Of a stretch of DNA of 64,000 nt, positions 1 through 64,000 are shown in pieces. The position numbers were made by a program, and so were the translations under genes. The notes under the pieces are model-generated. The model saw only the letters and a list, made by a program, of their open reading frames with translations. It ran no database searches and had not been told where the DNA came from. Numbering within the stretch: the first letter of the stretch is position 1; every line of letters begins with the position of its first letter. Where the stretch lies: assembly GCA_017408885.1 (NCBI GenBank), contig JAFQTT010000012.1, positions 1 through 64,000 of the forward strand. Direction: 5' to 3'. Origin of the DNA: Methanocorpusculum sp. GTDB taxonomy: Archaea > Halobacteriota > Methanomicrobia > Methanomicrobiales > Methanocorpusculaceae.

Positions 1-252
1 TAGCCGAGTGTAAGCGAGCGAAGAAAACGGAATGCGATTGGCTAAGATTAGCGTAGATTAGCGGTTTGTTATTTTTGGTATCTGCATCCAAAAAGAAACT
101 TAGTCTAAAGGTTGCCGGTGATTTCCAACGCGAATAGTTTTCGCGTTTTTCGTTGGCTTTCGCGTTTTCTTTTCGCGTAGTTTTCGCGGGGGAAATTTGC
201 TCACTCAGAGACTCCCCAAAAACCATGAGCCCATATCACTGAGACACCTATT

Positions 253-280
253 GGGCATGCGCCTTCGGCTTAGCCCCAAA
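253..280. repeat. REP-like palindromic element, copy 1
   Basis: The 28 bases starting GGGCATGCGCC and ending TTAGCCCCAAA are identical to 39382-39409. The unit folds as GGGC...GCCC around GCC-TTC-GGC. The flanks of the two copies are unrelated, so this is a dispersed short repeat and not part of a larger duplication. Confidence 0.7.
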
Positions 281-297
281 ATATCCCCGACAGAAGT

Positions 298-319
298 ACT
301 ATATAGTTAGCTTACTAAC
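298..319 (+). promoter_or_regulatory. TATA box and MarR-type operator
   Basis: The TATA-like ACTATATA (298-305) runs directly into the inverted repeat GTTAG-CTTA-CTAAC (306-319). The ATG follows at 329, about 25 bases after the TATA box, so the mRNA is probably leaderless and the palindrome lies between TATA box and start site. That is a natural position for autorepression by the MarR protein encoded immediately downstream. The operator role is inferred. Confidence 0.5.
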
Positions 320-328
320 ATATTTTTT

Positions 329-760
329 ATGACTTCGGCAGAGATTGGAAAAACCATAAAACTTCTCTCCAACTACCTCAACCGCCGCCTTCTGCAGATT
401 CCCGCAATCAAAAATCAGCAGGATATAACACCTGTACAGGGGATGATTCTCGGATTCATCGTCGAAGAAGAGAGCGACATCTTCCAGAAAGACATCGAAC
501 AGACCTTTACTCTCAGGCGTTCCACCGTTTCGGGCGTTTTGAGCAGCATGGAAGAGGCAGGACTAATTATCCGCGAGCGGGTAGAGTCCGATGCACGTCT
601 TCGGAAAATCACCGCGACCGAGAAAGGAAAAAAACAGCACTCCTTAATCAAATCCGAACTCTCTGCAATCGAATATCAGATAACTGCCGGTCTCTCTGAC
701 GAAGAAATTACCGCATTCCTGCACACCGCAGAAAAAATCAAGAGGAACCTTTTACAATGA
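329..760 (+). CDS. MarR-family transcriptional regulator
   Basis: This 143-aa protein has the MarR layout: a helical dimerisation segment, then a winged helix at about residues 30-100 (FQKDIEQTFTLRRSTVSGVL recognition region, then the wing with RERVESDARLRKI), and a C-terminal dimerisation helix. Members of the family usually repress drug-export genes and release DNA on binding a small ligand. The stop overlaps the start of the next gene (ATGA, 757-760), so regulator and exporter are translationally coupled. A palindrome in its own promoter suggests autoregulation. The ligand is unknown. Similar regulator-plus-two-ABC cassettes are common in Firmicutes, which hints at transfer. Confidence 0.9.
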   Translation: MTSAEIGKTIKLLSNYLNRRLLQIPAIKNQQDITPVQGMILGFIVEEESDIFQKDIEQTFTLRRSTVSGVLSSMEEAGLIIRERVESDARLRKITATEKGKKQHSLIKSELSAIEYQITAGLSDEEITAFLHTAEKIKRNLLQ

Positions 761-2496
761 ACGTCCGCCATATTCTCTCAACACTCGCATCCGAGATAAA
801 ACAGTATAGGCTGACAGCTCTCTTAACACCAATCTTTGTCATCCTCGAAGTCTTAATGGAAGTGCTCATCCCCTTTGTCATCGCCGACTTACTCGACAAA
901 GGAGTTGAACTCGGAAACTACGATGTCATCATCGAGCTTGGAATTGTTCTCATCATATTAGCGCTTCTGGCACTGGTGTTTGGTATCTTAGCAGGCAGAA
1001 CATCGGCTGTTGCCTCTGCCGGATTTGCCAAAAACCTCCGGCGGGCAGTATTTTCAAATGTGCAGAAGTTCTCATTTGCAAACATCGACAAATACTCTGC
1101 TCCGTCTCTTATCACCAGACTTACAACGGACGTCACCAACATCCAAAACTCCTTCATGATGATTATCCGCGTCGCAATTCGCTCTCCAGTGATGTTTTTG
1201 GCCTCCTTCATCATGGTTTTGATTATCAAACCGGAGATGGCATTAATCTTTGCGGCGGTTGTTCCCATATTGGGAATCGGCGTTACCTTCCTGACGGTCA
1301 AAACATTTCCCATCTTCGAGCGGGTGTTTAAGAAATACGACAGCTTAAACGCAGTTGTTCGCGAAAACATCAGAGGAATCCGCGTTGTCAAATCCTTTGT
1401 CCGCGAAGGCTTTGAAAAGAAGAAGTTCAAGACCGCATCCGCTGACATCTACGGAGAGTTTGTGACTGCCGAAAAACTCATGGCATTGATGAGTCCTTTA
1501 ATGCAGTTCTGCGTCTACATCTGTATTCTGGCTGTTGCCTGGATTGGCGGACAGATGATTGTGTTTGGCGACTTCACGAGCGGAGAGCTTATCAGTATTA
1601 TCTCCTATACCATGCAGATTTTAATGAGCTTCATGATGGTCGCGATGGTTATCGTAATGATTACGATGGCAAGGGCTTCTGCTATCCGCATCACCGAAGT
1701 CTTGGACGAAACACCGATGGTCACCAATCCGGAAAATCCGGCAGCCGAAGTTGCCGACGGCTCGGTGGTCTTTGAAAACGTCAGCTTCTCCTACAGCGAA
1801 AACGGCAGAAAAGCACTTGACTCAGTAAACCTCGAAATCAAATCCGGCGAGATGGTGGGCATCTTAGGCGGTACCGGAAGTGCAAAGTCCACCTTAGTCC
1901 AGCTCATCCCGCGTCTCTATGACGCAACCGAAGGACGCGTCTTTGTCGGCGGTCGTGATGTGAAATCCTATGACTTAACAGCACTTCGAAATGCGGTATC
2001 CATGGTTCTCCAGAAAAATGTTCTCTTCTCCGGAACAATCGCTGAAAATCTCCGCTGGGGAAATCCCAAGGCAACCGATGCGGAACTCCGCCATGCCTGC
2101 AAACTTGCCCAGGCGGACAGCTTCATTGAATCCTTCCCCGAAAAATACGAAACGCACATCGAACAGGGAGGAACAAATGTCTCAGGCGGTCAGCGGCAGC
2201 GTCTCTGCATTGCACGGGCTCTGCTGAGACGTCCAAAGATTCTCATTCTCGACGACTCGACATCCGCAGTGGACACCAAAACCGATGCACTGATTCGTCA
2301 GGCATTCAAAGACGAGATTCCAGACACCACGAAAATCATCATCGCCCAGAGAATCTCCTCGATTGAGGGAGCGGACAAGATTGTTGTCCTCGACAAAGGA
2401 CACATCCATGATGTCGGAACGCATGCTGAGCTTCTCAACAGATGTGATATTTACCGCGACATTTACCTGTCGCAGACAAAAACGGAGGACGCATAA
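757..2496 (+). CDS. ABC exporter half-transporter, degenerate-site subunit
   Basis: This 579-aa protein has six membrane helices in the first 310 residues (ABC type IV exporter fold), then a nucleotide-binding domain. Its P-loop reads GGTGSAKST, with Ala replacing the usual Gly. The signature is NVSGGQRQR, and Walker B reads ILILDDSTS, with Asp in place of the catalytic Glu. This combination is typical of the subunit carrying the inactive ATP site in heterodimeric exporters such as TM287/288 or LmrCD. It abuts the second subunit with no gap (TAA then ATG). Likely role: export of drugs or other amphipathic compounds, under control of the MarR protein. Substrate unknown. Confidence 0.9.
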   Translation: MNVRHILSTLASEIKQYRLTALLTPIFVILEVLMEVLIPFVIADLLDKGVELGNYDVIIELGIVLIILALLALVFGILAGRTSAVASAGFAKNLRRAVFSNVQKFSFANIDKYSAPSLITRLTTDVTNIQNSFMMIIRVAIRSPVMFLASFIMVLIIKPEMALIFAAVVPILGIGVTFLTVKTFPIFERVFKKYDSLNAVVRENIRGIRVVKSFVREGFEKKKFKTASADIYGEFVTAEKLMALMSPLMQFCVYICILAVAWIGGQMIVFGDFTSGELISIISYTMQILMSFMMVAMVIVMITMARASAIRITEVLDETPMVTNPENPAAEVADGSVVFENVSFSYSENGRKALDSVNLEIKSGEMVGILGGTGSAKSTLVQLIPRLYDATEGRVFVGGRDVKSYDLTALRNAVSMVLQKNVLFSGTIAENLRWGNPKATDAELRHACKLAQADSFIESFPEKYETHIEQGGTNVSGGQRQRLCIARALLRRPKILILDDSTSAVDTKTDALIRQAFKDEIPDTTKIIIAQRISSIEGADKIVVLDKGHIHDVGTHAELLNRCDIYRDIYLSQTKTEDA

Positions 2497-4380
2497 ATGC
2501 CGCCGAAGATTGGACACCACAGCGGAGCAAAGCCGAAGAACGCAGGACGTACCATCCTTAGGGTTCTCTCCTACTTAAAAGAGTACAAATTCCGCTTCAT
2601 CATCGTTCTCATCTGTATTCTGATAGGGTCAGTCGCAGGCGTTATCGGCTCGCTCTTCATTGAGCATTTAATCGACAACTACATCGTACCTCTGGTAGGT
2701 CAGACAAATCCTGACTTTACCGGCATGATAACAGCCATTCTGGTGATGGCAGGAATCTATCTCGCCGGTGTGGTCTCGACCTTCCTCTACACACGGCTGA
2801 TGGCTGTCATCTCGCAGGGCATCTTAAAGAAAGTCCGCGACCAGATGTTTTCGAAGATGCAGGCGCTTCCGGTGAGATTCTTCGATACGCACTCATTCGG
2901 CGATGTGATGAGCAGATACACAAACGACACTGACACCCTCCGGCAGATGATTTCGCAGAGTGTGCCGCAGATGTTCTCTTCGATTATCACAATCGCTGCG
3001 GTGTTCTTTGCGATGCTTTCCATCAGCATCCCGCTTACTGTGATGGTTCTTGGAATTGTTGCCGTCATGCTCTATCTGACCAAAAAAATCGGCGGAGCAT
3101 CGGCAAAGTCGTTTGTCCGTCAGCAGAAGTCCTTGGGAGAGATTAATGGATACATCGAAGAGATTATCACCGGACAAAAAGTGGTGCAGGTGTTTACCCG
3201 CGAGCGTGCAGTCTCTGATGAGTTTGATGCGTTAAACGATGAGCTGTGCTCACATGCAACGCGGGCAAATACCTTTGGAAACATCTTCATGCCGGTTATG
3301 GCAAACATCGGAAACATTCAGTTTGTCTTAATTGCGGTGGTCGGAGGATTCCTTGCCATCTACGGAAACTGGATTACGCTTGGCGGAATCGGTGCATTCC
3401 TGATGCTTTCAAAGAGTTTCACCATGCCTATCTCGCAGGTCTCACAGCAGGTAAGCTCCGTTGTCATGGCTCTTGCCGGTGCTGAGCGTATCTTTGAGGT
3501 CCTGGATGAAGCACCGGAGACGGATGAGGGAACAGTTCGTCTGGTCAATGCAAAAGAGGTCGCCGGAGAAATTGTCGAGACCGAAGATGAGACGAACATG
3601 TGGGCATGGAGACGCGAAGAGAATGGTATTGTGACCTACTCGAAGATGGAAGGAGAAGTGGTCTTTGAGGATGTGACCTTCTCATATGTCGAGGGAAAAA
3701 CCGTTCTCCACAATATTTCCCTCTGGGCAAAGCCGGGACAGAAGGTCGCACTTGTTGGTTCAACCGGTGCCGGCAAGACGACGATTACGAACCTCATCAA
3801 CCGGTTCTATGATATTGAGGAGGGAAAGATTCTCTATGACGGAATCAACATCCGCGAGATTCGCAAAAGCGACCTGCGCTATTCGCTTGGTATCGTTTTG
3901 CAGGATGTAAATCTCTTCACCGGAACCATTATGGAAAACATCCGCTATGGAAAGCTTGACGCCTCAGACGAGGAGGTCTATGCAGCAGCTAAACTTGCAA
4001 ACGCTCATGACTTCATCCGCAGACTTCCGGAAGGTTACAACACAGTAATTGCCGGAGACGGAAGCAGTCTCTCTCAGGGACAGCGCCAGCTCCTCTCAAT
4101 TGCAAGAGCCGCCATTGCAAATCCGCCGGTGATGATTTTAGATGAGGCAACATCCTCCATCGACACCAGAACCGAAGCTATCGTGCAGGAGGGAATGGAT
4201 TCGCTGATGAAAGGAAGAACTGTCTTTGTCATCGCACACCGGTTATCTACGGTTCGCAATGCTGATGTGATTTTGGTAATCGAAGGCGGAAGAATCATTG
4301 AGCGCGGAAACCATGCAGAGCTTCTTCTGCGGAAAGGACGGTATTATCAGCTCTATACGGGTGCGTTTGAGCTGGAATAA
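2497..4380 (+). CDS. ABC exporter half-transporter, canonical-site subunit
   Basis: This 627-aa partner of the preceding gene has an N-terminal membrane domain with six helices and a C-terminal ATPase. Walker A is GSTGAGKTT, the signature is SLSQGQRQ and Walker B is VMILDEATSS with the catalytic Glu present. An insertion at about residues 350-390 (AKEVAGEIVETEDETNMWAW region) precedes the ATPase domain; such inserts occur in this exporter subgroup. Together the two proteins would form an asymmetric heterodimer at the cytoplasmic membrane. The gene is last in the operon and is followed by a U-rich stop signal. Confidence 0.9.
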   Translation: MPPKIGHHSGAKPKNAGRTILRVLSYLKEYKFRFIIVLICILIGSVAGVIGSLFIEHLIDNYIVPLVGQTNPDFTGMITAILVMAGIYLAGVVSTFLYTRLMAVISQGILKKVRDQMFSKMQALPVRFFDTHSFGDVMSRYTNDTDTLRQMISQSVPQMFSSIITIAAVFFAMLSISIPLTVMVLGIVAVMLYLTKKIGGASAKSFVRQQKSLGEINGYIEEIITGQKVVQVFTRERAVSDEFDALNDELCSHATRANTFGNIFMPVMANIGNIQFVLIAVVGGFLAIYGNWITLGGIGAFLMLSKSFTMPISQVSQQVSSVVMALAGAERIFEVLDEAPETDEGTVRLVNAKEVAGEIVETEDETNMWAWRREENGIVTYSKMEGEVVFEDVTFSYVEGKTVLHNISLWAKPGQKVALVGSTGAGKTTITNLINRFYDIEEGKILYDGINIREIRKSDLRYSLGIVLQDVNLFTGTIMENIRYGKLDASDEEVYAAAKLANAHDFIRRLPEGYNTVIAGDGSSLSQGQRQLLSIARAAIANPPVMILDEATSSIDTRTEAIVQEGMDSLMKGRTVFVIAHRLSTVRNADVILVIEGGRIIERGNHAELLLRKGRYYQLYTGAFELE

Positions 4381-4381
4381 A

Positions 4382-4399
4382 TTTCTTTTTTAAAAAAAG
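4382..4399. terminator. Bidirectional U-rich terminator
   Basis: Between two convergent genes lies TTTCTTTTTT followed by AAAAAAG. It gives a run of U in either transcript and a weak CTTTTTT/AAAAAAG hairpin. Oligo-U tracts are the usual archaeal intrinsic termination signal. Confidence 0.4.
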
Positions 4400-4401
4400 A
4401 T

Positions 4402-5871
4402 TTAGAGGTTTGCCCTGTAGTTCGGGGCTTCGTCAGTGATGACGATATCGTGCGGGTGGGATTCCTTGAGACCTGCTGCGGTAATCTTCACGAAGCGGGC
4501 GTTGGTTCTCATGGTTGGAATGTCGCCGCATCCTGCATATCCCATAGCAGACTTTAATCCGCCGATGGTCTGGTAGATTACATCAGTCACAGAGCCGATG
4601 TACGGGGTTGCGCCCTCGACACCTTCCGGAACATACTTGTTTGCTCCAATTCCCTTCTTCTGGAAGTAGCGGTCGGAGGAGTTTCCAGAGGTCATAACAC
4701 CAAGTGAACCCATACCTCTGTACTGCTTGTAACGTCTGCCTTTGACGATGATGGTCTTACCCGGTGCCTCATCAGTTCCGGCAAACATGCTTCCCATCAT
4801 GACAGAGGATGCTCCGGCAACGAATGCCTTTGCAACATCTCCTGAGTACTTGATGCCTCCGTCTGCGATAACCGGGACTCCGCACGGGGTTGCTACATCT
4901 GCAACGTTTGCGATAGCGGAAATCTGCGGAACACCGACACCGGCGACAATACGGGTAGTACAGATAGAACCTGGTCCAATACCGACTTTGATACCGTCTG
5001 CGAAGTCTGCCAAGACCTCTCCTGCCTTTGCCGTTGCGATGTTTCCTACGACAACATCACAGGATAAGGTCTCCTTCATCGTCTTTGCGCCGTTTACCAC
5101 ATTCATGTTGTGTCCGTGTGCACAGTCGACAATAATTGCATCAACGCCTGCGTCTGCGAGCATCTCTGCACGGCGGAGGTCGAATGGGCCAACGGATGCT
5201 GCAACACGGAGCTTTCCGTTCTTGTCACGGTTTGCCTGCGGGTACTGCTGCTTTTCCAGAAGGTCCTGCATGGTGATGATACCAACGAGCTTCTTTTTGT
5301 CGTCAACGACTGGAAGTCTCTCAACCTTCTTGGTGTACATGACATTGATTGCCTCGTCTGCGGTGATATCTTCGCGGACTGCAATCGGACGCTTGGTCAT
5401 GATTGCCTCAACCGGCTCTGCTCCCATCTTGTTGATGACACCGCGGACATCGCGGCGGGATACGATACCAACGAGTTTGCCTTTTGCACCAACGACCGGG
5501 ACTCCTCCAATTGAGTATCTCTCCATTAAGTTTGCAACAAAGGAGATGGTGGTGTCCGGAGAGACGTAGCGTACATCCGGCTCGATAACATTGTCTGCTG
5601 CTTTTACCTGACGGACAAACTCCACTTCCTGCTCCGGGGAACAGTTTCTATGAAGAACTCCGATACCTCCGGCACGTGCCATTGCAATAGCCATCTCGGC
5701 CTCGGTCACAGTATCCATAGCCGCACTGACGAGCGGAGTGATTAACGGGATGTTCTTGGTGAAGACGGATTTAACGTCTACGGTGTTTGGTTCGACCCAG
5801 GACTCTGCCGGTTCGATGAGGACATCGTCAAAGGTGTAGGAGGTTTCAACTTTGAATTTGTCTGCGAACAT
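4402..5871 (-). CDS. guaB: Inosine-5'-monophosphate dehydrogenase
   Basis: Oxidises IMP to XMP with NAD+, the committed step to GMP. The start at 5871 (MFADKFKVETSYTFDD) gives 489 aa, the usual family length; a longer frame upstream overlaps mfnB and looks spurious. Visible landmarks are the N-terminal barrel strand FDDVLIEPA, a pair of CBS domains (about residues 90-210: ERYSIGGVPV and VERLPVVDD), the catalytic loop GPGSICTTR with its Cys, and the flap region with YRGMGS. It lies one base downstream of mfnB, so the two are co-transcribed. Confidence 0.97.
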   Translation of the reverse strand: MFADKFKVETSYTFDDVLIEPAESWVEPNTVDVKSVFTKNIPLITPLVSAAMDTVTEAEMAIAMARAGGIGVLHRNCSPEQEVEFVRQVKAADNVIEPDVRYVSPDTTISFVANLMERYSIGGVPVVGAKGKLVGIVSRRDVRGVINKMGAEPVEAIMTKRPIAVREDITADEAINVMYTKKVERLPVVDDKKKLVGIITMQDLLEKQQYPQANRDKNGKLRVAASVGPFDLRRAEMLADAGVDAIIVDCAHGHNMNVVNGAKTMKETLSCDVVVGNIATAKAGEVLADFADGIKVGIGPGSICTTRIVAGVGVPQISAIANVADVATPCGVPVIADGGIKYSGDVAKAFVAGASSVMMGSMFAGTDEAPGKTIIVKGRRYKQYRGMGSLGVMTSGNSSDRYFQKKGIGANKYVPEGVEGATPYIGSVTDVIYQTIGGLKSAMGYAGCGDIPTMRTNARFVKITAAGLKESHPHDIVITDEAPNYRANL

Positions 5872-5872
5872 T

Positions 5873-6562
5873 TTAGTGTACCAATTCAATTGCTTTTCTG
5901 ACAAGCTCTTCCTGGACCATCGTGGTTCTGTCGCCTCCGCAGACCATGCCGCGGACGCCGATGATTTCCGGATCAATCTGCTTTAAGACCGGAATATCCT
6001 CGAATTTAAGAGATCCTGCAAGAGCTGTGCCAAGTCCAAGCGAGCGGTTTAATTCGGTGAACTTGGTTAAGGTTTCTGCATCCATGAACTCGAAGGTGCT
6101 CTTTCCGTCCTTCATACCGGTATCAATCATGGAAAAGTCTGCTCCGGCTGCGGCTGCAAGCGGGGAAATGTCAAACGGACTGATGGTTCCTAAGCGCTCG
6201 TAATCGGAATAGCCTGCGATAACCACAGTTTTTTCCGGGAACGGCTCTTTGACAGCGCGGACAACTGCTTCGATGACTTCCTTTGCTGCCTCTTTGTCGG
6301 AGAACATAAGTCCAATTTTTACAAAATCAGCACCGGCGCATGCTGCACCATATGCTGCAAGGGCGGCATTTCCAGGAGTTGGTCCATAGTCTCCGATTGC
6401 TGCGGAAACCGGTTTTTCTCCTGCCATCTTCTTAATCTCGCGAATTACCCACGGAAAATTAGCTCCAAGCGACCCTTCAGCCGGGCGCTTGACGTCGATA
6501 ATGTCAGCATCGAGGCAGAATTTTGCCTCTTCTATAGAGCTTGGGCTGACTAATAATTTCAT
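5873..6562 (-). CDS. mfnB: (5-formylfuran-3-yl)methyl phosphate synthase
   Basis: MfnB condenses two glyceraldehyde-3-phosphates to 4-HFC-phosphate, the furan precursor of methanofuran, the C1 carrier of methanogenesis. The 229-aa protein has the family features: the N-terminal LVSPSS, the Lys in DIIDVKRPAEGSLGA, the segment SAAIGDYGP, and the second conserved Lys region near MIDTGMKDGKSTFEF. A TATA-like AATACATATTAAG (minus strand, 6584-6596) sits about 25 bases before the ATG, suggesting a leaderless message. This gene is strong evidence for a methanogen. Confidence 0.95.
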   Translation of the reverse strand: MKLLVSPSSIEEAKFCLDADIIDVKRPAEGSLGANFPWVIREIKKMAGEKPVSAAIGDYGPTPGNAALAAYGAACAGADFVKIGLMFSDKEAAKEVIEAVVRAVKEPFPEKTVVIAGYSDYERLGTISPFDISPLAAAAGADFSMIDTGMKDGKSTFEFMDAETLTKFTELNRSLGLGTALAGSLKFEDIPVLKQIDPEIIGVRGMVCGGDRTTMVQEELVRKAIELVH

Positions 6563-6583
6563 GTATATTATGTGGTGTTTGTT

Positions 6584-6689
6584 CTTAATATGTATTGCCT
6601 CTCAATTCAAACCAAAAGTTCACACAGATACATGAATCTCTGTTTTAATTCGGCAAATTATCTGCTGAATTTACAATCGGAATATAAAT
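6584..6689. promoter_or_regulatory. Divergent promoter region mfnB / NifX-like gene
   Basis: Two TATA-like elements point in opposite directions: AATACATATTAAG on the minus strand (6584-6596, for mfnB) and AATATAAAT on the plus strand (6681-6689, for the gene at 6738). Spacing to the starts is about 25 and 50 bases. No operator-like palindrome stands out. Confidence 0.4.
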
Positions 6690-6737
6690 CTGTCGAATAC
6701 AAAATGTTTATCTTCTCTCATTCGCAAATACAATTCT

Positions 6738-7163
6738 ATGAAAATCGCAGTGCCTACATATAATGGGGAAATCTTCCAGCACTTTGGTTCGTGTCCTGAG
6801 TTTACCATCTTTACAGTCAGCGACGACGGATTTTTGGATGTGGACATCATCAGCAACACAGGAAGCGGTCACGGAGCACTCCTGCAGGTTCTCTATGATA
6901 ACGAAGTAAACGCTCTCCTTTGCGGAGGAATCGGCGGAGGTGCCAGAAACGGTCTTGCACAGCTTGGAATCAGACTCTTCCCTGGAATTTCAGGAAACGC
7001 TCTGGAAGCTGTAACCGCTCTTTTAAACGGTACACTCACCTATGATCCGAATGCATCCTGCGGACATCACCACCACCATGACCATGAAGATGGAGAAGGA
7101 TGTCACTGCGGAGGCCATGAACATCACCATGAACACGGTGACGACTGTCACTGTCACCACTAA
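6738..7163 (+). CDS. NifX/NafY-type (dinitrogenase cofactor family) protein with His/Cys-rich tail
   Basis: Residues 1-105 match the dinitrogenase iron-molybdenum cofactor-binding fold found in NifX, NafY and the small archaeal MTH1175-like proteins (MKIAVPTYNGEIFQHFGSCP start; GGIGGGARNGLAQLGIRLF middle). The tail from residue 111 is nearly all His, Cys, Asp, Glu and Gly (CGHHHHHDHEDGEG, CHCGGHEHHHEH), a likely metal-binding extension. Its stop codon is directly followed by the start of the CoA-disulfide reductase-rhodanese gene, which suggests a shared role in sulfur or metal handling. No nitrogenase genes are visible nearby, so a role in nitrogen fixation is not implied. Confidence 0.85.
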   Translation: MKIAVPTYNGEIFQHFGSCPEFTIFTVSDDGFLDVDIISNTGSGHGALLQVLYDNEVNALLCGGIGGGARNGLAQLGIRLFPGISGNALEAVTALLNGTLTYDPNASCGHHHHHDHEDGEGCHCGGHEHHHEHGDDCHCHH

Positions 7164-8855
7164 ATGAAGGTCTGTATTGTTGGCGGGGTCGCCGGAGGGG
7201 CGACCGCTGCCGCACGGCTTCGCAGACTCAGTGAGGACGCTGAGATTATTATTTTTGAGCGGACAGCATACGTCTCGTATGCGAACTGCGGACTTCCGTA
7301 CTATATCGGAGGAGAGATTACCGAAAAGGAAGACCTCACTCTTCAGACGCCTGAGAGTTTTCGGAAATGGTTTGCTGTTGATGTTCGAACCTGTCATGAG
7401 GTTATTCGGATTCGCCCGACTGAAAAAATCATTGAGGTGAAAAATCTCTCAGACGATACCGTCTATACCGAGACCTACGACAAACTCATCCTCTCACCCG
7501 GAGCAAAAGCAGCCCTTCCGCCTGCGTTTGGTCTTGACTGCAAAAATATCTTCACCGTTCGAACTGTTGAGGATGCTCTTTCCATTAGGCAGTTCATCGA
7601 AGAGAAAAAACCAAAGACCGCAGTTATCATCGGAGGCGGATTTATCGGCCTTGAGACGGCAGAAAACCTTGTCCGTGCCGGAGTATCTCCAACAATTATC
7701 CTCCGCGGAAATCAGGTAATGCCGACACTGGATGCAGATATGGCATCAGGTCTCCACAATTACCTCTGCAAAAACGGAGTGTCTCTTCGCTTCCGTGAAA
7801 CTCTGGAAGGGTTCACCGAGGAAGACGGCTCACTTCTCGTCCACCTGAAAGACAAAAAACCGCTTTATTCGGACATGGTTATCCTGGCAGTCGGTGTAGT
7901 GCCTGATACAAACCTCGCCCGCGAAGCAGGTCTTGACCTTGGAGCGAAGGGTTCTATTCTGGTCAATGACTTCCTTCAGACATCCGACCCTGATATCTAT
8001 GCTGTAGGTGATGCGATAACCATCCGAAACCGCGTCAGCAGCCGCGAGGCTTTAATCTCCCTTGCCGGTCCTGCCAACCGTCAGGGAAGATGGGCTGCGG
8101 ATAACATCATGGGACGCTTCCGTCCTTATCGCGGTTCTGCTGCCTCATCGATATTGAAACTCTTCGACATGACGGTCGCATCAACCGGTCTCAACGAGAA
8201 GACCTGCAAAGAGGCCGGCATCTATTTTGACAAAGTGGTAATCCATCCATTCTCCCATGCATCCTACTATCCCGGAGCAAAGGACATGACGGTAAAAGTC
8301 CTATTCGCACCAAAGAGCGGCAGAATCCTTGGATGCCAGATAATAGGCTTTGACGGCGTGGACAAGAGAATTGACGTCTTTGCAGCAGCGATTCAGGCAG
8401 AAATGACCGCTGCTGATCTGGAGGAACTGGACTTAGCCTACTCTCCGCCGTACTCTTCCGCAAAAGATCCGGTAAACTATGCAGGATACGTCATTGAAAA
8501 TGTCAGGCAGGGACTTGTTGTTCAGTTCCACCATGACATGATTCCAAAAATAGCTGAGATGGAGGATGCGGTTCTTCTGGATATCCGAACTCCTGCCGAG
8601 TTTGCAAAAGGCCATATCACAGGCTCGATACACCTCTCTCTCTTCGACCTGAGGGAAAAAATCGGCGAACTTGACCGTGCGAAGCGGTACTTTGTCATCT
8701 GTCAGAGCGGAATGAGAAGTTATCTCGCATGCCGGATATTACAGGCACATGGAATCACTGCAAGTCACTTATCCGGCGGATATCAGTTCTATTCGTATGT
8801 GTACTGCGGGGAATGTTACTCACCTGACGCATGCAGGTGTGAAAAAACAAACTAA
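7164..8855 (+). CDS. CoA-disulfide reductase-like flavoprotein fused to rhodanese
   Basis: This 563-aa protein starts with an FAD-binding GGVAGGATAAARLRRL, then the single redox Cys at residue 42 (SYANCGLPYYIGG), a NAD(P)H Rossmann motif (IGGGFIGLETAENL), the second FAD segment IYAVGDA, and a dimerisation domain. Residues 455-555 form a rhodanese domain with active Cys513 in VICQSGMRSYLA. The architecture matches CoADR-RHD enzymes, which reduce CoA disulfide, CoA persulfide or polysulfide with NAD(P)H. It ends in a Cys-rich tail (YCGECYSPDACRC). It forms an operon with the His-tailed NifX-like protein. Confidence 0.92.
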   Translation: MKVCIVGGVAGGATAAARLRRLSEDAEIIIFERTAYVSYANCGLPYYIGGEITEKEDLTLQTPESFRKWFAVDVRTCHEVIRIRPTEKIIEVKNLSDDTVYTETYDKLILSPGAKAALPPAFGLDCKNIFTVRTVEDALSIRQFIEEKKPKTAVIIGGGFIGLETAENLVRAGVSPTIILRGNQVMPTLDADMASGLHNYLCKNGVSLRFRETLEGFTEEDGSLLVHLKDKKPLYSDMVILAVGVVPDTNLAREAGLDLGAKGSILVNDFLQTSDPDIYAVGDAITIRNRVSSREALISLAGPANRQGRWAADNIMGRFRPYRGSAASSILKLFDMTVASTGLNEKTCKEAGIYFDKVVIHPFSHASYYPGAKDMTVKVLFAPKSGRILGCQIIGFDGVDKRIDVFAAAIQAEMTAADLEELDLAYSPPYSSAKDPVNYAGYVIENVRQGLVVQFHHDMIPKIAEMEDAVLLDIRTPAEFAKGHITGSIHLSLFDLREKIGELDRAKRYFVICQSGMRSYLACRILQAHGITASHLSGGYQFYSYVYCGECYSPDACRCEKTN

Positions 8856-8858
8856 TTT

Positions 8859-9677
8859 TTACAGTGCCTTTTTCGGGCACGCTTTTACACATTCCATACA
8901 AAGAATACATTCTGTCCCGTTTTTTCGTTTCCGTGAATTGTCACGCATATCCACATCCATAGGACACACCTTTTCACATTTTCCGCAGGCGATGCACTTT
9001 GTGGTATCACATTTAATTCTAAGGAGTGCAAAGCGGCTCATCGGCTTCAAAAACACGGTAACAGGGCAGAGATATTTACAGAATGCCCGATTATCCCTGA
9101 AAGCAAAAGCTAACACAATACCTGCTGCATAGTAGAGAACATTCCCTGCAATAAATGCCCAAAACATAACTTCTTCCAGATGTCCTGTGCCCGAAATGAA
9201 CAGTCCTGCAACAAACACAAGTGATGCGGCAAAAGTACAATATCGCATCCATCCAATATTTCTTCTTGGACTCTGCGCAACTTTGTACGGCAGGAAATCC
9301 AAAACCATCGCTGTCCAGCAGGCATATCCGCACCATCCTCTGCCGAAGACAAGAGGTCCGAAGATTTTTGCAACCGCGTAGTGGATTACTGCCGCATCAA
9401 ACACTCCAAGCAGCAGATAGTACCAGAACCCTTCAATCTGCATATTTTCACGGCATATAAGACCGAGATAGATAAGCATGTACAGACCTACAAAGAGCTG
9501 AACAAACCGTCTTGCGTGTCTATACTTTTTCAGATACAATACTGTCCCAAGAGATATTGCAAAACCTATGTAACTAAAGTTAATCAGATAGAACAGATTA
9601 TCCAAAGTCAGCCAGAGAGTAACGGCAATTATTTCAAAAAGAGTGAGGAGAAGTATTGGGAGCAGATATTTTCTCAT
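8859..9677 (-). CDS. NapH/polyferredoxin-like membrane 4Fe-4S protein
   Basis: The start at 9677 (MRKYLLPILLL) overlaps the stop of hemK2 by ATGA, which favours it over a longer frame; this gives 272 aa. Four to six hydrophobic helices include a FGRGWCGYACW segment typical of the NapH/NosR/CcoG group. The C-terminus carries two ferredoxin clusters (CIACGKCEKVCP and CILCMECVKACP). It probably moves electrons at the membrane. The partner is unknown. It is last in the long information operon, an unusual position for a redox protein. Confidence 0.85.
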   Translation of the reverse strand: MRKYLLPILLLTLFEIIAVTLWLTLDNLFYLINFSYIGFAISLGTVLYLKKYRHARRFVQLFVGLYMLIYLGLICRENMQIEGFWYYLLLGVFDAAVIHYAVAKIFGPLVFGRGWCGYACWTAMVLDFLPYKVAQSPRRNIGWMRYCTFAASLVFVAGLFISGTGHLEEVMFWAFIAGNVLYYAAGIVLAFAFRDNRAFCKYLCPVTVFLKPMSRFALLRIKCDTTKCIACGKCEKVCPMDVDMRDNSRKRKNGTECILCMECVKACPKKAL

Positions 9678-10237
9678 ATTCTTCTGGTGATTTTCAGCAC
9701 ATAAAGCTTCTCGCAATCCTCAACTTCTTCTTCAGCACAAACCTCGGCAGAGCACCCGCACGCCTCACAGAGAGCGATTGTCTCCGAAAGCCCCGTAAGC
9801 GAAGAAATAAGAAGCAGAATGCGCCCTGAATCAGTCAGATGGGACACAGCATCCGGCAAAAACCGCTCGATAACATCCCGTCCTGACACCCCGCCGTCTA
9901 ATGCATACTCAAGCCAGTCGTCAATGCGTTCTTCTGGAAGCGTTGGAAGATACGGGGCATTGAATAAAATCAAATCAAACTTCCCGCAAACCGCCGAAAA
10001 CAAATCGCTTCGGATTGCATCGACACCATTCACCTCGCGTGCATGGGATACCGCATGCGGATTAATATCAACACCGAGAGTTTTTGGTGCTGCCTTCTGT
10101 ACAGCTCCGGCAACAGCTCCGGAACCTGTTCCAATCTCGATAACCGAATCCTCAGGCTTCACCTCAGCAAGGGCTGCCCTGATTAACAAAAATGTATCCT
10201 CTGCCGGCTGATACACCTGAGACGCATCAAAACTCAT
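9674..10237 (-). CDS. HemK2/PrmC-type N5-glutamine methyltransferase
   Basis: This 187-aa Rossmann methyltransferase has motif I VIEIGTGSGAVAG, the acidic SAM contact GVDINPHA and the catalytic region LILFNAPYLP. The archaeal HemK2/Mtq2 group methylates the Gln of the GGQ motif in release factor aRF1 and may act with a Trm112 partner. The usual NPPY is NAPY here, a one-residue change in the tetrapeptide that holds the Gln amide. It overlaps ksgA and the ferredoxin gene by four bases each (ATGA), so the three are tightly coupled. Confidence 0.85.
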   Translation of the reverse strand: MSFDASQVYQPAEDTFLLIRAALAEVKPEDSVIEIGTGSGAVAGAVQKAAPKTLGVDINPHAVSHAREVNGVDAIRSDLFSAVCGKFDLILFNAPYLPTLPEERIDDWLEYALDGGVSGRDVIERFLPDAVSHLTDSGRILLLISSLTGLSETIALCEACGCSAEVCAEEEVEDCEKLYVLKITRRI

Positions 10238-11010
10238 AGGTGTGCCGCAAAGGAGTTGGAGAGCTCGATAAACTCAGCAACGGAAAGCACTTCCGGCCGC
10301 TTCTTCAAAAGCTCCTCATCGCATGATGCGATAAATGAGGCAGTCTTTTCCTTACCGTAAATGGAAGAAAGCCCTTTTAAGCAGTTTGAAAGCGTCTTTC
10401 TCCGATGCGAGAAAACCTCGCGGACAACATCGGAGAACACCTTCTGGTTATCGATTGGAACAGGCGGAGCACGCGGAGTTAAAACAACCACCGCAGACCA
10501 GACCTCCGGCGGCGGATTAAACGATTCCGGAGGAAGCTCTAAAAGAAACTCTACGTCTGCTAATGCCTGCGTCATTACTGACAAACGGCCATAATCACCG
10601 TTTCCGGGAGAGGCTGCCAAGCGTTTTGCAAACTCCAGCTGATACATCAAAACTGCCTTCTCGAATCCGACCTCCAAAAGGCGGAAGGTAATCTTTGAAG
10701 AAATCGAGTACGGCAGATTTGCCACAACCAAATCAAACTCTGGAAGCTCAACCTTGGATGCATCACCCACGGTGATAGTCAAATCTCCCGATGCAAGCTC
10801 ATCTGAAAACCTCCTTTCCAGATTCGGGAGAAGACCTGTATCAAGCTCAACAGCTCTGACATGTGCACCGCGCTCAAGAAGAGCTGCTGTCAAAACACCG
10901 CCGCCTGGACCTATCTCTAAAACATCACGGTCTAAAACAGGTACTGCATCAGCGATTCTCTCTACAGCATCATCGTCAACTAAAAAATGCTGATCCTTTG
11001 GAGCTCTCAT
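10234..11010 (-). CDS. ksgA: 16S rRNA adenine N6,N6-dimethyltransferase
   Basis: KsgA/Dim1 dimethylates two adjacent adenines in the 3'-terminal helix of 16S rRNA during 30S assembly. The start at 11010 (MRAPKDQHFLVDDDAV) gives 258 aa, and QHFLVD is the conserved N-terminal contact. Motif I is VLEIGPGGGVLTAAL, and the catalytic motif is LVVANLPYSISS. A C-terminal helical domain follows. It sits seven bases after the DUF655 gene, a conserved archaeal neighbourhood. Confidence 0.96.
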   Translation of the reverse strand: MRAPKDQHFLVDDDAVERIADAVPVLDRDVLEIGPGGGVLTAALLERGAHVRAVELDTGLLPNLERRFSDELASGDLTITVGDASKVELPEFDLVVANLPYSISSKITFRLLEVGFEKAVLMYQLEFAKRLAASPGNGDYGRLSVMTQALADVEFLLELPPESFNPPPEVWSAVVVLTPRAPPVPIDNQKVFSDVVREVFSHRRKTLSNCLKGLSSIYGKEKTASFIASCDEELLKKRPEVLSVAEFIELSNSFAAHL

Positions 11011-11017
11011 AAAAAAG

Positions 11018-11596
11018 TTATTTGGAGGTGAAGAGGTGATACTTCTCTTCAGGGTTTTCCAGCTCAAGCATAATACGCTCAAGAATAAACTTTTCAGGTT
11101 TCTGGAGCGTCTTTACCCTTGCTTTAATGTCGGCGAAACTCTCAAACGGCTTCTTCTCACGTTCTGTGAGAGTGTCGGTTAAAGTCTTCTTGCCGAATCC
11201 CGGCAGGAGATTGAGCATATGCATCTTCAAACTGACCGGAACTGCTGTGTTATAGAACTCAACAAAGCGTGCTTCGGATGCTGTGATAATTTCTGCCACA
11301 GCCGGCTCAAGCTCGCCTTTTGCAGTCGGCGTCAGTTCATTAAAGGACACACGGCGTTTTACGCGGTCAACAACCTTTCTCTCTCCGTCACCGATGTAGA
11401 CAACATCGTGGAGATTGATTGCCTTATCCTTCTTTGCAGTAAGCTCCAAGAGCTTGAACTGATCAGTACCCACCGCGAGAATAATCGGCTCACGCTGGTT
11501 TAACGGACGCTTGTCTCCTGCATATCCCCACTGGAGATAGTCGAGAACAATAGCCTCCACTTCCTTCTTATCAGTTCTTTCCGTCTTTGGGGGCAT
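11018..11596 (-). CDS. DUF655 family predicted RNA-binding protein
   Basis: This 192-aa protein belongs to the archaeal DUF655 (COG1491) family. The N-terminal half looks like an OB-type beta domain (residues 15-90). The C-terminal half has a helix-hairpin-helix motif (MLNLLPGFGKKTLTDTLTER, near residue 132). The family is nearly always found next to rpo4, L21e and ksgA in archaea and is thought to act in rRNA or ribosome biology; its actual function is not established. Confidence 0.9.
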   Translation of the reverse strand: MPPKTERTDKKEVEAIVLDYLQWGYAGDKRPLNQREPIILAVGTDQFKLLELTAKKDKAINLHDVVYIGDGERKVVDRVKRRVSFNELTPTAKGELEPAVAEIITASEARFVEFYNTAVPVSLKMHMLNLLPGFGKKTLTDTLTEREKKPFESFADIKARVKTLQKPEKFILERIMLELENPEEKYHLFTSK

Positions 11597-11606
11597 AATT
11601 ACTCCC

Positions 11607-11978
11607 TCACTCGTACTTGCGGATGATGTCTAAGATCTGATCAACATCCTCGGTTACAAGGACGAATCTCTCTTTTGCATAGATTGCACGAATCTCTTCG
11701 CGGCTTGCCGGCATAATGTTTACAATGCGGCATGCGATGGTCGGTGTAATCTTCTCTAAAGACACAAGCTCTTCGTAGAGTGCTTTTGCGGTATCAACAC
11801 TGCATTTACCAAGGGTGTCTGCATGGTCAATACTTTTACGCAGTTCGTAAGACAGTGTACGGACAGAACCTTCCGTCTCTTCAACACCGCCTGCTCTCTG
11901 ATCGCGAATAGAAATTAACTCTTCGCGGAGTTCAGGCAGGGTCATCATTTCTTCGTTGATAATTTTCTTAACCTTCAT
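11607..11978 (-). CDS. rpo4: DNA-directed RNA polymerase subunit Rpo4 (RpoF)
   Basis: Rpo4 pairs with Rpo7 to form the stalk of archaeal RNA polymerase. The start at 11978 (MKVKKIINEEMM) is preceded by GGAGGTC seven bases upstream on the coding strand; a TTG-initiated form four codons longer would swallow that ribosome site. This gives 123 aa. The HRDC-like helical core is recognisable from KCSVDTAKALYEEL and ITPTIACRIVNIMP. It lies between L21e and DUF655 as in most archaea. Confidence 0.95.
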   Translation of the reverse strand: MKVKKIINEEMMTLPELREELISIRDQRAGGVEETEGSVRTLSYELRKSIDHADTLGKCSVDTAKALYEELVSLEKITPTIACRIVNIMPASREEIRAIYAKERFVLVTEDVDQILDIIRKYE

Positions 11979-12017
11979 GCTGACCTCCAAAAGTAAGGTA
12001 AAATAAGTATTGGGGGT

Positions 12018-12314
12018 TTAATTATATTTCTGTGCAGTAAGGTGCTGCGGTCTGGCAATGACAGTCTTGGTTGCCTTTCCGTCCTTAATCTGAAGGAGCC
12101 ATGCTCTTCCTCTCTGACCAACGATGGTTCCGGTCTTTCCGTGGAATCTCGGGTGCGGCTGTCCCTTCTGAACACTGGAGTCGAGAACGATGTGAACCTT
12201 CTGTCCCTCTTCGAAGTGCTGAATGCACTTGGTTACATTCGGCATTCCGCGGGTGCGGAGGGTTTTCTGCAGCTTATATCTTGTTCTTTTCTTAATACCG
12301 TTGTGTTTTGCCAT
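12018..12314 (-). CDS. rpl21e: 50S ribosomal protein L21e
   Basis: This 98-aa protein shows the L21e signature: a basic N-terminus (MAKHNGIKKRTRYKLQKTLR), the middle segment VHIVLDSSVQKGQPHPRFHG, then TGTIVGQRGRAWLLQI. It is a component of the large ribosomal subunit near the 5S rRNA. It follows pus10 by about 20 bases in the same operon. Confidence 0.97.
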   Translation of the reverse strand: MAKHNGIKKRTRYKLQKTLRTRGMPNVTKCIQHFEEGQKVHIVLDSSVQKGQPHPRFHGKTGTIVGQRGRAWLLQIKDGKATKTVIARPQHLTAQKYN

Positions 12315-12333
12315 TTTTAATCACTCTCAATTA

Positions 12334-13572
12334 TTATAATCCGTCGACCTGCACTACGTCCAACTCAGTGACTTTCGCGGGTGCGGCGAGGATTTCAGAC
12401 AAACTCGGGCTTGTTCTGCCCTCATCGCCTGAGATAAGTTCTTTGATGTAGAGACCACTGTCCCCGACCACTTCGAGCCGGTAGAGGCCGTTTTCTACGC
12501 CCAGAACCTGGATGCCGATTACCTGACGCTTGCGAACCAGATCCGCACGCCTGTGCGAGACGCGATTCGGCGTGCGCTGGGCAATCCAAGCCCCATTCAG
12601 CTTTGAAACGGCGTTCTGGATGTTTTCCAGAGAGATAGAGTCATCTACTGAAACCAGAATCCTGTATGTTTTATGCCCTTTGTGTGATTTAAGCATTTCC
12701 ACAGTTTTCTTGTTTGACCATGATTCGAGACGTACTTCTACCTCAGGTAACGCGGATTTGTTGATGGCTTCTTCTAACTCGCGAAGGTCAGCGGTTCTGA
12801 CTTTCGGATTTGACATCTCCATGACAAACGGTCTTCCGGTACCGTAGCAGAGTGCGTCAATATCCTCTCTGCCTGCTCCGTGCAGGATTCCGGCGTCAGC
12901 CTTGAAGATTTCGACAGGTACTTTTGCAATCTCTTCCTCGACTGATGTCGGGTACTGTTTACCTGTGAAGTTACACTGCTCGCATCCTTTTCCTTTGCAT
13001 GCGCGGCAGTCCCAGTGAGTTTGCGGGATTCCTCTGACGTGTTTTAAGTAGCGTCCGAGGAAGTAAATCGATGCAATCTGAAGTTCGGTACAGTCGTCTG
13101 CGATGTTTAAAACAATGGTAAGCTCAGGTGTTTTCGGATCTCCGCGCTTGCCGGTTATGGCGGCAACCGCTTTTCCGACCTCGCGGTTCATCTCGGACTT
13201 TAACGGCTCAGGATTCTCGAGGGATAAATCCGACCAGAGCATCTCCTCAGATTCGGACATCATCGGCGGAACACGGGTTCCGATGACGAAGGTCTCGTAC
13301 TCGATACCTTCTGCTGCGAGTGCTGCCTTCTCTGCCCAGTATGGAATCTGGTCGAAGAGGTCATTGCAGACCCAGCAGTTTCCTGCTTCATACTCCGCAA
13401 ACGGGATGTTGTATGCCAGTGCGTGGGCAACGCGAAGGGCGTGTCCGCGCTCGACATTGGTAAGACCGAATGAACGCTTTGCAAAAAGGCGTCCTAAGCA
13501 GTGGTCGCAGATATCTCCGTACTCTAAAATCTGGTGGACTTTTTCTAAGATGCCGGTGATTTCCTCAGACAT
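12334..13572 (-). CDS. pus10: tRNA pseudouridine synthase Pus10
   Basis: Pus10 makes pseudouridine 54 and 55 in archaeal tRNAs. The start at 13572 is preceded by GGAGGG and overlaps trmY by eight bases; the product is 412 aa. The N-terminal Zn-binding part is visible (CDHCLGRLFAKRSFG, CWVC, and CRACKGKGCEQC near residue 200), with a THUMP-like region between. The catalytic block is GAGREDIDALCYGTGRPFVM, whose second Asp aligns with the pseudouridine synthase nucleophile. The C-terminus is the usual catalytic beta-sheet domain. Confidence 0.95.
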   Translation of the reverse strand: MSEEITGILEKVHQILEYGDICDHCLGRLFAKRSFGLTNVERGHALRVAHALAYNIPFAEYEAGNCWVCNDLFDQIPYWAEKAALAAEGIEYETFVIGTRVPPMMSESEEMLWSDLSLENPEPLKSEMNREVGKAVAAITGKRGDPKTPELTIVLNIADDCTELQIASIYFLGRYLKHVRGIPQTHWDCRACKGKGCEQCNFTGKQYPTSVEEEIAKVPVEIFKADAGILHGAGREDIDALCYGTGRPFVMEMSNPKVRTADLRELEEAINKSALPEVEVRLESWSNKKTVEMLKSHKGHKTYRILVSVDDSISLENIQNAVSKLNGAWIAQRTPNRVSHRRADLVRKRQVIGIQVLGVENGLYRLEVVGDSGLYIKELISGDEGRTSPSLSEILAAPAKVTELDVVQVDGL

Positions 13573-14137
13573 TTCCTGCCCTCCGGTCAAACTCGTTTAA
13601 GAGAATAGTAATTGTGTGGTCTGCGTGTAACACACGCGGGCCTACGGAATACTTCGGCAGGTCTTTGATTAACTCCATCTCTTCTTCGGTGAAGTTCATG
13701 TGGTCGGATAAGAGGAAGTTTTCAGGGAGAGTTTCTGCTTCTCTTATGTCCTCTCCGTTTTCATCGAGGACGGCAAACGGAATCTCTTTGAGCAGTTCGG
13801 CAAGTCCTCCTGCTCTGATGTGGATTCCGTCTGCTGCTTTCTGGAAGGATGAGGTCGCCTCTTTGGTGAGTCCTTTTTTGATGAGTGCTCCGGCACTTCT
13901 CTCGTCAGGGTTTAAGGAGCGAATCGTCTCTCCAGCGAAGCGGAGCGTCTTTGTCGGCTCTCCGCCTTTTAAGATTAAGAAGCACTCCACATCACGGCGC
14001 AGGTCGTGACTTAAGAAGAATGAACTGTTAATGCATCGGCAGAGAATATCAAGACGTCCTGCCCCTCCCGGCATATCATTTAACGAGAAGGTAGGTTCTG
14101 TCGTTGCTTTGTGGCCGACGATTGCGAATCTGAGCAT
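13565..14137 (-). CDS. trmY: tRNA pseudouridine-54 N1-methyltransferase
   Basis: TrmY, a SPOUT-class enzyme, methylates pseudouridine 54 to m1-pseudouridine in archaeal tRNA, acting on the product of Pus10. The 190-aa protein has the family start (MLRFAIVGHKATTEP), the GGAGRLDILCRCINSSFFLSHD segment (residues 24-46) and a C-terminal knot region (LLSDHMNFTEEEMELI, then SVGPRVLHADH). It is first in the operon and overlaps pus10 by eight bases, linking consecutive steps. TATATATTA lies only about 10 bases from the start codon, too near to serve as its TATA box. Confidence 0.95.
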   Translation of the reverse strand: MLRFAIVGHKATTEPTFSLNDMPGGAGRLDILCRCINSSFFLSHDLRRDVECFLILKGGEPTKTLRFAGETIRSLNPDERSAGALIKKGLTKEATSSFQKAADGIHIRAGGLAELLKEIPFAVLDENGEDIREAETLPENFLLSDHMNFTEEEMELIKDLPKYSVGPRVLHADHTITILLNEFDRRAGNV

Positions 14138-14271
14138 AGTTGAGGATATATATTAGACGGGATTCGTCTTTAAGGTGTGCTCGCAGTTTGGGTGTTTTGT
14201 TTGTGCTGGTGTGATTTTGGTTTTGGCTTTGGAGAGTGGTTTAAGATACAGACTCTTCCTTTTGGAACAGG

Positions 14272-14500
14272 AAATTAGAGAAAAACAGTCTAAAGGGTTT
14301 AGACATGCACCCCTTTAAAGCGGTCACAACTCCGCAGATGCATGTCTGGAATCAATTAATGTCATGAATTGACACTCAGAATGTAGAGTGACTGGCGGGC
14401 AGTTTAACTCTGATTGTTATATTGTCATATCAAGTATAAAATGTTGTGCCAAAAGGGAACGAGAAAAGGAGGATGGGATTCATCATCCTTTTCTCTTTTT
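14272..14500 (+). ncRNA. Candidate structured small RNA with terminator
   Basis: No plausible protein is encoded here, but several hairpins are packed together on the plus strand: TCTAAA-GGG-TTTAGA (14289-14303); a nine-pair stem AGACATGCA (14301-14309) with TGCATGTCT (14339-14347) enclosing GCGG (14320) / CCGC (14332); and CACTC/GAGTG near 14372-14389. A 15-bp hairpin with one mismatch and a five-T tail (14461-14500) would end the transcript. TTTAAGATA at 14240-14248 could be the TATA box, giving a start near 14272. AAAGGG (14292) can also pair with CCCTTT (14311), so alternative folds exist. Not matched to any RNA family I know; strand and ends are inferred. Confidence 0.45.
14461..14500 (+). 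terminator. Hairpin terminator with T run
   Basis: Arms 14461-14475 and 14481-14495 pair over 15 positions with one G/A mismatch and a five-base loop, followed by TTTTT. No coding gene lies upstream on the plus strand within 2 kb, so this terminator most plausibly ends a non-coding RNA. Confidence 0.6.
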
Positions 14501-14745
14501 CTGAGTTCAATCCAACCCCGTATTTCACGGGATACAACCGAGAAGGTTGTTATGATAAGACAAACGGTCTCTATCATATTGTTGATTCCGGTCTGTTTGT
14601 GGGCTGACCAATAGTATATCCGCGCTGAAATTATTTCAAGCTATCAATGGCTTTTATTTTTGAAATAGCTGTGTTTTGTGGATATTTTGGGAACAATTTG
14701 TACACAGGATTTTTCCCGCCGTAAAGCCAGATTTGAAAAACACAC
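14501..14745. other. Non-coding, further hairpins
   Basis: This stretch lies between the candidate RNA and the 3' end of tcdA. It holds two short hairpins (CCCGT 14517-14521 / ACGGG 14527-14531; ACAACC 14534-14539 / GGTTGT 14545-14550) and an AGCTAT...ATAGCT inverted repeat near 14640-14670. Weak open frames exist but have no coding character. Confidence 0.4.
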
Positions 14746-15477
14746 TTATCTCTTATAACTAAACTCCCCAATCAAATCGCGAATAACAACCGAAGCACAC
14801 GCAATCCCAAACATGGCCGGGGTATATGATAAAGTGCCTATATTCGACCTCTTATTCTGCTCCTCGCACAGAACTACAGCCTCCTTTCTAACCGGCTCTG
14901 CTGAGAATACTGCCGCAAATCCTTTCTCGATTCCAAGCTTATGAAGCCTTCCGCGAATCATTCTGGCAAGCGGACAGTGATGGGTTTTTGAGATGTCCTC
15001 GATTTCAATTAAGGTCGGATCGGTCTTTCCGCCCGCACCCATAGAGCTCACCAGAGGAATCCCTCTATCCAGTGTGCCTTTGATGAGTGCAATCTTTGGG
15101 GCAAGAGTGTCTATAGCGTCGACTACATAATCGAACTTCGAACTGTCTAAGAGCCTGTCCACCTCATCTTCTTTGATGAACCGGTTGACGCAGGTCAGCT
15201 CAAGCTTTGGGTTTATGTCCCTTAACCGCCTGCCTAAAACCTCGCACTTCTCCTCTCCAATTGTTGAATGCAGAGCGACCAACTGACGGTTTATATTACT
15301 CTCTGATACTGTATCTGCATCAGCGATTGTCATACGCATAACTCCTGCGCGGCAAATCATCTCGGCAGCATAAGCTCCAACCCCTCCAACTCCAACGACT
15401 AAAACGCTTGCGTTTTGCAGTTTCTCTAATTTTTCTTTTCCAATCAGAAGTTCTGTTCTCTCAAGCCAGGCTGTCAT
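14746..15477 (-). CDS. tcdA: ThiF/MoeB-fold tRNA threonylcarbamoyladenosine dehydratase-like protein
   Basis: This 243-aa E1-like protein has an ATP-binding Rossmann core (VLVVGVGGVGAYAAEMICRAGV), DADTVSESNINRQ with the adenylating Arg, and DAIDTLAPKIALI. The C-terminal half has SSMGAGGKTDPT and the family tail SYTPAMFGIACASVVIRDL. This pattern matches the TcdA/CsdL group, which cyclises t6A37 in tRNA to ct6A with ATP. There is no CxxC zinc pair as in MoeB/ThiF, which supports TcdA. It overlaps tatD by 17 bases. Confidence 0.85.
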   Translation of the reverse strand: MTAWLERTELLIGKEKLEKLQNASVLVVGVGGVGAYAAEMICRAGVMRMTIADADTVSESNINRQLVALHSTIGEEKCEVLGRRLRDINPKLELTCVNRFIKEDEVDRLLDSSKFDYVVDAIDTLAPKIALIKGTLDRGIPLVSSMGAGGKTDPTLIEIEDISKTHHCPLARMIRGRLHKLGIEKGFAAVFSAEPVRKEAVVLCEEQNKRSNIGTLSYTPAMFGIACASVVIRDLIGEFSYKR

Positions 15478-16051
15478 ATCTCATCAGTTTTTTGTAGTTC
15501 TCGATTGTCTGTATCCGAAGCTCATCAACAGTTATGCCGCGAAGTTTGGCTGTTTCTTTGTATATTTCTTCTATATCTATATCGGGATTGTCATCCGTCT
15601 CACAAAATATCAGATTCGCAGCGGCGTAAGCTATGACCTCTCTGGTTTTTGCTGACCGAAGGCTGCGCTCACCAAACGAGAGATAATATCCTGCCTCAAA
15701 ACAGCGCTTTGCCTGCTGAACTGAACCGACGAACCCATGAAAGACAACGCCATTCAGTCTGTACCCGGATAATATCTTCATGACCGGCTCAAAGGATTTG
15801 ACAACATGCAGAACAACCGGCTTTTGCATCATCTCCGCCGCTTCAAGGTGGGCGCGGAATACTCTCTCCTGAGCATCGCGGTCAACATCTGCGGCATAGT
15901 CCAGACCGGTTTCGCCTATTATATCGCAGTCTGTAAAATCCGGAAGCGGCAGGCTCTTTTCGGCATCCCATGGGTGGATTCCCTCCATCTTTGGAGACAC
16001 AACACCTGATTTTTTGTGATGGGTGTGTATGTCGATAAAGCCTGCATTCAT
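15461..16051 (-). CDS. TatD-family metal-dependent hydrolase, compact form
   Basis: This 196-aa barrel protein has the metal ligands of TatD nucleases: DIHTHH (residues 7-12), GETGLDY, PVVLHVV, VFHGFVGS and ETDDNPD. Typical TatD proteins are about 260 aa, so this is a shortened form with small loops. The family includes 3'-5' DNA/RNA exonucleases and D-aminoacyl-tRNA deacylases. It shares an operon with tcdA. An AAATTTATAAA box near 16069-16079 could drive it as a leaderless gene. Confidence 0.85.
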   Translation of the reverse strand: MNAGFIDIHTHHKKSGVVSPKMEGIHPWDAEKSLPLPDFTDCDIIGETGLDYAADVDRDAQERVFRAHLEAAEMMQKPVVLHVVKSFEPVMKILSGYRLNGVVFHGFVGSVQQAKRCFEAGYYLSFGERSLRSAKTREVIAYAAANLIFCETDDNPDIDIEEIYKETAKLRGITVDELRIQTIENYKKLMRYDSLA

Positions 16052-16148
16052 ATCTCACAATGCGATTACAAAATTTATAAACTATTCCACAGTGTCTCAA
16101 AAAGTACCCAAACATATCATAACCCATAACGCCAAATAATATACCACT

Positions 16149-16766
16149 TTGTATAAAACTACCAGAAACCTTACTATCGTTACGGCGTTTTTCGTAACAG
16201 CTCTGGTGATATCCAACATTATCGCTTCAAAGGTGGTACAGATTGGCTGGATTGAGATTCCGGCTGCCGTTGTCGCGTACCCGATAACCTTCCTCTGTAC
16301 GGATATCGTCAGTGAACTCTGGGGCAAAAAGGAAGCAAACTTCCTCGTCCGCCTTGGATTTGTTGTACAGCTCTTCTCGCTCGTCCTGATTTATGCTGCT
16401 CTTTTCCTGCCGCCTGCAGCATACATGATTGAGTTCCAGGAATCCTTCGCTGCAACGCTTGGAAGCTCAGCACGCTTTGTTTTCGCGTCTATGATTGCAT
16501 ATTTGGTTGCTCAGACCTTTGATGTCGAAGTCTTCCACAGAATCAAAGCACGCTTCAAGCCTAAGTGGATGAGAAATAATGTCACAATCTTAAGCCAGTT
16601 AATTGATACGACTATCTTCATCACAATTGCCTTTGCGGGTGTTGTTCCAAACCTTCTGGTCATGATTTTCAGCCAGTATCTGGTAAAGGTCATTATTGCT
16701 GTCGCTGATACACCAATCTTCTACTTCTTAACCCGTCACGGTCAGGCAGAGGGTCCTGAGGCATAA
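16149..16766 (+). CDS. Queuosine-precursor-type transporter (QPTR/YhhQ, DUF165)
   Basis: This 205-aa membrane protein has about six helices and the family landmarks VISNIIASKVVQI, PITFLCTDIVSELWGKKEAN, QTFDVEVFHRIK and DTTIFITIAFAG. The YhhQ family imports 7-deazaguanine precursors (preQ0, preQ1, q); in archaea these feed archaeosine synthesis. An in-frame stop at 16137 makes TTG at 16149 the only usable start in this frame. AAATTTATAAA (16069-16079) is nearly symmetrical and may serve both this gene and divergent tatD. Confidence 0.85.
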   Translation: MYKTTRNLTIVTAFFVTALVISNIIASKVVQIGWIEIPAAVVAYPITFLCTDIVSELWGKKEANFLVRLGFVVQLFSLVLIYAALFLPPAAYMIEFQESFAATLGSSARFVFASMIAYLVAQTFDVEVFHRIKARFKPKWMRNNVTILSQLIDTTIFITIAFAGVVPNLLVMIFSQYLVKVIIAVADTPIFYFLTRHGQAEGPEA

Positions 16767-16811
16767 TATACCACTACCCTTATCTCTTTTTAGTTCTAAC
16801 GTGTATGACAT

Positions 16812-17771
16812 ATGGACGCATACGAACTCGTCACCCGAAATACGGCTGAGATCGTCACTGAAGACGAACTGAGAGCACTGCTCGCAAAACCGACAAAACG
16901 GGTTTATACCGGCTATGAGCCAAGCGGCGAGATTCACTTAGGTCACCTTGTGACCATCAATAAACTGATGGATATGAAAAATGCAGGGTTTGACGTGGTG
17001 GTCTTAATCGCAAACCTGCACGCATATCTGAACAGAAAAGGAACTTTTGAGCAGATTAAAGAGCTTGCCGACTACAACAGGGCATGTATCGAGGCAGTCG
17101 GTTTAAAGGGCGCAGAGTTTGTGCTTGGAACTGATGTTCAGCTCACTCCGAAGTATCAGACTGAGGTGTTAACTCTCTGTCAGGAGATTACTTTGAACCG
17201 TGCCACCCGCAGTATGGATGAGGTAGGCCGCGCTATGGATAACCCGATGGTTTCCCAGATGGTCTATCCGGTTATGCAGGTTGTCGATATCCCGACATTA
17301 GGCGTTGATGCTGCAGTCGGCGGTATTGACCAGAGAAAGATTCACATGTTAGCCCGCGAGCACCTTCCATCCCTTGGATACAAGGCACCGGTCTGTATCC
17401 ACACGCCGATTGTCAACGGTCTTGATGGTGAGAAGATGTCCTCTTCGAAAGGAAATGTGGTCTCTGTTGCAGATTCTCCTGAGGAGATTAAGAAGAAGAT
17501 GAAGAAGGCTTTCTGCCCGCCGGAGATTGAGGGCAACCCGATTATGCAGATCTTCCAGTACAACATCTTCCCGAGAATGGATACTGTTGCTATCCGCAGA
17601 CCTGAGAAGTTCGGCGGAGATTTAGAGTTCCACAGCTACGCAGAGCTTGCAGAGTCGTACGGTGCAGGAAAGGTTCACCCGATGGACTTAAAGAATGCCT
17701 GCGGTGATGCTTTAATCGAGCTGTTAGCAGATGCATACGCATACGTGCAGAGCTATAAGGGAAGAGCCTGA
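16812..17771 (+). CDS. tyrS: Tyrosyl-tRNA synthetase
   Basis: Class I synthetase that charges tRNA-Tyr. The 319-aa length is the short archaeal/eukaryotic type without the bacterial S4 domain. The HIGH-like motif is PSGEIHLGHLVT (residues 36-47) and the KMSKS loop is GEKMSSSKGN (about 204-213). The Tyr-binding residues in GYEPSGE and the central QVVDIPTLGVD are present. The stop codon lies within the terminator hairpin downstream. Confidence 0.97.
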   Translation: MDAYELVTRNTAEIVTEDELRALLAKPTKRVYTGYEPSGEIHLGHLVTINKLMDMKNAGFDVVVLIANLHAYLNRKGTFEQIKELADYNRACIEAVGLKGAEFVLGTDVQLTPKYQTEVLTLCQEITLNRATRSMDEVGRAMDNPMVSQMVYPVMQVVDIPTLGVDAAVGGIDQRKIHMLAREHLPSLGYKAPVCIHTPIVNGLDGEKMSSSKGNVVSVADSPEEIKKKMKKAFCPPEIEGNPIMQIFQYNIFPRMDTVAIRRPEKFGGDLEFHSYAELAESYGAGKVHPMDLKNACGDALIELLADAYAYVQSYKGRA

Positions 17772-17800
17772 ATCGTTTCGATTCAAAAAACTTTTTTTTT
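17769..17800 (+). terminator. tyrS terminator hairpin
   Basis: TGAATCG (17769-17775) pairs with CGATTCA (17779-17785) around a TTT loop, then A6-C-T10. The TGA of tyrS is the first base triplet of the stem. Confidence 0.6.
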
Positions 17801-17807
17801 TATTTTA

Positions 17808-18518
17808 TTATTTCCGCTTAGCCCCTTCCAGATTCGCCCCGCCAAGCTCAGCATGCCGCAGATTAGCCCCTCTCAAATCAGCCATCCACAAATCAGCACC
17901 CTCCAAATGCGCATACGACAAATCCGCCCCTGAAAGATTCACCTGCCGCAAATCAGCACCTTCCAGATGCGCATACGACAAATTCGCACCCGACAAATCA
18001 AAACCTGCAAGAGACACCTCCTCCAAAAACGCACCGTACAGCCGCACACTGCTGTTCTCCTCCATGAGCTTTGCCGCATACCAGGGATTCCACACATCTT
18101 TTCCCATCTTCAAAAGCTCAGCCTGAACCGCATCAAACTTCAGCTTACCGGCAGGCTCAAAGTTCGCAGCATCAGGATTTGCCCCATCCAGATTCGTCCC
18201 GTCAAGAGAAGCCCGCCAGAGATTCGCCGAAAAAAGATTAGCCCCTTCCAGATTTGCATCCTTTAGATACGAATATGACAAATCCGCCTCCTTCAAAGAC
18301 GCAAACCGAAGATCTGCACCCTCAAGATTCAGATACGACAAATCCGCCCCGTCCAAGTGAGCTCCAAACACACTAGTCCCTCGAAGATGAACTGTATCCT
18401 TCAAATGAGCTGCATACCACTCGTTCCACTCAGAGATACTCTCCGACTTCACCGCAGATACCAGAAGGTCATACTGCTTCTTATCGAGGCGGGACTTCAT
18501 TAATAGATTAGTTATCAT
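17808..18518 (-). CDS. Pentapeptide-repeat protein with internal duplication
   Basis: This 236-aa protein contains two blocks of A(D/N)LxX repeats (about residues 50-115 and 165-232) that would fold as right-handed beta-helix solenoids. Each block is introduced by a similar helical stretch: SEWNEWYAAHL (residues 29-39) and VWNPWYAAKL (about 140-149). The whole protein thus looks like a tandem duplication of one module. Some pentapeptide proteins mimic DNA and protect gyrase (Qnr, MfpA), but most have no known role, and none can be assigned here. Confidence 0.85.
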   Translation of the reverse strand: MITNLLMKSRLDKKQYDLLVSAVKSESISEWNEWYAAHLKDTVHLRGTSVFGAHLDGADLSYLNLEGADLRFASLKEADLSYSYLKDANLEGANLFSANLWRASLDGTNLDGANPDAANFEPAGKLKFDAVQAELLKMGKDVWNPWYAAKLMEENSSVRLYGAFLEEVSLAGFDLSGANLSYAHLEGADLRQVNLSGADLSYAHLEGADLWMADLRGANLRHAELGGANLEGAKRK

Positions 18519-18540
18519 ATAAGGTTATAAAACTGGCGGG

Positions 18541-20046
18541 TTACTGCAAAAGATAACTCCTCACAGCCCCTCCGGCAGAAACCTCAAGTTTTGAACGGTC
18601 ACGCGAAAGCGTAAGCGAGACCTCCCCTAACGCATCAGCCATATTCTCAGCATCCTTTGCAATCACTGACACCTGCAAACGGTTCAGCGTCCAAAGCTTT
18701 CCGCACTCCTGAACAAAATCATAGACTGCATCCTTTTCCAGAACCGCAGACTTCCTGTGCGAAATACCGATTTTAAACAGAAGTCCGAGAAGAACCGCAG
18801 TAATCGAGCCTGCTGTAAGCGGTGATGCGAAAAACAGCCCTGCCCAGGATGGAAGATCTGCATAAAGGTAAGGACAGAACCCGGAAGAAACACCAATTAA
18901 AATCGGCAGAAGAACCACAAACGTCCTGCGTGTATCAAGCATCCTGGAAGACAGGCTCTGGATTCCGCCAATCATCACAAAGACCACTGCGTACAGAAGC
19001 ACTGCTCCAAGAACCGGTCTTGGAAGAATACAAAATACCCATGAAACAACCGGCATGAAACCAAACAGAATTAAAAGAAGACCAACTCCAATGCCTATCT
19101 TCCGTGAGGCAATGCCTGTACTTACCACAAGACCTGCATCAGACGACGACGTGCCGACACCGATTCCTCCAAGGGCTCCGGTAAGAGACAGTCCTGCCCC
19201 TTCCAGAAACAGGCCCCGTGATAAGGTTTTACGGTCCCCTTTTCTCGTGTACGAAGAAAGAAGCGTCAGATTTCCTGCTGTCTTCATTATAATACAGATA
19301 ACTCCGATTAAGAAAGGAGCAATAAGGGCTGCGTCAAATGAATAGCCGCTTAGAAATGCCGGAGTTGGTATGGCAAACAGAGCAAGTCCGTCTGCGTTTG
19401 CAATTGTATCAAGCGAGAATACACCAAGAATGAGTGCTGCTGCGCATCCAACAGCCATTCCGAGAATTGTAGAGTAAAATTTACAAAATCTTTTCTTTGA
19501 GATGCTGAAAATGATTATGGAGACCAGAGTTACAGCCCCTACAAAAGCTGAAGCAGGATCTAGAGCACTGTTGTTTGTACTTCCAAGGAGCAGAGGAAAA
19601 GCCGTGGGGGTGATGGCGATTCCAAGCAGAAACAAGACAACGCCGGTTACTTCTTCGGGGAATATCCGTCTAAAGAATCCGGTAAACCGGCTTACAATCA
19701 TCTCCAAAACTCCAGACAGGATAAGCATTCCTGAAAGAAGAGGTATGCCGCCTGCGCCTGCGGCAAGAACGGAGGCCGGGAGATATGATGAGTTTGGAAT
19801 TATCGGCATTGGAAATCCGGTTCCAAACTTTTTTGATGAAAGAAGAAGTGTTGCAAATCCGCAGCCGATTAAGGTCAGGCTGATTAGATTTGATGTCATA
19901 TCCGCTGTCCCAAATACGGCAGCACTGATGATTACCGGATAGGTCATGTACACGGCGATTGCAAAAAGGTGCTGGATTACTGAAAGCATGAGTGTTGCTT
20001 TTGGAATTGCATCTTCAGTATTGTACACCGGCAGTTCATCAGCCAT
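18541..20046 (-). CDS. NCS2-family xanthine/uracil permease
   Basis: A nucleobase:cation symporter. The start at 20046 (MADELPVYNTEDAIP) gives 501 aa and resembles family N-termini; a GTG 69 bases upstream is possible, but the likely promoter (GCATATAACG on the minus strand, near 20116-20125) favours the internal start. About 12-14 helices are expected. The substrate loop is FGTGFPMPIIPNSSYLPA, and the signature region GGIGVGTSSSDAGLVVSTGIAS is in helix 10. The final 60 residues (QVSVIAKDAENMADAL) form a cytosolic domain not usual in the family. The purine or pyrimidine specificity cannot be read. Confidence 0.85.
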   Translation of the reverse strand: MADELPVYNTEDAIPKATLMLSVIQHLFAIAVYMTYPVIISAAVFGTADMTSNLISLTLIGCGFATLLLSSKKFGTGFPMPIIPNSSYLPASVLAAGAGGIPLLSGMLILSGVLEMIVSRFTGFFRRIFPEEVTGVVLFLLGIAITPTAFPLLLGSTNNSALDPASAFVGAVTLVSIIIFSISKKRFCKFYSTILGMAVGCAAALILGVFSLDTIANADGLALFAIPTPAFLSGYSFDAALIAPFLIGVICIIMKTAGNLTLLSSYTRKGDRKTLSRGLFLEGAGLSLTGALGGIGVGTSSSDAGLVVSTGIASRKIGIGVGLLLILFGFMPVVSWVFCILPRPVLGAVLLYAVVFVMIGGIQSLSSRMLDTRRTFVVLLPILIGVSSGFCPYLYADLPSWAGLFFASPLTAGSITAVLLGLLFKIGISHRKSAVLEKDAVYDFVQECGKLWTLNRLQVSVIAKDAENMADALGEVSLTLSRDRSKLEVSAGGAVRSYLLQ

Positions 20047-20113
20047 AGCAAATTTACATATGCTGTTTACAAAAGAAATACCTGACGAAACATCTCCCAC
20101 CGAAGGATATTTC

Positions 20114-20128
20114 ACGTTATATGCTGAT
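20114..20128. promoter_or_regulatory. Shared divergent TATA region
   Basis: CGTTATATGC lies 21 bases before the plus-strand start at 20140 and reads as GCATATAACG on the minus strand for the permease. One AT core may serve both directions. Confidence 0.35.
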
Positions 20129-20139
20129 TATTTTTTAGC

Positions 20140-21240
20140 ATGTACTTAAAAGACGAGTTCCTCTCCCGCATCAGAGAGCAAATCGCATCCGAGGAAAGGT
20201 ACTCCGCAATATTAGACGAAGCTCCAAAGAAGCTTTCCCGCTCACGGAAGTTTCTGCTTATTCCGCTTTTCATCTATCTGCTTGCGGTGTTTTTGTCGGT
20301 TATTCGTGATCATACATTGGAAAATGTTCTGGTTCTCTGGATTAGCTCGGTCTTTCTTCTCTACATGGCAAACTTCTTCCTTATGATGATTCCGTCATTT
20401 GGTTCAGATGCTGATATCAAAATCATCGACAAGCCGATTCCGGAGTTAATACGTGATTTCTTAAGGCTTGCAAATATCCTGAAGACGGTGAACAAGAATA
20501 AGGTAACAATTGTCGAGTTCTTCTGGAATGCGTTTATCATCAACACCAAAGCGCAGGCAAGAGCGTTTTCTACGCTTTTTATTTCGAATGTGTTTTGTGC
20601 GGCAGTTCTTCTTTTGATGGGGAAGATGCACTGGACAACTTTCCTGATTCTCGCAGGTCAGACAGTGCTTATTGTTCTGATGTACTGGAAGGTGTTAAAG
20701 GCAGTGCCCGGAACTCCCGGGTTCTTTACTAAGTATGGTATTCCAGAGGAGCGGATGGGAATCGCCAAAGGGGTTCATGTCTGGCTTTCGATTGGAATTT
20801 TCAGTGTTTTGACTGTGGCTATTCTTTTGGGCGGTATGATGCTTCCCGGAATGACGCTTGGGGAGTACCTCTCTGATGTGACGACTATGCCTGTTGAGTA
20901 TCCGTTTATGCTTGCGGCAACGCTTGTTCTGCTCGGTCTTTGGATGCGTTATATGCACGGGGTGGACAGTGCGAAGGTTATGCGGAAGATGAATAATACG
21001 CATCTTTCTGTTTTAAGAGATGATCTTCTTCCGGCAGCGGAGAAGGCAGAGGGGGACACACTTTCTCATCTTAAACGCAGGTTTATTCTGCTTTCGATGA
21101 ATAAGCTTCTTGTGCAGGAGTTTTTCCTTAGGTTTCCGGTGTATTCGCTGATGCCGAATATCGTGATTGTGGCAGATAAGGGTGCGCAGGAGATTTTAAA
21201 CGAGGGCAATGAGGATAAGAAGATTACAGATATTCTCTGA
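20140..21240 (+). CDS. Membrane protein of unknown function
   Basis: I do not recognise this 366-aa protein. A charged N-terminus (MYLKDEFLSRIREQIASEER) is followed by two helices (residues 40-90), a soluble loop with DKPIPELIRDFLRLANILKT, then four more helices (about 145-275). The C-terminal 90 residues are soluble and basic, ending KKITDIL. No catalytic motif is apparent. It diverges from the nucleobase permease across a short shared promoter, so co-regulation is possible. Confidence 0.75.
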   Translation: MYLKDEFLSRIREQIASEERYSAILDEAPKKLSRSRKFLLIPLFIYLLAVFLSVIRDHTLENVLVLWISSVFLLYMANFFLMMIPSFGSDADIKIIDKPIPELIRDFLRLANILKTVNKNKVTIVEFFWNAFIINTKAQARAFSTLFISNVFCAAVLLLMGKMHWTTFLILAGQTVLIVLMYWKVLKAVPGTPGFFTKYGIPEERMGIAKGVHVWLSIGIFSVLTVAILLGGMMLPGMTLGEYLSDVTTMPVEYPFMLAATLVLLGLWMRYMHGVDSAKVMRKMNNTHLSVLRDDLLPAAEKAEGDTLSHLKRRFILLSMNKLLVQEFFLRFPVYSLMPNIVIVADKGAQEILNEGNEDKKITDIL

Positions 21241-21288
21241 TATATTCCCCTCAAAAAATATAATCGATAAGAAAAGAAACACCATAGT

Positions 21289-21780
21289 ATGATTCAGCCA
21301 ATCCGCAAATACGGCGATCCGTGTCTTACCGCAGTGTGCGAACCCGTTTCAGAAATGGGAGATGAGGAGCGCCGGATTCTTGATGATATGGAGGATACTA
21401 TGCGTGAGTATCACTGTGTGGGATTGTCGGCTCCGCAGATTGGTGTGTGCCGCAGGCTTTTTATCGTGGCTGTGGGCGGTGTGTTTATCCGTGGTGCAAA
21501 TCCCGAGGTTTTGTCTGCCGGCTCGCTTTCCGAGGATATTGAGGGAAGCCCGTGTATTCCGGGAATTCAGCGTCCCGTCCGCCGTCCGAAGAAGATTCTC
21601 TGCCGGTATCTGGATGAAAGCGGGACAGTTGTGGAGTGTGAGCTTAAAGGAATTGCCGCCCGCGCATTCTGTCATGAGATGGATCACCACGAAGGAAAGA
21701 TGTTTATCGATCACTTAAAGCCTGCACAGAGAAAGCTTATCCAGAAAGAGCTGGATAAGATTGCGGCTGAGAATATCTAA
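21289..21780 (+). CDS. def: Peptide deformylase-like protein with altered metal motif
   Basis: Peptide deformylase removes formyl groups from new N-termini. The 163-aa protein has the family order: motif 1 GLSAPQIG (45-52), motif 2 and motif 3 HEMDHHEGKMF (128-138). In motif 2 the family EGCLS is EGSPC here (84-88), so the metal-binding Cys is Ser and a Cys appears two residues later; both His ligands and the catalytic Glu129 remain. Archaea initiate with unformylated Met, so the normal substrate may be absent. It could deformylate something else or bind a different metal. A hairpin terminator follows. Confidence 0.85.
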   Translation: MIQPIRKYGDPCLTAVCEPVSEMGDEERRILDDMEDTMREYHCVGLSAPQIGVCRRLFIVAVGGVFIRGANPEVLSAGSLSEDIEGSPCIPGIQRPVRRPKKILCRYLDESGTVVECELKGIAARAFCHEMDHHEGKMFIDHLKPAQRKLIQKELDKIAAENI

Positions 21781-21792
21781 TCTCTTTTTTTA

Positions 21793-21828
21793 TTTGGTTT
21801 TACTTGAAAATTTGGTTTTACTTGAAAA
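21793..21828. repeat. Perfect 18-bp tandem repeat
   Basis: TTTGGTTTTACTTGAAAA occurs twice head to tail (21793-21810, 21811-21828) between the deformylase stop and its terminator. It looks like a recent slippage duplication. Confidence 0.9.
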
Positions 21829-21855
21829 CACAGATGAGCACCCATCTGTGTTTTT
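21825..21855 (+). terminator. Deformylase terminator
   Basis: AAAACACAGATG (21825-21836) pairs perfectly with CATCTGTGTTTT (21843-21854) around a six-base loop. The following TTTAAATATA (near 21852-21861) doubles as a probable TATA box for the next gene. Confidence 0.65.
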
Positions 21856-21918
21856 AAATATAATACCAAAACCCCCTCATACAGCAGATTGATAAAGATA
21901 AACAGCGGAAAAGATACT

Positions 21919-22215
21919 ATGGAAAATCAGCCGACCCGCGAAGAAATCAAAGCCAAAGCCGAGGAGATTTATCCGGCAGTCCTCCGTGTTGCAGAGGTAA
22001 AAGGCTGGGGTATTAACGAAAATAAAGACATTGCAGATTCAATTGTGGAAGGGCTTGCAAGAAATGTCCTTCTCCGCGGCAAAAAGTACTGTCCGTGTGT
22101 TCTTCCGTCAGGAGATGAGGAGGAGGATAAGAAATACATCTGTCCGTGCCGCAATTCTGCAAAGGATGTTGAAGAGACCGGGCACTGTCACTGTTATCTG
22201 TATATGAAACAGTAA
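21919..22215 (+). CDS. Ferredoxin-thioredoxin reductase catalytic subunit-like
   Basis: The start at 21919 (MENQPTREEIKAK) gives 98 aa; a TTG-initiated form ten codons longer is less likely. The Cys pattern CPC (58-60), CPC (75-77), CHC (90-92) is the 4Fe-4S plus redox-active disulfide site of FTR beta chains, which use reduced ferredoxin to reduce thioredoxin-like disulfides. No variable subunit is nearby; archaeal FTR proteins usually work without it. The TATA-like TTTAAATATA sits about 60 bases upstream. Confidence 0.88.
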   Translation: MENQPTREEIKAKAEEIYPAVLRVAEVKGWGINENKDIADSIVEGLARNVLLRGKKYCPCVLPSGDEEEDKKYICPCRNSAKDVEETGHCHCYLYMKQ

Positions 22216-22245
22216 CCCTCTTTTTCTGCCGTACTGCAAAACGGT

Positions 22246-22258
22246 AAATTATATATTT
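22246..22258 (+). promoter_or_regulatory. TATA box of solute-binding protein gene
   Basis: AAATTATATATTT ends 23 bases before the ATG at 22281, so the message is probably leaderless. Confidence 0.5.
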
Positions 22259-22280
22259 TCTCTGTGTCAATGTTTAACAG

Positions 22281-23060
22281 ATGCACAAGAAAGCACTTAT
22301 GGGGATTGGTGTATCCCTTTTAGTTATCTTTGCCGTCTTAATGGCAGGATGTGTCACGACTGAAGACGATGTCCTCGTTGTCGGTATCGATGGAGAATAC
22401 CCGCCGTACTCCTACATTGACGAGACCGGAAAGGCAGTCGGATTCGATGTTGAATCCATCCAGTGGATTGCAGAGCAGAAGGGCTTTGAAGTAGAGATTG
22501 CCCCGACTGCATGGGACGGAATTATCCCGGCACTTCTCGCAGGCAAGATTGATATGGTCTACTCCGGTATGAGTATCACTCCGGACCGCTTAGAGAAAGT
22601 CACCTTCTCCAACCCGTACTGGGAAGTTAACCAGGGTGTTGTCGGAAAGGCAGGAACCACAGCAACCATTGAGGACTTCGAAGCAGGAAAGCTTGTAATC
22701 GGTGTCCAGAGAAGCTGTTCCGCAGACCAGTGGATGCAGGATGAGTTCGGACAGGAAAAGTACGACCAGATGGTCAAAGACGGAAAGATTAAGCTCTATG
22801 ACTCCTTCCCGCAGTCCATGGTTGCACTCGAGCAGGGACTTGTTGAGTGTGTCATCTTCGACGATGTAAACATCGAGACTTACATCAAAGGCAACGATGC
22901 ATTCCAGATGATTGGCGTCATCAAGACCGGCGAAGTCTACGCAATTGCAATGCGCAATGAAGACACTGACCTCCACGCACTCATCAACGAAGGCCTTGCA
23001 GAACTCATGGCCTCTGAGAAGTGGGAAGAACTCAAACTCAAGTACATCGTAACTGAGTAA
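22281..23060 (+). CDS. Family 3 solute-binding lipoprotein (amino-acid type)
   Basis: This 259-aa protein has a signal peptide with a lipobox ending at Cys24 (VLMAGC), then a periplasmic-binding-protein fold of family 3: VVGIDGEYPPYSYIDETGK, FDVESIQWIAEQ, MVYSGMSITPDRLEKVTFSNPY. Such proteins capture polar amino acids outside the cell for an ABC importer. No permease or ATPase is adjacent, so its transporter partner must be elsewhere, or it acts as a sensor. Isolated by a TATA box upstream and a hairpin terminator downstream. Confidence 0.92.
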   Translation: MHKKALMGIGVSLLVIFAVLMAGCVTTEDDVLVVGIDGEYPPYSYIDETGKAVGFDVESIQWIAEQKGFEVEIAPTAWDGIIPALLAGKIDMVYSGMSITPDRLEKVTFSNPYWEVNQGVVGKAGTTATIEDFEAGKLVIGVQRSCSADQWMQDEFGQEKYDQMVKDGKIKLYDSFPQSMVALEQGLVECVIFDDVNIETYIKGNDAFQMIGVIKTGEVYAIAMRNEDTDLHALINEGLAELMASEKWEELKLKYIVTE

Positions 23061-23067
23061 ATCAACT

Positions 23068-23094
23068 AACTGCCCTCCGGCAGTTTCTTTTTTT
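23068..23094 (+). terminator. Terminator after solute-binding protein gene
   Basis: AACTGCC (23068-23074) pairs with GGCAGTT (23079-23085) around a four-base loop, followed by TCTTTTTTT. Confidence 0.65.
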
Positions 23095-23114
23095 CAGACA
23101 TCCAATAGTCTTAC

Positions 23115-23660
23115 ATGGAATGCAGTAAATGCCGCAGTGAGGCTGTTATCACACAATCATATTCCGGACTGTCTCTTTGTATGCGGCATCTGATTTCAGA
23201 TATCGAATCGAAGGCGAAAAAAGAGATTCGAAAAAAAGGCGGCCTTGCATCTTCCGAGCGGATTTATCTAAAAGGCGGAGATGACTACAGGCTCTATGCC
23301 CTTCGGATATTTGTGAGTGCGCTGTTTCTGAAAAGAACAGACATCATCTTTGTCACATCAGAAGATGAGGCAACAACTGTCTTTTCCTCTGAGACTTTGG
23401 ACGATGCCGCCTGCGGACTTCTGGATGCAGTCCTTAAAGGCCGGACTGCTGACTATCTCGAGGCAAAAAAGAAACGGGTTATAGCTCCGCTCTCGGTGAT
23501 TCCGGCAGAAGAGGTATATCTCTATGCCAAAGCTCACGGATGGAAAGGTGACGGTGTTTCTTCGTCTTCGACAAAAGAGTTCCTTGATGCCTTCTCGAAA
23601 GGACGTCCCGGAACCAAATATGCGCTGAAAAATACTGCTGATTTTCTGGAGGATATCTAA
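23115..23660 (+). CDS. Degenerate NcsA/TtuA-like protein lacking the PP-loop
   Basis: The first 60 residues resemble the start of tRNA 2-thiolation enzymes (NcsA/Ncs6/TtuA): a CxxC (C3, C6), YSGLSLCMRHL (16-26) and a basic helix ending KKGGLASSERI. Where the family has the ATP-binding SGGKDS, this protein has KGGDDY (53-58), and at 181 aa it is much shorter than the usual 300. It also lacks the middle CxxC pair that binds the Fe-S cluster. It is therefore unlikely to adenylate tRNA. Its stop overlaps the nadE start by one base (TAATG), so the two are coupled. Function unknown. Confidence 0.7.
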   Translation: MECSKCRSEAVITQSYSGLSLCMRHLISDIESKAKKEIRKKGGLASSERIYLKGGDDYRLYALRIFVSALFLKRTDIIFVTSEDEATTVFSSETLDDAACGLLDAVLKGRTADYLEAKKKRVIAPLSVIPAEEVYLYAKAHGWKGDGVSSSSTKEFLDAFSKGRPGTKYALKNTADFLEDI

Positions 23661-24403
23661 TGACAATGTGCGAATGCATCGGATGCGAGATTGTAAAAAT
23701 AAAAGACCACATGAGAGGAGCTGTGTGGAATACTCATGCAGCAGGGTTTGTTGTCGGAATCTCCGGAGGAATTGACTCTGCTGTTGCCTGCGCTTTGGCC
23801 GCAAAGGCAGTCGGTCCAGAACGTGTTTTAGGTGTGAGTATGCCTGTCTCTTCCAACTCACCGCAGGATGCTGCAGACGCCGCAGAACTCTGCAAAGCGC
23901 TCGGCGTTGAGCTGATTACAGTTCCCCTGGGCGATGTTCTGGATACATTCCTTTCTCTGGATGGAATCACCAATACGCCTGTTCTTGCAGGAAATATTGC
24001 ATCACGCCTTAGAATGACTGCTCTCTACAACATCGCAGCATCCAGAGGATATCTTGTCTGCGGGACTTCGAATAAGACCGAGTACATGATAGGCTACTCA
24101 ACCAAATGGGGAGACGGGGCATCCGATGTTCAGCCGCTTCTGCATCTGTACAAAAAGGATGTGTATGCGTTGGCAGAGGAGCTTGGAATTCCTCAGGCCA
24201 TTATCAACAAAGCTCCAAGTGCCGGATTCTTTGAAGGCCAGACTGATGAGGCAGACATTGGTCTGTCGTATGCGGAACTTGATTCTGCTCTGTGGAATCT
24301 GGAACTGAATGAGTTTGTGCCGCAGAATGCAGTCGAAGAGAAGGTTTTGGGACTTGTGATAAAGAGTGAGCACAAACGAAAACCTCCGGTGTTTATTCCC
24401 TGA
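23660..24403 (+). CDS. nadE: NAD+ synthase, ammonia-dependent type
   Basis: Converts nicotinate adenine dinucleotide to NAD+ using ATP and ammonia. The 247-aa protein lacks a glutaminase domain, as in most archaea. Motifs include the PP-loop VGISGGIDSAVA (SGGIDS at 35-40), ASRLRMTALYNIA, GTSNKTEYMIGYSTKWGDGA and APSAGFFEGQTDE. The N-terminus has an extra CECIGC not needed for the fold. Translation is linked to the degenerate NcsA-like gene upstream, which is an unusual pairing of two PP-loop-family relatives. Confidence 0.95.
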   Translation: MTMCECIGCEIVKIKDHMRGAVWNTHAAGFVVGISGGIDSAVACALAAKAVGPERVLGVSMPVSSNSPQDAADAAELCKALGVELITVPLGDVLDTFLSLDGITNTPVLAGNIASRLRMTALYNIAASRGYLVCGTSNKTEYMIGYSTKWGDGASDVQPLLHLYKKDVYALAEELGIPQAIINKAPSAGFFEGQTDEADIGLSYAELDSALWNLELNEFVPQNAVEEKVLGLVIKSEHKRKPPVFIP

Positions 24404-24451
24404 TACAAGCACTAACCTTTTATCAAATCAGAGAACCAATATAGAATAATC

Positions 24452-25393
24452 ATGGGTGAACCAAACCACGAACAGGCAGCTGCGGAAATCACCGCAGTTC
24501 TGCAGACTGCCGGATATGATTGTGAACCGGAAGAAGGTCCGTTCAACCTCTCCGGTGTCAGAGGAAACAAGTGTATACTTGTAATGTGCTCTGACGACTT
24601 AAACGGGCTCCAGCGTTTTGACATGACGCCATACACCATCATGCTTGGCGGCTCCAAAGTACGCTGTGACAAGATAATTTTTACAGGAAACTCCTACTTC
24701 CAGCCGAAGGAATCCACACTCTGGACAAAGGAAACACTTCTTCAGAACATTGCTCTCTCAGCAGAAGCAAGAATCTACGGACTTCCATTCGACATCGAGT
24801 CAACTCCTTCCTTCGCATACTCGGCTGTTGCAACCCCGGATATATCTTCTGTCGGCTATGATCTCATGCTTCCTGTCAGAATCAGCGCAAAAGATGCAGT
24901 ACGTGTCGCACATCAGGATGGGCCAACCGTTCTTCGCATGATTCCATACTGGAGATACCATTACACAAGCGGAGGCGAGGCAACATACAAAGGAAAGAGT
25001 GTCTGCTTCGATGCTGAAGGCGACGGCTGGATTAATGCGGTAAACGGCCTTGAGTGGGAATTCGATGACGATGCAATCCCTGTGCCGGGAGAACTTCCGG
25101 CTGACGCTGATGTTGTTGCCCCGATGACTCAGAAGAACGATGCCAAAGAGACTGTCATGGCCGAGCTTATCAAAAAGCTCACCCGCCGTGTCAGAATCAA
25201 GACAACAGCAGGGGATGCCATCTTCGCAGAAGAGAAGGAGTTCAGACCAACTGAAGACAACATTGTAATCAAAGTCGATAAGGTCTATGTCCCTGTCTGG
25301 CAGGTAAGAGGCAAGAAGGATATTGTTGAGGTCAACGCATTCAACGGTCAGGAGTTAGCTCTCCCGTCTGACGAAGGATGCGAGGTCTTCTAA
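24452..25393 (+). CDS. Conserved protein of unknown function, coupled to a flavin oxidoreductase
   Basis: I do not recognise this 313-aa soluble protein. It begins with a short alpha/beta region (EITAVLQTAGYDCEPEEG... KCILVMCSDD) and has a Trp- and Tyr-rich middle (MIPYWRYHYTSGGEATYKGK). The C-terminal part has a beta-rich segment (NIVIKVDKVYVPVWQVRGKKDIVEVNAF). There are no membrane spans or Cys clusters. One base separates it from the lipoamide-dehydrogenase-like gene, so the pair is probably one functional unit. Confidence 0.75.
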   Translation: MGEPNHEQAAAEITAVLQTAGYDCEPEEGPFNLSGVRGNKCILVMCSDDLNGLQRFDMTPYTIMLGGSKVRCDKIIFTGNSYFQPKESTLWTKETLLQNIALSAEARIYGLPFDIESTPSFAYSAVATPDISSVGYDLMLPVRISAKDAVRVAHQDGPTVLRMIPYWRYHYTSGGEATYKGKSVCFDAEGDGWINAVNGLEWEFDDDAIPVPGELPADADVVAPMTQKNDAKETVMAELIKKLTRRVRIKTTAGDAIFAEEKEFRPTEDNIVIKVDKVYVPVWQVRGKKDIVEVNAFNGQELALPSDEGCEVF

Positions 25394-25394
25394 C

Positions 25395-26687
25395 GTGATT
25401 ATCATTGTAGGCGGCGGGCCTGCTGGAAGAATGGCTGCACTCCGCCTTGCTGCGGCAGGCCGCAAGGTCACAATTATAGAAAAACGTGCCTTAGGCGGTC
25501 AATGCGTGCATGACGGATGCATGCTTGTCTGTGCGTTAAACGATGTCGCACGAAGCATTGAGAGTGCACGCCATCTGGAAAAGATGGGAATCCTAAAATG
25601 TGACGTTACGGTGGACTATCCTGCCCTTCTGGAAAAGCTTGAAGCAACGCAGGACAAACTCCGCTACATCCTGAATATGGAAACAACTGCTTCCGGCGTA
25701 CAGGTCGAGTACGGCAAGGAAGCTGAGGTCATAGACGGTGTTGTCTATGTGGATGGCAAGCCGCGCGAAGCTGAAGCGGTGATTATCGCAGGCGGAGGTC
25801 AGATGAACATCCCGGACGTGGAGGGCAAAGACCTTTCAGGCACGTACAATGCAAGAACGCTTCGCTCGATGCCGGCGCTTCCTAAACGTCTGGTGATTGT
25901 CGGCGGCGGAATTTCTGCTGCTGAGTTTGCATACATCTATGCGGCATTCGGCTGCGAAGTAACGCTTGTTGCAAGAAGCTCGCTTCTTTCAATGCTTCCC
26001 GAACCTCTCTTAATGGACGCACGCCGCGACCTCTCAAAGGTTACCATTCTGGAAAACACACCTCTGGAAAAAGTCCTTGGAACAGATAAGGTTGAAGGGG
26101 TTGTTGCCGGAGGAAAAACGATTCCCTGCGATGCAGTTCTCTTCGCAACAGGCGTGAAGCCGGTGTCTCCGTTTGTCTCCGGTGTTGCCAAAGGAGATGA
26201 CGGGGCGATTCTCGTGGATGAGCATATGGAGACCTCGATTAAGGGTGTCTATGCCGCAGGAGATATCGTAGGCGGCAAATGCTTCACTCCGGCTGCCCGT
26301 CTTCAGGGATTTGCAGCGGCCGATGCAATCCTCGGCCGTCCGCGAAAGATTGACCTCTCGCAGATTCCGTTCTCAGTAGTCCTCGGACTTGACTATACCG
26401 TCTGCCCCGCAAAGGAAGCAGGAGATACTGAGACGATGCCAAACATTGCAGGCCCCAATTCATACTGGCATGTCTTAGACGGAAGCGTTGGACATATGCA
26501 GCTTGAAACATCTGCTGACGGCAGAATCTTAGGATTTGCATCGTCCGGCCCCTCGACTAGTATCGTTGGAACATACCTTGGATATCTTGTGCGCAAAGGT
26601 GTAACTGTTCATGAGTTCTCCCCAATGATGGAGGTTCACCCGAACTCAGACGGACTTTACTCTATGATACGGTTTTCCGGAGAGTAA
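25395..26687 (+). CDS. Dihydrolipoamide dehydrogenase-like flavin disulfide reductase
   Basis: Starts at GTG (25395), giving 430 aa. It has the FAD motif VGGGPAGRMAALRL, the redox CxxxxC in GGQCVHDGCM, a NAD(P)H motif VIVGGGISAAEFA, and IYAAGD-like GVYAAGDIVGG. The C-terminal dimer region has HPNSDGLY where lipoamide dehydrogenases have HPTxxE, so the catalytic His is kept but the Glu is Asp. No 2-oxoacid dehydrogenase genes are nearby. The substrate is likely some other disulfide and may involve the unknown protein encoded just upstream. Confidence 0.87.
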   Translation: MIIIVGGGPAGRMAALRLAAAGRKVTIIEKRALGGQCVHDGCMLVCALNDVARSIESARHLEKMGILKCDVTVDYPALLEKLEATQDKLRYILNMETTASGVQVEYGKEAEVIDGVVYVDGKPREAEAVIIAGGGQMNIPDVEGKDLSGTYNARTLRSMPALPKRLVIVGGGISAAEFAYIYAAFGCEVTLVARSSLLSMLPEPLLMDARRDLSKVTILENTPLEKVLGTDKVEGVVAGGKTIPCDAVLFATGVKPVSPFVSGVAKGDDGAILVDEHMETSIKGVYAAGDIVGGKCFTPAARLQGFAAADAILGRPRKIDLSQIPFSVVLGLDYTVCPAKEAGDTETMPNIAGPNSYWHVLDGSVGHMQLETSADGRILGFASSGPSTSIVGTYLGYLVRKGVTVHEFSPMMEVHPNSDGLYSMIRFSGE

Positions 26688-26780
26688 GTTCACATCACTT
26701 CGGCGCGTATGGGGGTTTGACCACCATCACTTTTTTTTCCTTCTCATCCCTTCCGCCGATTGGGATATGCAAACAACAGC

Positions 26781-26789
26781 TTTATATAG
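26781..26789 (+). promoter_or_regulatory. Thermosome TATA box
   Basis: TTTATATAG lies 59 bases before the ATG at 26848, giving a leader of about 35 bases with AGGTGA near the start codon. Confidence 0.55.
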
Positions 26790-26847
26790 AACTACTAAAC
26801 AACATAATTGTTACATTACCCGTCATGGGTATTAGGTGATTATTACT

Positions 26848-28494
26848 ATGTCAGCACAGCTTGGCGGACAGCCAATTTTAATCCTCAAAGAGGGCGGATC
26901 CCGCACCCGCGGACGCGACGCACAGAGTATGAACATCGCTGCAGCAAAAGCAGTTGCAGGAGCTGTTAGAACCACCCTCGGTCCGAAGGGAATGGACAAG
27001 ATGCTTGTCGACACCATCGGAGATGTTGTCATCACCAACGACGGTGTCACCATCTTAAAAGAGATGGACATCGAGCACCCGGCAGCAAAGATGATGGTCG
27101 AAGTTTCCAAGACTCAGGACGATGAAGTCGGAGACGGAACCACTTCCGCAGTCGTTATCGCAGGCGAACTCTTAAAGAAGTCCGAAGAACTCCTCGAGCA
27201 GGACGTTCACCCGACCGTTATCACCCTCGGATACAGACAGGCAGCAGAGAAAGCACAGGAACTCCTCCAGACCATTGCACAGGACGTCGAAGCAAACGAC
27301 ACTGACATCCTCGCAAAGATTGCAGGTACTGCAATGACCGGAAAGAACGCAGAAGCATCCAAAGAGAAGCTCTGTGACTTAATCGTCCGTGCAATCACCC
27401 TCGTTGCAGATGAAGACGGAACCGTCGACACTGAAAACGTCAAGGTTGAGAAGCGTGTCGGAGGAGCAATCGAGGACTCCGAGATTGTTGAGGGTATGCT
27501 CATCGACAAAGAGCGTGTCCACCCAGGCATGCCGAAGACCGTCTCTGACGCAAAGATCCTCCTCCTCAACGCAGCAGTTGAGTACAAGAAGACCGAAGTC
27601 GATGCAGAGATCTCCATTACCTCCCCGGACCAGCTCCAGCTCTTCCTCGATGAAGAAGAACGCATGATCAAGGGCATCGTTGACAAGATCGTCAACTCCG
27701 GTGCAAACGTCCTCTTCTGTCAGAAGGGTATCGACGACATCGCACAGCACTACTTATCCAAGGCAGGCATCTTCGCAATCCGCCGTGTCAAGAAGTCCGA
27801 CATGGAAAAGCTTGCACGTGCAACCGGCGGATCCATCATCTCCTCCATCGATGCAATCTCCGGCGACGAGCTTGGAGTTGCAGGACTTGTTGAAGAGCGC
27901 AAGGTCGGCACCGGCGAAGCAATGGTCTTCGTTGAGAAGTGCAAGAACCCGAAGGCAGTCTCCATCATCATCAAGGGCGGAACTGAGCACGTCGTTGACG
28001 AGCTTGGCCGTGCACTCGAAGACGCACTCCGCGTTGTCGGCTGTGTTGTAGAGGACAAGAAGGTTGTCGCAGGCGGAGGAGCACCGGAAGTTGAGCTCTC
28101 CTTAAGACTCCGTGAGTACGCAGCAACCCAGGGCGGAAGAATCCAGCTCGCAATCGAGGCATTCGCAGCAGCACTCGAAGTCATCCCGAGAACCCTTGCA
28201 GAGAACGCAGGTCTTGACCCAATCGACAAACTCGTCGACCTCCGTGCAGCACACGAGAAGGGACAGAAGACCTTCGGTCTTGATGTCTTCGAGGGCAAGC
28301 CGGTTGACATGTGGGAAGCAGGCGTTGTCGAGCCGCTGAGAGTAAAGACCCAGGCAATCGCATCCGCAGCAGAAGCAGCAGTCATGATTCTCAGAATCGA
28401 TGATGTCATCGCATCTGCAAAGTCCGCAGGTCCGTCTCCGGAAGAGATGGCAGCCATGGGCGGCGGAATGGGCGGAATGCCGGGCATGATGTAA
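26848..28494 (+). CDS. Thermosome subunit (group II chaperonin)
   Basis: ATP-driven archaeal chaperonin that encloses unfolded proteins. The ATG at 26848 ([17 protein letters not shown]) is preceded by AGGTGA; a GTG 12 bases upstream is less likely. The product is 548 aa. Landmarks: [32 protein letters not shown] (ATP site), the apical segment with [16 protein letters not shown], and [17 protein letters not shown]. The tail [11 protein letters not shown] is the usual flexible Gly/Met end. A strong hairpin terminator follows. Confidence 0.98.
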
Positions 28495-28525
28495 AGTCAC
28501 CAGCGTATCATTTCTCGCTAATATC

Positions 28526-28554
28526 GGCAGGAACATCCTGCCCCAATATTTTTT
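28526..28554 (+). terminator. Thermosome terminator
   Basis: GGCAGGA (28526-28532) pairs with TCCTGCC (28536-28542) around ACA, followed by a T-rich stretch (28548-28554). Confidence 0.65.
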
Positions 28555-28629
28555 CTCACCTCTTTTCGTGTATCTCTTCGTGGTGTTTTTCTCTTTGGAA
28601 AACTAATAATATAATTAAGGAGTTAGAGC

Positions 28630-29862
28630 GTGCAGCGCGAAGTTTTGTATCAGTATGACCTTCCAATAGAGATTTTAAATGATCTTCCGTACGATGAAGA
28701 GGTTTTGAATGTCTTGTTTGCACGCTCGAAGGAAAAGCTGCTAATCCCAATTCTCTTTTCCAGAAAGAGAATCTTTTGGGGATACCCGGAGACGGATACT
28801 GTTTACAAGGTCTTTGAGCTTCAGTATGTAAACCTGATGTCTCTTGGGGTAAAGTTTCAGGCAACAGGTTCTGCGGTTCTTACTATCCAGACTAACCTTG
28901 GAAAGGACATCGTTTTCCCGCATATTCAGGACAGTGCAGACTCAGTACGCGCCGCTATGCTTTCTGCCGCAGACTGTATAAGAGATAAGACTTCCCGCAT
29001 TTTCTCAATCGTTCACCAGAAAACTCTCTTAGTCGAAGAGTATGTACTTCGCGAGAATCCTGATGCGGTTCTTTTCGCATCTGATGAGGAAATTTTTGAG
29101 GATGAGATTGTTATTCCTGCCGCACCGGAAGAGGAGGACATCTTTTCACGCTTTGCAGAAGAAGGTGAAGACGGTGAACCTGAGGATGAGTTTTTCGAAT
29201 CCGCAGAAGAACCATCAGAAGAGGAGCATTCGTCTGCGGTTGTTGACCGCGTTGCCCGCATGGTCCAGGCAACAGAGCCTAAGATAGAAGAGGCTGTTCC
29301 AACTGTTCCTGAGAATGATGTGATTATTTACGAGTCCGCATCTTCGCCAAGAAACGAGCAGTGGCACGGAGATGGCGGAGGGGATGCCGAGATTCTCCCG
29401 CGCGGAAGTCCGTGGAAGAACATGTGCCGCATTCCTTCAAAGACAGTTCAGGAACCGATATCGGAATTCCTTCCGGAAGATGACGATTCTGAGGTTTACT
29501 GCGTAGGAGAACGTCCAAAACTAGTTGTTCCTCAGCCAAAGGCCGCAGTCAGTCCCGCAAGTCAGGACACTGAGGTTGAGGTTATCGAAAAGGTAACTGT
29601 TCTCCCAAATCCGGCAGTAAAGCCGAGAGCAAAAAAATCCGAGCCTGTCAAACCTGCCGAAAACATAGAGCCTGTTATGATTCACAGAAGAGGTTCTGTG
29701 CCTGAGCAGGCAGTAACACTTCAGCCGCGTGACGGAATTGATGAGGCAACAGTTGATAAATCGCTTGAGGCGCTGAAGTTCTTACGCGACAATAAGATTA
29801 TCTCGGAAGCCGAGTACAAAAAGAGAAGCCTAAGCCTCTTTGAAAAAGAAGTGGATAATTAA
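28630..29862 (+). CDS. Unknown protein with PH-like N-terminus, acidic linker and SHOCT-like tail
   Basis: Starts at GTG 28630 with AAGGAG 8-9 bases upstream; 410 aa. The first 130 residues form a beta-rich domain (IPILFSRKRIFWGYP, VLTIQTNLGKDIVFPH) resembling bacterial PH-like domains. Residues 150-370 are a disordered, strongly acidic linker rich in Glu, Pro and Asp. The last 35 residues (SLEALKFLRDNKIISEAEYKKR) resemble SHOCT oligomerisation tails. The layout suggests a regulatory or scaffold protein. No function can be assigned. Confidence 0.75.
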   Translation: MQREVLYQYDLPIEILNDLPYDEEVLNVLFARSKEKLLIPILFSRKRIFWGYPETDTVYKVFELQYVNLMSLGVKFQATGSAVLTIQTNLGKDIVFPHIQDSADSVRAAMLSAADCIRDKTSRIFSIVHQKTLLVEEYVLRENPDAVLFASDEEIFEDEIVIPAAPEEEDIFSRFAEEGEDGEPEDEFFESAEEPSEEEHSSAVVDRVARMVQATEPKIEEAVPTVPENDVIIYESASSPRNEQWHGDGGGDAEILPRGSPWKNMCRIPSKTVQEPISEFLPEDDDSEVYCVGERPKLVVPQPKAAVSPASQDTEVEVIEKVTVLPNPAVKPRAKKSEPVKPAENIEPVMIHRRGSVPEQAVTLQPRDGIDEATVDKSLEALKFLRDNKIISEAEYKKRSLSLFEKEVDN

Positions 29863-30080
29863 TCCTGACGAATCTCAATCGCACACTGGCTTCTTTTGGT
29901 ACGCGGCAGAATTGCGAGTTTATTCTCATACTCTGCACACTCAAAACCTTTTTTTGGCATTGGAGACGGCAGTTCGTGTCCTTTCTGGCAGGTTAAGAAG
30001 TATTCAAACTCCCAGGTGTCTTCATTTCTTAGATATTTGTGGTCACCTAAATGACAGCAGGATAAACATGGGACAACCAT
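29859..30080 (-). CDS. Small Cys-rich, probably zinc-binding protein
   Basis: A 73-aa frame with a coherent Cys/His pattern: C5, C8, C9, H10, then C31, H35 and C48, C66 (MVVPCLSCCHLGDHKY, FLTCQKGHELPSP). Such spacing suits a zinc ribbon or small metal-binding protein. It overlaps the end of the upstream convergent gene by four bases. An opposite-strand frame of similar length has no recognisable features. Function unknown. Confidence 0.55.
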   Translation of the reverse strand: MVVPCLSCCHLGDHKYLRNEDTWEFEYFLTCQKGHELPSPMPKKGFECAEYENKLAILPRTKRSQCAIEIRQD

Positions 30081-30115
30081 GTTAGTAACCTTGTTCTTTG
30101 GGTAACATTAACCTA

Positions 30116-30124
30116 TCTATATTA
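30116..30124 (+). promoter_or_regulatory. uvrC TATA box
   Basis: TCTATATTA lies 27-35 bases before the uvrC ATG at 30151, consistent with a leaderless mRNA. Confidence 0.45.
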
Positions 30125-30150
30125 GCTCAGCCGCGAAACCTTATTCATAT

Positions 30151-31713
30151 ATGGCGCATCCCGACATCTCAGACGTACCTCACTCTCCGGGTTGTTATCT
30201 CTACAAAGACCGTGAGGGCACGATTATCTATGTCGGGAAAGCCAAGGACTTAAAACGCCGTGTCTCTTCTTACTTCCAGAAAAAAGACCATGATCCAAAG
30301 ACGAGAAAGCTCGTGGAGACCATTGACTCATTCGAGTACATCGTAACAGCAACTGATGAGGAAGCTTATCTTCTGGAAAATACATTAATCAAACGTCATC
30401 AGCCGAAGTACAATATAGACCTGCGTGATGCGAAGTCCTATGCGTATATCGAGCTTACGAAGGAGAAGTTTCCGAGAATAGGAATTGCCCGAAGTAAGAA
30501 GGGAAAGGGGACATTCTTCGGCCCGTTTGTTTCAGGACGAGAGCGGGACTACTGTTTGTCTGTTGTGAAAAAGACCTTCCGTCTTCGGTCATGTAAGAAT
30601 ATGCCGAGGAATCACAGAGCATGTCTTCGGTATCATATCGGATACTGCACGGGTCCGTGTGTCGGGGCGGTGACTGAGGAGGAGTATCAGAAGCAGTGTG
30701 CCTACGCGGCTGATGCGCTCAAAGGAAATACGAAACAGCTCATCGCTGCGCTCACCGAAGAGATGAATGAATACTCTTCGAAGATGGAGTTTGAGGATGC
30801 GATGCGATGCCGCGATATGATAACTGCTGTCACGAATCTTTCGGCACGCCAGTATGTTTCAAGAAAGACTGACCATGACGAGGATGTAATCGCGTACCGC
30901 GTTGCTGAAGGTATTGTGTATCTGATGGTCTTCCATGTATACAAGGGAACCCTTGGCGGGCGCGATGAGTTCATCTTCGACTACACAGACGGATGTTTTG
31001 AGGAGTTTGTCTCACGGTACTATTCGGAAAACACTGTTCCAAAAGAGATTATCACTGAAGAAGAGCTTGATGACACTCTTATTCCCTATCTGGAAGGTCT
31101 TGCCAGACACAAGGTGATTCTAACCACTCCGCGGCAGGGTGCGAAGAAGAAGCTGGTTGAACTTGCCGGTAAAAACATCGAGACTGTGCACTTTGGTGAT
31201 GATATCAAAGTCCATGAGCTCCAAAATGCCCTGCATCTGAAAAACCCGCCGAATGTTATCGAATGCTTTGATATCTCGCATCTTTCTGGAACGGATACGG
31301 TTGCGTCTATGGTTCAGTTTAGGCACGGTAAGCCGGATAAGAGAAATTACCGCCGCTTTAAGATAAAGACGGTGGACGGCATTGATGATTTTGCATCTAT
31401 GTCAGAGGTTGTCCGCCGTAGGTATACGCGGCTTTTGGATGAGGACCGAAAGCTTCCCGACCTGATTTTAATCGACGGAGGAAAAGGACAGCTTAGTTCT
31501 GCAAAGCGGGTGCTGGATGATTTGGAGATTGAAACTCCTGTAATCTCTCTTGCAGAGCGCGAGGAGGAGGTTTTTGTCTCAGGTGTTCCTTTCCCGCTTC
31601 CGTTTGATAAGAAGACGCGGGCAAATATGTATCTTCAGGAAATAAGAGACGAAGCTCACAGGTTTGCGATTGAATATAACAGAACTCTCCGGCGCAAGCG
31701 GGTTGTGAAGTAA
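30151..31713 (+). CDS. uvrC: Excinuclease ABC subunit C without the HhH domain
   Basis: UvrC makes both incisions beside a DNA lesion in bacterial-type excision repair. The N-terminal GIY-YIG nuclease is clear (PGCYLYKDREG, IYVGKAKDLKRRVSSYF), as is the UVR motif near residue 205 (EEMNEYSSKMEFEDAMRCRD). The RNase H-like C-terminal nuclease follows (IECFDISHLSGTDTVASMV; LPDLILIDGGKGQL). The protein stops at 520 aa right after DEAHRFAIEYNR, so the terminal helix-hairpin-helix domain (about 80 residues) is missing. UvrA and UvrB are not in this window. Confidence 0.95.
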   Translation: MAHPDISDVPHSPGCYLYKDREGTIIYVGKAKDLKRRVSSYFQKKDHDPKTRKLVETIDSFEYIVTATDEEAYLLENTLIKRHQPKYNIDLRDAKSYAYIELTKEKFPRIGIARSKKGKGTFFGPFVSGRERDYCLSVVKKTFRLRSCKNMPRNHRACLRYHIGYCTGPCVGAVTEEEYQKQCAYAADALKGNTKQLIAALTEEMNEYSSKMEFEDAMRCRDMITAVTNLSARQYVSRKTDHDEDVIAYRVAEGIVYLMVFHVYKGTLGGRDEFIFDYTDGCFEEFVSRYYSENTVPKEIITEEELDDTLIPYLEGLARHKVILTTPRQGAKKKLVELAGKNIETVHFGDDIKVHELQNALHLKNPPNVIECFDISHLSGTDTVASMVQFRHGKPDKRNYRRFKIKTVDGIDDFASMSEVVRRRYTRLLDEDRKLPDLILIDGGKGQLSSAKRVLDDLEIETPVISLAEREEEVFVSGVPFPLPFDKKTRANMYLQEIRDEAHRFAIEYNRTLRRKRVVK

Positions 31714-31746
31714 TCCTTATCCCCTCTCACCGCATAGAGAGAATAC

Positions 31747-32550
31747 ATGATTCATATTATCCCAAAACCGACCGATACTCCGGATGACAACTCCACAGGT
31801 ATGGTTATGGATGCGCTTCGAAAGATGGGAGTTCCATTCGAAGTCTTAGACCTTGCCTCTGTTGATCCGTTCAATCTGCCTGTTTCAGGCGAGACCATCT
31901 GGGCATGCGGAATTAAGCAGGACGGTGTTCAGTTCGAGCTGTTAAAGGCTCTTGAGATGGAAAACCGTGTCATCAACTCCACAGAGGCTATAGCCACCTG
32001 TGCCAGCAAAGTCACAACTACGGCAAAGATGTTTCACATTGGAGCTCCAAGTCCTGCAACCTGCTTTACCAACGATAAAGCTGTAGTCCAGCGTTTCGTT
32101 GATGAGCACGGAGGCCGCGCGGTATATAAGCCGGTCTATGGATTTGACGGAAATGGAATCTATATGTTCCATTCCGCAGACGAAATCAAGGAAGAACCTC
32201 CGTACTATGTTCAGGAGTATGTGAAAAACGACCGCGATTTTAGAATTTTCGTTATCGGAAACAAAGCTGTGGGCGCAATCCAGAGGGTCTCTGAGCACTT
32301 AACGCACAACATCCACCAGGGCGGTACCGGATGTGCAGTCGAGATTCCAAAAGAGATGGCAGAAGCCGCAGAAGCCGCAGCCCGTGCAGTCAACATCGAC
32401 TACTGCGGAGTTGACCTTCTTCCAACAGAGGACGGAGGATACACCTGTCTTGAGGTCAACGGAACACCAAACTGGCACTGCATGACAGCTCCAATCCCGA
32501 GGCTCTTAGCAGAGTACTTAGTTGAGCAGGATAAGCTTTCGCGCAGATGA
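31747..32550 (+). CDS. RimK-type ATP-grasp glutamate ligase (MptN/CofF-like)
   Basis: This 267-aa ATP-grasp enzyme resembles MptN, which adds glutamate to tetrahydromethanopterin to form tetrahydrosarcinapterin, and CofF, which adds the terminal alpha-glutamate to F420. Landmarks: the Lys in VYKPVYGFDGNGIYMF, VQEYVKNDRDFRIFVIG and the metal ligands in CLEVNGTPNWHCM. Which of the two cofactors it acts on cannot be decided from sequence alone. It overlaps the next gene by four bases. Confidence 0.82.
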   Translation: MIHIIPKPTDTPDDNSTGMVMDALRKMGVPFEVLDLASVDPFNLPVSGETIWACGIKQDGVQFELLKALEMENRVINSTEAIATCASKVTTTAKMFHIGAPSPATCFTNDKAVVQRFVDEHGGRAVYKPVYGFDGNGIYMFHSADEIKEEPPYYVQEYVKNDRDFRIFVIGNKAVGAIQRVSEHLTHNIHQGGTGCAVEIPKEMAEAAEAAARAVNIDYCGVDLLPTEDGGYTCLEVNGTPNWHCMTAPIPRLLAEYLVEQDKLSRR

Positions 32551-33008
32551 ATCTGAAAAGTTCTCTGCTTGTCGTAAAAGACATGGATGCCGCAAAGGCA
32601 TTCTATGCAGAGGTTTTGGGACTATCCGTAGAACAGGATTTCGGGGCGAATGTAACACTTACCGGAGGACTTTCCCTGCAGACTGAAGCATCCTGGAAGG
32701 AGTTTCTCTCAGCAGATGAGATCTCCTTTGGAGGATGTGATGCGGAGATATATTTCGAGGAGGATAATTATGATGCGTTCCTAAAACGCCTCTCTGCTCT
32801 TTCGAACATCTGCTATGTTCACCCGCCTCTGGAGCACCGCTGGGGACAGCGGGTTTGCCGGATATATGATTTGGATAAGCACATTATCGAGATTGCCGAG
32901 CCGCTGTCTGCGGTTATCCGGCGGTTTGCAGGTGAAGGTATGAGTGATACAGAGATTGCTGAACGGATGGATATTCCGCTTGATATGGTTACGGCAGAAC
33001 TTCAGTAG
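32547..33008 (+). CDS. VOC-fold (glyoxalase-like) protein with C-terminal helix-turn-helix-like tail
   Basis: Residues 1-118 form a vicinal-oxygen-chelate fold (MNLKSSLLVVKDMDAAKAFYAEVLGL start; HIIEIAEPL end). The last 35 residues (FAGEGMSDTEIAERMDIPLDMVTAEL) look like a small helix-turn-helix. VOC proteins include glyoxalases, dioxygenases and resistance binders; the substrate is unknown. It is translationally coupled to the ATP-grasp ligase. Confidence 0.8.
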   Translation: MNLKSSLLVVKDMDAAKAFYAEVLGLSVEQDFGANVTLTGGLSLQTEASWKEFLSADEISFGGCDAEIYFEEDNYDAFLKRLSALSNICYVHPPLEHRWGQRVCRIYDLDKHIIEIAEPLSAVIRRFAGEGMSDTEIAERMDIPLDMVTAELQ

Positions 33009-33366
33009 AGATGGTATGCCCCGCATTCAGAAGAGCTGTCTCTGCTTTTTCCCAATTCTCTTTTTTCACCAGAATATAGTCCGTGTTGTAGGTAGATACT
33101 GCAAAGATGCTCACCTCTGCATCAGCCAGACAGTGTGAAATGTCTGCTAAAATTCCAACAAGCGAAAACTCAAGGCTTCCTGCGACGCGAAACGCTGTCC
33201 AGCCGTCCTCGCGCTTTATCGTATTTTCCGGGACAGTTTCTGATCTGCATACAATCGACAGTTCGCTGTCGGTTTTTGCGAGGAAGAGAAAGTCATCGAA
33301 TCTGATATCACTTAAGTCTTCCACCTGACAGACCGAAAAGTCGCAGGCAAGTTTTTCCAGATGCAT
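32989..33366 (-). CDS. ACT-domain protein (CASTOR-like)
   Basis: This 125-aa protein has two ACT-like halves: residues 1-60 with LSIVCRSETVPENTIKREDGW, and residues 61-125 with FRVAGSLEFSLVGILADISHCLADAEVSIFAVSTYNTDYILV. This is the pattern of small CASTOR/ACT proteins that bind amino acids. Its 3' end overlaps the convergent VOC gene by 20 bases. It may sense an amino acid, but no partner is visible. Confidence 0.85.
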   Translation of the reverse strand: MHLEKLACDFSVCQVEDLSDIRFDDFLFLAKTDSELSIVCRSETVPENTIKREDGWTAFRVAGSLEFSLVGILADISHCLADAEVSIFAVSTYNTDYILVKKENWEKAETALLNAGHTISTEVLP

Positions 33367-33441
33367 AGGTTCTTATTTCTCGTCTCAGCATATGGCTGTT
33401 TCCGTCTCAACCACAAATTAGTTTAATGTCCGATAGCTAAT

Positions 33442-34131
33442 ATGAAAAGAAGTATGCAGAGAACAAAACTTTCAGAGCGGACACTGCCCGAATACACAAA
33501 AGGTGAAGAGATTTTCAACATGGTTTCCCACATTGTAGGCGCAGCTCTTGGTGTCGTGGCTTTGGTTCTCTGTGTGGTATTCTCCGGAATCTCAGGATCT
33601 CCCTGGGCAGTTGTCAGCAGCTGTATCTACGGAGCATCATTAATTCTTCTCTATACTGTGTCCAGCATCTATCATGGTCTTCCTGCATCCACTGGAAAGA
33701 AGGTATTCCAGATTTTAGATCACTGTACTATTTACTTCCTGATTGCCGGCTCCTACATGCCTGTTTGTCTCTGCGCGATTCGTGAAGTGTCTCCAGTTCG
33801 GGCATGGATTCTCTTCGGCGTCATCTGGGGTCTGGTCATTCTTGCAACCACGCTTACCGCAATCGATTTGAAAAAGTACTCCAAGTTCTCGATGGCCTGC
33901 TATATTGGAATAGGCTGGAGTATTATCTTAGCCGTTGACATCTTCTTAACAGCAGTGCCTGTCCCTGGAATTATCCTGCTGGTGTTGGGAGGCGTTGCAT
34001 ACACGGTTGGAGCTGCCATCTACGGAATCGGAAAGAAAACACAGAAACGTTACATCCACAGTGTCTTCCACCTGTTTGTGATTCTTGGAAGTGTTTTGCA
34101 GTTCTTCTCCATATTCCTCTATATACTCTAA
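33442..34131 (+). CDS. Hemolysin III / PAQR-family membrane protein
   Basis: This 229-aa protein has seven membrane helices and the PAQR/HlyIII motifs: NMVSHIVGAALG with the metal His, SSIYHGLPAST, ILDHCTIYFLIAGSYMPVCLC, and the C-terminal YIHSVFHLFVILGS with two more His. The family coordinates zinc near the cytoplasmic face; members act as hydrolases or receptors and some form pores. The role here is unknown. Confidence 0.92.
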   Translation: MKRSMQRTKLSERTLPEYTKGEEIFNMVSHIVGAALGVVALVLCVVFSGISGSPWAVVSSCIYGASLILLYTVSSIYHGLPASTGKKVFQILDHCTIYFLIAGSYMPVCLCAIREVSPVRAWILFGVIWGLVILATTLTAIDLKKYSKFSMACYIGIGWSIILAVDIFLTAVPVPGIILLVLGGVAYTVGAAIYGIGKKTQKRYIHSVFHLFVILGSVLQFFSIFLYIL

Positions 34132-34180
34132 GTCCTATCAAAAGCAACCTACATATTGAAATAGAGCCTATCTATAAGGC

Positions 34181-35359
34181 ATGAAAGCCTGCATTATGTG
34201 CGGTGGAGAGGGCACACGCCTTCGCCCGCTCACGTTTGAACGCCCGAAACCATGTATTCCGGTGGCAAACAAGCCATCTATTGTACATCTGGTAGAACAT
34301 CTCGCAAACCTCGGTTTTACTGATATCGTAATTACTATTGGATACTTAGGAGACGATATCCAGAATGCATTAGGTGATGGTTCACTCTATGGTGCAAATA
34401 TCACTTATGTCTCAGAAGAGGTCAAGCTCGGTACTGCCGGAAGCGTCAAAAATGCTCAGAAGTACTTAGAGGATGCGCCGTTTTTGGTTGTCGGCGGAGA
34501 TCACATGACGGACTTAAATGTTCTTGAGTTCTACCGTGACCACATGAACAGTCCGGCGGTTACTTCGATTGGACTCATCAGCATTGAAGACCCGCGTGAG
34601 TTTGGTATTGCAGAGATTGATGCAAACCTTCGTATCAGAAGATTCCGCGAGAAGCCGTCTCCGGGAGAGATTTTCTCCAACCTTGCAAGTACCGGAATTT
34701 ATGTGTGCGATCCGATGATTTTCGAGTACATCCCGGAAAACACAAAGTTCGACTTTGCAAAAGACCTCTTCCCGCTCTTAATGGAGCGCGGGTTCCAGAT
34801 TAACGGCTGGCTCGCACGCGGAAACTGGACTGATGTCGGAAATCCTGCAATGCTTCGTTCCGCTGAGAAGTGGATTCTTCAGGAGAACACTCAGACCAGT
34901 GTTTCCGGTTCATTAAACGTCAAAGATGCACATATTGCAGGCCCTGTCACCTTTGGCGACGGAATAACTCTTGGAGCCGGTTCCCGCGTGGTTGGTCCGG
35001 TTCTTGTCGGAAACGGTGTCACCATTGGTGAGAATGTTATCATCGGCCCGTACACGAGTATTGGTGACAACTGTGTTATCAAGAGCGGGGCAAAGATTTT
35101 CTCGTCTTCCATTTACTCTGGTGTCGTTATCGGAAAGGAGACCACAGTATCCGGCAGTATTCTTGATATCAACACGACAATTGGAGATGACTGTTCCATT
35201 GAACACAATACAGTTATCGGCCCGCGCTGCGTTCTTCGCTCCGGAATCACGATTCACTCAGGTGTCCGCATCTGGCCAGATGTAATTGTCGAAGAAAACG
35301 CTGTCGTAAAGGAGAACATCCTAAACGACCGATACGATACTAAGGCGGACGGTTCATAA
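34181..35359 (+). CDS. Sugar-phosphate nucleotidyltransferase with left-handed beta-helix
   Basis: The N-terminal 230 residues form a nucleotidyltransferase domain (MCGGEGTRLRPLTFERPKPCIP; VVGGDHMTD metal site). The C-terminal 150 residues are hexapeptide repeats (GNGVTIGENVIIGPYTSIGD) of a left-handed beta-helix. Such 392-aa archaeal proteins act as mannose-1-phosphate guanylyltransferase or as GlmU-like glucose/GlcN-1-phosphate enzymes. The acetyltransferase active His of GlmU is not evident. It likely supplies nucleotide sugars for glycans. The next gene begins one base after its stop. Confidence 0.9.
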   Translation: MKACIMCGGEGTRLRPLTFERPKPCIPVANKPSIVHLVEHLANLGFTDIVITIGYLGDDIQNALGDGSLYGANITYVSEEVKLGTAGSVKNAQKYLEDAPFLVVGGDHMTDLNVLEFYRDHMNSPAVTSIGLISIEDPREFGIAEIDANLRIRRFREKPSPGEIFSNLASTGIYVCDPMIFEYIPENTKFDFAKDLFPLLMERGFQINGWLARGNWTDVGNPAMLRSAEKWILQENTQTSVSGSLNVKDAHIAGPVTFGDGITLGAGSRVVGPVLVGNGVTIGENVIIGPYTSIGDNCVIKSGAKIFSSSIYSGVVIGKETTVSGSILDINTTIGDDCSIEHNTVIGPRCVLRSGITIHSGVRIWPDVIVEENAVVKENILNDRYDTKADGS

Positions 35360-35360
35360 T

Positions 35361-36698
35361 ATGGCTGAAAGACATCTATTCTCAAACAGGATGGGCTTCA
35401 TCCTGGCAACAGCCGGAGCCGCCGTTGGTCTTGGAAACATCTGGCGTTTCCCATACCTTGCCGCAGAGTATGGAGGAGGAATATTCCTCTTAATCTATCT
35501 TCTGTTAGTGGTAACACTCGGATTTACGATTATGATCACCGAGATTGCCATTGGAAGAAGTACAGGCTGCGGAGTTCTCGGCGCATTTGCCAAAATCAGT
35601 AAAAAATGGAGATTCATCGGATATCTGTCCTTGATGGTTCCATGTATCATTCTGCCGTACTATTCCGTTATCGGCGGATGGGTAATGAAGTACGGATTTG
35701 AGTTCATCACCGGAGGTGGAGCATTTATTGCTGCTGATGCAACCGGATTCTTCAATGCATTTACGCAAAGTGTTGCGTCCCCTATCTTCTGGGCAGTGGT
35801 CTTTATCCTGATTACCGGAGTTATCATGCTCTTTGGTGTTCAGAAGGGAATTGAGCGGACAGCACGTGTTCTGATGCCGATTTTAATTCTGATGCTCATC
35901 GGTCTTGCAATCTACTGTATCTGCATGCCCGGCGGTCTTGACGGTCTCTGGTACTATCTCTATCCGGACTTCTCGAAGTTCTCGTTTGATGCGGTGGTTG
36001 CGGCGATGGGGCAGCTCTTCTACTCCTTAACGCTCGGATTTGGTGTGATGATTACCTATGGTTCCTATCTTGCAAAGAAAGAGAATCTGGAAAAGTCTGT
36101 GCACACTATTGAAATCTTCGACACAAGTGTTGCTCTCCTCTCCGGTCTTCTGATCGTTCCGGCAGTCTTTGTCTTCTCCGGAGGCTCTCCGGAGTCCCTT
36201 GGCGCCGGTCCTGGTCTGATGTTCCATGCTCTTCCGCAGGTTTTCGAGACCTTCCCGGGAGGAGACATTGTTGGTGCTCTCTTCTTTATCTGTGTGTTCT
36301 TCGCAGCGCTTACGTCAGCTATCTGTCTCTATGAGGTGCCGGTCGCAGCAATTATGGAGAAGTTCAATGTTAAGCGTTATGTGTCTGTTGGAATCGTGAC
36401 TGTATTCACGATTTTGATTGCAGTTATTGTCTGCCTTGGATACAATGTTCTTGACTTCGTGGTTCTGAACGGATACAATATCTTAGATATGCTTGACTTC
36501 TTCAGTAACTGTATCGTGCTGCCGGTTGTTGCAATCCTGACCTGTATCTTAATCGGCTGGATTGTGAAGCCGAAGGTTGTAATCGATGAGATTGAGGACG
36601 GAGGCCACACTTTCAAGATGAAGAAGGTTTACCTTGTCGTCTTAAAATTCATTGCCCCGATTGCAATCACTTTAATTCTCTTAAGCAACTTCATCTAA
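35361..36698 (+). CDS. SNF-family sodium-dependent transporter, copy 1
   Basis: A 445-aa neurotransmitter:sodium symporter homologue (LeuT fold) with about 11-12 helices. The first helix carries the sodium/substrate motif GFILATAGAAVGLGNIWRFPYL, and helix 6 includes FYSLTLGFGVMITYGSY. Members import amino acids with Na+. It is directly followed by a paralogue that keeps the same order of motifs, with no gap. Confidence 0.93.
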   Translation: MAERHLFSNRMGFILATAGAAVGLGNIWRFPYLAAEYGGGIFLLIYLLLVVTLGFTIMITEIAIGRSTGCGVLGAFAKISKKWRFIGYLSLMVPCIILPYYSVIGGWVMKYGFEFITGGGAFIAADATGFFNAFTQSVASPIFWAVVFILITGVIMLFGVQKGIERTARVLMPILILMLIGLAIYCICMPGGLDGLWYYLYPDFSKFSFDAVVAAMGQLFYSLTLGFGVMITYGSYLAKKENLEKSVHTIEIFDTSVALLSGLLIVPAVFVFSGGSPESLGAGPGLMFHALPQVFETFPGGDIVGALFFICVFFAALTSAICLYEVPVAAIMEKFNVKRYVSVGIVTVFTILIAVIVCLGYNVLDFVVLNGYNILDMLDFFSNCIVLPVVAILTCILIGWIVKPKVVIDEIEDGGHTFKMKKVYLVVLKFIAPIAITLILLSNFI

Positions 36699-38030
36699 AT
36701 GTCCTCCCGCAGCAGCTTCACAAACCGCATGGGCTTTGTCCTGGCGACAGCCGGAGCTGCTGTAGGACTTGGTAATATCTGGAGATTCCCCTATCTTGCC
36801 GCAGAGTACGGCGGGGGAATCTTTCTTTTAACTTATCTTCTTCTGGTCTTTTCCGCGGGTTTTGTTCTGGTGCTTACCGAAAGCGCTCTTGGACGTATGA
36901 CTGGTTCGGGTGTGCTTTGTGCGTACGAAAAGATTAGCAAGAAACTTTCATTTGCAGGATATCTGACCTTTATCACTCCTCTTCTGATTTTCTCATTCTA
37001 CTCGGTTGTCGGCGGATGGGTGATGTACTATGCCCTGCAGTTCATCATCGGAAACGGTTCTCTGCTTGCAGACTCCGCATACTTTTCGGCATTTACAGCA
37101 GAACCTGTAACTCCTGCTGTCTTTACGCTTATCTTTATCGCACTGACCGCATGGATTGTGCTTCGCGGTGTGCGCCGGGGAATTGAAAAGACAACACGTC
37201 TTTTGATGCCGGTTCTGCTTGTCATGCTTGTGGTTCTGGCTGCTTACTGTATCTGCATGCCTGGCGGTCTTGATGGTCTATGGTACTTCTTCTATCCTGA
37301 CTTCTCGCAGTTCTCGGCAGAGCTTGTGCTGGCAGCTCTTGGTCAGATGTTTTTCACTCTCATGATAGGTTCTGGTGTTATCATGACCTATGGATCTTAC
37401 CTTTCGAAGAGTGAAAATCTGGTAAAGTCTGCTCATTCGATTGATTTTTTCGATACAGCGGTTGCAATTTTAGCCGGTCTTCTGGTGATTCCGGCAGTAT
37501 TTGCGCTTTCGGGCGGTTCTCCTGAGACACTGGGATCCGGTCCTGCGCTGATGTTTATCGCGCTTCCTCAGGTCTTTGCGACATTTCCGATTGGTGGTCT
37601 GATTGGTGCGGCATTTTTCCTGATGGTGTTCTTTGCCGCAGTTACCTCTTCTGTTTCGATGTACGAGGTGGCTGTCGCTTCGCTTACTGAGAAGTTTTCG
37701 ATTTCAAGAAGGAAGGCGGTTCTTGGGATTACTGCCGGGGTTTCTGCTGCCGCGGTAATTGTCTCTCTCGGATTTGGAGTTTTGGACTTTGTTCAGGTAA
37801 ACGGAATGAACATTCTGGATATGCTTGACTTCCTTGGAAACAGTATTCTGCTTCCGGTCTGTTCCCTTTTCGCATGCTTTGCGGCAGGATGGATTTTGAA
37901 GCCGAAGGCTGTTATTGATGAGATTTGTTCATGCGGAGTAAAATTCCGCGGTCAGCAGGTGTTTTCGTTTGCCCTTCGGTACTTAGTGCCAGCGGCTATT
38001 CTGATTATTCTGATTACTGGTATATTTTAA
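36699..38030 (+). CDS. SNF-family sodium-dependent transporter, copy 2
   Basis: This 443-aa paralogue of the previous gene has the same first-helix motif (FVLATAGAAVGLGNIWRFPY) and YCICMPGGLDGLWYFFYPDFS. It starts directly after the previous stop codon. The two differ most in helices 3-5 and the C-terminus, so they may have different substrates or form a heteromer. Its 3' end overlaps the convergent methylthiotransferase gene by 17 bases. Confidence 0.93.
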   Translation: MSSRSSFTNRMGFVLATAGAAVGLGNIWRFPYLAAEYGGGIFLLTYLLLVFSAGFVLVLTESALGRMTGSGVLCAYEKISKKLSFAGYLTFITPLLIFSFYSVVGGWVMYYALQFIIGNGSLLADSAYFSAFTAEPVTPAVFTLIFIALTAWIVLRGVRRGIEKTTRLLMPVLLVMLVVLAAYCICMPGGLDGLWYFFYPDFSQFSAELVLAALGQMFFTLMIGSGVIMTYGSYLSKSENLVKSAHSIDFFDTAVAILAGLLVIPAVFALSGGSPETLGSGPALMFIALPQVFATFPIGGLIGAAFFLMVFFAAVTSSVSMYEVAVASLTEKFSISRRKAVLGITAGVSAAAVIVSLGFGVLDFVQVNGMNILDMLDFLGNSILLPVCSLFACFAAGWILKPKAVIDEICSCGVKFRGQQVFSFALRYLVPAAILIILITGIF

Positions 38031-39273
38031 CCGTCTCTGCAATCAGGTAGTGTTTGCGGTTCTCGGTAATTTTTACTCTGAGTTTTGTTCCAAGCGGGTA
38101 CTCTTCCTGGATTACGATGTTCTGGTAGGTTCTGTCGCGGGCAGTGACACTTCCTGCTCTGTCGGTTTCAGTTACAACGCAGTCGAACTCACGCCCAAGT
38201 CTTTCGTTTCCGTTTGCTTCGTAGACTGAGTTTGCGGCATCAGTTAATGCTTTTGAGCGGTTCTTTTTGATTGGCTCAGGCAGTCTTTTCCATTTGGCGG
38301 CAGGAGTTCCTGGGCGAACTGAGAATCTTGTGATGTTGATTTTTCCAGGACGCGTGCGTTTTACCTGTTCGACTGATGCCTCTCCATCTTCATCGGTCTC
38401 ACCGGAGAATCCGGCAATGTAGTCTGTGCAGATTCTAATGTCTTGGAATGCCGCACGTGCACGTGTTATGATTTCTTCGTACTGTGCTGTTGTGTATCGT
38501 CTTCCCATGCGTTTTAGGACTTCATCAGAGCCTGACTGTACCGGGATGTGGAGGAAGAGGAATATTTTTTCGCATTTGAGTGCATCAAGGAAGTCATCGA
38601 GTATCGGGAGGAGGGTATCCGGGTTTGCCATTCCGATTCTTATCATAAAATTTCCTTCAAGCTTTCCTAATGCACGAAGAAGGTCTGGAAGTCTAAGGCC
38701 TGTGTCTGTGTCCATTCCCCATGATGCGGTATCCTGTGCTGTTATCTGAAGTTCGGTTGCTCCGGCGGCTATGAATGCTTTTGCCTGTGATACGATGTCC
38801 TCTAACGGGAAGCTGTGGAGTTTTCCTCTGGCAAGTCTTGTAATGCAGTATGTGCAGTGTCCGCTGCATCCTCTGGCAATCTGTAGAACCGCCTGTGTTC
38901 CAGGTGATGCGGTGCCTACTTCACAGTAACAGTCATGGATGTCGTCAGGGTTTATGATGTAGGCTTTTGGGAACTGGGAGCGAAGTCTGGCTTCTGCTAC
39001 CGGCGGGAGGCATCCGGTGATGAAGAGTTTTTTGTTTTCGTACATCGTGAGTCGCTCATACATATGCGCCTCGGTTTTTTCGATGACGATACATGTGTTG
39101 ATTAAGACAGCTTCTGCTTCGAATGGTGAGTCAACAGTCCGGCATCCGTTTGCTTTTGCTATCTCGACAATTTTTTCGGTATCACCGGTGTTGTATGTAC
39201 ATCCGTATGTTTCGGTATAGAGTGCGAGATTTTTTAAAGCGGCAAATGCTTTTTCGGTGCCGGAGAGTTCCAT
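38014..39273 (-). CDS. MtaB-like tRNA t6A37 methylthiotransferase
   Basis: A radical SAM enzyme of the MiaB family, archaeal/eukaryotic MtaB-CDKAL1 branch, which converts t6A37 to ms2t6A. The start at 39273 (MELSGTEKAF) gives 419 aa; a 20-codon extension is possible but not supported. The N-terminal cluster-binding part shows ETYGCTYN, NTCIVIEKTE and TGCLPPVA. The radical SAM motif is ARGCSGHCTYCITRLARG. A TRAM domain ends the protein. It acts on the product of the threonylcarbamoyl pathway, as does TcdA at 14.7 kb. Confidence 0.92.
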   Translation of the reverse strand: MELSGTEKAFAALKNLALYTETYGCTYNTGDTEKIVEIAKANGCRTVDSPFEAEAVLINTCIVIEKTEAHMYERLTMYENKKLFITGCLPPVAEARLRSQFPKAYIINPDDIHDCYCEVGTASPGTQAVLQIARGCSGHCTYCITRLARGKLHSFPLEDIVSQAKAFIAAGATELQITAQDTASWGMDTDTGLRLPDLLRALGKLEGNFMIRIGMANPDTLLPILDDFLDALKCEKIFLFLHIPVQSGSDEVLKRMGRRYTTAQYEEIITRARAAFQDIRICTDYIAGFSGETDEDGEASVEQVKRTRPGKINITRFSVRPGTPAAKWKRLPEPIKKNRSKALTDAANSVYEANGNERLGREFDCVVTETDRAGSVTARDRTYQNIVIQEEYPLGTKLRVKITENRKHYLIAETVKIYQ

Positions 39274-39321
39274 GTCTGTATTATGCGTCGGCTGAAGGGA
39301 AAAAAGTATGAGTGGTGGGTT

Positions 39322-39435
39322 AGAACGAAGCAAGCAGTGCTGTTACATATTCCAGTCGCCCGTATGCCCGCGACGCCAGTGGGGCATGCGCCTTCGGCTT
39401 AGCCCCAAAGTTCAGAACGAAGCAAGCAGTGCTGT
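39322..39435. repeat. 22-bp direct repeats flanking a REP-like element
   Basis: AGAACGAAGCAAGCAGTGCTG plus T occurs at 39322-39343 and again at 39414-39435; the second copy is the 3' end of the DUF1614 coding region. With one mismatch the match extends to 26 bases. Between them lie 70 bases containing a copy of the 28-bp palindromic element. The arrangement suggests insertion with a long target duplication, or a local duplication that picked up the element. Confidence 0.75.
39382..39409. repeat. REP-like palindromic element, copy 2
   Basis: Identical over 28 bases to 253-280. It lies immediately downstream of the DUF1614 gene, where its GGGGC...GCCCC hairpin could also act on the 3' end of that transcript. 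Confidence 0.7.
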
Positions 39436-40176
39436 CACAATCCCGGTTAAGAAGATTCCGTCAAAGGTTCCCGCCCCTCCAATCGAAATCATCTTCGCGC
39501 CATGTGATGCGATGTCTCGCAGGTGCATGATGTCTGCTCCGATGACAGTACCAAGAGTTCCTGCAACAAATGCGATTCCGGCAGCCGGAAGCCCGAAACC
39601 TCCGCCGAGAACAAGTCCAAGACAGAGAGCTACGAGCGGGGCTGTGAAGAATGGGGCTGCAATTCCGATTCCTTTAACCGGCCGGGCAATGAAGTATGAA
39701 ACTGCTGAGACCGCAGCCACTGCCGCGACCATTTTTATAAAGTACCACGGGTCATTTGTAATCTGCCCTGTCATTGCAGAAAACACAAGGTATACTGCAA
39801 TCAGCAGAGGTATTAACGCTCCGCCAACATTGATGCAGATCTGCATACCCTCAGTCTCTTTCGGCTCATCCACATCGAAACGCTCGGTACGATACATCTT
39901 ATCGTACATAGACGGCGCATACTGTCCGCGCGGTTTTCTTGTCTCGCGCACAGGCTCAGATGTCTTTTTCGGGTATAATGTTGTTACCGGCAGATTGATG
40001 AAACTGCCCACAATAATTGCGATAATCAAAAAGACAATGCCCCAGAATCCAAATCCCAGATTCGCCAGAGCCGCTCCGATAAGTCCGAAGAAGAGAAGAG
40101 GCAGCCCTATAATCACCAGAAGGATTAACAAAATCAGCACCCATGGGGATACCGGGCTGTACAATATTCTAGACAC
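39412..40176 (-). CDS. DUF1614 family membrane protein
   Basis: This 254-aa protein has two N-terminal helices (residues 10-60), a cytosolic loop with charged residues, and about five C-terminal helices. The motif GGAGTFDGIFLTGI near the end and GTVIGADIMHLRDI before it are the DUF1614 signature, found in methanogens and some bacteria. Function unknown. Its last codons are part of the 22-bp direct repeat. Confidence 0.9.
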   Translation of the reverse strand: MSRILYSPVSPWVLILLILLVIIGLPLLFFGLIGAALANLGFGFWGIVFLIIAIIVGSFINLPVTTLYPKKTSEPVRETRKPRGQYAPSMYDKMYRTERFDVDEPKETEGMQICINVGGALIPLLIAVYLVFSAMTGQITNDPWYFIKMVAAVAAVSAVSYFIARPVKGIGIAAPFFTAPLVALCLGLVLGGGFGLPAAGIAFVAGTLGTVIGADIMHLRDIASHGAKMISIGGAGTFDGIFLTGIVTALLASF

Positions 40177-40238
40177 AGTTATGTATATATTCTGGAAGAT
40201 TATAGTCTCTCTGGTAAGATAAAGCGAAACATTAATAT

Positions 40239-40248
40239 CAATATAAGT
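40239..40248 (+). promoter_or_regulatory. tRNA-Gln TATA box
   Basis: CAATATAAGT ends 20 bases before the tRNA 5' end, the usual distance for an archaeal tRNA promoter. Confidence 0.45.
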
Positions 40249-40268
40249 CCCATTTATTTAGGTAACAT

Positions 40269-40341
40269 AGCCCGTTAGTGTAGTGGTCAATCATGGGGGA
40301 CTCTGGATCCCTCGACAGCAGTTCGAATCTGCTACGGGCTA
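40269..40341 (+). tRNA. tRNA-Gln (CTG anticodon)
   Basis: A seven-base acceptor stem AGCCCGT/ACGGGCT is followed by discriminator A. The anticodon stem GGGGA/TCCCT encloses the loop CTCTGGA, giving anticodon CTG (reads CAG). The T arm AGCAG-TTCGAAT-CTGCT is perfect. The A1-U72 pair is typical of archaeal tRNA-Gln charged through the Glu-tRNA amidotransferase route. CCA is not encoded. The 73 bases show no intron. Confidence 0.95.
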
Positions 40342-40384
40342 CTTATTTTTAAGAATTATTATACTACAGCTAAAGCTCTCACAA

Positions 40385-40393
40385 CATATAATT
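40385..40393 (+). promoter_or_regulatory. thyA TATA box
   Basis: CATATAATT is 27-35 bases before the ATG at 40420, giving a nearly leaderless message. Confidence 0.45.
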
Positions 40394-40419
40394 CCTCAGA
40401 GCCCCAATATTCTTTTACT

Positions 40420-41139
40420 ATGAAACTGATTCGTGCACCAACTCTTTCCCGTGCCCATGAATTGGTTGTCCGCTACATCTTAGAGAAAGGATACTATCTC
40501 AAGACCGAAAACGGAGAAGAAACTATGGAGACTGATGAAATCTGCATCTCCGTTGACCACCCGTTAGAAGCTCCGATGGTATCTCCTGCCTCCCGCTTCA
40601 AGGAAGCATTCCTCAAAGAGTATGCAAACAACCTCATAAACGGCTCGGATGCCGTATTTGAATATGATTATCACGGCCGTCTCTTTGACTGGGGATGCGG
40701 TCTTGAGTTTGGAGGCGAAGTACATCAGAATCAGATTCAGTACATCATCGACAAATTAAAGGAAAACCCTGAATCCCGCCGGGCTGTAGCTGTCACCTGG
40801 TGTCCTCCGGTTGATGCAAAACTTGCAGACTGCCCGTGTCTTCAGCTTGTACAGTGTGCAGTTCGAAACGGCAAACTCGACATGAAAATTGTCTTTAGAA
40901 GCAACGACATGCTTTCGGCTGCCGGATCGAACATGTATGCTTTAGTGTACCTTCAGAAGTTTATCGCTGATGCAGTTGGAATCGAAGTTGGAAAATACAC
41001 TCACATCTCTCTCATCCCCCACGTGTACTTTAAACGCGACGCGGCAGACATCCCGCCGTTCTGCGGAAAAGGTACAGAGTTCACCCCCGTGCCGGAAGTC
41101 TGCAGATTCTGCGGCATGTGCGCTAAATCAAAGCGCTAA
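40420..41139 (+). CDS. thyA: Thymidylate synthase, archaeal type
   Basis: Makes dTMP from dUMP with a methylene-pterin. The 239-aa form is the short methanogen type. Landmarks: ESRRAVAVTWCPP, the catalytic Cys in DCPCLQLVQC, and FRSNDMLSAAGSNMYALVYLQ, which corresponds to the RSnDxxlGxpfN block. The C-terminus ends with CRFCGMCAKSKR, a CxxC-type tail absent from bacterial enzymes. In methanogens the donor is expected to be methylene-tetrahydromethanopterin. Confidence 0.9.
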   Translation: MKLIRAPTLSRAHELVVRYILEKGYYLKTENGEETMETDEICISVDHPLEAPMVSPASRFKEAFLKEYANNLINGSDAVFEYDYHGRLFDWGCGLEFGGEVHQNQIQYIIDKLKENPESRRAVAVTWCPPVDAKLADCPCLQLVQCAVRNGKLDMKIVFRSNDMLSAAGSNMYALVYLQKFIADAVGIEVGKYTHISLIPHVYFKRDAADIPPFCGKGTEFTPVPEVCRFCGMCAKSKR

Positions 41140-41150
41140 TTTTTTTTTTT

Positions 41151-41780
41151 ATGTTTCCTATAAAACGAATCCTGATATTTATTGCAGGTCTTTACTGTAT
41201 GGGCCTTGGTGTTGCTCTTTCTGTGATTGCAGCGCTTGGAACATCTCCAATCTCCTGTTTCCCGTATGTAGTAAGTGAAATAGCCCCTGTATCTGTCGGA
41301 ACTGTAACGTTCATCATGAACTTTATATTCCTTCTTGCCCAGATTGCAATCCTGAAAAAGGACTTCAAGCCATGGCAGATTTTACAGCTTCCGGCCCTTC
41401 TGGTATTCTCGGCCTGTATTGACATGAATATCGCACTGTTCTCATGGCTCCCGACAGATCTCTATCTCATGCAGATTATCTGGATGATTCTGGGCTGTCT
41501 GATTTTGGGAACCGGAATCGGACTTCTCCTACTGGCAGATTATGTTATGATGCCGGCAGATTATCTGGTCAGAATTCTGGCATCTGTAGTTCTGAAAAAG
41601 GATTTTGGAAAGGTGAAGGTCAGCTTTGATATAACACTTGTCTGTATTGCTGCGGTGACTTCGCTCATATTCCTTCACGAAATTGTTGGAATCCGTGAAG
41701 GCTCTCTTATCGCAGCACTCACAGTTGGAATTATCGCGAGAACTGTGGCCTCGAAGCTTTCTTTCCTGCTGTCAGATTGA
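41151..41780 (+). CDS. YczE/YitT-family membrane protein
   Basis: This 209-aa protein has five or six helices and the family pattern FIAGLYCMGLGVALSVIAALGTSPIS near the start, GLLLLADYVMMPADYLVRIL in the middle and DITLVCIAAVTS later. YczE/YyaS/YitT proteins are widespread with no firm function. It overlaps convergent radC by nine bases. Confidence 0.85.
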   Translation: MFPIKRILIFIAGLYCMGLGVALSVIAALGTSPISCFPYVVSEIAPVSVGTVTFIMNFIFLLAQIAILKKDFKPWQILQLPALLVFSACIDMNIALFSWLPTDLYLMQIIWMILGCLILGTGIGLLLLADYVMMPADYLVRILASVVLKKDFGKVKVSFDITLVCIAAVTSLIFLHEIVGIREGSLIAALTVGIIARTVASKLSFLLSD

Positions 41781-42419
41781 ATGGTAGTCATCGATTGGAC
41801 CCACAATAATGTGGTCGAGAATCGGTACTCCAAGAATCTCACCGCATTTTTTTAGTTCTTCTGTCATTACAATGTCCTGTTTGCTTGGCTCGAGATTTCC
41901 TGACGGGTGATTGTGTACAAGAATTACAGATGAAGCACGGTCCTCTATTGCTCCGGCAAACACCTCACGCGGATGTACCTGACAATTATCTAAGATTCCT
42001 TTTGTAATCAGGCGGACATTTACTACCTCATGAGCTCCGGTAAGTGTTATTGTCAGAAAGTTTTCCTGATTGTCATATCTGTATTGTGTTACAAACGGCA
42101 GAACATCTTTCGGGGTGCGGATAACAGCCTTTCGCATCTTCGGCGGCGGAAACCGTCTTGCAAGTTCTAAGGATGCAAGTATCTGACATGCTTTTGCCTC
42201 TCCCATCCCGGGAATTTCAAGAAGGTCTCGGATTGTTGTCTCATATGTGTAGGTCATAAGTACCTTGCCTACCATTTTTCCGATTTTAACTGCATCATAT
42301 CCAACTGTTCCTCGCCCTAATATTGCTGCGATAAGCTCTTCCAGCTCAAGAGATGAAGCCCCGCGTGACATGAGTTTTTCTCTTGGTTTATCTATATCAG
42401 GGATGTTTTTGAGGCTCAT
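41772..42419 (-). CDS. radC: RadC-family (JAB/MPN) protein
   Basis: This 215-aa protein has an N-terminal helix-hairpin-helix (LLEIPGMGEAKACQILASLE) and a JAB1/MPN metalloprotease-like domain with LVHNHPSGNLEPSKQDIVMT, the two His and Asp of the zinc site, and an upstream Glu in the HPREVFAGAIED region. RadC proteins are mostly bacterial and their role in DNA repair is disputed; many lie in mobile or defence regions. A TATA-like AATAAATAG about 25 bases before the ATG suggests a leaderless message. Confidence 0.93.
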   Translation of the reverse strand: MSLKNIPDIDKPREKLMSRGASSLELEELIAAILGRGTVGYDAVKIGKMVGKVLMTYTYETTIRDLLEIPGMGEAKACQILASLELARRFPPPKMRKAVIRTPKDVLPFVTQYRYDNQENFLTITLTGAHEVVNVRLITKGILDNCQVHPREVFAGAIEDRASSVILVHNHPSGNLEPSKQDIVMTEELKKCGEILGVPILDHIIVGPIDDYHSI

Positions 42420-42645
42420 AATTGTTCGTTATTGTTTGTATGCTATTTATTGGTATTTGGCGGCATTTTATGGATATTTTGTCTCCATTCTGTCTGTTTG
42501 GAATATCCAACTCTACAGACCGTTTCCGGTTTTAAAATGTGTTTGTGTTTTGTTGATATTTTGGAGACAATCCCGCTCTTTTCAACCTGCTTTGGATTCG
42601 TGTGATGTCTATTATTTGACTGGTTTGCGGCATCTTTTCTGCGCG

Positions 42646-42654
42646 TTTATATCC
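42646..42654 (+). promoter_or_regulatory. Rubrerythrin TATA box
   Basis: TTTATATCC lies 44-52 bases before the ATG at 42698, giving an inferred leader of about 20 bases. Confidence 0.45.
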
Positions 42655-42697
42655 TCTTTCCAAAACTATATCACTGTGATTCTCTAAATAATAGAGC

Positions 42698-43198
42698 ATG
42701 AACACTCAAGACTGTATTGCAAATGCATTTGCCGGTGAATCCCAGGCAAACCGTAAGTACAAATCCTTTGCAGAGGCAGCAGCCGATGAGGGATACGACC
42801 AGGTAGCAAAGCTCTTCCGTGCAACATCTGCAGCAGAGGAAATCCACGCAAGAAGACTTCTTCGTGTCGGCGGATATATTGGAACTACTGTTGCAAACCT
42901 CGAAGCAGGACGCGAGGGTGAACTCTATGAGACCAATGAGATGTACCCTGAGTTCATCACTGTTGCAGAAGCAGAAGGCAGACAGGATGCATTAATCACC
43001 TTCGAGCACGCAAAGCAGGCAGAAGCAGTCCACGCTGACCTTTACCAGAAGGCACTCGATGCAGTAAAGGCAGGCAAGGACTTTGATGTCAAGACCATCT
43101 ACCTCTGCCCGGTCTGCGGAAATGTTGAGCTCAACCACACTTCCGACCGCTGCCCAATCTGCGGTATTCCGGGAGCATCTTTCAAGGTTGTTGAGTAA
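42698..43198 (+). CDS. Rubrerythrin
   Basis: Reduces hydrogen peroxide in anaerobes. The 166-aa protein has a four-helix di-iron domain with ExxxxxYxxFA-type ligands (FAGESQANRKYKSFAEAA; AAEEIHARRLL; FEHAKQAEAVHADLY). The C-terminal rubredoxin-like domain carries CPVCGN and CPICG. It stands alone with its own promoter, so expression can respond separately to oxidative stress. Confidence 0.96.
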   Translation: MNTQDCIANAFAGESQANRKYKSFAEAAADEGYDQVAKLFRATSAAEEIHARRLLRVGGYIGTTVANLEAGREGELYETNEMYPEFITVAEAEGRQDALITFEHAKQAEAVHADLYQKALDAVKAGKDFDVKTIYLCPVCGNVELNHTSDRCPICGIPGASFKVVE

Positions 43199-43218
43199 AA
43201 CAGCCTTTCAATCTTTTT

Positions 43219-43283
43219 TTAGTATATCATCTATTGGATATCCATACACTTCTGTTAAATAGTATCGCGTCTTAGTATATCAT
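43219..43283. repeat. Two copies of TTAGTATATCAT
   Basis: The 12-mer occurs at 43219-43230 and 43272-43283. Each contains a TATA-like core and each lies upstream of the methyltransferase gene at 43419; they may be alternative promoters or regulator sites. Confidence 0.6.
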
Positions 43284-43335
43284 ACAGGTAACTTTTTGCA
43301 GATTCAATTCTCTGGTGACTTGGACATGGCGTAAT

Positions 43336-43355
43336 GCGCATCAGTTCTGATGCGC
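43336..43355. promoter_or_regulatory. Perfect 9-bp palindrome GCGCATCAG-TT-CTGATGCGC
   Basis: A 20-bp near-perfect dyad lies 64 bases before the methyltransferase ATG. The two-base centre is too tight for a good RNA loop, which favours a protein-binding operator, though a cruciform or an RNA hairpin remains possible. Confidence 0.5.
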
Positions 43356-43418
43356 TATGGAGGAGTAATCAGCCTCTCTTGTTTTGTACAGCTTTTGCTT
43401 TGAAAAAATTATGATATT

Positions 43419-44135
43419 ATGCAGTATCCAAAATCACAAAAATATGAAAGGCTCATTAAAGAAAAAATCATGGGCCCAAACCCTGTAAAGCTCACTGAAG
43501 AATTGATGACGAAAGTTGCGATCCCTAAAGGAAGTCTTGTTATGGATCTTGGTTCCGGGACAGGAATTACTTCCCTGTTTCTCTCAAAAGAGTATGGTCA
43601 TCGGGTAATTGCGGCTGATTTGTGGAGTAATCCAACTGAGAATATGCGGTTCTTTGAATCAGAAGGTCTTGGCTCTTTAGATATTATGCCAATACATGCA
43701 GATGCCAATGACCTTCCGTTTGCGCATGGGTTCTTTGATGCAGTAATTTCGACTGATTCTTATAATTACTTTGGCCGAGATTCCAAATATCTTGGAGAGA
43801 AACTTCTGCCGTTTGTAAAGACAGGAGGTTTTATCTGCATTTGTGTTCCAGGCATGAAAAAGGACTGTCATGAGAATTTACCAAAGGAACTTCTTGCTTC
43901 ATGGTCTCCTGAACAGCTGGATTATATTCATGATATTGAGTATTGGAGATGCCTTATTGAGCAGACGAAAGGAATCAGGATTTTATCGCTTGAGGAGATG
44001 GAGAGCAATGAAGAGGTTTGGGCAGACTGGCTTGCTTGTGAAAACGAGTATGCAGTCTCTGACAGAAAAGCGTTTGATGCAGGCGGTGGTAAGTTTCTGA
44101 ATTTTATCTCTATTATCGTTCAGAAGAAGGAGTGA
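43419..44135 (+). CDS. Class I SAM-dependent methyltransferase
   Basis: This 238-aa protein has motif I LVMDLGSGTGITSLFLS, an acidic SAM contact AADLWSNPTEN, and motif II DAVISTDSYNYFGRD. The middle is similar to small-molecule methyltransferases of the Methyltransf_11 type; the ending is Trp-rich (EVWADWLACENEY). The substrate is unknown. It has its own upstream region with a strong dyad (43336) and duplicated TATA-like motifs, so it may be regulated. Confidence 0.87.
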   Translation: MQYPKSQKYERLIKEKIMGPNPVKLTEELMTKVAIPKGSLVMDLGSGTGITSLFLSKEYGHRVIAADLWSNPTENMRFFESEGLGSLDIMPIHADANDLPFAHGFFDAVISTDSYNYFGRDSKYLGEKLLPFVKTGGFICICVPGMKKDCHENLPKELLASWSPEQLDYIHDIEYWRCLIEQTKGIRILSLEEMESNEEVWADWLACENEYAVSDRKAFDAGGGKFLNFISIIVQKKE

Positions 44136-44189
44136 CACACTCCTTTTTTTGAATGTGTGAATATTAAATCTAAAAAAAGAATGCCGGAA

Positions 44190-45575
44190 TTAATCCAGCA
44201 GAGTAATCTTTCTCTTCAGGCACTTTTCGCATGGAATATCCACTGGATACTCGCCGCACGAACATGCAATACAGAGATCCTCACCCGGAATTCCGACAGA
44301 CTCAACGAGCTCTTCGGTTGAAATATACTCAAGAGTTGTTGCGTGAATCATCTCGCGAATCTCCTCAACAGAGCGACCGGTTGCGATTAATTCAGCACGT
44401 GTCGGAAGATCAACTCCGAAATAACACGGAGCAATAATCGGAGTTGAACCAATTCTCATATGAATCTCCTTTGCTCCAAACTCTTTTACCATATCAACGA
44501 TATGAAGAGATGTCGTACCTCTGACAATACTGTCATCGACTAAGACAACAGACTTATCCTTGATATGACTTCTGACCGGATTCAGTTTCATGCGAACTGC
44601 ATTCTCACGCTTGGACTGTCCCGGCATAATAAAGGTACGTCCTACATATCTGTTCTTCAAAAGACCTTCAATGTATGGAATGCCTGACTCAGCTGAATAT
44701 CCGGTTGCAAACGCAGTTCCTGAATCCGGAACCGGTGCGACTAAGTCTGCATCAGCCGGTGTCTTTCCAAGACGTGCTCCGATTTTTCTTCTGGCGTCAT
44801 AGACTAAGACACCGTCAATTACGGAGTCAGGGCGTGCAGTGTAAACATACTCAAAGATACAGTGCGCCTTGTGTTCTGCTTTTGCAAACTGAACTGCCTC
44901 GTAATCATCTTTCGTGAAGATAAGAAGCTCTCCTGCCTCAACATCACGGACAAGCTCTGCTCCGTTGATATCGAGAGCAACGCTTTCTGAAACTACCAGG
45001 AATCCGTGCTCAGTTTTTCCAAAACAAAGCGGCTTGATGCCGAGCGGGTCACGGAAGGCATATAGTTTACCGTCTAAAGTGGCAACACCTGTGTATGCTC
45101 CCTCTAGTTTGTGGAGCGTATGGACAAATGCGTCACGCGGAGATGCTCCTCCGATTAACTCGTGTGCAATAATTGCCGCAATGATTTCAGCGTTCGACGT
45201 TGTTGAAAAGATATGTCCCTTCCCCTCGTACTCAGACCGAAGGCTCTCGCTGTTGATAAGCGATGCGGAAACCGAGACTGATAAATTGTGCCCTTTAAAC
45301 GAAAAGTTCAGCGGCTGAATGTTTTCATTCTTCCCGCGTGATGCTTTTTCAGTATAGAGTACCTGAGCAACTCCGCAGAATCCTGGAAGTGTACGTAATT
45401 TATCGTCGGAAAAAACTTCGGAAAGCTGACCGGGTGCCTTGTAAATCCAGGCCTTTTCCCCGTCAAAAGTAGATATGCCTGCTGCCTCCTGACCTCTGTG
45501 CTGGAGTGCGTGCAGTGCATAGTAAAGGGGGTATGAGACATCCTGCGTTTCGATGATGCCTGCGATACCGCTCAT
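44190..45575 (-). CDS. purF: Amidophosphoribosyltransferase with degenerate glutaminase domain
   Basis: PurF makes 5-phosphoribosylamine from PRPP, normally using glutamine. The C-terminal transferase half is intact (VVLVDDSIVRGTTS PRPP loop, KNRYVGRTFI), and the Fe-S Cys sites of B. subtilis PurF are matched (HCIFEYVY, APCYFG, LCIAC). The glutaminase half is not: the nucleophile Cys is Ser2 (MSGIAGI), the GHVRYAT block is GVAQVLYT (68-75, Arg lost), HNGNL is VSASL (102-106, oxyanion-hole Asn-Gly lost), and SDTE is SNAE (Asp lost at 128). It is probably ammonia-dependent. AAAGGTC precedes the ATG. Last gene of the LSm-L37e-purF operon. Confidence 0.93.
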   Translation of the reverse strand: MSGIAGIIETQDVSYPLYYALHALQHRGQEAAGISTFDGEKAWIYKAPGQLSEVFSDDKLRTLPGFCGVAQVLYTEKASRGKNENIQPLNFSFKGHNLSVSVSASLINSESLRSEYEGKGHIFSTTSNAEIIAAIIAHELIGGASPRDAFVHTLHKLEGAYTGVATLDGKLYAFRDPLGIKPLCFGKTEHGFLVVSESVALDINGAELVRDVEAGELLIFTKDDYEAVQFAKAEHKAHCIFEYVYTARPDSVIDGVLVYDARRKIGARLGKTPADADLVAPVPDSGTAFATGYSAESGIPYIEGLLKNRYVGRTFIMPGQSKRENAVRMKLNPVRSHIKDKSVVLVDDSIVRGTTSLHIVDMVKEFGAKEIHMRIGSTPIIAPCYFGVDLPTRAELIATGRSVEEIREMIHATTLEYISTEELVESVGIPGEDLCIACSCGEYPVDIPCEKCLKRKITLLD

Positions 45576-45587
45576 GATTTGACCTTT

Positions 45588-45761
45588 TTAGTTGTCTCTT
45601 GCTTTTGTCGTCCAGTTGTACTTGCGCAGCTTGGAGCTCTTTCCAAATCCACAGGAAGAGCAGACTCCGTGGCGTGCGTGGTAAGACATCTTACCGCAGC
45701 GGCGGCAGATAATGTGGGTGTGCTTGTTGCGCAGACCCATTGATGGTGTGCCTTTTGTCAT
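45588..45761 (-). CDS. rpl37e: 50S ribosomal protein L37e
   Basis: A 57-aa zinc-ribbon ribosomal protein. It begins [20 protein letters not shown], and the zinc ligands are C19/C22 (CRRC) and C34/C37 (CSSC), with [17 protein letters not shown] at the end. GAGGTGA lies nine bases upstream of the ATG on the coding strand. It sits between LSm and purF, a typical archaeal arrangement. Confidence 0.96.
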
Positions 45762-45782
45762 TGGTTAATTCACCTCTTATAT

Positions 45783-46151
<369 letters not shown>

Positions 46152-46220
46152 TCAGCAGCATGTCTTCATCTCTGTCTGACAAGCGCCTTATTTACCCATC
46201 TAAAACAAATACTATAGACA

Positions 46221-47441
46221 ATGACCGCTTCGAAAATATTACTCTTAATCATCGACGGGGTAGGAGACAGACCCTGCGCATGCTTTGGCGGAAAAACACC
46301 GCTTCAGGCTGCATCCATTCCAAACCTCGACCGCATAGCAAAGGAAGGTATCTGCGGAATTATGGATCCTGTAGCTCCGGGAATCCGTGCAGGTTCTGAT
46401 ACCGCACATTTAAGTCTCTTAGGCTATGAGCCGCAGAAATACTATACCGGAAGAGGCCCTCTTGAGGCAGCAGGTGTTGGAATCAACATGAAGCCCGGAA
46501 TGATAGGATTCCGCGCAAACTACTCAACCGTAGATGACGAAGGCCTTGTCATTGACCGCAGAGCAGGCAGAATCGAGGACACCACCGAAATCTCACGTGC
46601 TGTAGCTGAAGGTGTTGACTTATCCAAGTACGGAGTTACAATCGAGTTCGAGCCAGGAACCGGACACCGTGCAGCACTCGCATTAAAAGGAGAAGGACTC
46701 TCTGCTGCTGTGTCCACCAACGATCCAAAAAAGACCGGAGTAGCTCCGCTTGTAATCGTCGCAGAAGATGACACCCCGGAAGCAAAGAGAACCGCTGAAA
46801 TCTGCAATGAGTTCTCACGTCAGGCATTCGAGATTCTGAAAAACCACCCTGTAAACCTTGCACGCAAAGCCGAAGGCAAAAACCCTGCAAACGTAGTCTT
46901 AATCCGCGGAGCAGGAGAGATGGGTGTCTATGAGACCTTCGAGGAAAAGCACGAACTTTCCGGAAGTGTTGTTGCATCCGCAGCATTAATTGCCGGAATC
47001 GGAAGCTCTGTCGGACTTGAGAGAATCCCGGTTCTTCCAAGCACTCCTCTTGAAGAGCAGGTTAGAATTGTCTTGGAACAGTTCGAAAAGAAGGACTTTG
47101 TTCTCTTCAACATCAAGAATGCAGACGAGTTCGGACATGACGGCAAAGCAGAGGAGAAGAAAGCCTTCCTCGAAAAGATTGACGAGGCAATTGTTCCGTT
47201 CCTTGAAAGAACCGACATCATGATTGCTGTCTGCGGAGACCACTCCACCCCGTGCTCTGTAAAAGACCACAGCGCAGATCCTGTTCCGTTAATGATTCGC
47301 GGTGATGGATGCCGTGTGGATAATGTCACAGCATATGATGAGATTTCCTGTGCAGCAGGTGCCATGTGCAGAATTTCCGGTGCATATCTTATGCCGGTTT
47401 TACTTGATTTAATCGACAAAACCCATAAGTACGGTGCATAA
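46221..47441 (+). CDS. apgM: 2,3-bisphosphoglycerate-independent phosphoglycerate mutase (archaeal type)
   Basis: Interconverts 3- and 2-phosphoglycerate. The 406-aa protein belongs to the alkaline-phosphatase superfamily: LLLIIDGVGDRPC (metal Asp), PVAPGIRAGSDTAHLSLLGY with the nucleophile Ser, EFGHDGKAEEKK and VCGDHSTPCSVKDHSADPVP (metal Asp/His). TTATTTACC about 25 bases before the ATG fits a leaderless start. Confidence 0.95.
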   Translation: MTASKILLLIIDGVGDRPCACFGGKTPLQAASIPNLDRIAKEGICGIMDPVAPGIRAGSDTAHLSLLGYEPQKYYTGRGPLEAAGVGINMKPGMIGFRANYSTVDDEGLVIDRRAGRIEDTTEISRAVAEGVDLSKYGVTIEFEPGTGHRAALALKGEGLSAAVSTNDPKKTGVAPLVIVAEDDTPEAKRTAEICNEFSRQAFEILKNHPVNLARKAEGKNPANVVLIRGAGEMGVYETFEEKHELSGSVVASAALIAGIGSSVGLERIPVLPSTPLEEQVRIVLEQFEKKDFVLFNIKNADEFGHDGKAEEKKAFLEKIDEAIVPFLERTDIMIAVCGDHSTPCSVKDHSADPVPLMIRGDGCRVDNVTAYDEISCAAGAMCRISGAYLMPVLLDLIDKTHKYGA

Positions 47442-47462
47442 CGATATACTAAGTAGGAAAGG

Positions 47463-48512
47463 ATGTCAAATCATAGAATAATTGTGGCGGAGTCTATCCC
47501 TGATATGCCGGAAGAGAAAGAGGACAAATTCCTCAATCTCCCGGATATCGAAGAGGAAGAAATCATTGAAACCGAAGTGCAGACACCGCCTGCGGAAAAA
47601 CCCGAGCCGCTGTTTTCAGAGATTCCTGATCCTGAAGTCTTAAAACAGCAGCTTGCTTCAATCGATGAAGAGACCGCTGCTTTTGTTGTCTCATCCACAG
47701 AACTGTTCAAAACCTGCGTTCTTCCAAACAAGACCGAACTGCAGGAGAGAAACCTGAAAACCAAGAGCGATATCTTAGTCGGAGACCACTGTAATATTGG
47801 ATACGGTCTCTACGGAAATGATGTTGCTATCTGTGAGTTTTCAACAATGTACGGAGACGTTGTCGCAGAAGGAGACCTTCGAATCGACAACTTCTGTGAG
47901 GTTCACGGAACTGTAATCTGTAACGGAGATGCATACTTGGGCGAAGGCGTTAAGATTCACGGAAAACTTACAGTCGGCGGAAACCTTGACATTGGAGACA
48001 ATGTCACAATCGACAAAGAGTTCAAAGCAATGGGAGATATCGCTATCCGCAATCCGATGCCTGTAGTGCTTTATCTGCTTCTCTACATTATGACAATGCT
48101 TCATCTTGAAGGTGAAGAGTCCACAAAGAAGAGGCTCAACGAGCTTGTTGCAGAAGCACAGACCACACCACTGGTTCTTCCTCCAAAGACCAGCATGGAT
48201 TTACGCTACTTCTCTGTCCCGACACCAATGGAGATTGGTTCTAACTGTCGCCTGCACGGAAATATCAAGGCAGAGACTGTCAAGGTAAGAAAGGACACCA
48301 CCATCTTTGGAAGTATTCAGGCATCGAAGCGTGTAAAGATTGGTCCGCGTGATGCAATCCATGGAGATGTTGCAGCAAAGAATATCCGTGTCGAGCGCGG
48401 GGCGGATGTGCTTGGAGACCTTCTTGGAAGTGTTGTCTGGCTTCATGAGGATGCCAGAGTCAGCGGGGTAATCAAGGCCACTGAGGGTTTAACTATTGGA
48501 AGAAACGAGTAA
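47463..48512 (+). CDS. Bactofilin-like protein with two beta-helix blocks
   Basis: This 349-aa protein has an acidic N-terminal stretch (residues 10-60), a first set of hexapeptide/beta-helix turns (about 100-200: GTVICNGDAYLGEGVKIHG), then one hydrophobic segment (VVLYLLLYIMTML, about 201-213), and a second beta-helix set (about 255-345: GNIKAETVKVRKDTTIFGS). It resembles bactofilins or polymer-forming cytoskeletal proteins but the central hydrophobic segment is unusual and could anchor it to the membrane. It is one base from the next gene. Confidence 0.75.
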   Translation: MSNHRIIVAESIPDMPEEKEDKFLNLPDIEEEEIIETEVQTPPAEKPEPLFSEIPDPEVLKQQLASIDEETAAFVVSSTELFKTCVLPNKTELQERNLKTKSDILVGDHCNIGYGLYGNDVAICEFSTMYGDVVAEGDLRIDNFCEVHGTVICNGDAYLGEGVKIHGKLTVGGNLDIGDNVTIDKEFKAMGDIAIRNPMPVVLYLLLYIMTMLHLEGEESTKKRLNELVAEAQTTPLVLPPKTSMDLRYFSVPTPMEIGSNCRLHGNIKAETVKVRKDTTIFGSIQASKRVKIGPRDAIHGDVAAKNIRVERGADVLGDLLGSVVWLHEDARVSGVIKATEGLTIGRNE

Positions 48513-48513
48513 T

Positions 48514-49353
48514 ATGAAGACGTTAGAGAGCATGATTGAGGTTGAAGCTCTCCGGTTTATCGAGCCGGATTATGCTTCCCTCATAAATAATGGAGAGCCG
48601 GCGGTTTTAATCTGCGAGGCAAAACCCGAGGCAGGCGGAGCACGTATTCTGCTCGATGAAGAGGGCAATCCTGTTTTGTTTGCGGTAAAGAATGAGGATG
48701 CCTGGTTTGCTACCTCATGGCTTTTCCGCGATCCGACACAGGCTGAACTTGAGCTGTTCGAGGCAGCAGACGGTGATATGTATGAAGAGCCGAGAGGAGA
48801 TATTGAGGCGGCTGTCAGGGCACACTTCTCTCAGATTATCATCGAGGAGATTGCACCAACTCGTGAGGATATCACAGAGGACAGAATCGATAAGATTCGC
48901 TCGCTTGTACGCGAGAAGTTCGGTGAGTCAGTGTCCGGCACATGCATTGATGCCTGCTGCGGTTCAGGTATCGGTTCTCAGGTTATGCGTGAGATTGGAG
49001 CATCTTTGATTGCCTATGATAATGATCCAGAGCTTCTTTCGCTTGGATTTAAGAACGGCAGACTGAAGCCTGAAGAGGCTGTCTGTATTGACGGCAGGAT
49101 GGCTTCTGCATATATGCCGGATGCTGAGTTTGGTCTTGGTATTATGTTTGGTCAGATGTACACATACACCAAAGAGATCTGGCAGCCTATTGTAGAGGAG
49201 CTTGCAGGAGTTACTGAAAAGACGCTTATTACTGTTGCAACCGAAGAAGAGGCACAGTGGGTAAAAGAGTGGGCGGCAGGTGTTGGAAGATATCTGGAAA
49301 TCTCAGAAAACGACCGCGACCCGATTTATGACCGCTGGGTTATCTTTGGATAA
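48514..49353 (+). CDS. Conserved protein with methyltransferase-like C-terminal domain
   Basis: The ATG at 48514 follows the bactofilin-like stop by one base; the product is 279 aa. Residues 1-135 are an unrecognised alpha/beta region. From about residue 145, CIDACCGSGIGSQVM and LIAYDNDPELLSLG have the form of SAM-binding motifs I and II. A clear substrate motif is not visible. It is conserved-looking and acidic. Operon position suggests a link with the beta-helix protein. Confidence 0.75.
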   Translation: MKTLESMIEVEALRFIEPDYASLINNGEPAVLICEAKPEAGGARILLDEEGNPVLFAVKNEDAWFATSWLFRDPTQAELELFEAADGDMYEEPRGDIEAAVRAHFSQIIIEEIAPTREDITEDRIDKIRSLVREKFGESVSGTCIDACCGSGIGSQVMREIGASLIAYDNDPELLSLGFKNGRLKPEEAVCIDGRMASAYMPDAEFGLGIMFGQMYTYTKEIWQPIVEELAGVTEKTLITVATEEEAQWVKEWAAGVGRYLEISENDRDPIYDRWVIFG

Positions 49354-49373
49354 CCTCTTTTTTACTCTTCAGT

Positions 49374-50723
49374 TTACCAGTTCTTTTTTCTGCTGATTCT
49401 CTGTTCTTTGAATATAGTATTGTCCCGCATGAGAACTGTTGCCGCAGTGACTGCGATTACTGCCGGGATTGCCAAATCAAAGCTTCCGGTCATTTCCAGA
49501 ACCATCAAAAGAACTGCAACCGGGGCGTGTGATACGCTGCCGAAAACAGCAATCATGCCGATTACAACAAAGACCGGAATTGCTGATGCTCCAACAATTC
49601 CGGGCAGAAGCAGGTGAAGTCCAAAGCCTAGTGCTCCGCCTAAAAATCCGCCGACCGCAAGTCCCGGGGCAAACACACCGCCGGATGCTCCGCTTCCAAT
49701 GGTTAAGGCGGTTGCGAGGATTTTTACAAACGGTAAAAGAAGCAGCACGGTAAACGGCAGGAGGTTGTAGAGTGCAAGCTGTACGAATCCGTAGCCTGTT
49801 CCAAGACATCCAACTCCGACAATTAAGGTCTCTGGGGAGATGTATGCGAGTATGATGACAATCAGCCCGAAGATGCCGGCTCCAATTACCGGCTTTAGGA
49901 ATTTTGGTATGCGGTATTTTTTCTCTGCGGCATCAAAGAGTGCTTTTGTTCCGTAGAAGGTTTTGATGTAGAGAAATCCTATGCCTGCGGAAAGGATTCC
50001 AAGCAGGAGGAAGAATGGAAGCTGTGCCGTAGTCCATCCCATGTCGGCTGTTCCAAAGAGCGGGGTGAACCCTTCGAAAAGTCCGAATATAGCATATCCG
50101 GTAAGGGATGAAACGAATGCTGGAAGGAGTGCGTCGTACTTGAAGTCCCGGAGATAGAGAATTTCTGCGGCAAGGATTGCTCCTCCAAGCGGGGCTTTGA
50201 AGATGGCGCCTACCCCTCCGCCGATTCCAACAGCTATGGCGATGCGTCTCTCTCGCGGCGAGAGTTTCATGATGTCGGCTAGGATTGATCCAAATCCTGC
50301 TGATATCTGTGCCGTAGGTCCTTCACAGCCCGCACTGCCGCCGGATGAGATGGTGATAATTGAAGAAAGTGCTTTTACAAACGGAACTCTCCAGCGGATT
50401 TTTCCATCGCCGTGATAGGCTTTGAGCGCGGCATCAGTTCCATGTCCTTCGGCTTCGGGTGCAAACTTCCAGACGATAAGCCCTGAGATGAGTGCTCCTG
50501 TAAGAAGAATCGGCAGAATCAGCCATACAGTCTCCGGAGGAGACCAGGCAGAGGCTTCGACAAAGCTCAGCCCTTCGGTTGGGTAACTGTATCCTAAGAT
50601 GTTGTTCAGGAGGAGGTGTGAGCCAAGCTCGATTCCTTTGAAAAAGAAGACTGCTCCAATTCCGGAGACTGCTCCAACGAGAAGTCCTATCAGGAGAAGT
50701 CTTGGGATGGAGGTGTCTGCCAT
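49374..50723 (-). CDS. ClC-family chloride channel or antiporter
   Basis: This 449-aa membrane protein has the ClC fold: GGSAGCEGPTAQ (the GxEGP helix with the gating Glu), GSGASGGVFAPGL (the GxFxP region) and GVGCLGTGYG. The first selectivity loop reads EGHGTDAALK instead of GSGIP, and GREGP is GCEGP, so anion selectivity may differ from classic chloride ClC proteins. No CBS domains are present. It could be a chloride/proton exchanger. Confidence 0.92.
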   Translation of the reverse strand: MADTSIPRLLLIGLLVGAVSGIGAVFFFKGIELGSHLLLNNILGYSYPTEGLSFVEASAWSPPETVWLILPILLTGALISGLIVWKFAPEAEGHGTDAALKAYHGDGKIRWRVPFVKALSSIITISSGGSAGCEGPTAQISAGFGSILADIMKLSPRERRIAIAVGIGGGVGAIFKAPLGGAILAAEILYLRDFKYDALLPAFVSSLTGYAIFGLFEGFTPLFGTADMGWTTAQLPFFLLLGILSAGIGFLYIKTFYGTKALFDAAEKKYRIPKFLKPVIGAGIFGLIVIILAYISPETLIVGVGCLGTGYGFVQLALYNLLPFTVLLLLPFVKILATALTIGSGASGGVFAPGLAVGGFLGGALGFGLHLLLPGIVGASAIPVFVVIGMIAVFGSVSHAPVAVLLMVLEMTGSFDLAIPAVIAVTAATVLMRDNTIFKEQRISRKKNW

Positions 50724-50775
50724 TTCTGGTATATTGTCTTGCTGGAGATAAATAGATTGGCTAAAAAAGTGGGGG

Positions 50776-52071
50776 TTATTTTCTTCTCAGGAGAATCGCT
50801 GCACACAGTCCGCCGAGCAGTCCTCCTGCGAGAGGTGCCGGGCTTTCTGCGGAGTCATCAGATGGTGTGCTGCTGGATGATGGAGCTTTCTCTGTATGGC
50901 AGTCCTTCATCTCTCCTTCATTTAAGCCGATGAGTGCATCAGATAACACCTCTCCGTCTGCTTTGGCTGAGACTGAGCCGTAGGAGACACAGCTCTCAAA
51001 CGTTCCTTCATTGTACCCGGCAAGTCCTCCGGCAAGTACCTGAGGCCAGTTGTTGTTATCATCTGATGGAACTGCAGAAGCAGATGCAAAAACCTCTGCT
51101 TCAACTTCAATGTTTCTTACTTCTCCGCTGTCATAATTTCGCCCGGTAATTCCTCCGACATAGGTGTAGGTCCAGCCTTCACCGGAACAGATTGCCGAGA
51201 CCTTCATCCGCTTTACGTCACTGTCGTCAATTATTCCCTGATTCATTCCTACAAGACCGCCTGCATACATGTCATCAGAGGTACCTTCTGCACTTACTGT
51301 GCCTGCTGCATCACAGCCTGTGATTTCCTGCATTGTGCTTGTACCGGCAATTCCTCCAACGTACACAGAGTCAGTTCCTTTTGCAGAGACACTTCCAACT
51401 GCTCCGCTCATCTTGACTGTTCCGTATGTTTCTCCGACAACTCCTCCTGCACCTACGTCATCTTCCAGTGCTTCGGCGAAGATTTCAACCTCTGCGGAAC
51501 ACTGGCTAATCAGACCGTCTGAATCGTATCCGGCAACTCCTCCGGCATAGGCTGCTTCACTTGCGACGTCGATCTCTGCGTAGATCATGCAGTTCTCGAT
51601 GATTCCCTGTAAATTCATTCCGCAGACTCCTCCTGCATAGATGACGATATCGTCATATGTGCCGGAGATTGTGCACTTGAGATTCAGGTTCTTGATTGTT
51701 CCGGAGTTGCAGCCGAAGAGTCCTGCAAATCTGGATGCTGGTTTTTCGATACTGTAGGTAACGGACTTTTCGTTTCCGTCAAATACTCCGGAAAAGGCTT
51801 TGCTCATGCTGCTGCCGATTGGAACCCACTCTTCATCCTCTAATGCGAGGTCGGTTGTTAAGAGATAGTTGGCTTTGCTGTAGTCTGCGTTTCCTGCATT
51901 GACGAGCTCTGTGAGTTTCTTCATGTCGGCATTCGACTGAATCAGATACGGGTTATCTGCGGTTCCGCTTCCTGAAAATTCAGCGGCGGATGCCGGGGCT
52001 GCACAGAGTATACATGCAGCAATCAGAATACATACGGCAGAAATGTGCCGCAGTGTGGATGATTTTGACAT
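50776..52071 (-). CDS. Secreted surface protein with GLUG-type repeats
   Basis: This 431-aa protein has a signal peptide (about residues 1-28, AAPASAAEF), a GTADNPYLIQSNADMKKL entry, then repeated segments of the GLUG type (YAGGVCGMNLQG, YAGGVAGYDSDG, YVGGIAGTSTM, YAGGLVGMNQG, YVGGITGRNYDS, LAGGLAGYNEG). A Ser/Pro linker (SSSSTPSDDSAESP) and a final LAGGLLGGLCAAILLRRK form a cell-surface anchor like archaeal PGF-CTERM tails. Likely an adhesin or S-layer-associated protein. Confidence 0.87.
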   Translation of the reverse strand: MSKSSTLRHISAVCILIAACILCAAPASAAEFSGSGTADNPYLIQSNADMKKLTELVNAGNADYSKANYLLTTDLALEDEEWVPIGSSMSKAFSGVFDGNEKSVTYSIEKPASRFAGLFGCNSGTIKNLNLKCTISGTYDDIVIYAGGVCGMNLQGIIENCMIYAEIDVASEAAYAGGVAGYDSDGLISQCSAEVEIFAEALEDDVGAGGVVGETYGTVKMSGAVGSVSAKGTDSVYVGGIAGTSTMQEITGCDAAGTVSAEGTSDDMYAGGLVGMNQGIIDDSDVKRMKVSAICSGEGWTYTYVGGITGRNYDSGEVRNIEVEAEVFASASAVPSDDNNNWPQVLAGGLAGYNEGTFESCVSYGSVSAKADGEVLSDALIGLNEGEMKDCHTEKAPSSSSTPSDDSAESPAPLAGGLLGGLCAAILLRRK

Positions 52072-52090
52072 GTTTTAACTATGTGAACTG

Positions 52091-52102
52091 TATTGTATAA
52101 AT
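52091..52102 (-). promoter_or_regulatory. TATA box of GLUG surface protein gene
   Basis: On the minus strand ATTTATACAATA lies 20-31 bases upstream of the ATG at 52071, giving a leaderless mRNA. Confidence 0.5.
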
Positions 52103-52136
52103 CTCTGTCGGCTTAAGATAACTGAACAAAAACAAG

Positions 52137-52220
52137 CGCCGAGAGGGAGATTTGAACTCCCGAGGTGTTACCACCAGAGGCTTTCAAGGCCACCGCCTTT
52201 CCGGACTAGACTATCTCGGC
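52137..52220 (-). tRNA. tRNA-Ser (TGA anticodon)
   Basis: 84 bases with a perfect seven-pair acceptor (GCCGAGA/TCTCGGC) and discriminator G. The anticodon loop CTTGAAA gives TGA (reads UCA). The long variable arm GGTG-GTAA-CACC marks a class II tRNA, and the T arm GGGAG-TTCAAAT-CTCCC is perfect. The anticodon stem GTGGC/GCCTC has one U-U mismatch (28/42). No intron or encoded CCA. Confidence 0.95.
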
Positions 52221-52229
52221 TAATCGCTT

Positions 52230-52239
52230 TAATATATAT
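52230..52239 (-). promoter_or_regulatory. tRNA-Ser TATA box
   Basis: ATATATATTA on the minus strand sits about 10-19 bases before the mature 5' end at 52220. The true start site may be a few bases into the tRNA leader or the box may be slightly offset. Confidence 0.4.
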
Positions 52240-52332
52240 GCTCTCTGTATAAAAATAGGTTTCTGATGCAGGAGCTTTGTATCAGATAGCAATTCCATAT
52301 ATGTAACCTCAAACGAATCATTGTTAATTGTC

Positions 52333-52367
52333 ATGAATTAAATTCATAACTTATGAACATTATAAGG
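52333..52367 (+). promoter_or_regulatory. Two palindromes and TATA box upstream of exported methyltransferase-like gene
   Basis: ATGAAT-TAA-ATTCAT (52333-52347) overlaps TTCATAA-C-TTATGAA (52343-52357). The TATA-like ATTATAAGG (52359-52367) follows directly and the gene starts at 52406. The two overlapping dyads next to a TATA box look like a binding site for a dimeric regulator. Confidence 0.5.
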
Positions 52368-52405
52368 AGAAAAATACCTAAATCATAAGAGAGTATAGTT
52401 TAGTT

Positions 52406-53212
52406 ATGAATATCAGCCGAAAGCATGTTTTTGCAGTCTTAACAGCGGCTGTACTTGTCGCATCCATATTCGGGGCAGGATGTATCAGCACACTAAACCC
52501 GCTTCCGCAGGAGGTAATGGTTCGTGAGAATGTGATTGCGGTAGATTCTGAATACGTTCCGTCATCGCTTATTATGTCTCTTCTTTTTAATCCGAACGGA
52601 TATGAGACGAGCCTTTTTGATGCGCTTGATGAGTTCCTGCCGCGTGAAAACCCTGTAATCGAAGTTGGCGCAGGACTTGGAATTGTATCAGCGTATGTAA
52701 ACGACAGAATATTTATCAAGACAGAACACATTGCTTTAGAGCCCAATCCGTACTACACAACTCTGCTGAAGGAGACGAAGGCAAAGAACAACCTTGGAAC
52801 ACGCTTTGTACATGGAGCGATTAACTACGAATCTGCACTATCCCCATATGCGTTATCCAAAAACGGAGTGGACGGTGATGCATCAGCATATACATTGGTA
52901 TATACCTCAGACTCCATCATTGAATTGAAAATGGAGGTTCAGTCACTAACACTCTCAGAGGTTATCCGCGACTCAACCTTTGTGGACAAGAAAAACATAA
53001 CTCTGATTGTAGATGCTGAAGGAGTGTTTGAAGACATTCTTGATAATGAGCCAGCCCTCAGCAGTTCAGTATCAATTATCTTCGCAACCGTTTTCGATGA
53101 TACAGAAATCTTTGATATCAAAAGAAAAGCAGAAGCCGCAGGGTATGTTCTTGTGAATATGCCGTCTGCTGATGACAGCGGGCTTACTACCTTAGTCTTT
53201 AAGAGAATATAA
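52406..53212 (+). CDS. Lipoprotein with FkbM/methyltransferase-like fold
   Basis: This 268-aa protein starts with a signal peptide and a lipobox ending at Cys26 (SIFGAGC). The rest resembles a class I methyltransferase of the FkbM type: VIEVGAGLGIVSAYV (about 83-97), LEPNPYYTTLL, NLGTRFVHGAI and LIVDAEGVFEDIL (about 201-213). As a membrane-anchored outside protein it should have no access to SAM, so it may use the fold for binding or processing something else. The first helix in FkbM proteins is normally cytosolic, so the export signal is unexpected. Two palindromes lie in its promoter. Confidence 0.75.
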   Translation: MNISRKHVFAVLTAAVLVASIFGAGCISTLNPLPQEVMVRENVIAVDSEYVPSSLIMSLLFNPNGYETSLFDALDEFLPRENPVIEVGAGLGIVSAYVNDRIFIKTEHIALEPNPYYTTLLKETKAKNNLGTRFVHGAINYESALSPYALSKNGVDGDASAYTLVYTSDSIIELKMEVQSLTLSEVIRDSTFVDKKNITLIVDAEGVFEDILDNEPALSSSVSIIFATVFDDTEIFDIKRKAEAAGYVLVNMPSADDSGLTTLVFKRI

Positions 53213-53341
53213 CCCCACACTTTTTTCCGAGATAGATAAGTTTATCTCCTGTCATGCAGAATAAATAATCAGCGCTTTTATTGTTCGTTAGAACAGGTTT
53301 TGCAGACCATATTTCTTAGCGTATCCTTCTTGAGGTTTCTC

Positions 53342-53980
53342 ATGACACAGGTAAATGACGTAAAATCGGGAACTACCACAGTCGGTATTGCATTTGACAA
53401 CGGAGTTGTCCTTGCCACTGAACGCCGGGCAACTATGGGCAATTTAATCGCAAGCAAAAAAGCAAAGAAAGTCCACGCCATCTCTCAGAATATCGGAATG
53501 ACTATCGCCGGAACTGTCGGAGATGCACAGCGTCTTATCCGCATAATCAATGTAGAGTCCTCTCTCTACGAACTTCGCCGCGGATACCCAATTAGCGTCG
53601 GCGCTGTATCTACCGTGCTTTCCAACTACTTAAACGACAACCGCTTTACCCCGTACAGTGTTCAGCTCGTTGTCGGAGGGGTTGACGCAAACGGTCCATC
53701 ACTCTACTCCGTTGATGCCGCAGGAGGAGCAACCCTCGAAGAGAACTTCGTCTCTACAGGATCCGGTTCCTTTACCGCCTACGGTGTGTTAGAAGACCGC
53801 TTTGTACCAAACATGACAAAAGACGATGCAGTCCGCCTTGCAGTCCACGCACTGCGTGCCGCCATGCGCCGCGACGCTGCATCCGGTGAAGGCTACAATG
53901 TGGCAGTAATCACCAAAGACAAATTTGAATATATTGATGAGGATACGATAGCTGGCTGCTTGCAGCCGGCACATGCCTAA
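53342..53980 (+). CDS. psmB: Proteasome beta subunit
   Basis: Catalytic ring subunit of the archaeal 20S proteasome. The ATG at 53342 is preceded by GAGG; an upstream TTG 42 bases earlier is unlikely. The precursor MTQVNDVKSG is cleaved before TTTVGIAF, making Thr11 the N-terminal nucleophile. The 212-aa length and KSG-TTT pro-site match the family, with the conserved Lys in ATMGNLIASKKAKKV. The next gene (FttA) starts 20 bases downstream. Confidence 0.97.
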   Translation: MTQVNDVKSGTTTVGIAFDNGVVLATERRATMGNLIASKKAKKVHAISQNIGMTIAGTVGDAQRLIRIINVESSLYELRRGYPISVGAVSTVLSNYLNDNRFTPYSVQLVVGGVDANGPSLYSVDAAGGATLEENFVSTGSGSFTAYGVLEDRFVPNMTKDDAVRLAVHALRAAMRRDAASGEGYNVAVITKDKFEYIDEDTIAGCLQPAHA

Positions 53981-54000
53981 TCTTTTTTGGAACGATTTTT

Positions 54001-55911
54001 ATGCAGGTTGAAGACAGACTGAAAGAACTTAAAGAGACCATCAACAAAAAAGTCCCGCGCGGTGTTGAAGTAACCGATGTCGAATTCGAAGGACCTGAGA
54101 TGGTTATCTACACCGACAATCCGGAGAAGTTCGCAGCTGAACAGGATTTAATCAAAACACTCGCACGCGATTTAAGAAAGCGTATCGTGGTACGCCCAAA
54201 CATCTTAGGAGACACAGAGGTCGCCTATGATATGGTCAAGAAGGTTGTTCCAGAAGGTGCTGGAATTACTGATATCTTCTTCGATACAGACACTGGTGAG
54301 ATGCTTATCGAAGCAGAAAAACCTGGTGTTGTTATCGGAAAGAACGGAGCAACCCTTCGCGATATTACAATGAAGACAGGATGGACTCCGAGAGTTGTCA
54401 GAACTCCGCCGATTCCGTCTATGACAATCAAGCAGGTCAGACAGTACCTCCGTGAAGCACGCGACGAGAGAAAGGAGTTCCTCCGCCGTTGCGGAAGAAG
54501 AATCCACCGCGATTCTCTCTACTCGGGTCGTGACCGCGACCAGTGGCTCAGAGTGACAACTCTTGGATGCTGCCGTCAGGTAGGACGCGCTGCATTCCTG
54601 TTAACCACGCCGCAGAGCAAAGTCTTAATCGACTGCGGAGAATCTCCTGGAGCAACTGGTGCAGCATCTTCTCCGTACCTTCATGTACCTGAGATTTATC
54701 CATTCTCCACTCTTGACGCAGTCGTCTTAACCCACGCACACTTAGACCACTCCGCATACGTCCCGCTTCTGTACAGATACGGATACGACGGACCAGTCTA
54801 CACAACACCTGCAACTCGTGACTTAGCTGCAATGCTTCAGCTCGATTACCTTGATGTCAACAACAAGGAAGACAAAGCACCGCCGTACTCATCCAATGAG
54901 GTTCGTGAGTTTGTAAAGCACACCATTACCTTAGGCTACGGAGATGTCACAGACATCGCACCAGACTTAAAGCTCACCCTCCACAACGCAGGACACATCT
55001 TAGGTTCTGCAATCGCCCACTTCAACGTTGGAAACGGTCTCTACAATATTGCATTCACCGGTGACTTATACTACGCAAAGAGCAGACTGTTCAACCCGGC
55101 AGTCTCCCAGTTCCCAAGACTTGAAGCACTTGTAATGGAATCCACCTACGGTGGTTCCGAGGACTTCTCACCATCCAGAGCAGATGCAGAAGCACATCTC
55201 TGCGAAGTCATCAGCGAGACTTTATCCCGCGGCGGAAAGGCATTAATTCCGGCATTCGCTGTCGGACGTTCCCAGGAGCTTATGCTCGCATTAGAGGAAG
55301 GTATCAGAAACAAGAAGCTTCCGGCATGTAAGATTTACTTAGATGGTATGATTAAGGAAGCAACAGCAATGCACACTGCATATCCTGAGTACCTGAATAA
55401 TGACTTAAGAAACCAGATCTTCCGCGATAACTACAACCCGTTCCTTGCCGAGTGCTTTGAACAGGTTGATTCCTACGAGAAGCGTCAGGAGGTTATCTTC
55501 TCCAAGGACCCGTGCGTTATCATCTCAACATCCGGTATGTTAAACGGCGGACCGGTCCTCGATTACCTCTCGAACCTTGCAGAGTCTGAGAAGAACACTT
55601 TAATCTTCGTCGGTTACCAGGCAGACGGAACCTACGGACGCCGCATCCAGAAGGGATGGCGTGAGGTCCCGATGGGTAAGAAGGGCAGTATCATTATCAA
55701 TATGGAAGTCCAGACCGTCGAAGGTTTCTCCGGTCACGCAGACAGAAAACAGCTCATGAACTATGTGCAGTACGTTCAGCCAAAGCCGGAGCGTGTTTTC
55801 ACAATCCACGGTGAAGAGTCCAAGACCATCGACCTTGCAAGTTCCATCTACAAGAAATACCACATCCAGACTGTGTCTCCGCAGAACTTAGAGACATACC
55901 GTCTGGTGTAA
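54001..55911 (+). CDS. fttA: FttA/aCPSF1 transcription termination factor (KH-beta-CASP nuclease)
   Basis: Archaeal factor that terminates transcription by cutting nascent RNA. The 636-aa protein has KH domains in the first 140 residues ([15 protein letters not shown]), then a metallo-beta-lactamase domain with the zinc motif [12 protein letters not shown] (about 240-251) and GHILGSAIA. The beta-CASP domain follows ([30 protein letters not shown] near the C-terminus). It follows psmB by 20 bases, so proteolysis and RNA termination may share a transcript. Confidence 0.97.
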
Positions 55912-55914
55912 TTT

Positions 55915-56343
55915 TTATTTTACCTGATGTTCATGGGACACAAGTCCCATTTTTTTGAAAACAGAAAGAATCTCTTCTGTCGGCTCTTCTTCGCGGAAGA
56001 ACAGGTGGCTTTTACAGTCGCAGTCAGAGCAGCCAAAGTTTTCCACGCAGTCACCGCTGATGCCTGCGGCTAATATGCATTCAAGTCTGTCTCCGGTTTC
56101 TGCGCAGATGGTTTTTTCAAGAACTGCTTCTTCCATCAGATAGTCGATATGCCATTTGGCTTTTCTGTATCTCTCGCGGTAAAAACGAATGTGGCGTGAT
56201 ACGCGGGAAAGCCCTCCAGAGCCTAAGGCTGAGCCTGCGTAGATGTAGTAACCAGGTTTGAAGGAGATGATACCTAATGCTCCTATTCGAATTTCTTTTG
56301 GTTCAGTGAGGCGGAGGATTAGGGTGTAGATTCCTTTTTGCAT
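55915..56343 (-). CDS. GIY-YIG (DUF123/COG1833) nuclease-like protein
   Basis: This 142-aa protein begins KGIYTLILRL and has PGYYIYAGSALGSGGLSRVSRHI, the GIY-YIG pattern with conserved Tyr and Arg. It matches the DUF123 family, small archaeal GIY-YIG proteins of unknown target. A Cys cluster (CSDCDC) with HL follows near residue 105 and may bind metal. It is convergent with FttA and lies one base after the MBL gene. Confidence 0.87.
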   Translation of the reverse strand: MQKGIYTLILRLTEPKEIRIGALGIISFKPGYYIYAGSALGSGGLSRVSRHIRFYRERYRKAKWHIDYLMEEAVLEKTICAETGDRLECILAAGISGDCVENFGCSDCDCKSHLFFREEEPTEEILSVFKKMGLVSHEHQVK

Positions 56344-56344
56344 G

Positions 56345-56935
56345 TCAGATGAGATTTCTCTTCGAAAGCATCACATGTGCCTTTGCACCTGCTTCGACAG
56401 GTTCACCATGTCCGCTCCAGAGTGATTCCACCGGAAGCTCTGCCATGCGGGAGACTGAGTTTCGAAGATCGCTGATGCTTCCAGTTGGAAAGTCATATCT
56501 GCCGTATGAGCCTTCAGGGAAGATGGTATCTCCTGCGATTAAGATGCCGTCTTCTTCGCGAAAGAGGCAGATGCTGCCGCCCGTGTGTCCCGGAGTGTGG
56601 AAAACAGTAAAGCCGTCGATTACATCACCGTCTTTTAACGGCTCGGCATTGATTGGAATCTGCGGAGAGCCGAAGTGTGTTGAAAGGGACAGCGATGAAT
56701 CGGTTAGGAATGGGAGTTCATGTTCTCCAATGTAGATTTTAGCTCCGGTGAGTTTTGCAATCTCATTTGCGTGGACTGTGTGGTCGAAGTGACCGTGAGT
56801 TAAGACGATATTTTTTATCTGGTATTTGTATGGAATGATTCTTTCCGGGTCGATTCCGGCGTCGATTAGGGTGTGGTTGACGAGGTATGAATTAGCCTGC
56901 CAGAAACGGCCATCAATTGTTATTGGATTGCTCAT
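56345..56935 (-). CDS. Metallo-beta-lactamase-fold hydrolase (glyoxalase II-like)
   Basis: This 196-aa protein has the MBL motif LTHGHFDHTV, HTPGHTGGSICLF, AGDTIF and SGHGEP. Compact members of this type hydrolyse thioesters such as S-acylglutathione-like compounds or act on other small molecules. The substrate is not obvious. The CCATATATCC box lies only about 13 bases before the start codon, too close for a normal TATA distance. Confidence 0.9.
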   Translation of the reverse strand: MSNPITIDGRFWQANSYLVNHTLIDAGIDPERIIPYKYQIKNIVLTHGHFDHTVHANEIAKLTGAKIYIGEHELPFLTDSSLSLSTHFGSPQIPINAEPLKDGDVIDGFTVFHTPGHTGGSICLFREEDGILIAGDTIFPEGSYGRYDFPTGSISDLRNSVSRMAELPVESLWSGHGEPVEAGAKAHVMLSKRNLI

Positions 56936-57023
56936 GGGTGTATGGATATATGGGTGTGGATGAGGGAAAGAGGTTTTGGGGCATGAGTGGTTGTGAAAAT
57001 GAGTAATGATGATATTGATATTT

Positions 57024-57055
57024 GAAAAGTGAGATGGGTTGTTCTCTCACTTTTC
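57024..57055. terminator. Perfect 11-bp hairpin
   Basis: GAAAAGTGAGA (57024-57034) pairs with TCTCACTTTTC (57045-57055) with a ten-base loop. It lies downstream of the 164-aa minus-strand gene and is likely its terminator. A second small hairpin, TATCAG-CATT-CTGATA, is adjacent (57056-57071). Confidence 0.5.
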
Positions 57056-57179
57056 TATCAGCATTCTGATAAGATATTCTTCTATCATTAAGCAGATGCA
57101 AAGCAGCCAGTATAGGAAATACTGAACCGGCTCTTCACAGATGAAGTCCTGGATTTTCTCCCGGAGCTTTTGTTTGTGT

Positions 57180-57674
57180 TTATGCTCCTGCCTCTTCTCC
57201 GCCGAAGATGGCAAAGGTATCTGCCCAGGTTTCGATTGCTTCGATGGTTGCATCTTCTGCAAATCCGGTGACATGGATGTATTCGCGGGTGAATGTGATG
57301 ATGAAGGTATCTTCTTCTCTTTCGCAGGAGTATTTGACACTCCAGGTGTCATCTTCGGAATCGCGGGAGGCAGACCCTCCAACTCCTGCTACAGTTTCAG
57401 CGGCTTCAGTTCCGGTAAGAAGAGATGCCATGTCGTTGTATGCAGTTTTGTCTGCTGCGTAGCAGTTGATGTAACCTTTGTCATCTCCTGCGGCATCGAA
57501 GTACTCGACCTTTACCTTGTAGGAGGAAGTGGATGCAGCTTTTCTGGTTATGGCCATACTTTCGTCTGCAAGGAAGTTTGCAATTCCTGCCTCAAAGTCG
57601 TCGATGTTTTCGATTTTGTTGTAGGTTCTTTTGGCGGTTCTGGATTTTGCGGTTTCAACAAAGTTAGATGTCAT
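57180..57674 (-). CDS. Soluble protein of unknown function
   Basis: I do not recognise this 164-aa protein. It starts MTSNFVETAKSRTAKRTYNK. The rest is alternating beta/alpha in pattern, with VKVEYFDAAGDDKGYINCYA and FIITFTREYIHVTGF as beta-like stretches, ending acidic (FAIFGGEEAGA). No membrane span. The leader upstream contains a perfect hairpin GGACAGA-GATG-TCTGTCC (57689-57706) next to the ATG, so translation may be controlled. A Cys-rich frame on the other strand is less plausible. Confidence 0.7.
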   Translation of the reverse strand: MTSNFVETAKSRTAKRTYNKIENIDDFEAGIANFLADESMAITRKAASTSSYKVKVEYFDAAGDDKGYINCYAADKTAYNDMASLLTGTEAAETVAGVGGSASRDSEDDTWSVKYSCEREEDTFIITFTREYIHVTGFAEDATIEAIETWADTFAIFGGEEAGA

Positions 57675-57752
57675 GGTTTTCTCCGTCTGGACAGAGATGT
57701 CTGTCCTGTTTTGGTTTTCGAGAAGGAGAAGATACAGAGAAAAAAGCAGTTA

Positions 57753-57785
57753 GAGAGAGCAGGTGCTTTTCTTCTCTGCTCTCTC
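57753..57785 (-). terminator. Hairpin with T run between HTH operon and 164-aa gene
   Basis: GAGAGAGCAG (57753-57762) pairs with CTGCTCTCTC (57776-57785); on the minus strand TAACTGCTTTTTT follows. It would end the operon that begins at 60157. A TATA-like ATTTATATC lies just upstream on the minus strand (57813-57822). Confidence 0.5.
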
Positions 57786-57873
57786 TTCTCTGATTATCTA
57801 TTGCATTTTGTCTGATATAAATAGGTAGGAGGTCTGGGCGATTTTTGTGGAAAAATAGATTTGAGACTCTATT

Positions 57874-58074
57874 TCAGAGTCTCAGACGCTGTTTTGTTTC
57901 AGCTCCTATCAGGTAATACTTGGCTTTTAGACCATGGTGATGCATGGCATTTCTAACAGAGTCCAATGAGCATCCAAGTCTTCTGGAGATTCGAAGCGGA
58001 GTTCCTTCTTCATCGATTAAGGTTTGGAGTTTTCTTCGGTCTGCAAGTTCTTCAATGTCGCGCCATGTTTTCAT
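57874..58074 (-). CDS. Small helix-turn-helix protein
   Basis: This 66-aa protein starts MKTWRDIEELADRRKL and contains TPLRISRRLGCSLDSVRNAMHHHGL, a compact helix-turn-helix of the Homeodomain-like type. It is the last gene of the coupled operon 57874-60157 and overlaps the preceding gene by four bases (ATGA). Likely a regulator or a DNA-binding accessory of the cassette. Confidence 0.7.
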   Translation of the reverse strand: MKTWRDIEELADRRKLQTLIDEEGTPLRISRRLGCSLDSVRNAMHHHGLKAKYYLIGAETKQRLRL

Positions 58075-58628
58075 GATGTATCCTTCTCCTGTACAACCCA
58101 GTCGGTCGTTTTCATCCGTGTTTCGATGAGTTCTGCGGCATCTTCTGCAAGCATGGTGCGTGCAACATCACCTACCGTCACGTATTCGAAGTTCCGGATT
58201 TCTTTGTCCCCTATTTTTTCTTTGACGAGGTTATAGAGTGTTTTCTTTCCAAGAATCTTTGCAGCATCCGATGCTTTTATGCTTACAAGCTCTTCGAACA
58301 GTTCCGGATATTTCTGACGCATGAGAGAGATGTTTACACGGCTTTCCGGGCGTTCGATTGATATGATTTCATAGAGTTTAGAGGCGGTGTTTTGTTCGAT
58401 GAGTGAAGAAATTTCCTTTCTGTACTCTTCGTTTATGAAACCTGCAATCCATCGGGCTGCTTCCCTGCATTGATAGAGCCAGTATGCTCTTTCATGGCTT
58501 GAGAGTGCCGGACAAGGATATTTTGAGGTTATGGCATCCAGGAAATCCTGTGGTGTATGATACACCACAAGGTTGTCAGAGGCATTGGCTGCTTCAAGAT
58601 TTTCAGGTGTTATTTGTTCTGTGTTCAT
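58071..58628 (-). CDS. Unknown protein of the HNH operon
   Basis: This 185-aa protein is helical and charged. The middle part has YWLYQCREAARWIAGFINEEYRKEI, and the later part has VSIKASDAAKILGKKTLYNLVKEKIGD, which resembles a helix-turn-helix. I do not recognise the family. Start and end overlap the neighbours by four bases each (58625-58628, 58071-58074), so it is made in fixed ratio with the HNH protein. Confidence 0.7.
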   Translation of the reverse strand: MNTEQITPENLEAANASDNLVVYHTPQDFLDAITSKYPCPALSSHERAYWLYQCREAARWIAGFINEEYRKEISSLIEQNTASKLYEIISIERPESRVNISLMRQKYPELFEELVSIKASDAAKILGKKTLYNLVKEKIGDKEIRNFEYVTVGDVARTMLAEDAAELIETRMKTTDWVVQEKDTS

Positions 58629-59311
58629 ATGTCACCTCTGATGATACAGCGTACAGTTGTCATTGTTATGTTGTAACGCCTGGCAATCTGTAAGAGAGAT
58701 GTTCCGTTTGAGGCTTCTTTTCGTATACGGCTTTGGATGTCTGGATTTATTTGTGAAGCTTCTTCTTTGGCACGCTCCAGATTTTGTTCACGCGGCGGGT
58801 TTGTTTTGTATCGCTGATAGGTTACAATCCTGCGAATGGTGGTTTCTGATACACCGTATTGTTCTGCAAGTGTGCGTCTTGAGTATCCTTCTTTGTGCAG
58901 CTTTCGAATTTCTTCGGCATCAGCGAAGGTTAGTGCAAGGCTGCTTCGTGCAGTGTTGTCATGTCCTGTTATCAGCTGGAGGTTTTGAAGGCGGTTGTCC
59001 TCTTTGTTTCCGTTGATGTGGTCTATCTGGTATTCGGCATCAGGGATTCCATGAGCTGCTATCCAGATGATTCGATGAACCCGAAAGATTTGTTTGTGGT
59101 CGGTTACGGTTAAATATCCGTTTCTTTTGGGTGATTCTTTGAGGTTTGCTTTTTTGACCGTTGAGTATATGTGTCCGGTGTCAAGTGACGGGCGCCATAT
59201 GCCGCGATCGATTCTGCGCTGGATTTCAGCATCGTTTTTTCGGCAGTAGTGTTCGGTTGGGAGGATAGTGTTCTCCTGTGTCTCCGAAGAATGGGTTGGA
59301 TTTTGCGTCAT
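58625..59311 (-). CDS. HNH endonuclease with two C-terminal DNA-binding repeats
   Basis: This 228-aa protein has an HNH_3-type nuclease core (about residues 78-125: HRIIWIAAHGIPDAEYQIDH, INGNKEDNRLQNLQLITGHD), as in phage and intron homing nucleases. It is followed by two helix-turn-helix segments: LTFADAEEIRKLHKEGYSRR with TLAEQYGVSETTIRRI, and GTSLLQIARRYNITMTTVRC. Homing-type HNH enzymes are often found alone; being third in a coupled operon with other DNA-binding proteins is unusual. It may act with its neighbours in DNA exclusion or element movement. Confidence 0.85.
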   Translation of the reverse strand: MTQNPTHSSETQENTILPTEHYCRKNDAEIQRRIDRGIWRPSLDTGHIYSTVKKANLKESPKRNGYLTVTDHKQIFRVHRIIWIAAHGIPDAEYQIDHINGNKEDNRLQNLQLITGHDNTARSSLALTFADAEEIRKLHKEGYSRRTLAEQYGVSETTIRRIVTYQRYKTNPPREQNLERAKEEASQINPDIQSRIRKEASNGTSLLQIARRYNITMTTVRCIIRGDI

Positions 59312-59592
59312 TGTTTTTCCTCCATGATAGAGAGGAATGCAAGTTCTGCTCCCTGCAGGAAGATTTCATCAGTCCTGGAGGTGACAGATATCTCAGCAAT
59401 TAGTGCCTGAATGCCTTTCATGCATGCTGAAAAATGGCTTTGGTCAGATGCGGTTTCGAAACATTTTCTGCATGCAAGGATGAGTTCAGTGCGGTACTGT
59501 TCGTTTGTTTGTATGCTGTATCTTTTGGGGTGCGTGGACTCTGCATAGATTGCAGGGTTGTCTGCATTTTGCGGAGGTGTTGGTATATTCAT
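59308..59592 (-). CDS. Unknown small protein of the HNH operon
   Basis: This 94-aa protein has a disordered Pro/Asn-rich N-terminus (MNIPTPPQNADNP) and two amphipathic helices (TELILACRKCFETASDQSHF and DEIFLQGAELAFLSIMEEK). Family unknown. It overlaps the HNH gene by four bases (ATGA). Confidence 0.65.
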   Translation of the reverse strand: MNIPTPPQNADNPAIYAESTHPKRYSIQTNEQYRTELILACRKCFETASDQSHFSACMKGIQALIAEISVTSRTDEIFLQGAELAFLSIMEEKQ

Positions 59593-59635
59593 GATTTTAT
59601 GTCCGATATTTTGTTTGGCGGTGATATTCAGGGTT

Positions 59636-60157
59636 TTATTCCTGATTTGTTCTGTATTCCATCTGTTCTTCCCTGTAGCGGATAAGTTCAGTTCTGTTTA
59701 CGGCGTCGAATGCAGTGTATGCTTCTTTCAAATCGCTTTCGGTTACCCAGATTCCGGTTTGTTCGCGGTAGATGGCACGGATGTCTTTCCAGGTGCTGGT
59801 AAAGGCGATGTCTTTTCCTTTCATGGCGATTACAGGAAACAGGTTTTCACGAATTATGGTCTGCAGGTCTGATAAGATCTGTTCTTCTGAGATTTTAGGA
59901 ACTGATTTTTCCATCCAGATTTTGAGTGAATCCGGAAGGGTTGGCAGATGTTGAGATATGCCGGGTTGTCCTTGAATGGTGCTGGTTTGGTTTGTGGTCT
60001 CATCAGCTGAGGTTCCAAGCAGAACTGCATATGAAACTGCAGTGAAGAATTCAGCACGGGATGCATATCCGAGGCGGTGTATTCTGCGGTCTAGTTTTTC
60101 TATCAGTCCGGCATCTAGCCGGAAGTAGAACATTGGTTTGTCTGGATTTTTGCTCAC
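59636..60157 (-). CDS. Ribbon-helix-helix-type DNA-binding protein
   Basis: GTG start at 60157, 173 aa. The N-terminus (MFYFRLDAGLIEKLDRRIHRLGYASRAEFFTAV) has the beta strand followed by two helices of RHH/CopG proteins. The remaining 110 residues are helical and unrecognised (IWVTESDLKEAYTAFDAV). It is the first gene of the operon and a good candidate for its autoregulator. A palindrome-like ATCGAT-ATTTT-ATTGAT lies in the AT-rich region upstream (60319-60335). Confidence 0.75.
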   Translation of the reverse strand: MSKNPDKPMFYFRLDAGLIEKLDRRIHRLGYASRAEFFTAVSYAVLLGTSADETTNQTSTIQGQPGISQHLPTLPDSLKIWMEKSVPKISEEQILSDLQTIIRENLFPVIAMKGKDIAFTSTWKDIRAIYREQTGIWVTESDLKEAYTAFDAVNRTELIRYREEQMEYRTNQE

Positions 60158-60599
60158 ATTTTACTGTATCCTATGGTGGTTGGTATTTCCTGCTGCCTGA
60201 TATCTGCAGCCGGTTTTTTCTGTCTCAATGCAGGATTTAGAGTGTTTCTGCATCTCGACAAAACAGCATGTGTTTTGCGATATATTTTAATATTTTCAAT
60301 CATAATTTTGCAAAATAATCGATATTTTATTGATTTTAAGAATATGATGTCTTGCGAATATACGCGGAAGTTATGTAAATTCGTTATTTTGATTCGTCAT
60401 TTTAGGAAAGAAAAAACTGCCGCGCATGCAAAGACGTTTTTCTGCAATTGCGGGGCTTATAGTGTGCTCAGGTATGGTGTGTACCCGGCAAGGTCAGAAA
60501 AGAGCTCGGATGTTTTGTGGATTTTATGTTAGCATGAAGGAAAAATAGGTGTGAGAGATGATATTGGTTTTGGTTGTTTGTGTTTTTGCGGAACTTATA
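60158..60599. other. Non-coding AT-rich region
   Basis: No believable gene. The core 60270-60410 is very AT-rich, with TAAAATATATCGC (minus-strand TATA, 60278-60290) and ATCGAT-ATTTT-ATTGAT. It probably holds the promoter and operator of the RHH-HNH operon. An origin or attachment site cannot be excluded. Confidence 0.45.
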
Positions 60600-60866
60600 T
60601 TACTGAGTCTCTAATTTCCAGTATCCTTTCCTGCTGCTGCCTACCCGAATGATAATATTATTTTCTTTCAGCAAAAGTATGGTTTTTCGAATCTGTCTAT
60701 CAGATATTCCAAGAATATCAGTAAGTTCTTTTTGTGTGATTTCAGGATTTTGCTTTATGTATTCAAGTATTTTATCTTCATTCTTTGAAAGGAGATGGAA
60801 TATAGATGTTTTGATGACTAATACAATAATACAATCGTAAAAAGTACTATATCCTCTCAAAAACAT
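60600..60866 (-). CDS. Winged-helix protein, possible Fic partner
   Basis: The domain from about residue 25 (NEDKILEYIKQNPEITQKEL, then TDILGISDRQIRKTILLLKENNIIIRVGSSRKGYWKLE) is a winged helix like those at the C-termini of Fic and RecG-type regulators. Starts are possible at 60866, 60878 and 60899 (88, 92 or 99 aa); 60866 avoids overlap with the fic gene. The two genes diverge from one short shared region, so this protein may act as antitoxin or repressor. Confidence 0.65.
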   Translation of the reverse strand: MFLRGYSTFYDCIIVLVIKTSIFHLLSKNEDKILEYIKQNPEITQKELTDILGISDRQIRKTILLLKENNIIIRVGSSRKGYWKLETQ

Positions 60867-60879
60867 ATTATGTATCATA

Positions 60880-61281
60880 GTGCTATCGGAAGAAGACACT
60901 TCATTTACAGTCGCCCAGGTTTGTGAGATTAACTCCAGAATATTAGAAAATTCCCCGGATTTACTTGAAAGAAATCTCGGTGGTGTTATGCGGGATGAGG
61001 CAACTGTTGAATGGCTGCTTTTGGAGATTGAGAGCTTGGAAGATGTATTTGATAAAGCAGCAACAGTACTGCAAAAGATTGCAACGCGTCATCCATTTAC
61101 CCAAGGGAATAAGCGGACAGCTGTCGTTTTTGCAAACATGATTCTCATTATGGCTGGATTTGAAATCGATGTATCTCCTAGTAAATTGAATACTGATATT
61201 CGAGAGTTGATTAATGCAAATTGGAGTGTGGATGCAGTATACGATTGGCTGAAAGAAAATTCTGTAAAAATAGATGAATAG
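60880..61281 (+). CDS. Fic/Doc-family toxin-like protein
   Basis: GTG start at 60880 gives 133 aa. The catalytic block is HPFTQGNKRTA (H71-A81), the Doc form of HPFxxGNKRTA, with an upstream FTVAQVCEINSRIL helix. Doc-type proteins phosphorylate EF-Tu; Fic types AMP-modify targets. No inhibitory (S/T)xxxE(G/N) helix is clear, which fits toxins paired with a separate antitoxin. The divergent winged-helix gene is the candidate partner. TACTATATCC (60846-60855) lies 25-34 bases upstream. Confidence 0.87.
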   Translation: MLSEEDTSFTVAQVCEINSRILENSPDLLERNLGGVMRDEATVEWLLLEIESLEDVFDKAATVLQKIATRHPFTQGNKRTAVVFANMILIMAGFEIDVSPSKLNTDIRELINANWSVDAVYDWLKENSVKIDE

Positions 61282-61331
61282 ATATTTTTCAAAATCAGAG
61301 ATATATTAACAATCTCAAAAAACAGTTTGGA

Positions 61332-61571
61332 TTATTCTGCAAGTAAATCCAAACCATCTTTATGTTTTTTCATTGTTCTCATGAATGCTTTCTGCTGAAC
61401 ATCGGTAAGGATATTTGGTTGTGATATAGAGAGCGTGCCAGCAAATGATGGCGGAATTCCAAATGGATAGGGAACTGCAGATGTCCCCACCATGTAACAT
61501 GCAGAACTGTTTACACTACCAGAAGTTGGGTGCTGAAACGCTTCCGGTTTCTGGATGAAAGGACGTGTCAT
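61332..61571 (-). CDS. Small protein coupled to SDH-type protease
   Basis: The start at 61571 (MTRPFIQKPEAFQHP) overlaps the protease stop by four bases (ATGA), giving 79 aa. It is Pro/Ser/Gly-rich (TSAVPYPFGIPPSFAGTLSI) with a helical C-terminus (QQKAFMRTMKKHKDGLDLL). Family unknown. Being coupled to a protease, it could be a substrate, an inhibitor or an adaptor. Confidence 0.65.
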   Translation of the reverse strand: MTRPFIQKPEAFQHPTSGSVNSSACYMVGTSAVPYPFGIPPSFAGTLSISQPNILTDVQQKAFMRTMKKHKDGLDLLAE

Positions 61572-62629
61572 TTTCTTCTCCAATAGCCATTACTAATTAC
61601 ACCGATATGGTAATTAAGCTTTAGGTCAGGGGTTTTTGTGATGGTTAATTGTTTGAGAGAATGGAAACCACAGCAGAGTCTAGTACTTTCAAGAGATGCA
61701 TGGAGAAGTTCAAAATTAAATATCCCGCCATCTGATAAAGCAGTACTTAATTGTTCATATGTGTCTTTGGAGATTCCGTTTTCCGTATCAAGACCAAGTT
61801 TTTCCAGGTATTCATCTGTTGTGAGGAGTTCAATTAAAGGATCAAACGGGATTCTGCATTTCATCTCTCCTTCAAAATCAAGCCAGACGTCCCAGAGCAA
61901 ATCCTCTATTTCTTTTGTAGAGGATTTGATGGGAAGACCAAGATCTTTTGCTTCTTTTCTTCCAATGGTGTAACCATGATGGTAGAATGATTTATTGAGG
62001 CTGTTTACAATCTTGTCTGCCTTGTCTTCTGTTTTCATGTGCGTTAGAAGGAGCTTTTTTCCCAATGACTCGGTGAGTTTGGTGCTTTTTCTTGCCATTC
62101 CTATGTCTAAAGCACTTACTTTATCACAAAGATTCTGGAATGCAGCCCCCATTTCTTCCTGCTCTGAGAGACCAACCTCATTTTTTACGAAATCAAGATA
62201 GTATGTGAGATGATCTGCTGAGAACTGGGTTTGGATTCCCTTATCGGTAATTCCTGTTATCTGAGGGTCGACCGGACCAAAATTTGCAAACGGGTGCATT
62301 ATTATCTGATCTGCTCCAAGAGCCAGAAGTGTTGCAGCACTGTTTGCAGAAAATGGGACCAGAACACCAATACTTTTGAAACGCTCGCGAAGGAGGGTTA
62401 TTATTCTCCAGGGAACGATTGGATCGCCGCCATTACTTACAATGAGTACGTCTATTGATTTTTCTGTGCTTGGGATTTTTGAAATCTGTGCACAGAACTC
62501 GGTGATAACATCAGGAGCCATGCGCCCTCCGCCATCACCATCGCGTGAGCTGGTAACATACGCGATAAGCGGGCGTCTGCGTATTTTCTCAATTTTTGCA
62601 TAGAGTTTGCGGCGTTCCTGATATCCCAT
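61568..62629 (-). CDS. SDH-type serine protease (ClpP/SppA fold)
   Basis: This 353-aa protein has the ClpP/crotonase-fold pattern of serine dehydrogenase-proteinase family members: LIVSNGGDPIVPWRI, then VPFSANSAATLLALGAD with the likely nucleophile Ser97, then PFANFGPVDPQI and the Lys-rich helix region. No signal peptide, so it is cytosolic. Members of this family are often near defence genes, but their targets are not known. It has a long C-terminal extension (about 230-353). Coupled to a 79-aa gene and located by a KAP NTPase. Confidence 0.85.
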   Translation of the reverse strand: MGYQERRKLYAKIEKIRRRPLIAYVTSSRDGDGGGRMAPDVITEFCAQISKIPSTEKSIDVLIVSNGGDPIVPWRIITLLRERFKSIGVLVPFSANSAATLLALGADQIIMHPFANFGPVDPQITGITDKGIQTQFSADHLTYYLDFVKNEVGLSEQEEMGAAFQNLCDKVSALDIGMARKSTKLTESLGKKLLLTHMKTEDKADKIVNSLNKSFYHHGYTIGRKEAKDLGLPIKSSTKEIEDLLWDVWLDFEGEMKCRIPFDPLIELLTTDEYLEKLGLDTENGISKDTYEQLSTALSDGGIFNFELLHASLESTRLCCGFHSLKQLTITKTPDLKLNYHIGVISNGYWRRK

Positions 62630-63210
62630 GTTAGATAATATTCGCTCAAAGATAATTATAGTTTCCCAATCTGAATATAAGGCAGATGATAGGAAGAATA
62701 TTTGTCATCCATCATCTGTCACCAGTGTCTGGAGATTTTTGGATAGGCCGGGTGTAGTGGGTAGTTAGCGGAGATAATAGAGATGGAATCGGTGGTAATT
62801 AGAGAGATAGTGAGGCAGATAGCTGGCGCTGGTTGTGAGGGTGATGGATGAATGGGCAAAAAAAGGAGGTTTGATTGTACCATGTTCTTCTTTTTTCGTT
62901 GTTTTGAGAGTCGCCATTTTCTGCGTTGATATTTATGTGATAAGTTTCTAAACTAAACAACAAGAAGAGTTACTCCGGAGGAGAGATGAGTCTTGAAGAG
63001 AAGAGTTTCTCCGGTTGGTGTGCTGTTTTTTTGAAGGGGTGGCGGTGATGGATGATGGATGATTGGTTAAATAGACAGTATCTCAACCAATATAGTAAAT
63101 ATTTGATTATGATATGAATTGTGTTATTTATAATAGAATTTGAATGAAAGAATATGATGACATCAAACCAACAATACCCAACACAAAATTTATCTCATTT
63201 AAATCGTTAA
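62630..63210. other. Non-coding spacer with inverted repeat
   Basis: TCATCCATCATCTGTCACC (62705-62723) is inverted at 63044-63062 with two mismatches, framing about 320 bases. Another related GGGTGATGGATGA lies at 62839. The only small frame with a good ribosome site is 62986-63048. Otherwise nothing is recognised. Confidence 0.5.
62986..63048 (+). CDS. Possible 20-aa micro-ORF
   Basis: GGAGGAGAG directly precedes an ATG (62986), the start of a 20-aa frame, MSLEEKSFSGWCAVFLKGWR. The final 10 residues are hydrophobic and basic. Spacing of the ribosome site is acceptable. There is no homologue known to me. It might be a leader peptide. Confidence 0.25.
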   Translation: MSLEEKSFSGWCAVFLKGWR

Positions 63211-64000
63211 ATGTCATATATGCCATCACCATCCACATCTGTTTTAACTGATTTTGCAGACGATCAACTGAATCGTGAATACTTAGCAGATTATCTGACA
63301 ACGTTTATCCGTACAACACTGCCAGCAGTAAATACTAACTCTCTTGTTCTTGCGTTGAATTCAGCATGGGGTTCCGGGAAAACGTCATTTATTCAGATGT
63401 GGATAAATAAACTGAAGAAGACAAATGTAGCTGGTACTGATACAAATACAAAGAGTGGAGATGATGAAGATGTTATTGAGCCAAAACAGGAGTTCAACAT
63501 CATCTACTATAATGCCTGGGAGAATGATTCCTGTCCGGAAGCGATAATTCCCATTATCTGCAGTTTCAGCCAGCTTCTGGAAACAAGTGTTACAGAGAAA
63601 GACAAATCTGAAAAGCGGAAAGAGGTTATTCTCAACACCCTCAAAACACTCGGGCCGCGGGTTCTGAATGCAGTTGCCTGCGGGGTTCTGCATATCGACA
63701 GCGAAACTGGGAGGGAGATTGCATCATGTATTACTGATTCTGTATCTGAGAGTCTTACAACCGACCTTCCGCGGTCGATTTATGATGCCTATTCATCAAC
63801 ACAGGAAAAGAAAAATGCGTTTAAAGATCTTGCAAAAGAGTTTGCCACAGAGGATAAACCGCTTCTCATCTTCATTGATGAACTGGATCGCTGTCGTCCG
63901 ACATTTGCCATTGAGACGCTTGAATCGGTAAAGCATTTCTTTGACCTTCCTAATGTCATCTTTGTGTTTTCTCTGGACAGTACACAGTTGAAGAAATCCA
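63211..64000 (+). CDS. KAP-family P-loop NTPase (partial, right edge)
   Basis: Starts MSYMPSPSTSVLTDFADDQL at 63211 and stays open to the end of the window (263 codons visible). Walker A is NSAWGSGKTSF (50-60), followed by IYYNAWENDSCPE, and Walker B is PLLIFIDELDRCRP (about 217-230), then VIFVFSLDS. These are KAP NTPase signatures; several of these membrane-associated ATPases act in phage exclusion (PifA-like) or DNA segregation. The fold normally has membrane helices inside the NTPase domain; the stretch at residues 130-175 may contain them but is only weakly hydrophobic. The 3' half and any partner genes lie beyond the window. Confidence 0.88.
   Translation, partial: MSYMPSPSTSVLTDFADDQLNREYLADYLTTFIRTTLPAVNTNSLVLALNSAWGSGKTSFIQMWINKLKKTNVAGTDTNTKSGDDEDVIEPKQEFNIIYYNAWENDSCPEAIIPIICSFSQLLETSVTEKDKSEKRKEVILNTLKTLGPRVLNAVACGVLHIDSETGREIASCITDSVSESLTTDLPRSIYDAYSSTQEKKNAFKDLAKEFATEDKPLLIFIDELDRCRPTFAIETLESVKHFFDLPNVIFVFSLDSTQLKKS

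Follow-up and report, generated by a model that had tools for sequence, protein, structure and literature searches.

Passages of PMC10067955 attribute U34 thiolation in archaea to one NcsA alone and describe NcsA of M. maripaludis (MmNcsA) as a dimer. The same passages model Ctu2, which has no Fe-S cysteines and keeps its zinc sites, in the place of the second NcsA subunit, and suggest that the zinc-containing end domains of NcsA may move to clamp the anticodon loop. Ncs2 and Ncs6 form a heterodimer according to a passage of PMC10450187, and the role of Ncs2, the dead partner in the eukaryotic U34 thiolase, was called still unclear in part of a 2017 review (PMC5372739). No dead archaeal NcsA was reported in literature listings on NcsA with Ncs2 or with Methanomicrobiales, on Methanocorpusculum thiouridine and on the TtuA dimer interface, nor in passages of PMC10067955, PMC2948915, PMC5372739 and PMC10450187.

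The window analysed here is a stretch of 64,000 nucleotides from Methanocorpusculum sp. An earlier note, made from its sequence alone, had pointed to an NcsA-like protein without PP-loop before nadE. This core observation was confirmed, and it lies far beyond chance. The protein (copy A) has the common fold, the N-terminal zinc finger and the LDD and P..EV..YA segments of M. maripaludis NcsA (6SCY; PMC10067955). Unlike that enzyme, it has no PP-loop, no Fe-S cysteines and no C-terminal zinc ribbon, and it is about 115 residues shorter. TtuA, the s2U54 sulfurtransferase (5MKO, 5B4E, 3VRH), shares the fold (Z about 15–17) and the TtuA_LIM_N finger with dead A. However, dead A is without the catalytic features of TtuA, and it scores better against NcsA than against TtuA by both profile and fold. 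Like Ncs2/Ctu2, dead A is a diverged NcsA-type homologue without Fe-S cysteines that keeps a zinc site and coexists with a catalytic homologue. Unlike Ncs2/Ctu2, it is far shorter, has only the N-terminal zinc site and would have a separate origin in one archaeal order. The intact copy A found elsewhere in Methanomicrobiales (Methanoculleus, Methanofollis, Methanogenium) belongs to the same family and, where tested, lies in the same neighbourhood. It has about 296–300 aa, with SGGKDS, CxxCG, CPY and the C-terminal CxxC pairs; the named records were checked for the PP-loop alone.

Sequence and predicted fold of copy A

The features of the locus are as follows.

23115..23660, + strand: copy A, the dead paralogue of NcsA; open frame with 181 codons (181 aa)
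23121..23189, + strand: N-terminal zinc finger, residues 3–25, with C3, C6, C22 and H25 and the loop Q14-x-Y16-S17-G18; Pfam TtuA_LIM_N
23196..23258, + strand: basic helix region past the finger, residues 28–48; 13 of 13 dead-A groups retain K35 and R39
23277..23294, + strand: site of the lost PP-loop, residues 55–60, GDDYRL opposite SGGKDS of intact copies in alignments
23352..23366, + strand: excision scar, where intact NcsA has about 68 more residues (intact residues 82–149 unmatched)
23397..23405, + strand: residual LDD motif, residues 95–97, from alignments
23487..23528, + strand: kept PLSVIPAEEVYLYA segment, residues 125–138; P125, P130, E133 and Y137 invariant
23604..23627, + strand: kept C-terminal RPGTKYAL segment, residues 164–171, from alignments
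23660..24403, + strand: nadE, NH3-dependent NAD synthase, 247 aa; PF02540, and TIGR00552 above its cut-off

The Pfam scan of the window protein (E up to 1) gave TtuA_LIM_N (PF22082) as the sole match, with 33.3 bits against a cut-off of 27, in agreement with the resemblance of the N-terminal zinc/Cys region to tRNA thiolation enzymes that the earlier note had described. The NCBIfam NcsA model NF047749 matched residues 1–43 only, and its 34.2 bits did not reach the cut-off of 500. The tested intact A and B copies, at 177–260 bits, also fell below it, so this cut-off is uninformative in Methanomicrobiales. The closest named records to the window protein are from Methanocorpusculum, with at most 91% identity.

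In alignment to the intact copies, the PP-loop SGGKDS for ATP is absent and GDDYRL stands there. The loss of this loop had been read correctly; the replacement had been given as KGGDDY, which is residues 53–58, two upstream of the aligned residues. The cysteines of the [4Fe-4S] cluster (CxxCG and CPY) are absent, as both segments are deleted in the alignments. The segment excised at the scar held the Asp-Glu-Gly strand and the CxxCG cysteines, and the gap is also seen against 6SCY. The middle CxxC pair is thus missing, as had been noticed, and the C-terminal zinc cysteines are gone as well since the chain stops before the position of the ribbon. Against intact copies, the missing parts are about 68 middle residues, the CPY segment and the C-terminal ribbon. 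The protein had been called half the usual length; it is about 60% (181 against about 296–300 aa).

A family profile was built from 27 relatives, and its residues 1–185 aligned to residues 4–270 of 6SCY with an E of 6e-18. The AlphaFold2 model of the window protein had a mean pLDDT of 94.3 and a pTM of 0.89. The comparison with NcsA structures, which the earlier note had proposed, was carried out with VIA-align, and the model matched 6SCY_B with a Z of 18.0 and an rmsd of 2.3 Å over 178 of 181 residues. The structures of TtuA came next in the same search, and NAD synthases and GMP synthases had a Z of about 6. Matches of this kind, ranked under the thiolases and TilS, are taken as the common PP-ATPase fold only. 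The profile and the predicted fold indicate that the window protein is a whole, shrunken NcsA and more than an N-terminus, to which the similarity had been confined before. Annotation from the N-terminal zinc finger alone would mislabel dead A as a thiolase.

Copy B and the state of copy A across the order

The search for another NcsA in the same genome found an intact NcsA-like gene, copy B (G000:C6:6052-6930), with SGGKDS, CxxCG, CPY and two C-terminal CxxC. Copies A and B were then surveyed in the 64 genomes whose matches were fetched and read; genomes beyond these 64 are untallied. Intact A without B was found in 24 genomes and intact A with intact B in four (G014, G015, G025, G031). Dead A together with B was found in 35, and B was intact in all 35. 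One genome (G125, 96% complete) has B without A, and none of the 64 has dead A without B. Dead A is thereby kept in 35 of the 36 surveyed genomes having B without intact A. G106, G193 and G197, which are 77–86% complete, have B without a match to A and were left out of these counts. Relatives with a complete PP-loop had been named in the earlier note as evidence against its reading. Such relatives exist (28 of 64 genomes), only without a second NcsA or, in the four genomes above, with both copies intact. The presence of B, not of nadE, predicts the state of A. The nadE-linked copy A is the ancestral NcsA of the order, and it is often intact.

Intermediate and extreme forms were also found. Copy A is partly dead in G022, G080 and G047, where the PP-loop is broken and the cysteines are retained. 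In L024 (G147; 1501-1983), dead A has no zinc finger, and an upstream frame stops just before the remaining coding region. Among 80 named records, the PP-loop was present in 45, absent in 32 and unreadable in 3. The intact form was seen in Methanofollis, Methanogenium, Methanolinea and most of the Methanoculleus entries listed, and one Methanoculleus record (UBA77) has an altered loop. The dead form was seen in the listed entries of Methanocorpusculum, Methanomicrobium mobile, Methanocalculus and Methanoregula, among them the cultured Methanocorpusculum parvum strain XII and Methanomicrobium mobile BP.

The tree of NadE was used as a species proxy for 54 of the 64 genomes, the other 10 having no nadE in the fetched stretch. 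This tree rejects a single clade of dead-A genomes (AU p 1.9e-38). The best NadE tree carries seven changes between dead and intact A, and at least four are forced by supported branches. Intact and dead A also coexist inside the genus codes g5, g6 and g11. These results suggest that the death of A was repeated within the order. Against recurrence, the tree of A sequences, in which long branches dominate, is compatible with one clade of dead A (not rejected; AU p 0.17 on 12 of 48 dead rows), and phylogenetically independent pairs are too few. None of these pairs runs in the wrong direction, and about three to four are informative on supported branches (median p 0.25, not significant). In a tree of 150 rows, most dead A fall into one group where long branches meet. 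Nine near-duplicate dead rows were removed from the tree set, and the same set was used for the motif and identity counts below.

In the 150-row tree, B forms one clade (100), which would be sister to A if the tree was rooted among TtuA-like rows. A long-branched copy from outside the order, L163, sits inside this clade. The inner branching of B conflicts with the family codes; with this conflict and L163 within B, the tree leaves duplication with losses and lateral transfer unseparated. L163 itself (G208:C1:958962-959840) is a B-like NcsA with an in-frame TAG, either a pseudogene or a recoded codon.

Selection and the nadE neighbourhood

Dead A is present in 25 of 25 genomes of the genus, within a sample of 199 genomes of the order. 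Its dN/dS is 0.10–0.29 across 18 pairs, and that of nadE is 0.03–0.16 in the same pairs. By segment (16 pairs pooled), dN/dS is 0.077 for the finger, 0.057 for the helix, 0.176 for the remnant core and 0.248 for the C-terminus. As judged from these ratios, dead A is under purifying selection, strongest on finger and helix. A recent frameshift or deletion of an intact gene, which the earlier note had raised against itself, is ruled out by the 25 genomes and the low dN/dS, and so is an assembly artefact. The marked shortening, the long branches, the loss of A in G125 and the loss of the finger in L024 could be expected of a slowly decaying relic without function. Such a relic is strongly disfavoured because dN/dS is low in 18 of 18 pairs, because dead A persists throughout the genus and in nearly all surveyed genomes with B and no intact A, and because the predicted fold is confident.

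The neighbouring nadE was considered as a partner, since the earlier note had proposed regulation of NAD synthase and a fusion by overlap. The overlap is real: the last A of TAA is the first base of ATG, one nucleotide in all. However, the genes are not fused. In the 22 tabulated loci of the genus, nadE is found –10 to +45 nt from the stop of dead A. The neighbourhood has RIO2 kinase and DUF460 genes in divergent orientation, followed by ncsA, in some cases a K+ channel, and then nadE. This order is found around intact and dead copies; the neighbour families were scanned in L050 and L051 only. That dead A could be a regulator or subunit of NadE would fit the overlap, the distance of no more than 45 nt in 22 of 22 loci, and G125, which has neither dead A nor a match to archaeal-type nadE (L078, E 1e-10). 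Nevertheless, this role is highly improbable. The order ncsA–nadE is present with intact NcsA too (e.g. L051), and a K+-channel gene, or a gap of similar size, lies between A and nadE in many genomes. Dead A occurs with no nadE within the fetched stretch in G022, G080, G002 and G047. G077 (L047, L255) has dead A and no match to archaeal-type nadE beyond a weak one, to a frame of 561 aa that lies on a different contig. Moreover, the state of A follows B and not nadE. The proposed regulation is not supported: the neighbourhood comes down from intact ncsA, and several genomes with dead A have it disrupted. Therefore, nadE is probably an inherited neighbour, not a functional partner of dead A.

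Some other genes of these neighbourhoods were recorded. For the gene often present between A and nadE, argS was considered in this analysis; Pfam gives a K+ channel instead in L050, the sole example scanned. At L051 1356-4171 (– strand), a RIO2 kinase lies divergently beside ncsA with a DUF460 protein that has a weak, below-cut-off match to the VLRF1 release factor. Frames of similar size stand at the RIO2/DUF460 position in other genomes, which may hint at a translation-linked neighbourhood. In the window, 24452-25393 (+ strand) encodes a 313-aa protein for which neither Pfam nor NCBIfam gave a match up to an E of 1, and which is conserved near nadE elsewhere in the order (e.g. 38% identity in L033, 43% in L043). 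Upstream of dead ncsA, 21889-22215 (+ strand) encodes the catalytic chain of a ferredoxin-thioredoxin reductase, and this gene adjoins that of a family-3 solute-binding protein.

Complementary conservation of A and B

Conserved columns were tallied over 47 dead rows in 13 genus-level groups, with L024 left out as it has no finger. In 13 of 13 groups, dead A keeps C3, C6, A10, Q14, Y16, S17, G18, L21, C22, H25, K35 and R39. On the other side, Q168, M172, N173, E204 and R205 (intact numbering), together with R142, are lost in 13 of 13, and the PP-loop Lys in 12 of 13. The mean between-group identity of dead A is 57% in the finger and 29% in the core. For B in genomes also holding dead A, the values are 42% and 52%, respectively. 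Of the 35 genomes that combine dead A with B, these means cover 34, since the dead copy of G126 is among the nine dropped rows. Intact A has 72% and 62%, and canonical archaeal NcsA outside the order has 57% and 50%. At a matched core identity of 45–60%, finger identity is 42% in B, 58% in canonical NcsA and 69% in intact A. All 28 intact A carry the motif Q.[YH]SG, as do 45 of 48 dead A; it is absent from all 40 B and present in 24 of 34 rows outside the order. The ten misses outside the order are three TtuA-like rows, the B-like L163, four with YSG and no Gln, L164 and L172.

B retains its zinc ligands. Its finger is already diverged in the four genomes with intact A; the drift of B therefore did not follow the death of A. 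The B copies of L257 (G093) and L078 (G125) have an A-like finger, FQRQSGRHLC, possibly by gene conversion from A. G125, with B only and this finger, is suggestive at most since B of G093 has the same finger alongside dead A.

The results show a dead active site in a gene that is retained and under selection, that co-occurs strictly with B and whose conservation is complementary to that of B. The new job that the earlier note had suggested from catalytic loss with a kept N-terminus agrees well with the kept finger and purifying selection, and tRNA binding or positioning fits. We propose, with a probability of roughly 0.5, that dead A serves B as a partner that orients the tRNA without catalysing the reaction, in analogy to Ncs2 and Ncs6. 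In the most economical account, the second NcsA-like gene, B, took over the catalytic job of the ancestral NcsA locus (tRNA U34 2-thiolase), so that the active site of A could decay while its finger and fold remained of use. Copy A no longer has ATP binding, an Fe-S cluster or the C-terminal zinc ribbon, but it stays folded and under selection. Dead A may pair with catalytic B, taking the position that the second subunit has in the NcsA homodimer, and provide the canonical N-terminal finger and helix, which would help to hold the tRNA through a putative finger–tRNA contact. B would provide the active site, presumably with U34 as target, and its own finger may have drifted because the finger of A does that work.

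This partner role appears the likeliest since NcsA is dimeric and eukaryotes pair a catalytic with a dead subunit in a similar modelled geometry. It is in line with the strict coupling of A and B over 64 genomes, the recurrent death of A with the same parts kept each time, the complementary conservation of finger and core in genomes holding both, purifying selection with a retained fold, and the precedents of the NcsA dimer, the Ctu2 geometry and the Ncs2–Ncs6 heterodimer. Several points stand against it. The reduction of dead A goes far beyond that of Ctu2, as the C-terminal zinc site is gone too. With its zinc ligands kept, B may act alone, and G125 has B and no A. The finger of B is diverged even beside intact A, and dead A of L024 has no zinc finger.

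The kept finger and helix could also bind RNA unaided. Ancestral NcsA may have had a second, non-catalytic job, such as the binding of tRNA or of a ubiquitin-like sulfur carrier in the role of a chaperone or regulator; once B had taken over thiolation, only this job would have been retained in A, without need of B as partner. Retention, selection and co-occurrence with B would be explained without a heterodimer, and B alone seems viable in G125. However, this leaves the poorly conserved zinc finger of B in the same genomes unexplained, and the kept residues include P198, P203, E206 and Y210 of the core (numbering of intact A), as one would expect if the fold dimerises. We consider such a second job rather unlikely, although it accounts for most of the facts. 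Dead A could instead be a brake that binds tRNA or the sulfur carrier, or poisons B homodimers, and so limits thiolation when sulfur is scarce. A brake shares the sequence evidence of the partner role, but the universal retention in the genus better fits a constitutive part, which makes it improbable.

With dead A as the partner of B, the order may have evolved, several times, a two-subunit U34-tRNA thiolase composed of a catalytic, finger-drifted B and a dead, finger-supplying A. We give this extension somewhat less than an even chance. If true, the order would have a counterpart of eukaryotic Ncs6–Ncs2 that arose independently, and its living members would represent the intact, half-dead and fully dead stages. 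The complementary halves of the ancestral enzyme kept by the two copies suggest a two-part enzyme as in human cells. Close relatives span a single enzyme, two intact copies, a half-dead copy and a fully dead copy. With such a series of stages in close relatives, the purpose of a dead thiolase subunit becomes testable by gene swaps.

Follow-up and report, generated by a model that had tools for sequence, protein, structure and literature searches.

Phage satellites of the P4 and PICI type are small, have no virion genes, and carry hotspots of variable defence cargo. The locus described here has other counterparts as well. The omega protein of pSM19035, a ParB of the ribbon-helix-helix (RHH) type, goes with 7-bp repeats that follow one another without gaps, in direct and inverted orientation, around parS and promoters (PMC9499535). 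Phage T6 has anti-defence loci that the homing endonuclease SegB amplifies (PMC13096335), and STIV-like tailless icosahedral archaeal viruses and proviruses have a packaging-type ATPase (STIV B204, HerA) (PMC5894146). The operon that we analysed lies in a stretch of 64,000 nucleotides (hereafter, the window) from Methanocorpusculum, a gut methane-producing archaeon. Like the omega system, the module family to which it belongs combines an RHH protein with contiguous 7-bp repeats at the promoter, but it is chromosomal, has no ParA among the genes of the unit, and uses a heptad whose sequence changes from one locus to the next and follows the RHH strand. In the window copy, a palindrome takes the place of the heptads. 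Its nuclease resembles I-HmuI and the free-standing phage homing endonucleases of the HNH type in having an HNH_3 domain, a helix-turn-helix (HTH) region after it, and conserved HNH residues. It differs from them in its many copies and in its place within an operon that is translationally coupled and has a repressor candidate of its own. Provirus-like relatives of the module have, as STIV-like viruses do, a packaging-type ATPase beside a capsid candidate, whereas the window unit has neither. No similarity to known capsid proteins was detected for the candidate, a 320-aa protein. With the P4 and PICI satellites the unit shares its small size, the absence of virion genes, and variable defence cargo; unlike them, it has no integrase.

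The five genes of the block span positions 57874–60157 of the window, all on the minus strand. The first encodes a 173-aa protein with a GTG start (59636–60157), which has an N-terminal RHH and a conserved C-terminal domain and has orthologues in two other genomes, G007 and G002. After a gap of 43 nt comes a 94-aa protein (59308–59592), whose homologues occur in C12/C6/C5/C11-type copies only. It is followed by a 228-aa I-HmuI-like HNH nuclease (58625–59311), by p185, a helical 185-aa protein of an orphan family (58071–58628), and by p66, a small HTH-like protein of 66 aa (57874–58074) and the most conserved of the five between copies in its own genome. The overlaps of 4 nt between the 94-aa and HNH genes (59308–59311), HNH and p185 (58625–58628), and p185 and p66 (58071–58074) bear out the layout of five genes with three such overlaps given by an earlier, sequence-only reading. 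Start codons are uncertain for several of the open reading frames. The genes are real, as judged from their sequences, because the comparison of the window with the same-place copy in G002, which is another species, gives dN/dS values of 0.09–0.22 for RHH, HNH, p185, and a downstream gene, p164, which corresponds to purifying selection.

The protein assignments of that reading fared unevenly. The nuclease with two C-terminal HTH segments is recognisable (Pfam HNH_3, 6.7e-15; HTH_7 in two stretches, 7.1e-11); its family conserves the HNH residues, and the profile of the copies in its own genome matches the I-HmuI structure 1u3e at 3.6e-9. The RHH identity holds at the level of the family, whose profile matches the RHH structures of NikR at 5e-4, the single protein being below the Pfam cutoff; we predict that it is an autorepressor. 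The proposed HTH of p66 is present as a weak match (HTH_23, E 0.027, below cutoff). No HTH was found in p185, where one had been suggested: it has no Pfam or PHROG family, its AlphaFold model consists of one long helix and short helices (pLDDT 80, pTM 0.48), and comparison of this model with known folds gave no match. A relationship of p185 to DUF2800-type phage proteins was dropped, since the fold matches were weak and had no profile support. DNA binding, suggested for four of the five proteins, is thus supported for three but not for p185.

The block extends beyond 57874. Downstream lie p164, a conserved protein of 164 aa and of the alpha/beta type that always belongs to the unit (57180–57674, minus strand; AlphaFold pLDDT 92; no known relatives), and, directly after it, a small open reading frame with a single membrane helix (57047–57180, minus strand; start codon uncertain), conserved at that place in the copies compared. 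In two closed genomes, p164 follows 11 of 12 p66 sites at a distance of no more than 2.4 kb and on the same strand, whereas 20,000 random placements never gave more than 3. The idea that p164 is a triphosphate tunnel enzyme was rejected at a TM-score of about 0.3. The p164 leader (57700–57800, minus strand) contains two interleaved inverted repeats, read by eye, whose pairing is kept while the sequence varies between copies. Interleaved repeats of this kind, with complementarity kept despite sequence change, precede p164 at loci L009, L072, L076, and L083. They might form a pseudoknot or a pair of alternative hairpins.

Tandem 7-bp repeats lie upstream of the RHH genes, with at least one period-7 array at 36 of 44 loci and two arrays at 17, in opposite orientation in 16 of these 17. 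A stricter score leaves 37 arrays in 18.9 kb of upstream sequence and none in 362 kb of background, for which we took the remaining window and those loci of the same genomes that lack this RHH type. Repeat periods other than 7 show no enrichment, and no arrays lie upstream of copies that begin with a gene of another type. The heptad sequence is specific to the locus and tracks the beta-strand of the RHH. Between G007C5 and G010C19, 4 of 11 strand residues differ against 3 of 139 others, and the heptads are GGTACCA and GGGCCAT, respectively. Between G023C170 and G010C19, 1 of 11 strand residues differs against 46 of 139 others, and the heptads of G023C170, overlooked by the array detector, are of the GGCCC type, as predicted from its strand. 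In the pooled data, pairs whose heptads have changed show an excess of strand substitutions (Fisher p 0.001, for hand-chosen pairs; Mantel r 0.32, 0 of 5,000 permutations; both ignoring kinship). One exception, G018C8/G019C8, has an identical strand and different heptads. The window copy and its counterparts in G007 and G002 have no heptad array and keep a palindrome, CAAAACA-N5-TGTTTTG (60259–60277), which adjoins a TATA-like box, is a single site in the genome, and is a candidate operator of this copy.

The genome (1.55 Mb in 13 contigs) holds six copies of p185, each adjoined by p66, and the module has about six copies per genome. RHH and p164 are present in all 12 good-quality Methanocorpusculum genomes, and the family is almost absent outside the genus: p185 was found in G025 only, with two further weak matches, among 295 genomes of the phylum, and this RHH in G355 only, with one marginal match, among 232 genomes of the order. 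Most of the genomes are metagenome-assembled, and several copies lie near contig ends. We found no literature on such loci in Methanocorpusculum.

In both G355 and G025, the relatives of the module genes lie in provirus-like clusters. The cluster of G355 (L194) encodes RHH, a 188-aa protein, HNH, RecT (PF03837, 1.2e-21), p66, a Zn-ribbon-like protein, a 185-aa protein unrelated to p185, an ATPase (phrog_2666, head and packaging, 1.3e-18), and the 320-aa protein; RecT here takes the slot of p185, and inverted period-7 repeats lie upstream of RHH. That of G025 (L195) has an RHH-like protein, p185, the ATPase, and a 330-aa protein. A third cluster, within Methanocorpusculum (G017, L100), contains p66, an RHH-like protein recognised by eye, HNH, the ATPase, and a 315-aa protein 51% identical to the 320-aa protein of G355. 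No other fetched locus of the genus has the ATPase together with the capsid candidate, and at this one the genes for the RHH-like protein and HNH are divergent. The three clusters are related and stem from one order, in which they represent three genera or groups. A profile of the ATPase found matches in HerA (2e-8) and in the STIV packaging NTPase B204 (0.0035). The 320-aa protein is a candidate capsid protein by position and conservation; it had no sequence match to known capsid proteins in databases. At the sensitivity used, neither a search of IMG/VR with p164, p66, p185, RHH, the ATPase, and the capsid candidate nor a search of a phage set for this candidate and the genes of the provirus-like clusters gave a match. 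The idea that the genes might occur separately in relatives holds in part: the core genes stay together within Methanocorpusculum, but the provirus-like clusters have them among other genes, in one case with RecT where the 185-aa gene would be.

Copies often carry variable cargo of defence type. At 8 of about 25 loci it occupies the gap between p66 and p164 and comprises AbiLi with RloB, a Roco protein with a phosphoesterase domain, SoFic, DUF3800 (two loci), and PDDEXK_3 (three loci, two by visible similarity). At the window locus it lies instead upstream of the RHH gene, in a variable segment (60575–62700) that encodes a winged-HTH protein (60600–60899, minus strand), a Fic/Doc protein (60880–61281, plus strand), and a ClpP-like SDH-type protease (61568–62629, minus strand). 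This segment is replaced by AbiLi with RloB in G007 and is absent in G002. The island beside the unit (60600–64000 of the window, and on contig C12 to 65838; L117) contains HTH, Fic, the ClpP-like protease, and a KAP NTPase, with a XerC-like integrase at the contig end. In G002, the same locus (C22, L119, 9899–17414) has other large genes (327, 353, 833, and 366 aa), including kinase-like and methylase-like proteins identified by eye. G007 and G002 both conserve the non-coding stretch 62690–63090, despite having different genes on its two sides; the notion that it is a repeat was dropped because it is locus-specific and not repeated elsewhere in the genus.

The multiple copies, the co-occurrence of their genes, the purifying selection on these, the heptad arrays and their tracking of the RHH strand, the provirus-like relatives, and the turnover of cargo lead us to read the block as a paralogous copy of an early/regulatory module, RHH-controlled and without virion genes, retained from an undescribed lineage of temperate archaeal viruses. 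We hold this reading with about as much confidence as doubt. Points against it are the missing heptad array of the window copy, the capsid candidate that no database search supported, the divergence of the G017 genes, the G018C8/G019C8 exception, and the lack of an integrase among the unit genes. The sequence-only reading had come closest with a selfish cassette not described before: a module repeated across the genus, with relatives outside it in provirus-like clusters, fits that description, but neither a clean empty site nor target-site duplications at the ends of the block, which we looked for, were found. The junction of TopoVI-A with the MBL gene in G010, G011, and G023 (L136, L153, and L154), where the two are joined by a 4-nt overlap, was considered as an empty site, the MBL gene being a flank of the unit in the window. 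It is a derived rearrangement, since in G015, G017, G000, G007, and G002 alike the gene after TopoVI-A is an MFS gene. Palindromes of the REP-like type GCAAATC-N3-GATTTGC were dropped as element ends because they are genome-wide (49 in G015) and not specific to ends. They number 36–49 per genome (G015, G017, and G012), several beside units (e.g., L092 and L103), and the reversed control pattern has no match.

That no empty site was found also weighs on the most probable of the alternatives, a cargo cassette of homing type, in which the HNH would cut alleles that lack the cassette or differ from it, and repair would copy the cassette along with the adjoining defence genes. Gene conversion would thus spread it, irrespective of where it came from. 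The I-HmuI-type nuclease with conserved HNH residues, the difference in cargo between species at one locus, and the precedent of SegB speak for it, as do signs of exchange between copies. In the M. labreanum-like clade, p164 is homogenised within genomes (dS mostly 0.06–0.55, against mostly 0.5–1.8 for the neighbouring p66 and HNH), and gene sets are mosaic: the p66 of copy C5 in G000 resembles C12/C6, and its HNH and p185 resemble C11. However, the homogenised gene is p164 and not HNH. Moreover, the unit of the window locus has a dS similar to the values of the MBL and Uri/GIY-type genes that flank it, and this copy is therefore vertically inherited in G000, G007, and G002. We consider the homing cassette unlikely.

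Its position among defence-type genes, and copies that are diverse and under selection, could mean that the operon is itself an anti-virus system, with the RHH and HTH proteins as regulators or targeting factors, the HNH as effector, and copies that differ in specificity. The sequence-only reading had listed a defence module among its options, and defence-type genes do gather beside copies. Yet in PADLOC, whose scan concerned the HNH only among the five block proteins, this protein has generic matches of homing-endonuclease type and weak ones, without a specific defence family. About six resident copies in every genome would be unusual for such a system, and its relatives lie in provirus-like clusters. 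The operon is probably not a known defence system, and we regard an anti-virus function of its own as improbable.

The small size of the units, their lack of virion genes, the regulator genes that they have in common with the provirus, and their defence cargo would suit virus satellites that depend for packaging on a co-resident virus, for example the G017 provirus. We give this very little credence: the unit has no integrase, the window copy is inherited vertically, and the provirus was seen in one genome only. The least probable reading is a remnant of a plasmid partition system or replicon with the RHH as centromere-binding protein on the heptads, for although contiguous 7-bp repeats around the promoter recall pSM19035 omega/parS (PMC9499535) and are partition-like in form, the unit genes include no ParA, polymerase, or primase and gave no match of Rep type in Pfam or PHROGs, no plasmid match was found for p164, and the relatives adjoin a packaging-type ATPase. 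In our reading the block is neither a partition system nor the replicon core once proposed.

If the block is a retained early/regulatory module, its source would be a virus lineage with the capsid candidate and the HerA/packaging-type ATPase. The RHH protein would repress the operon at short sites around the promoter, clusters of 7-bp repeats in most copies and the palindrome in the window copy; the arrangement of gene and sites and the pSM19035 precedent (PMC9499535) suggest this. Each copy would have its own repressor-operator pair, as in the immunity groups of temperate viruses. Heptads within one genome are no more different than between genomes, and the immunity-group idea is therefore without that support; within-genome divergence as a sign of incompatibility was set aside for the same reason. 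The products of the operon would be the I-HmuI-type nuclease, p185, and the HTH protein, p185 being taken as recombination-related because RecT occupies its slot in a relative. Where repression is lacking, upon entry of a related virus or at an unrepressed copy, the HNH would cut the related DNA and recombination would follow, which may result in superinfection exclusion and in occasional exchange similar to homing. The loci have come to serve as sites of insertion and exchange of defence genes. A bolder version, which we think rather unlikely, is that the units form a new class of genomic elements of methanogens, capsid-less, virus-derived, and multi-copy, that have their own co-changing RHH–heptad pairs, exclude related viruses, act as landing sites for defence genes, and are perhaps satellites of a virus resident in the same cell, for which the G017 provirus would be an example.

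On the reading that we prefer, an orphan gene family of every good-quality genome of Methanocorpusculum is tied to a virus lineage of the same order that seems not to have been described. About 40 natural repressor-operator pairs, in which RHH strand and 7-bp site can be compared, make a recognition code testable. Finally, the loci suggest a route by which defence genes anchor in archaeal chromosomes.
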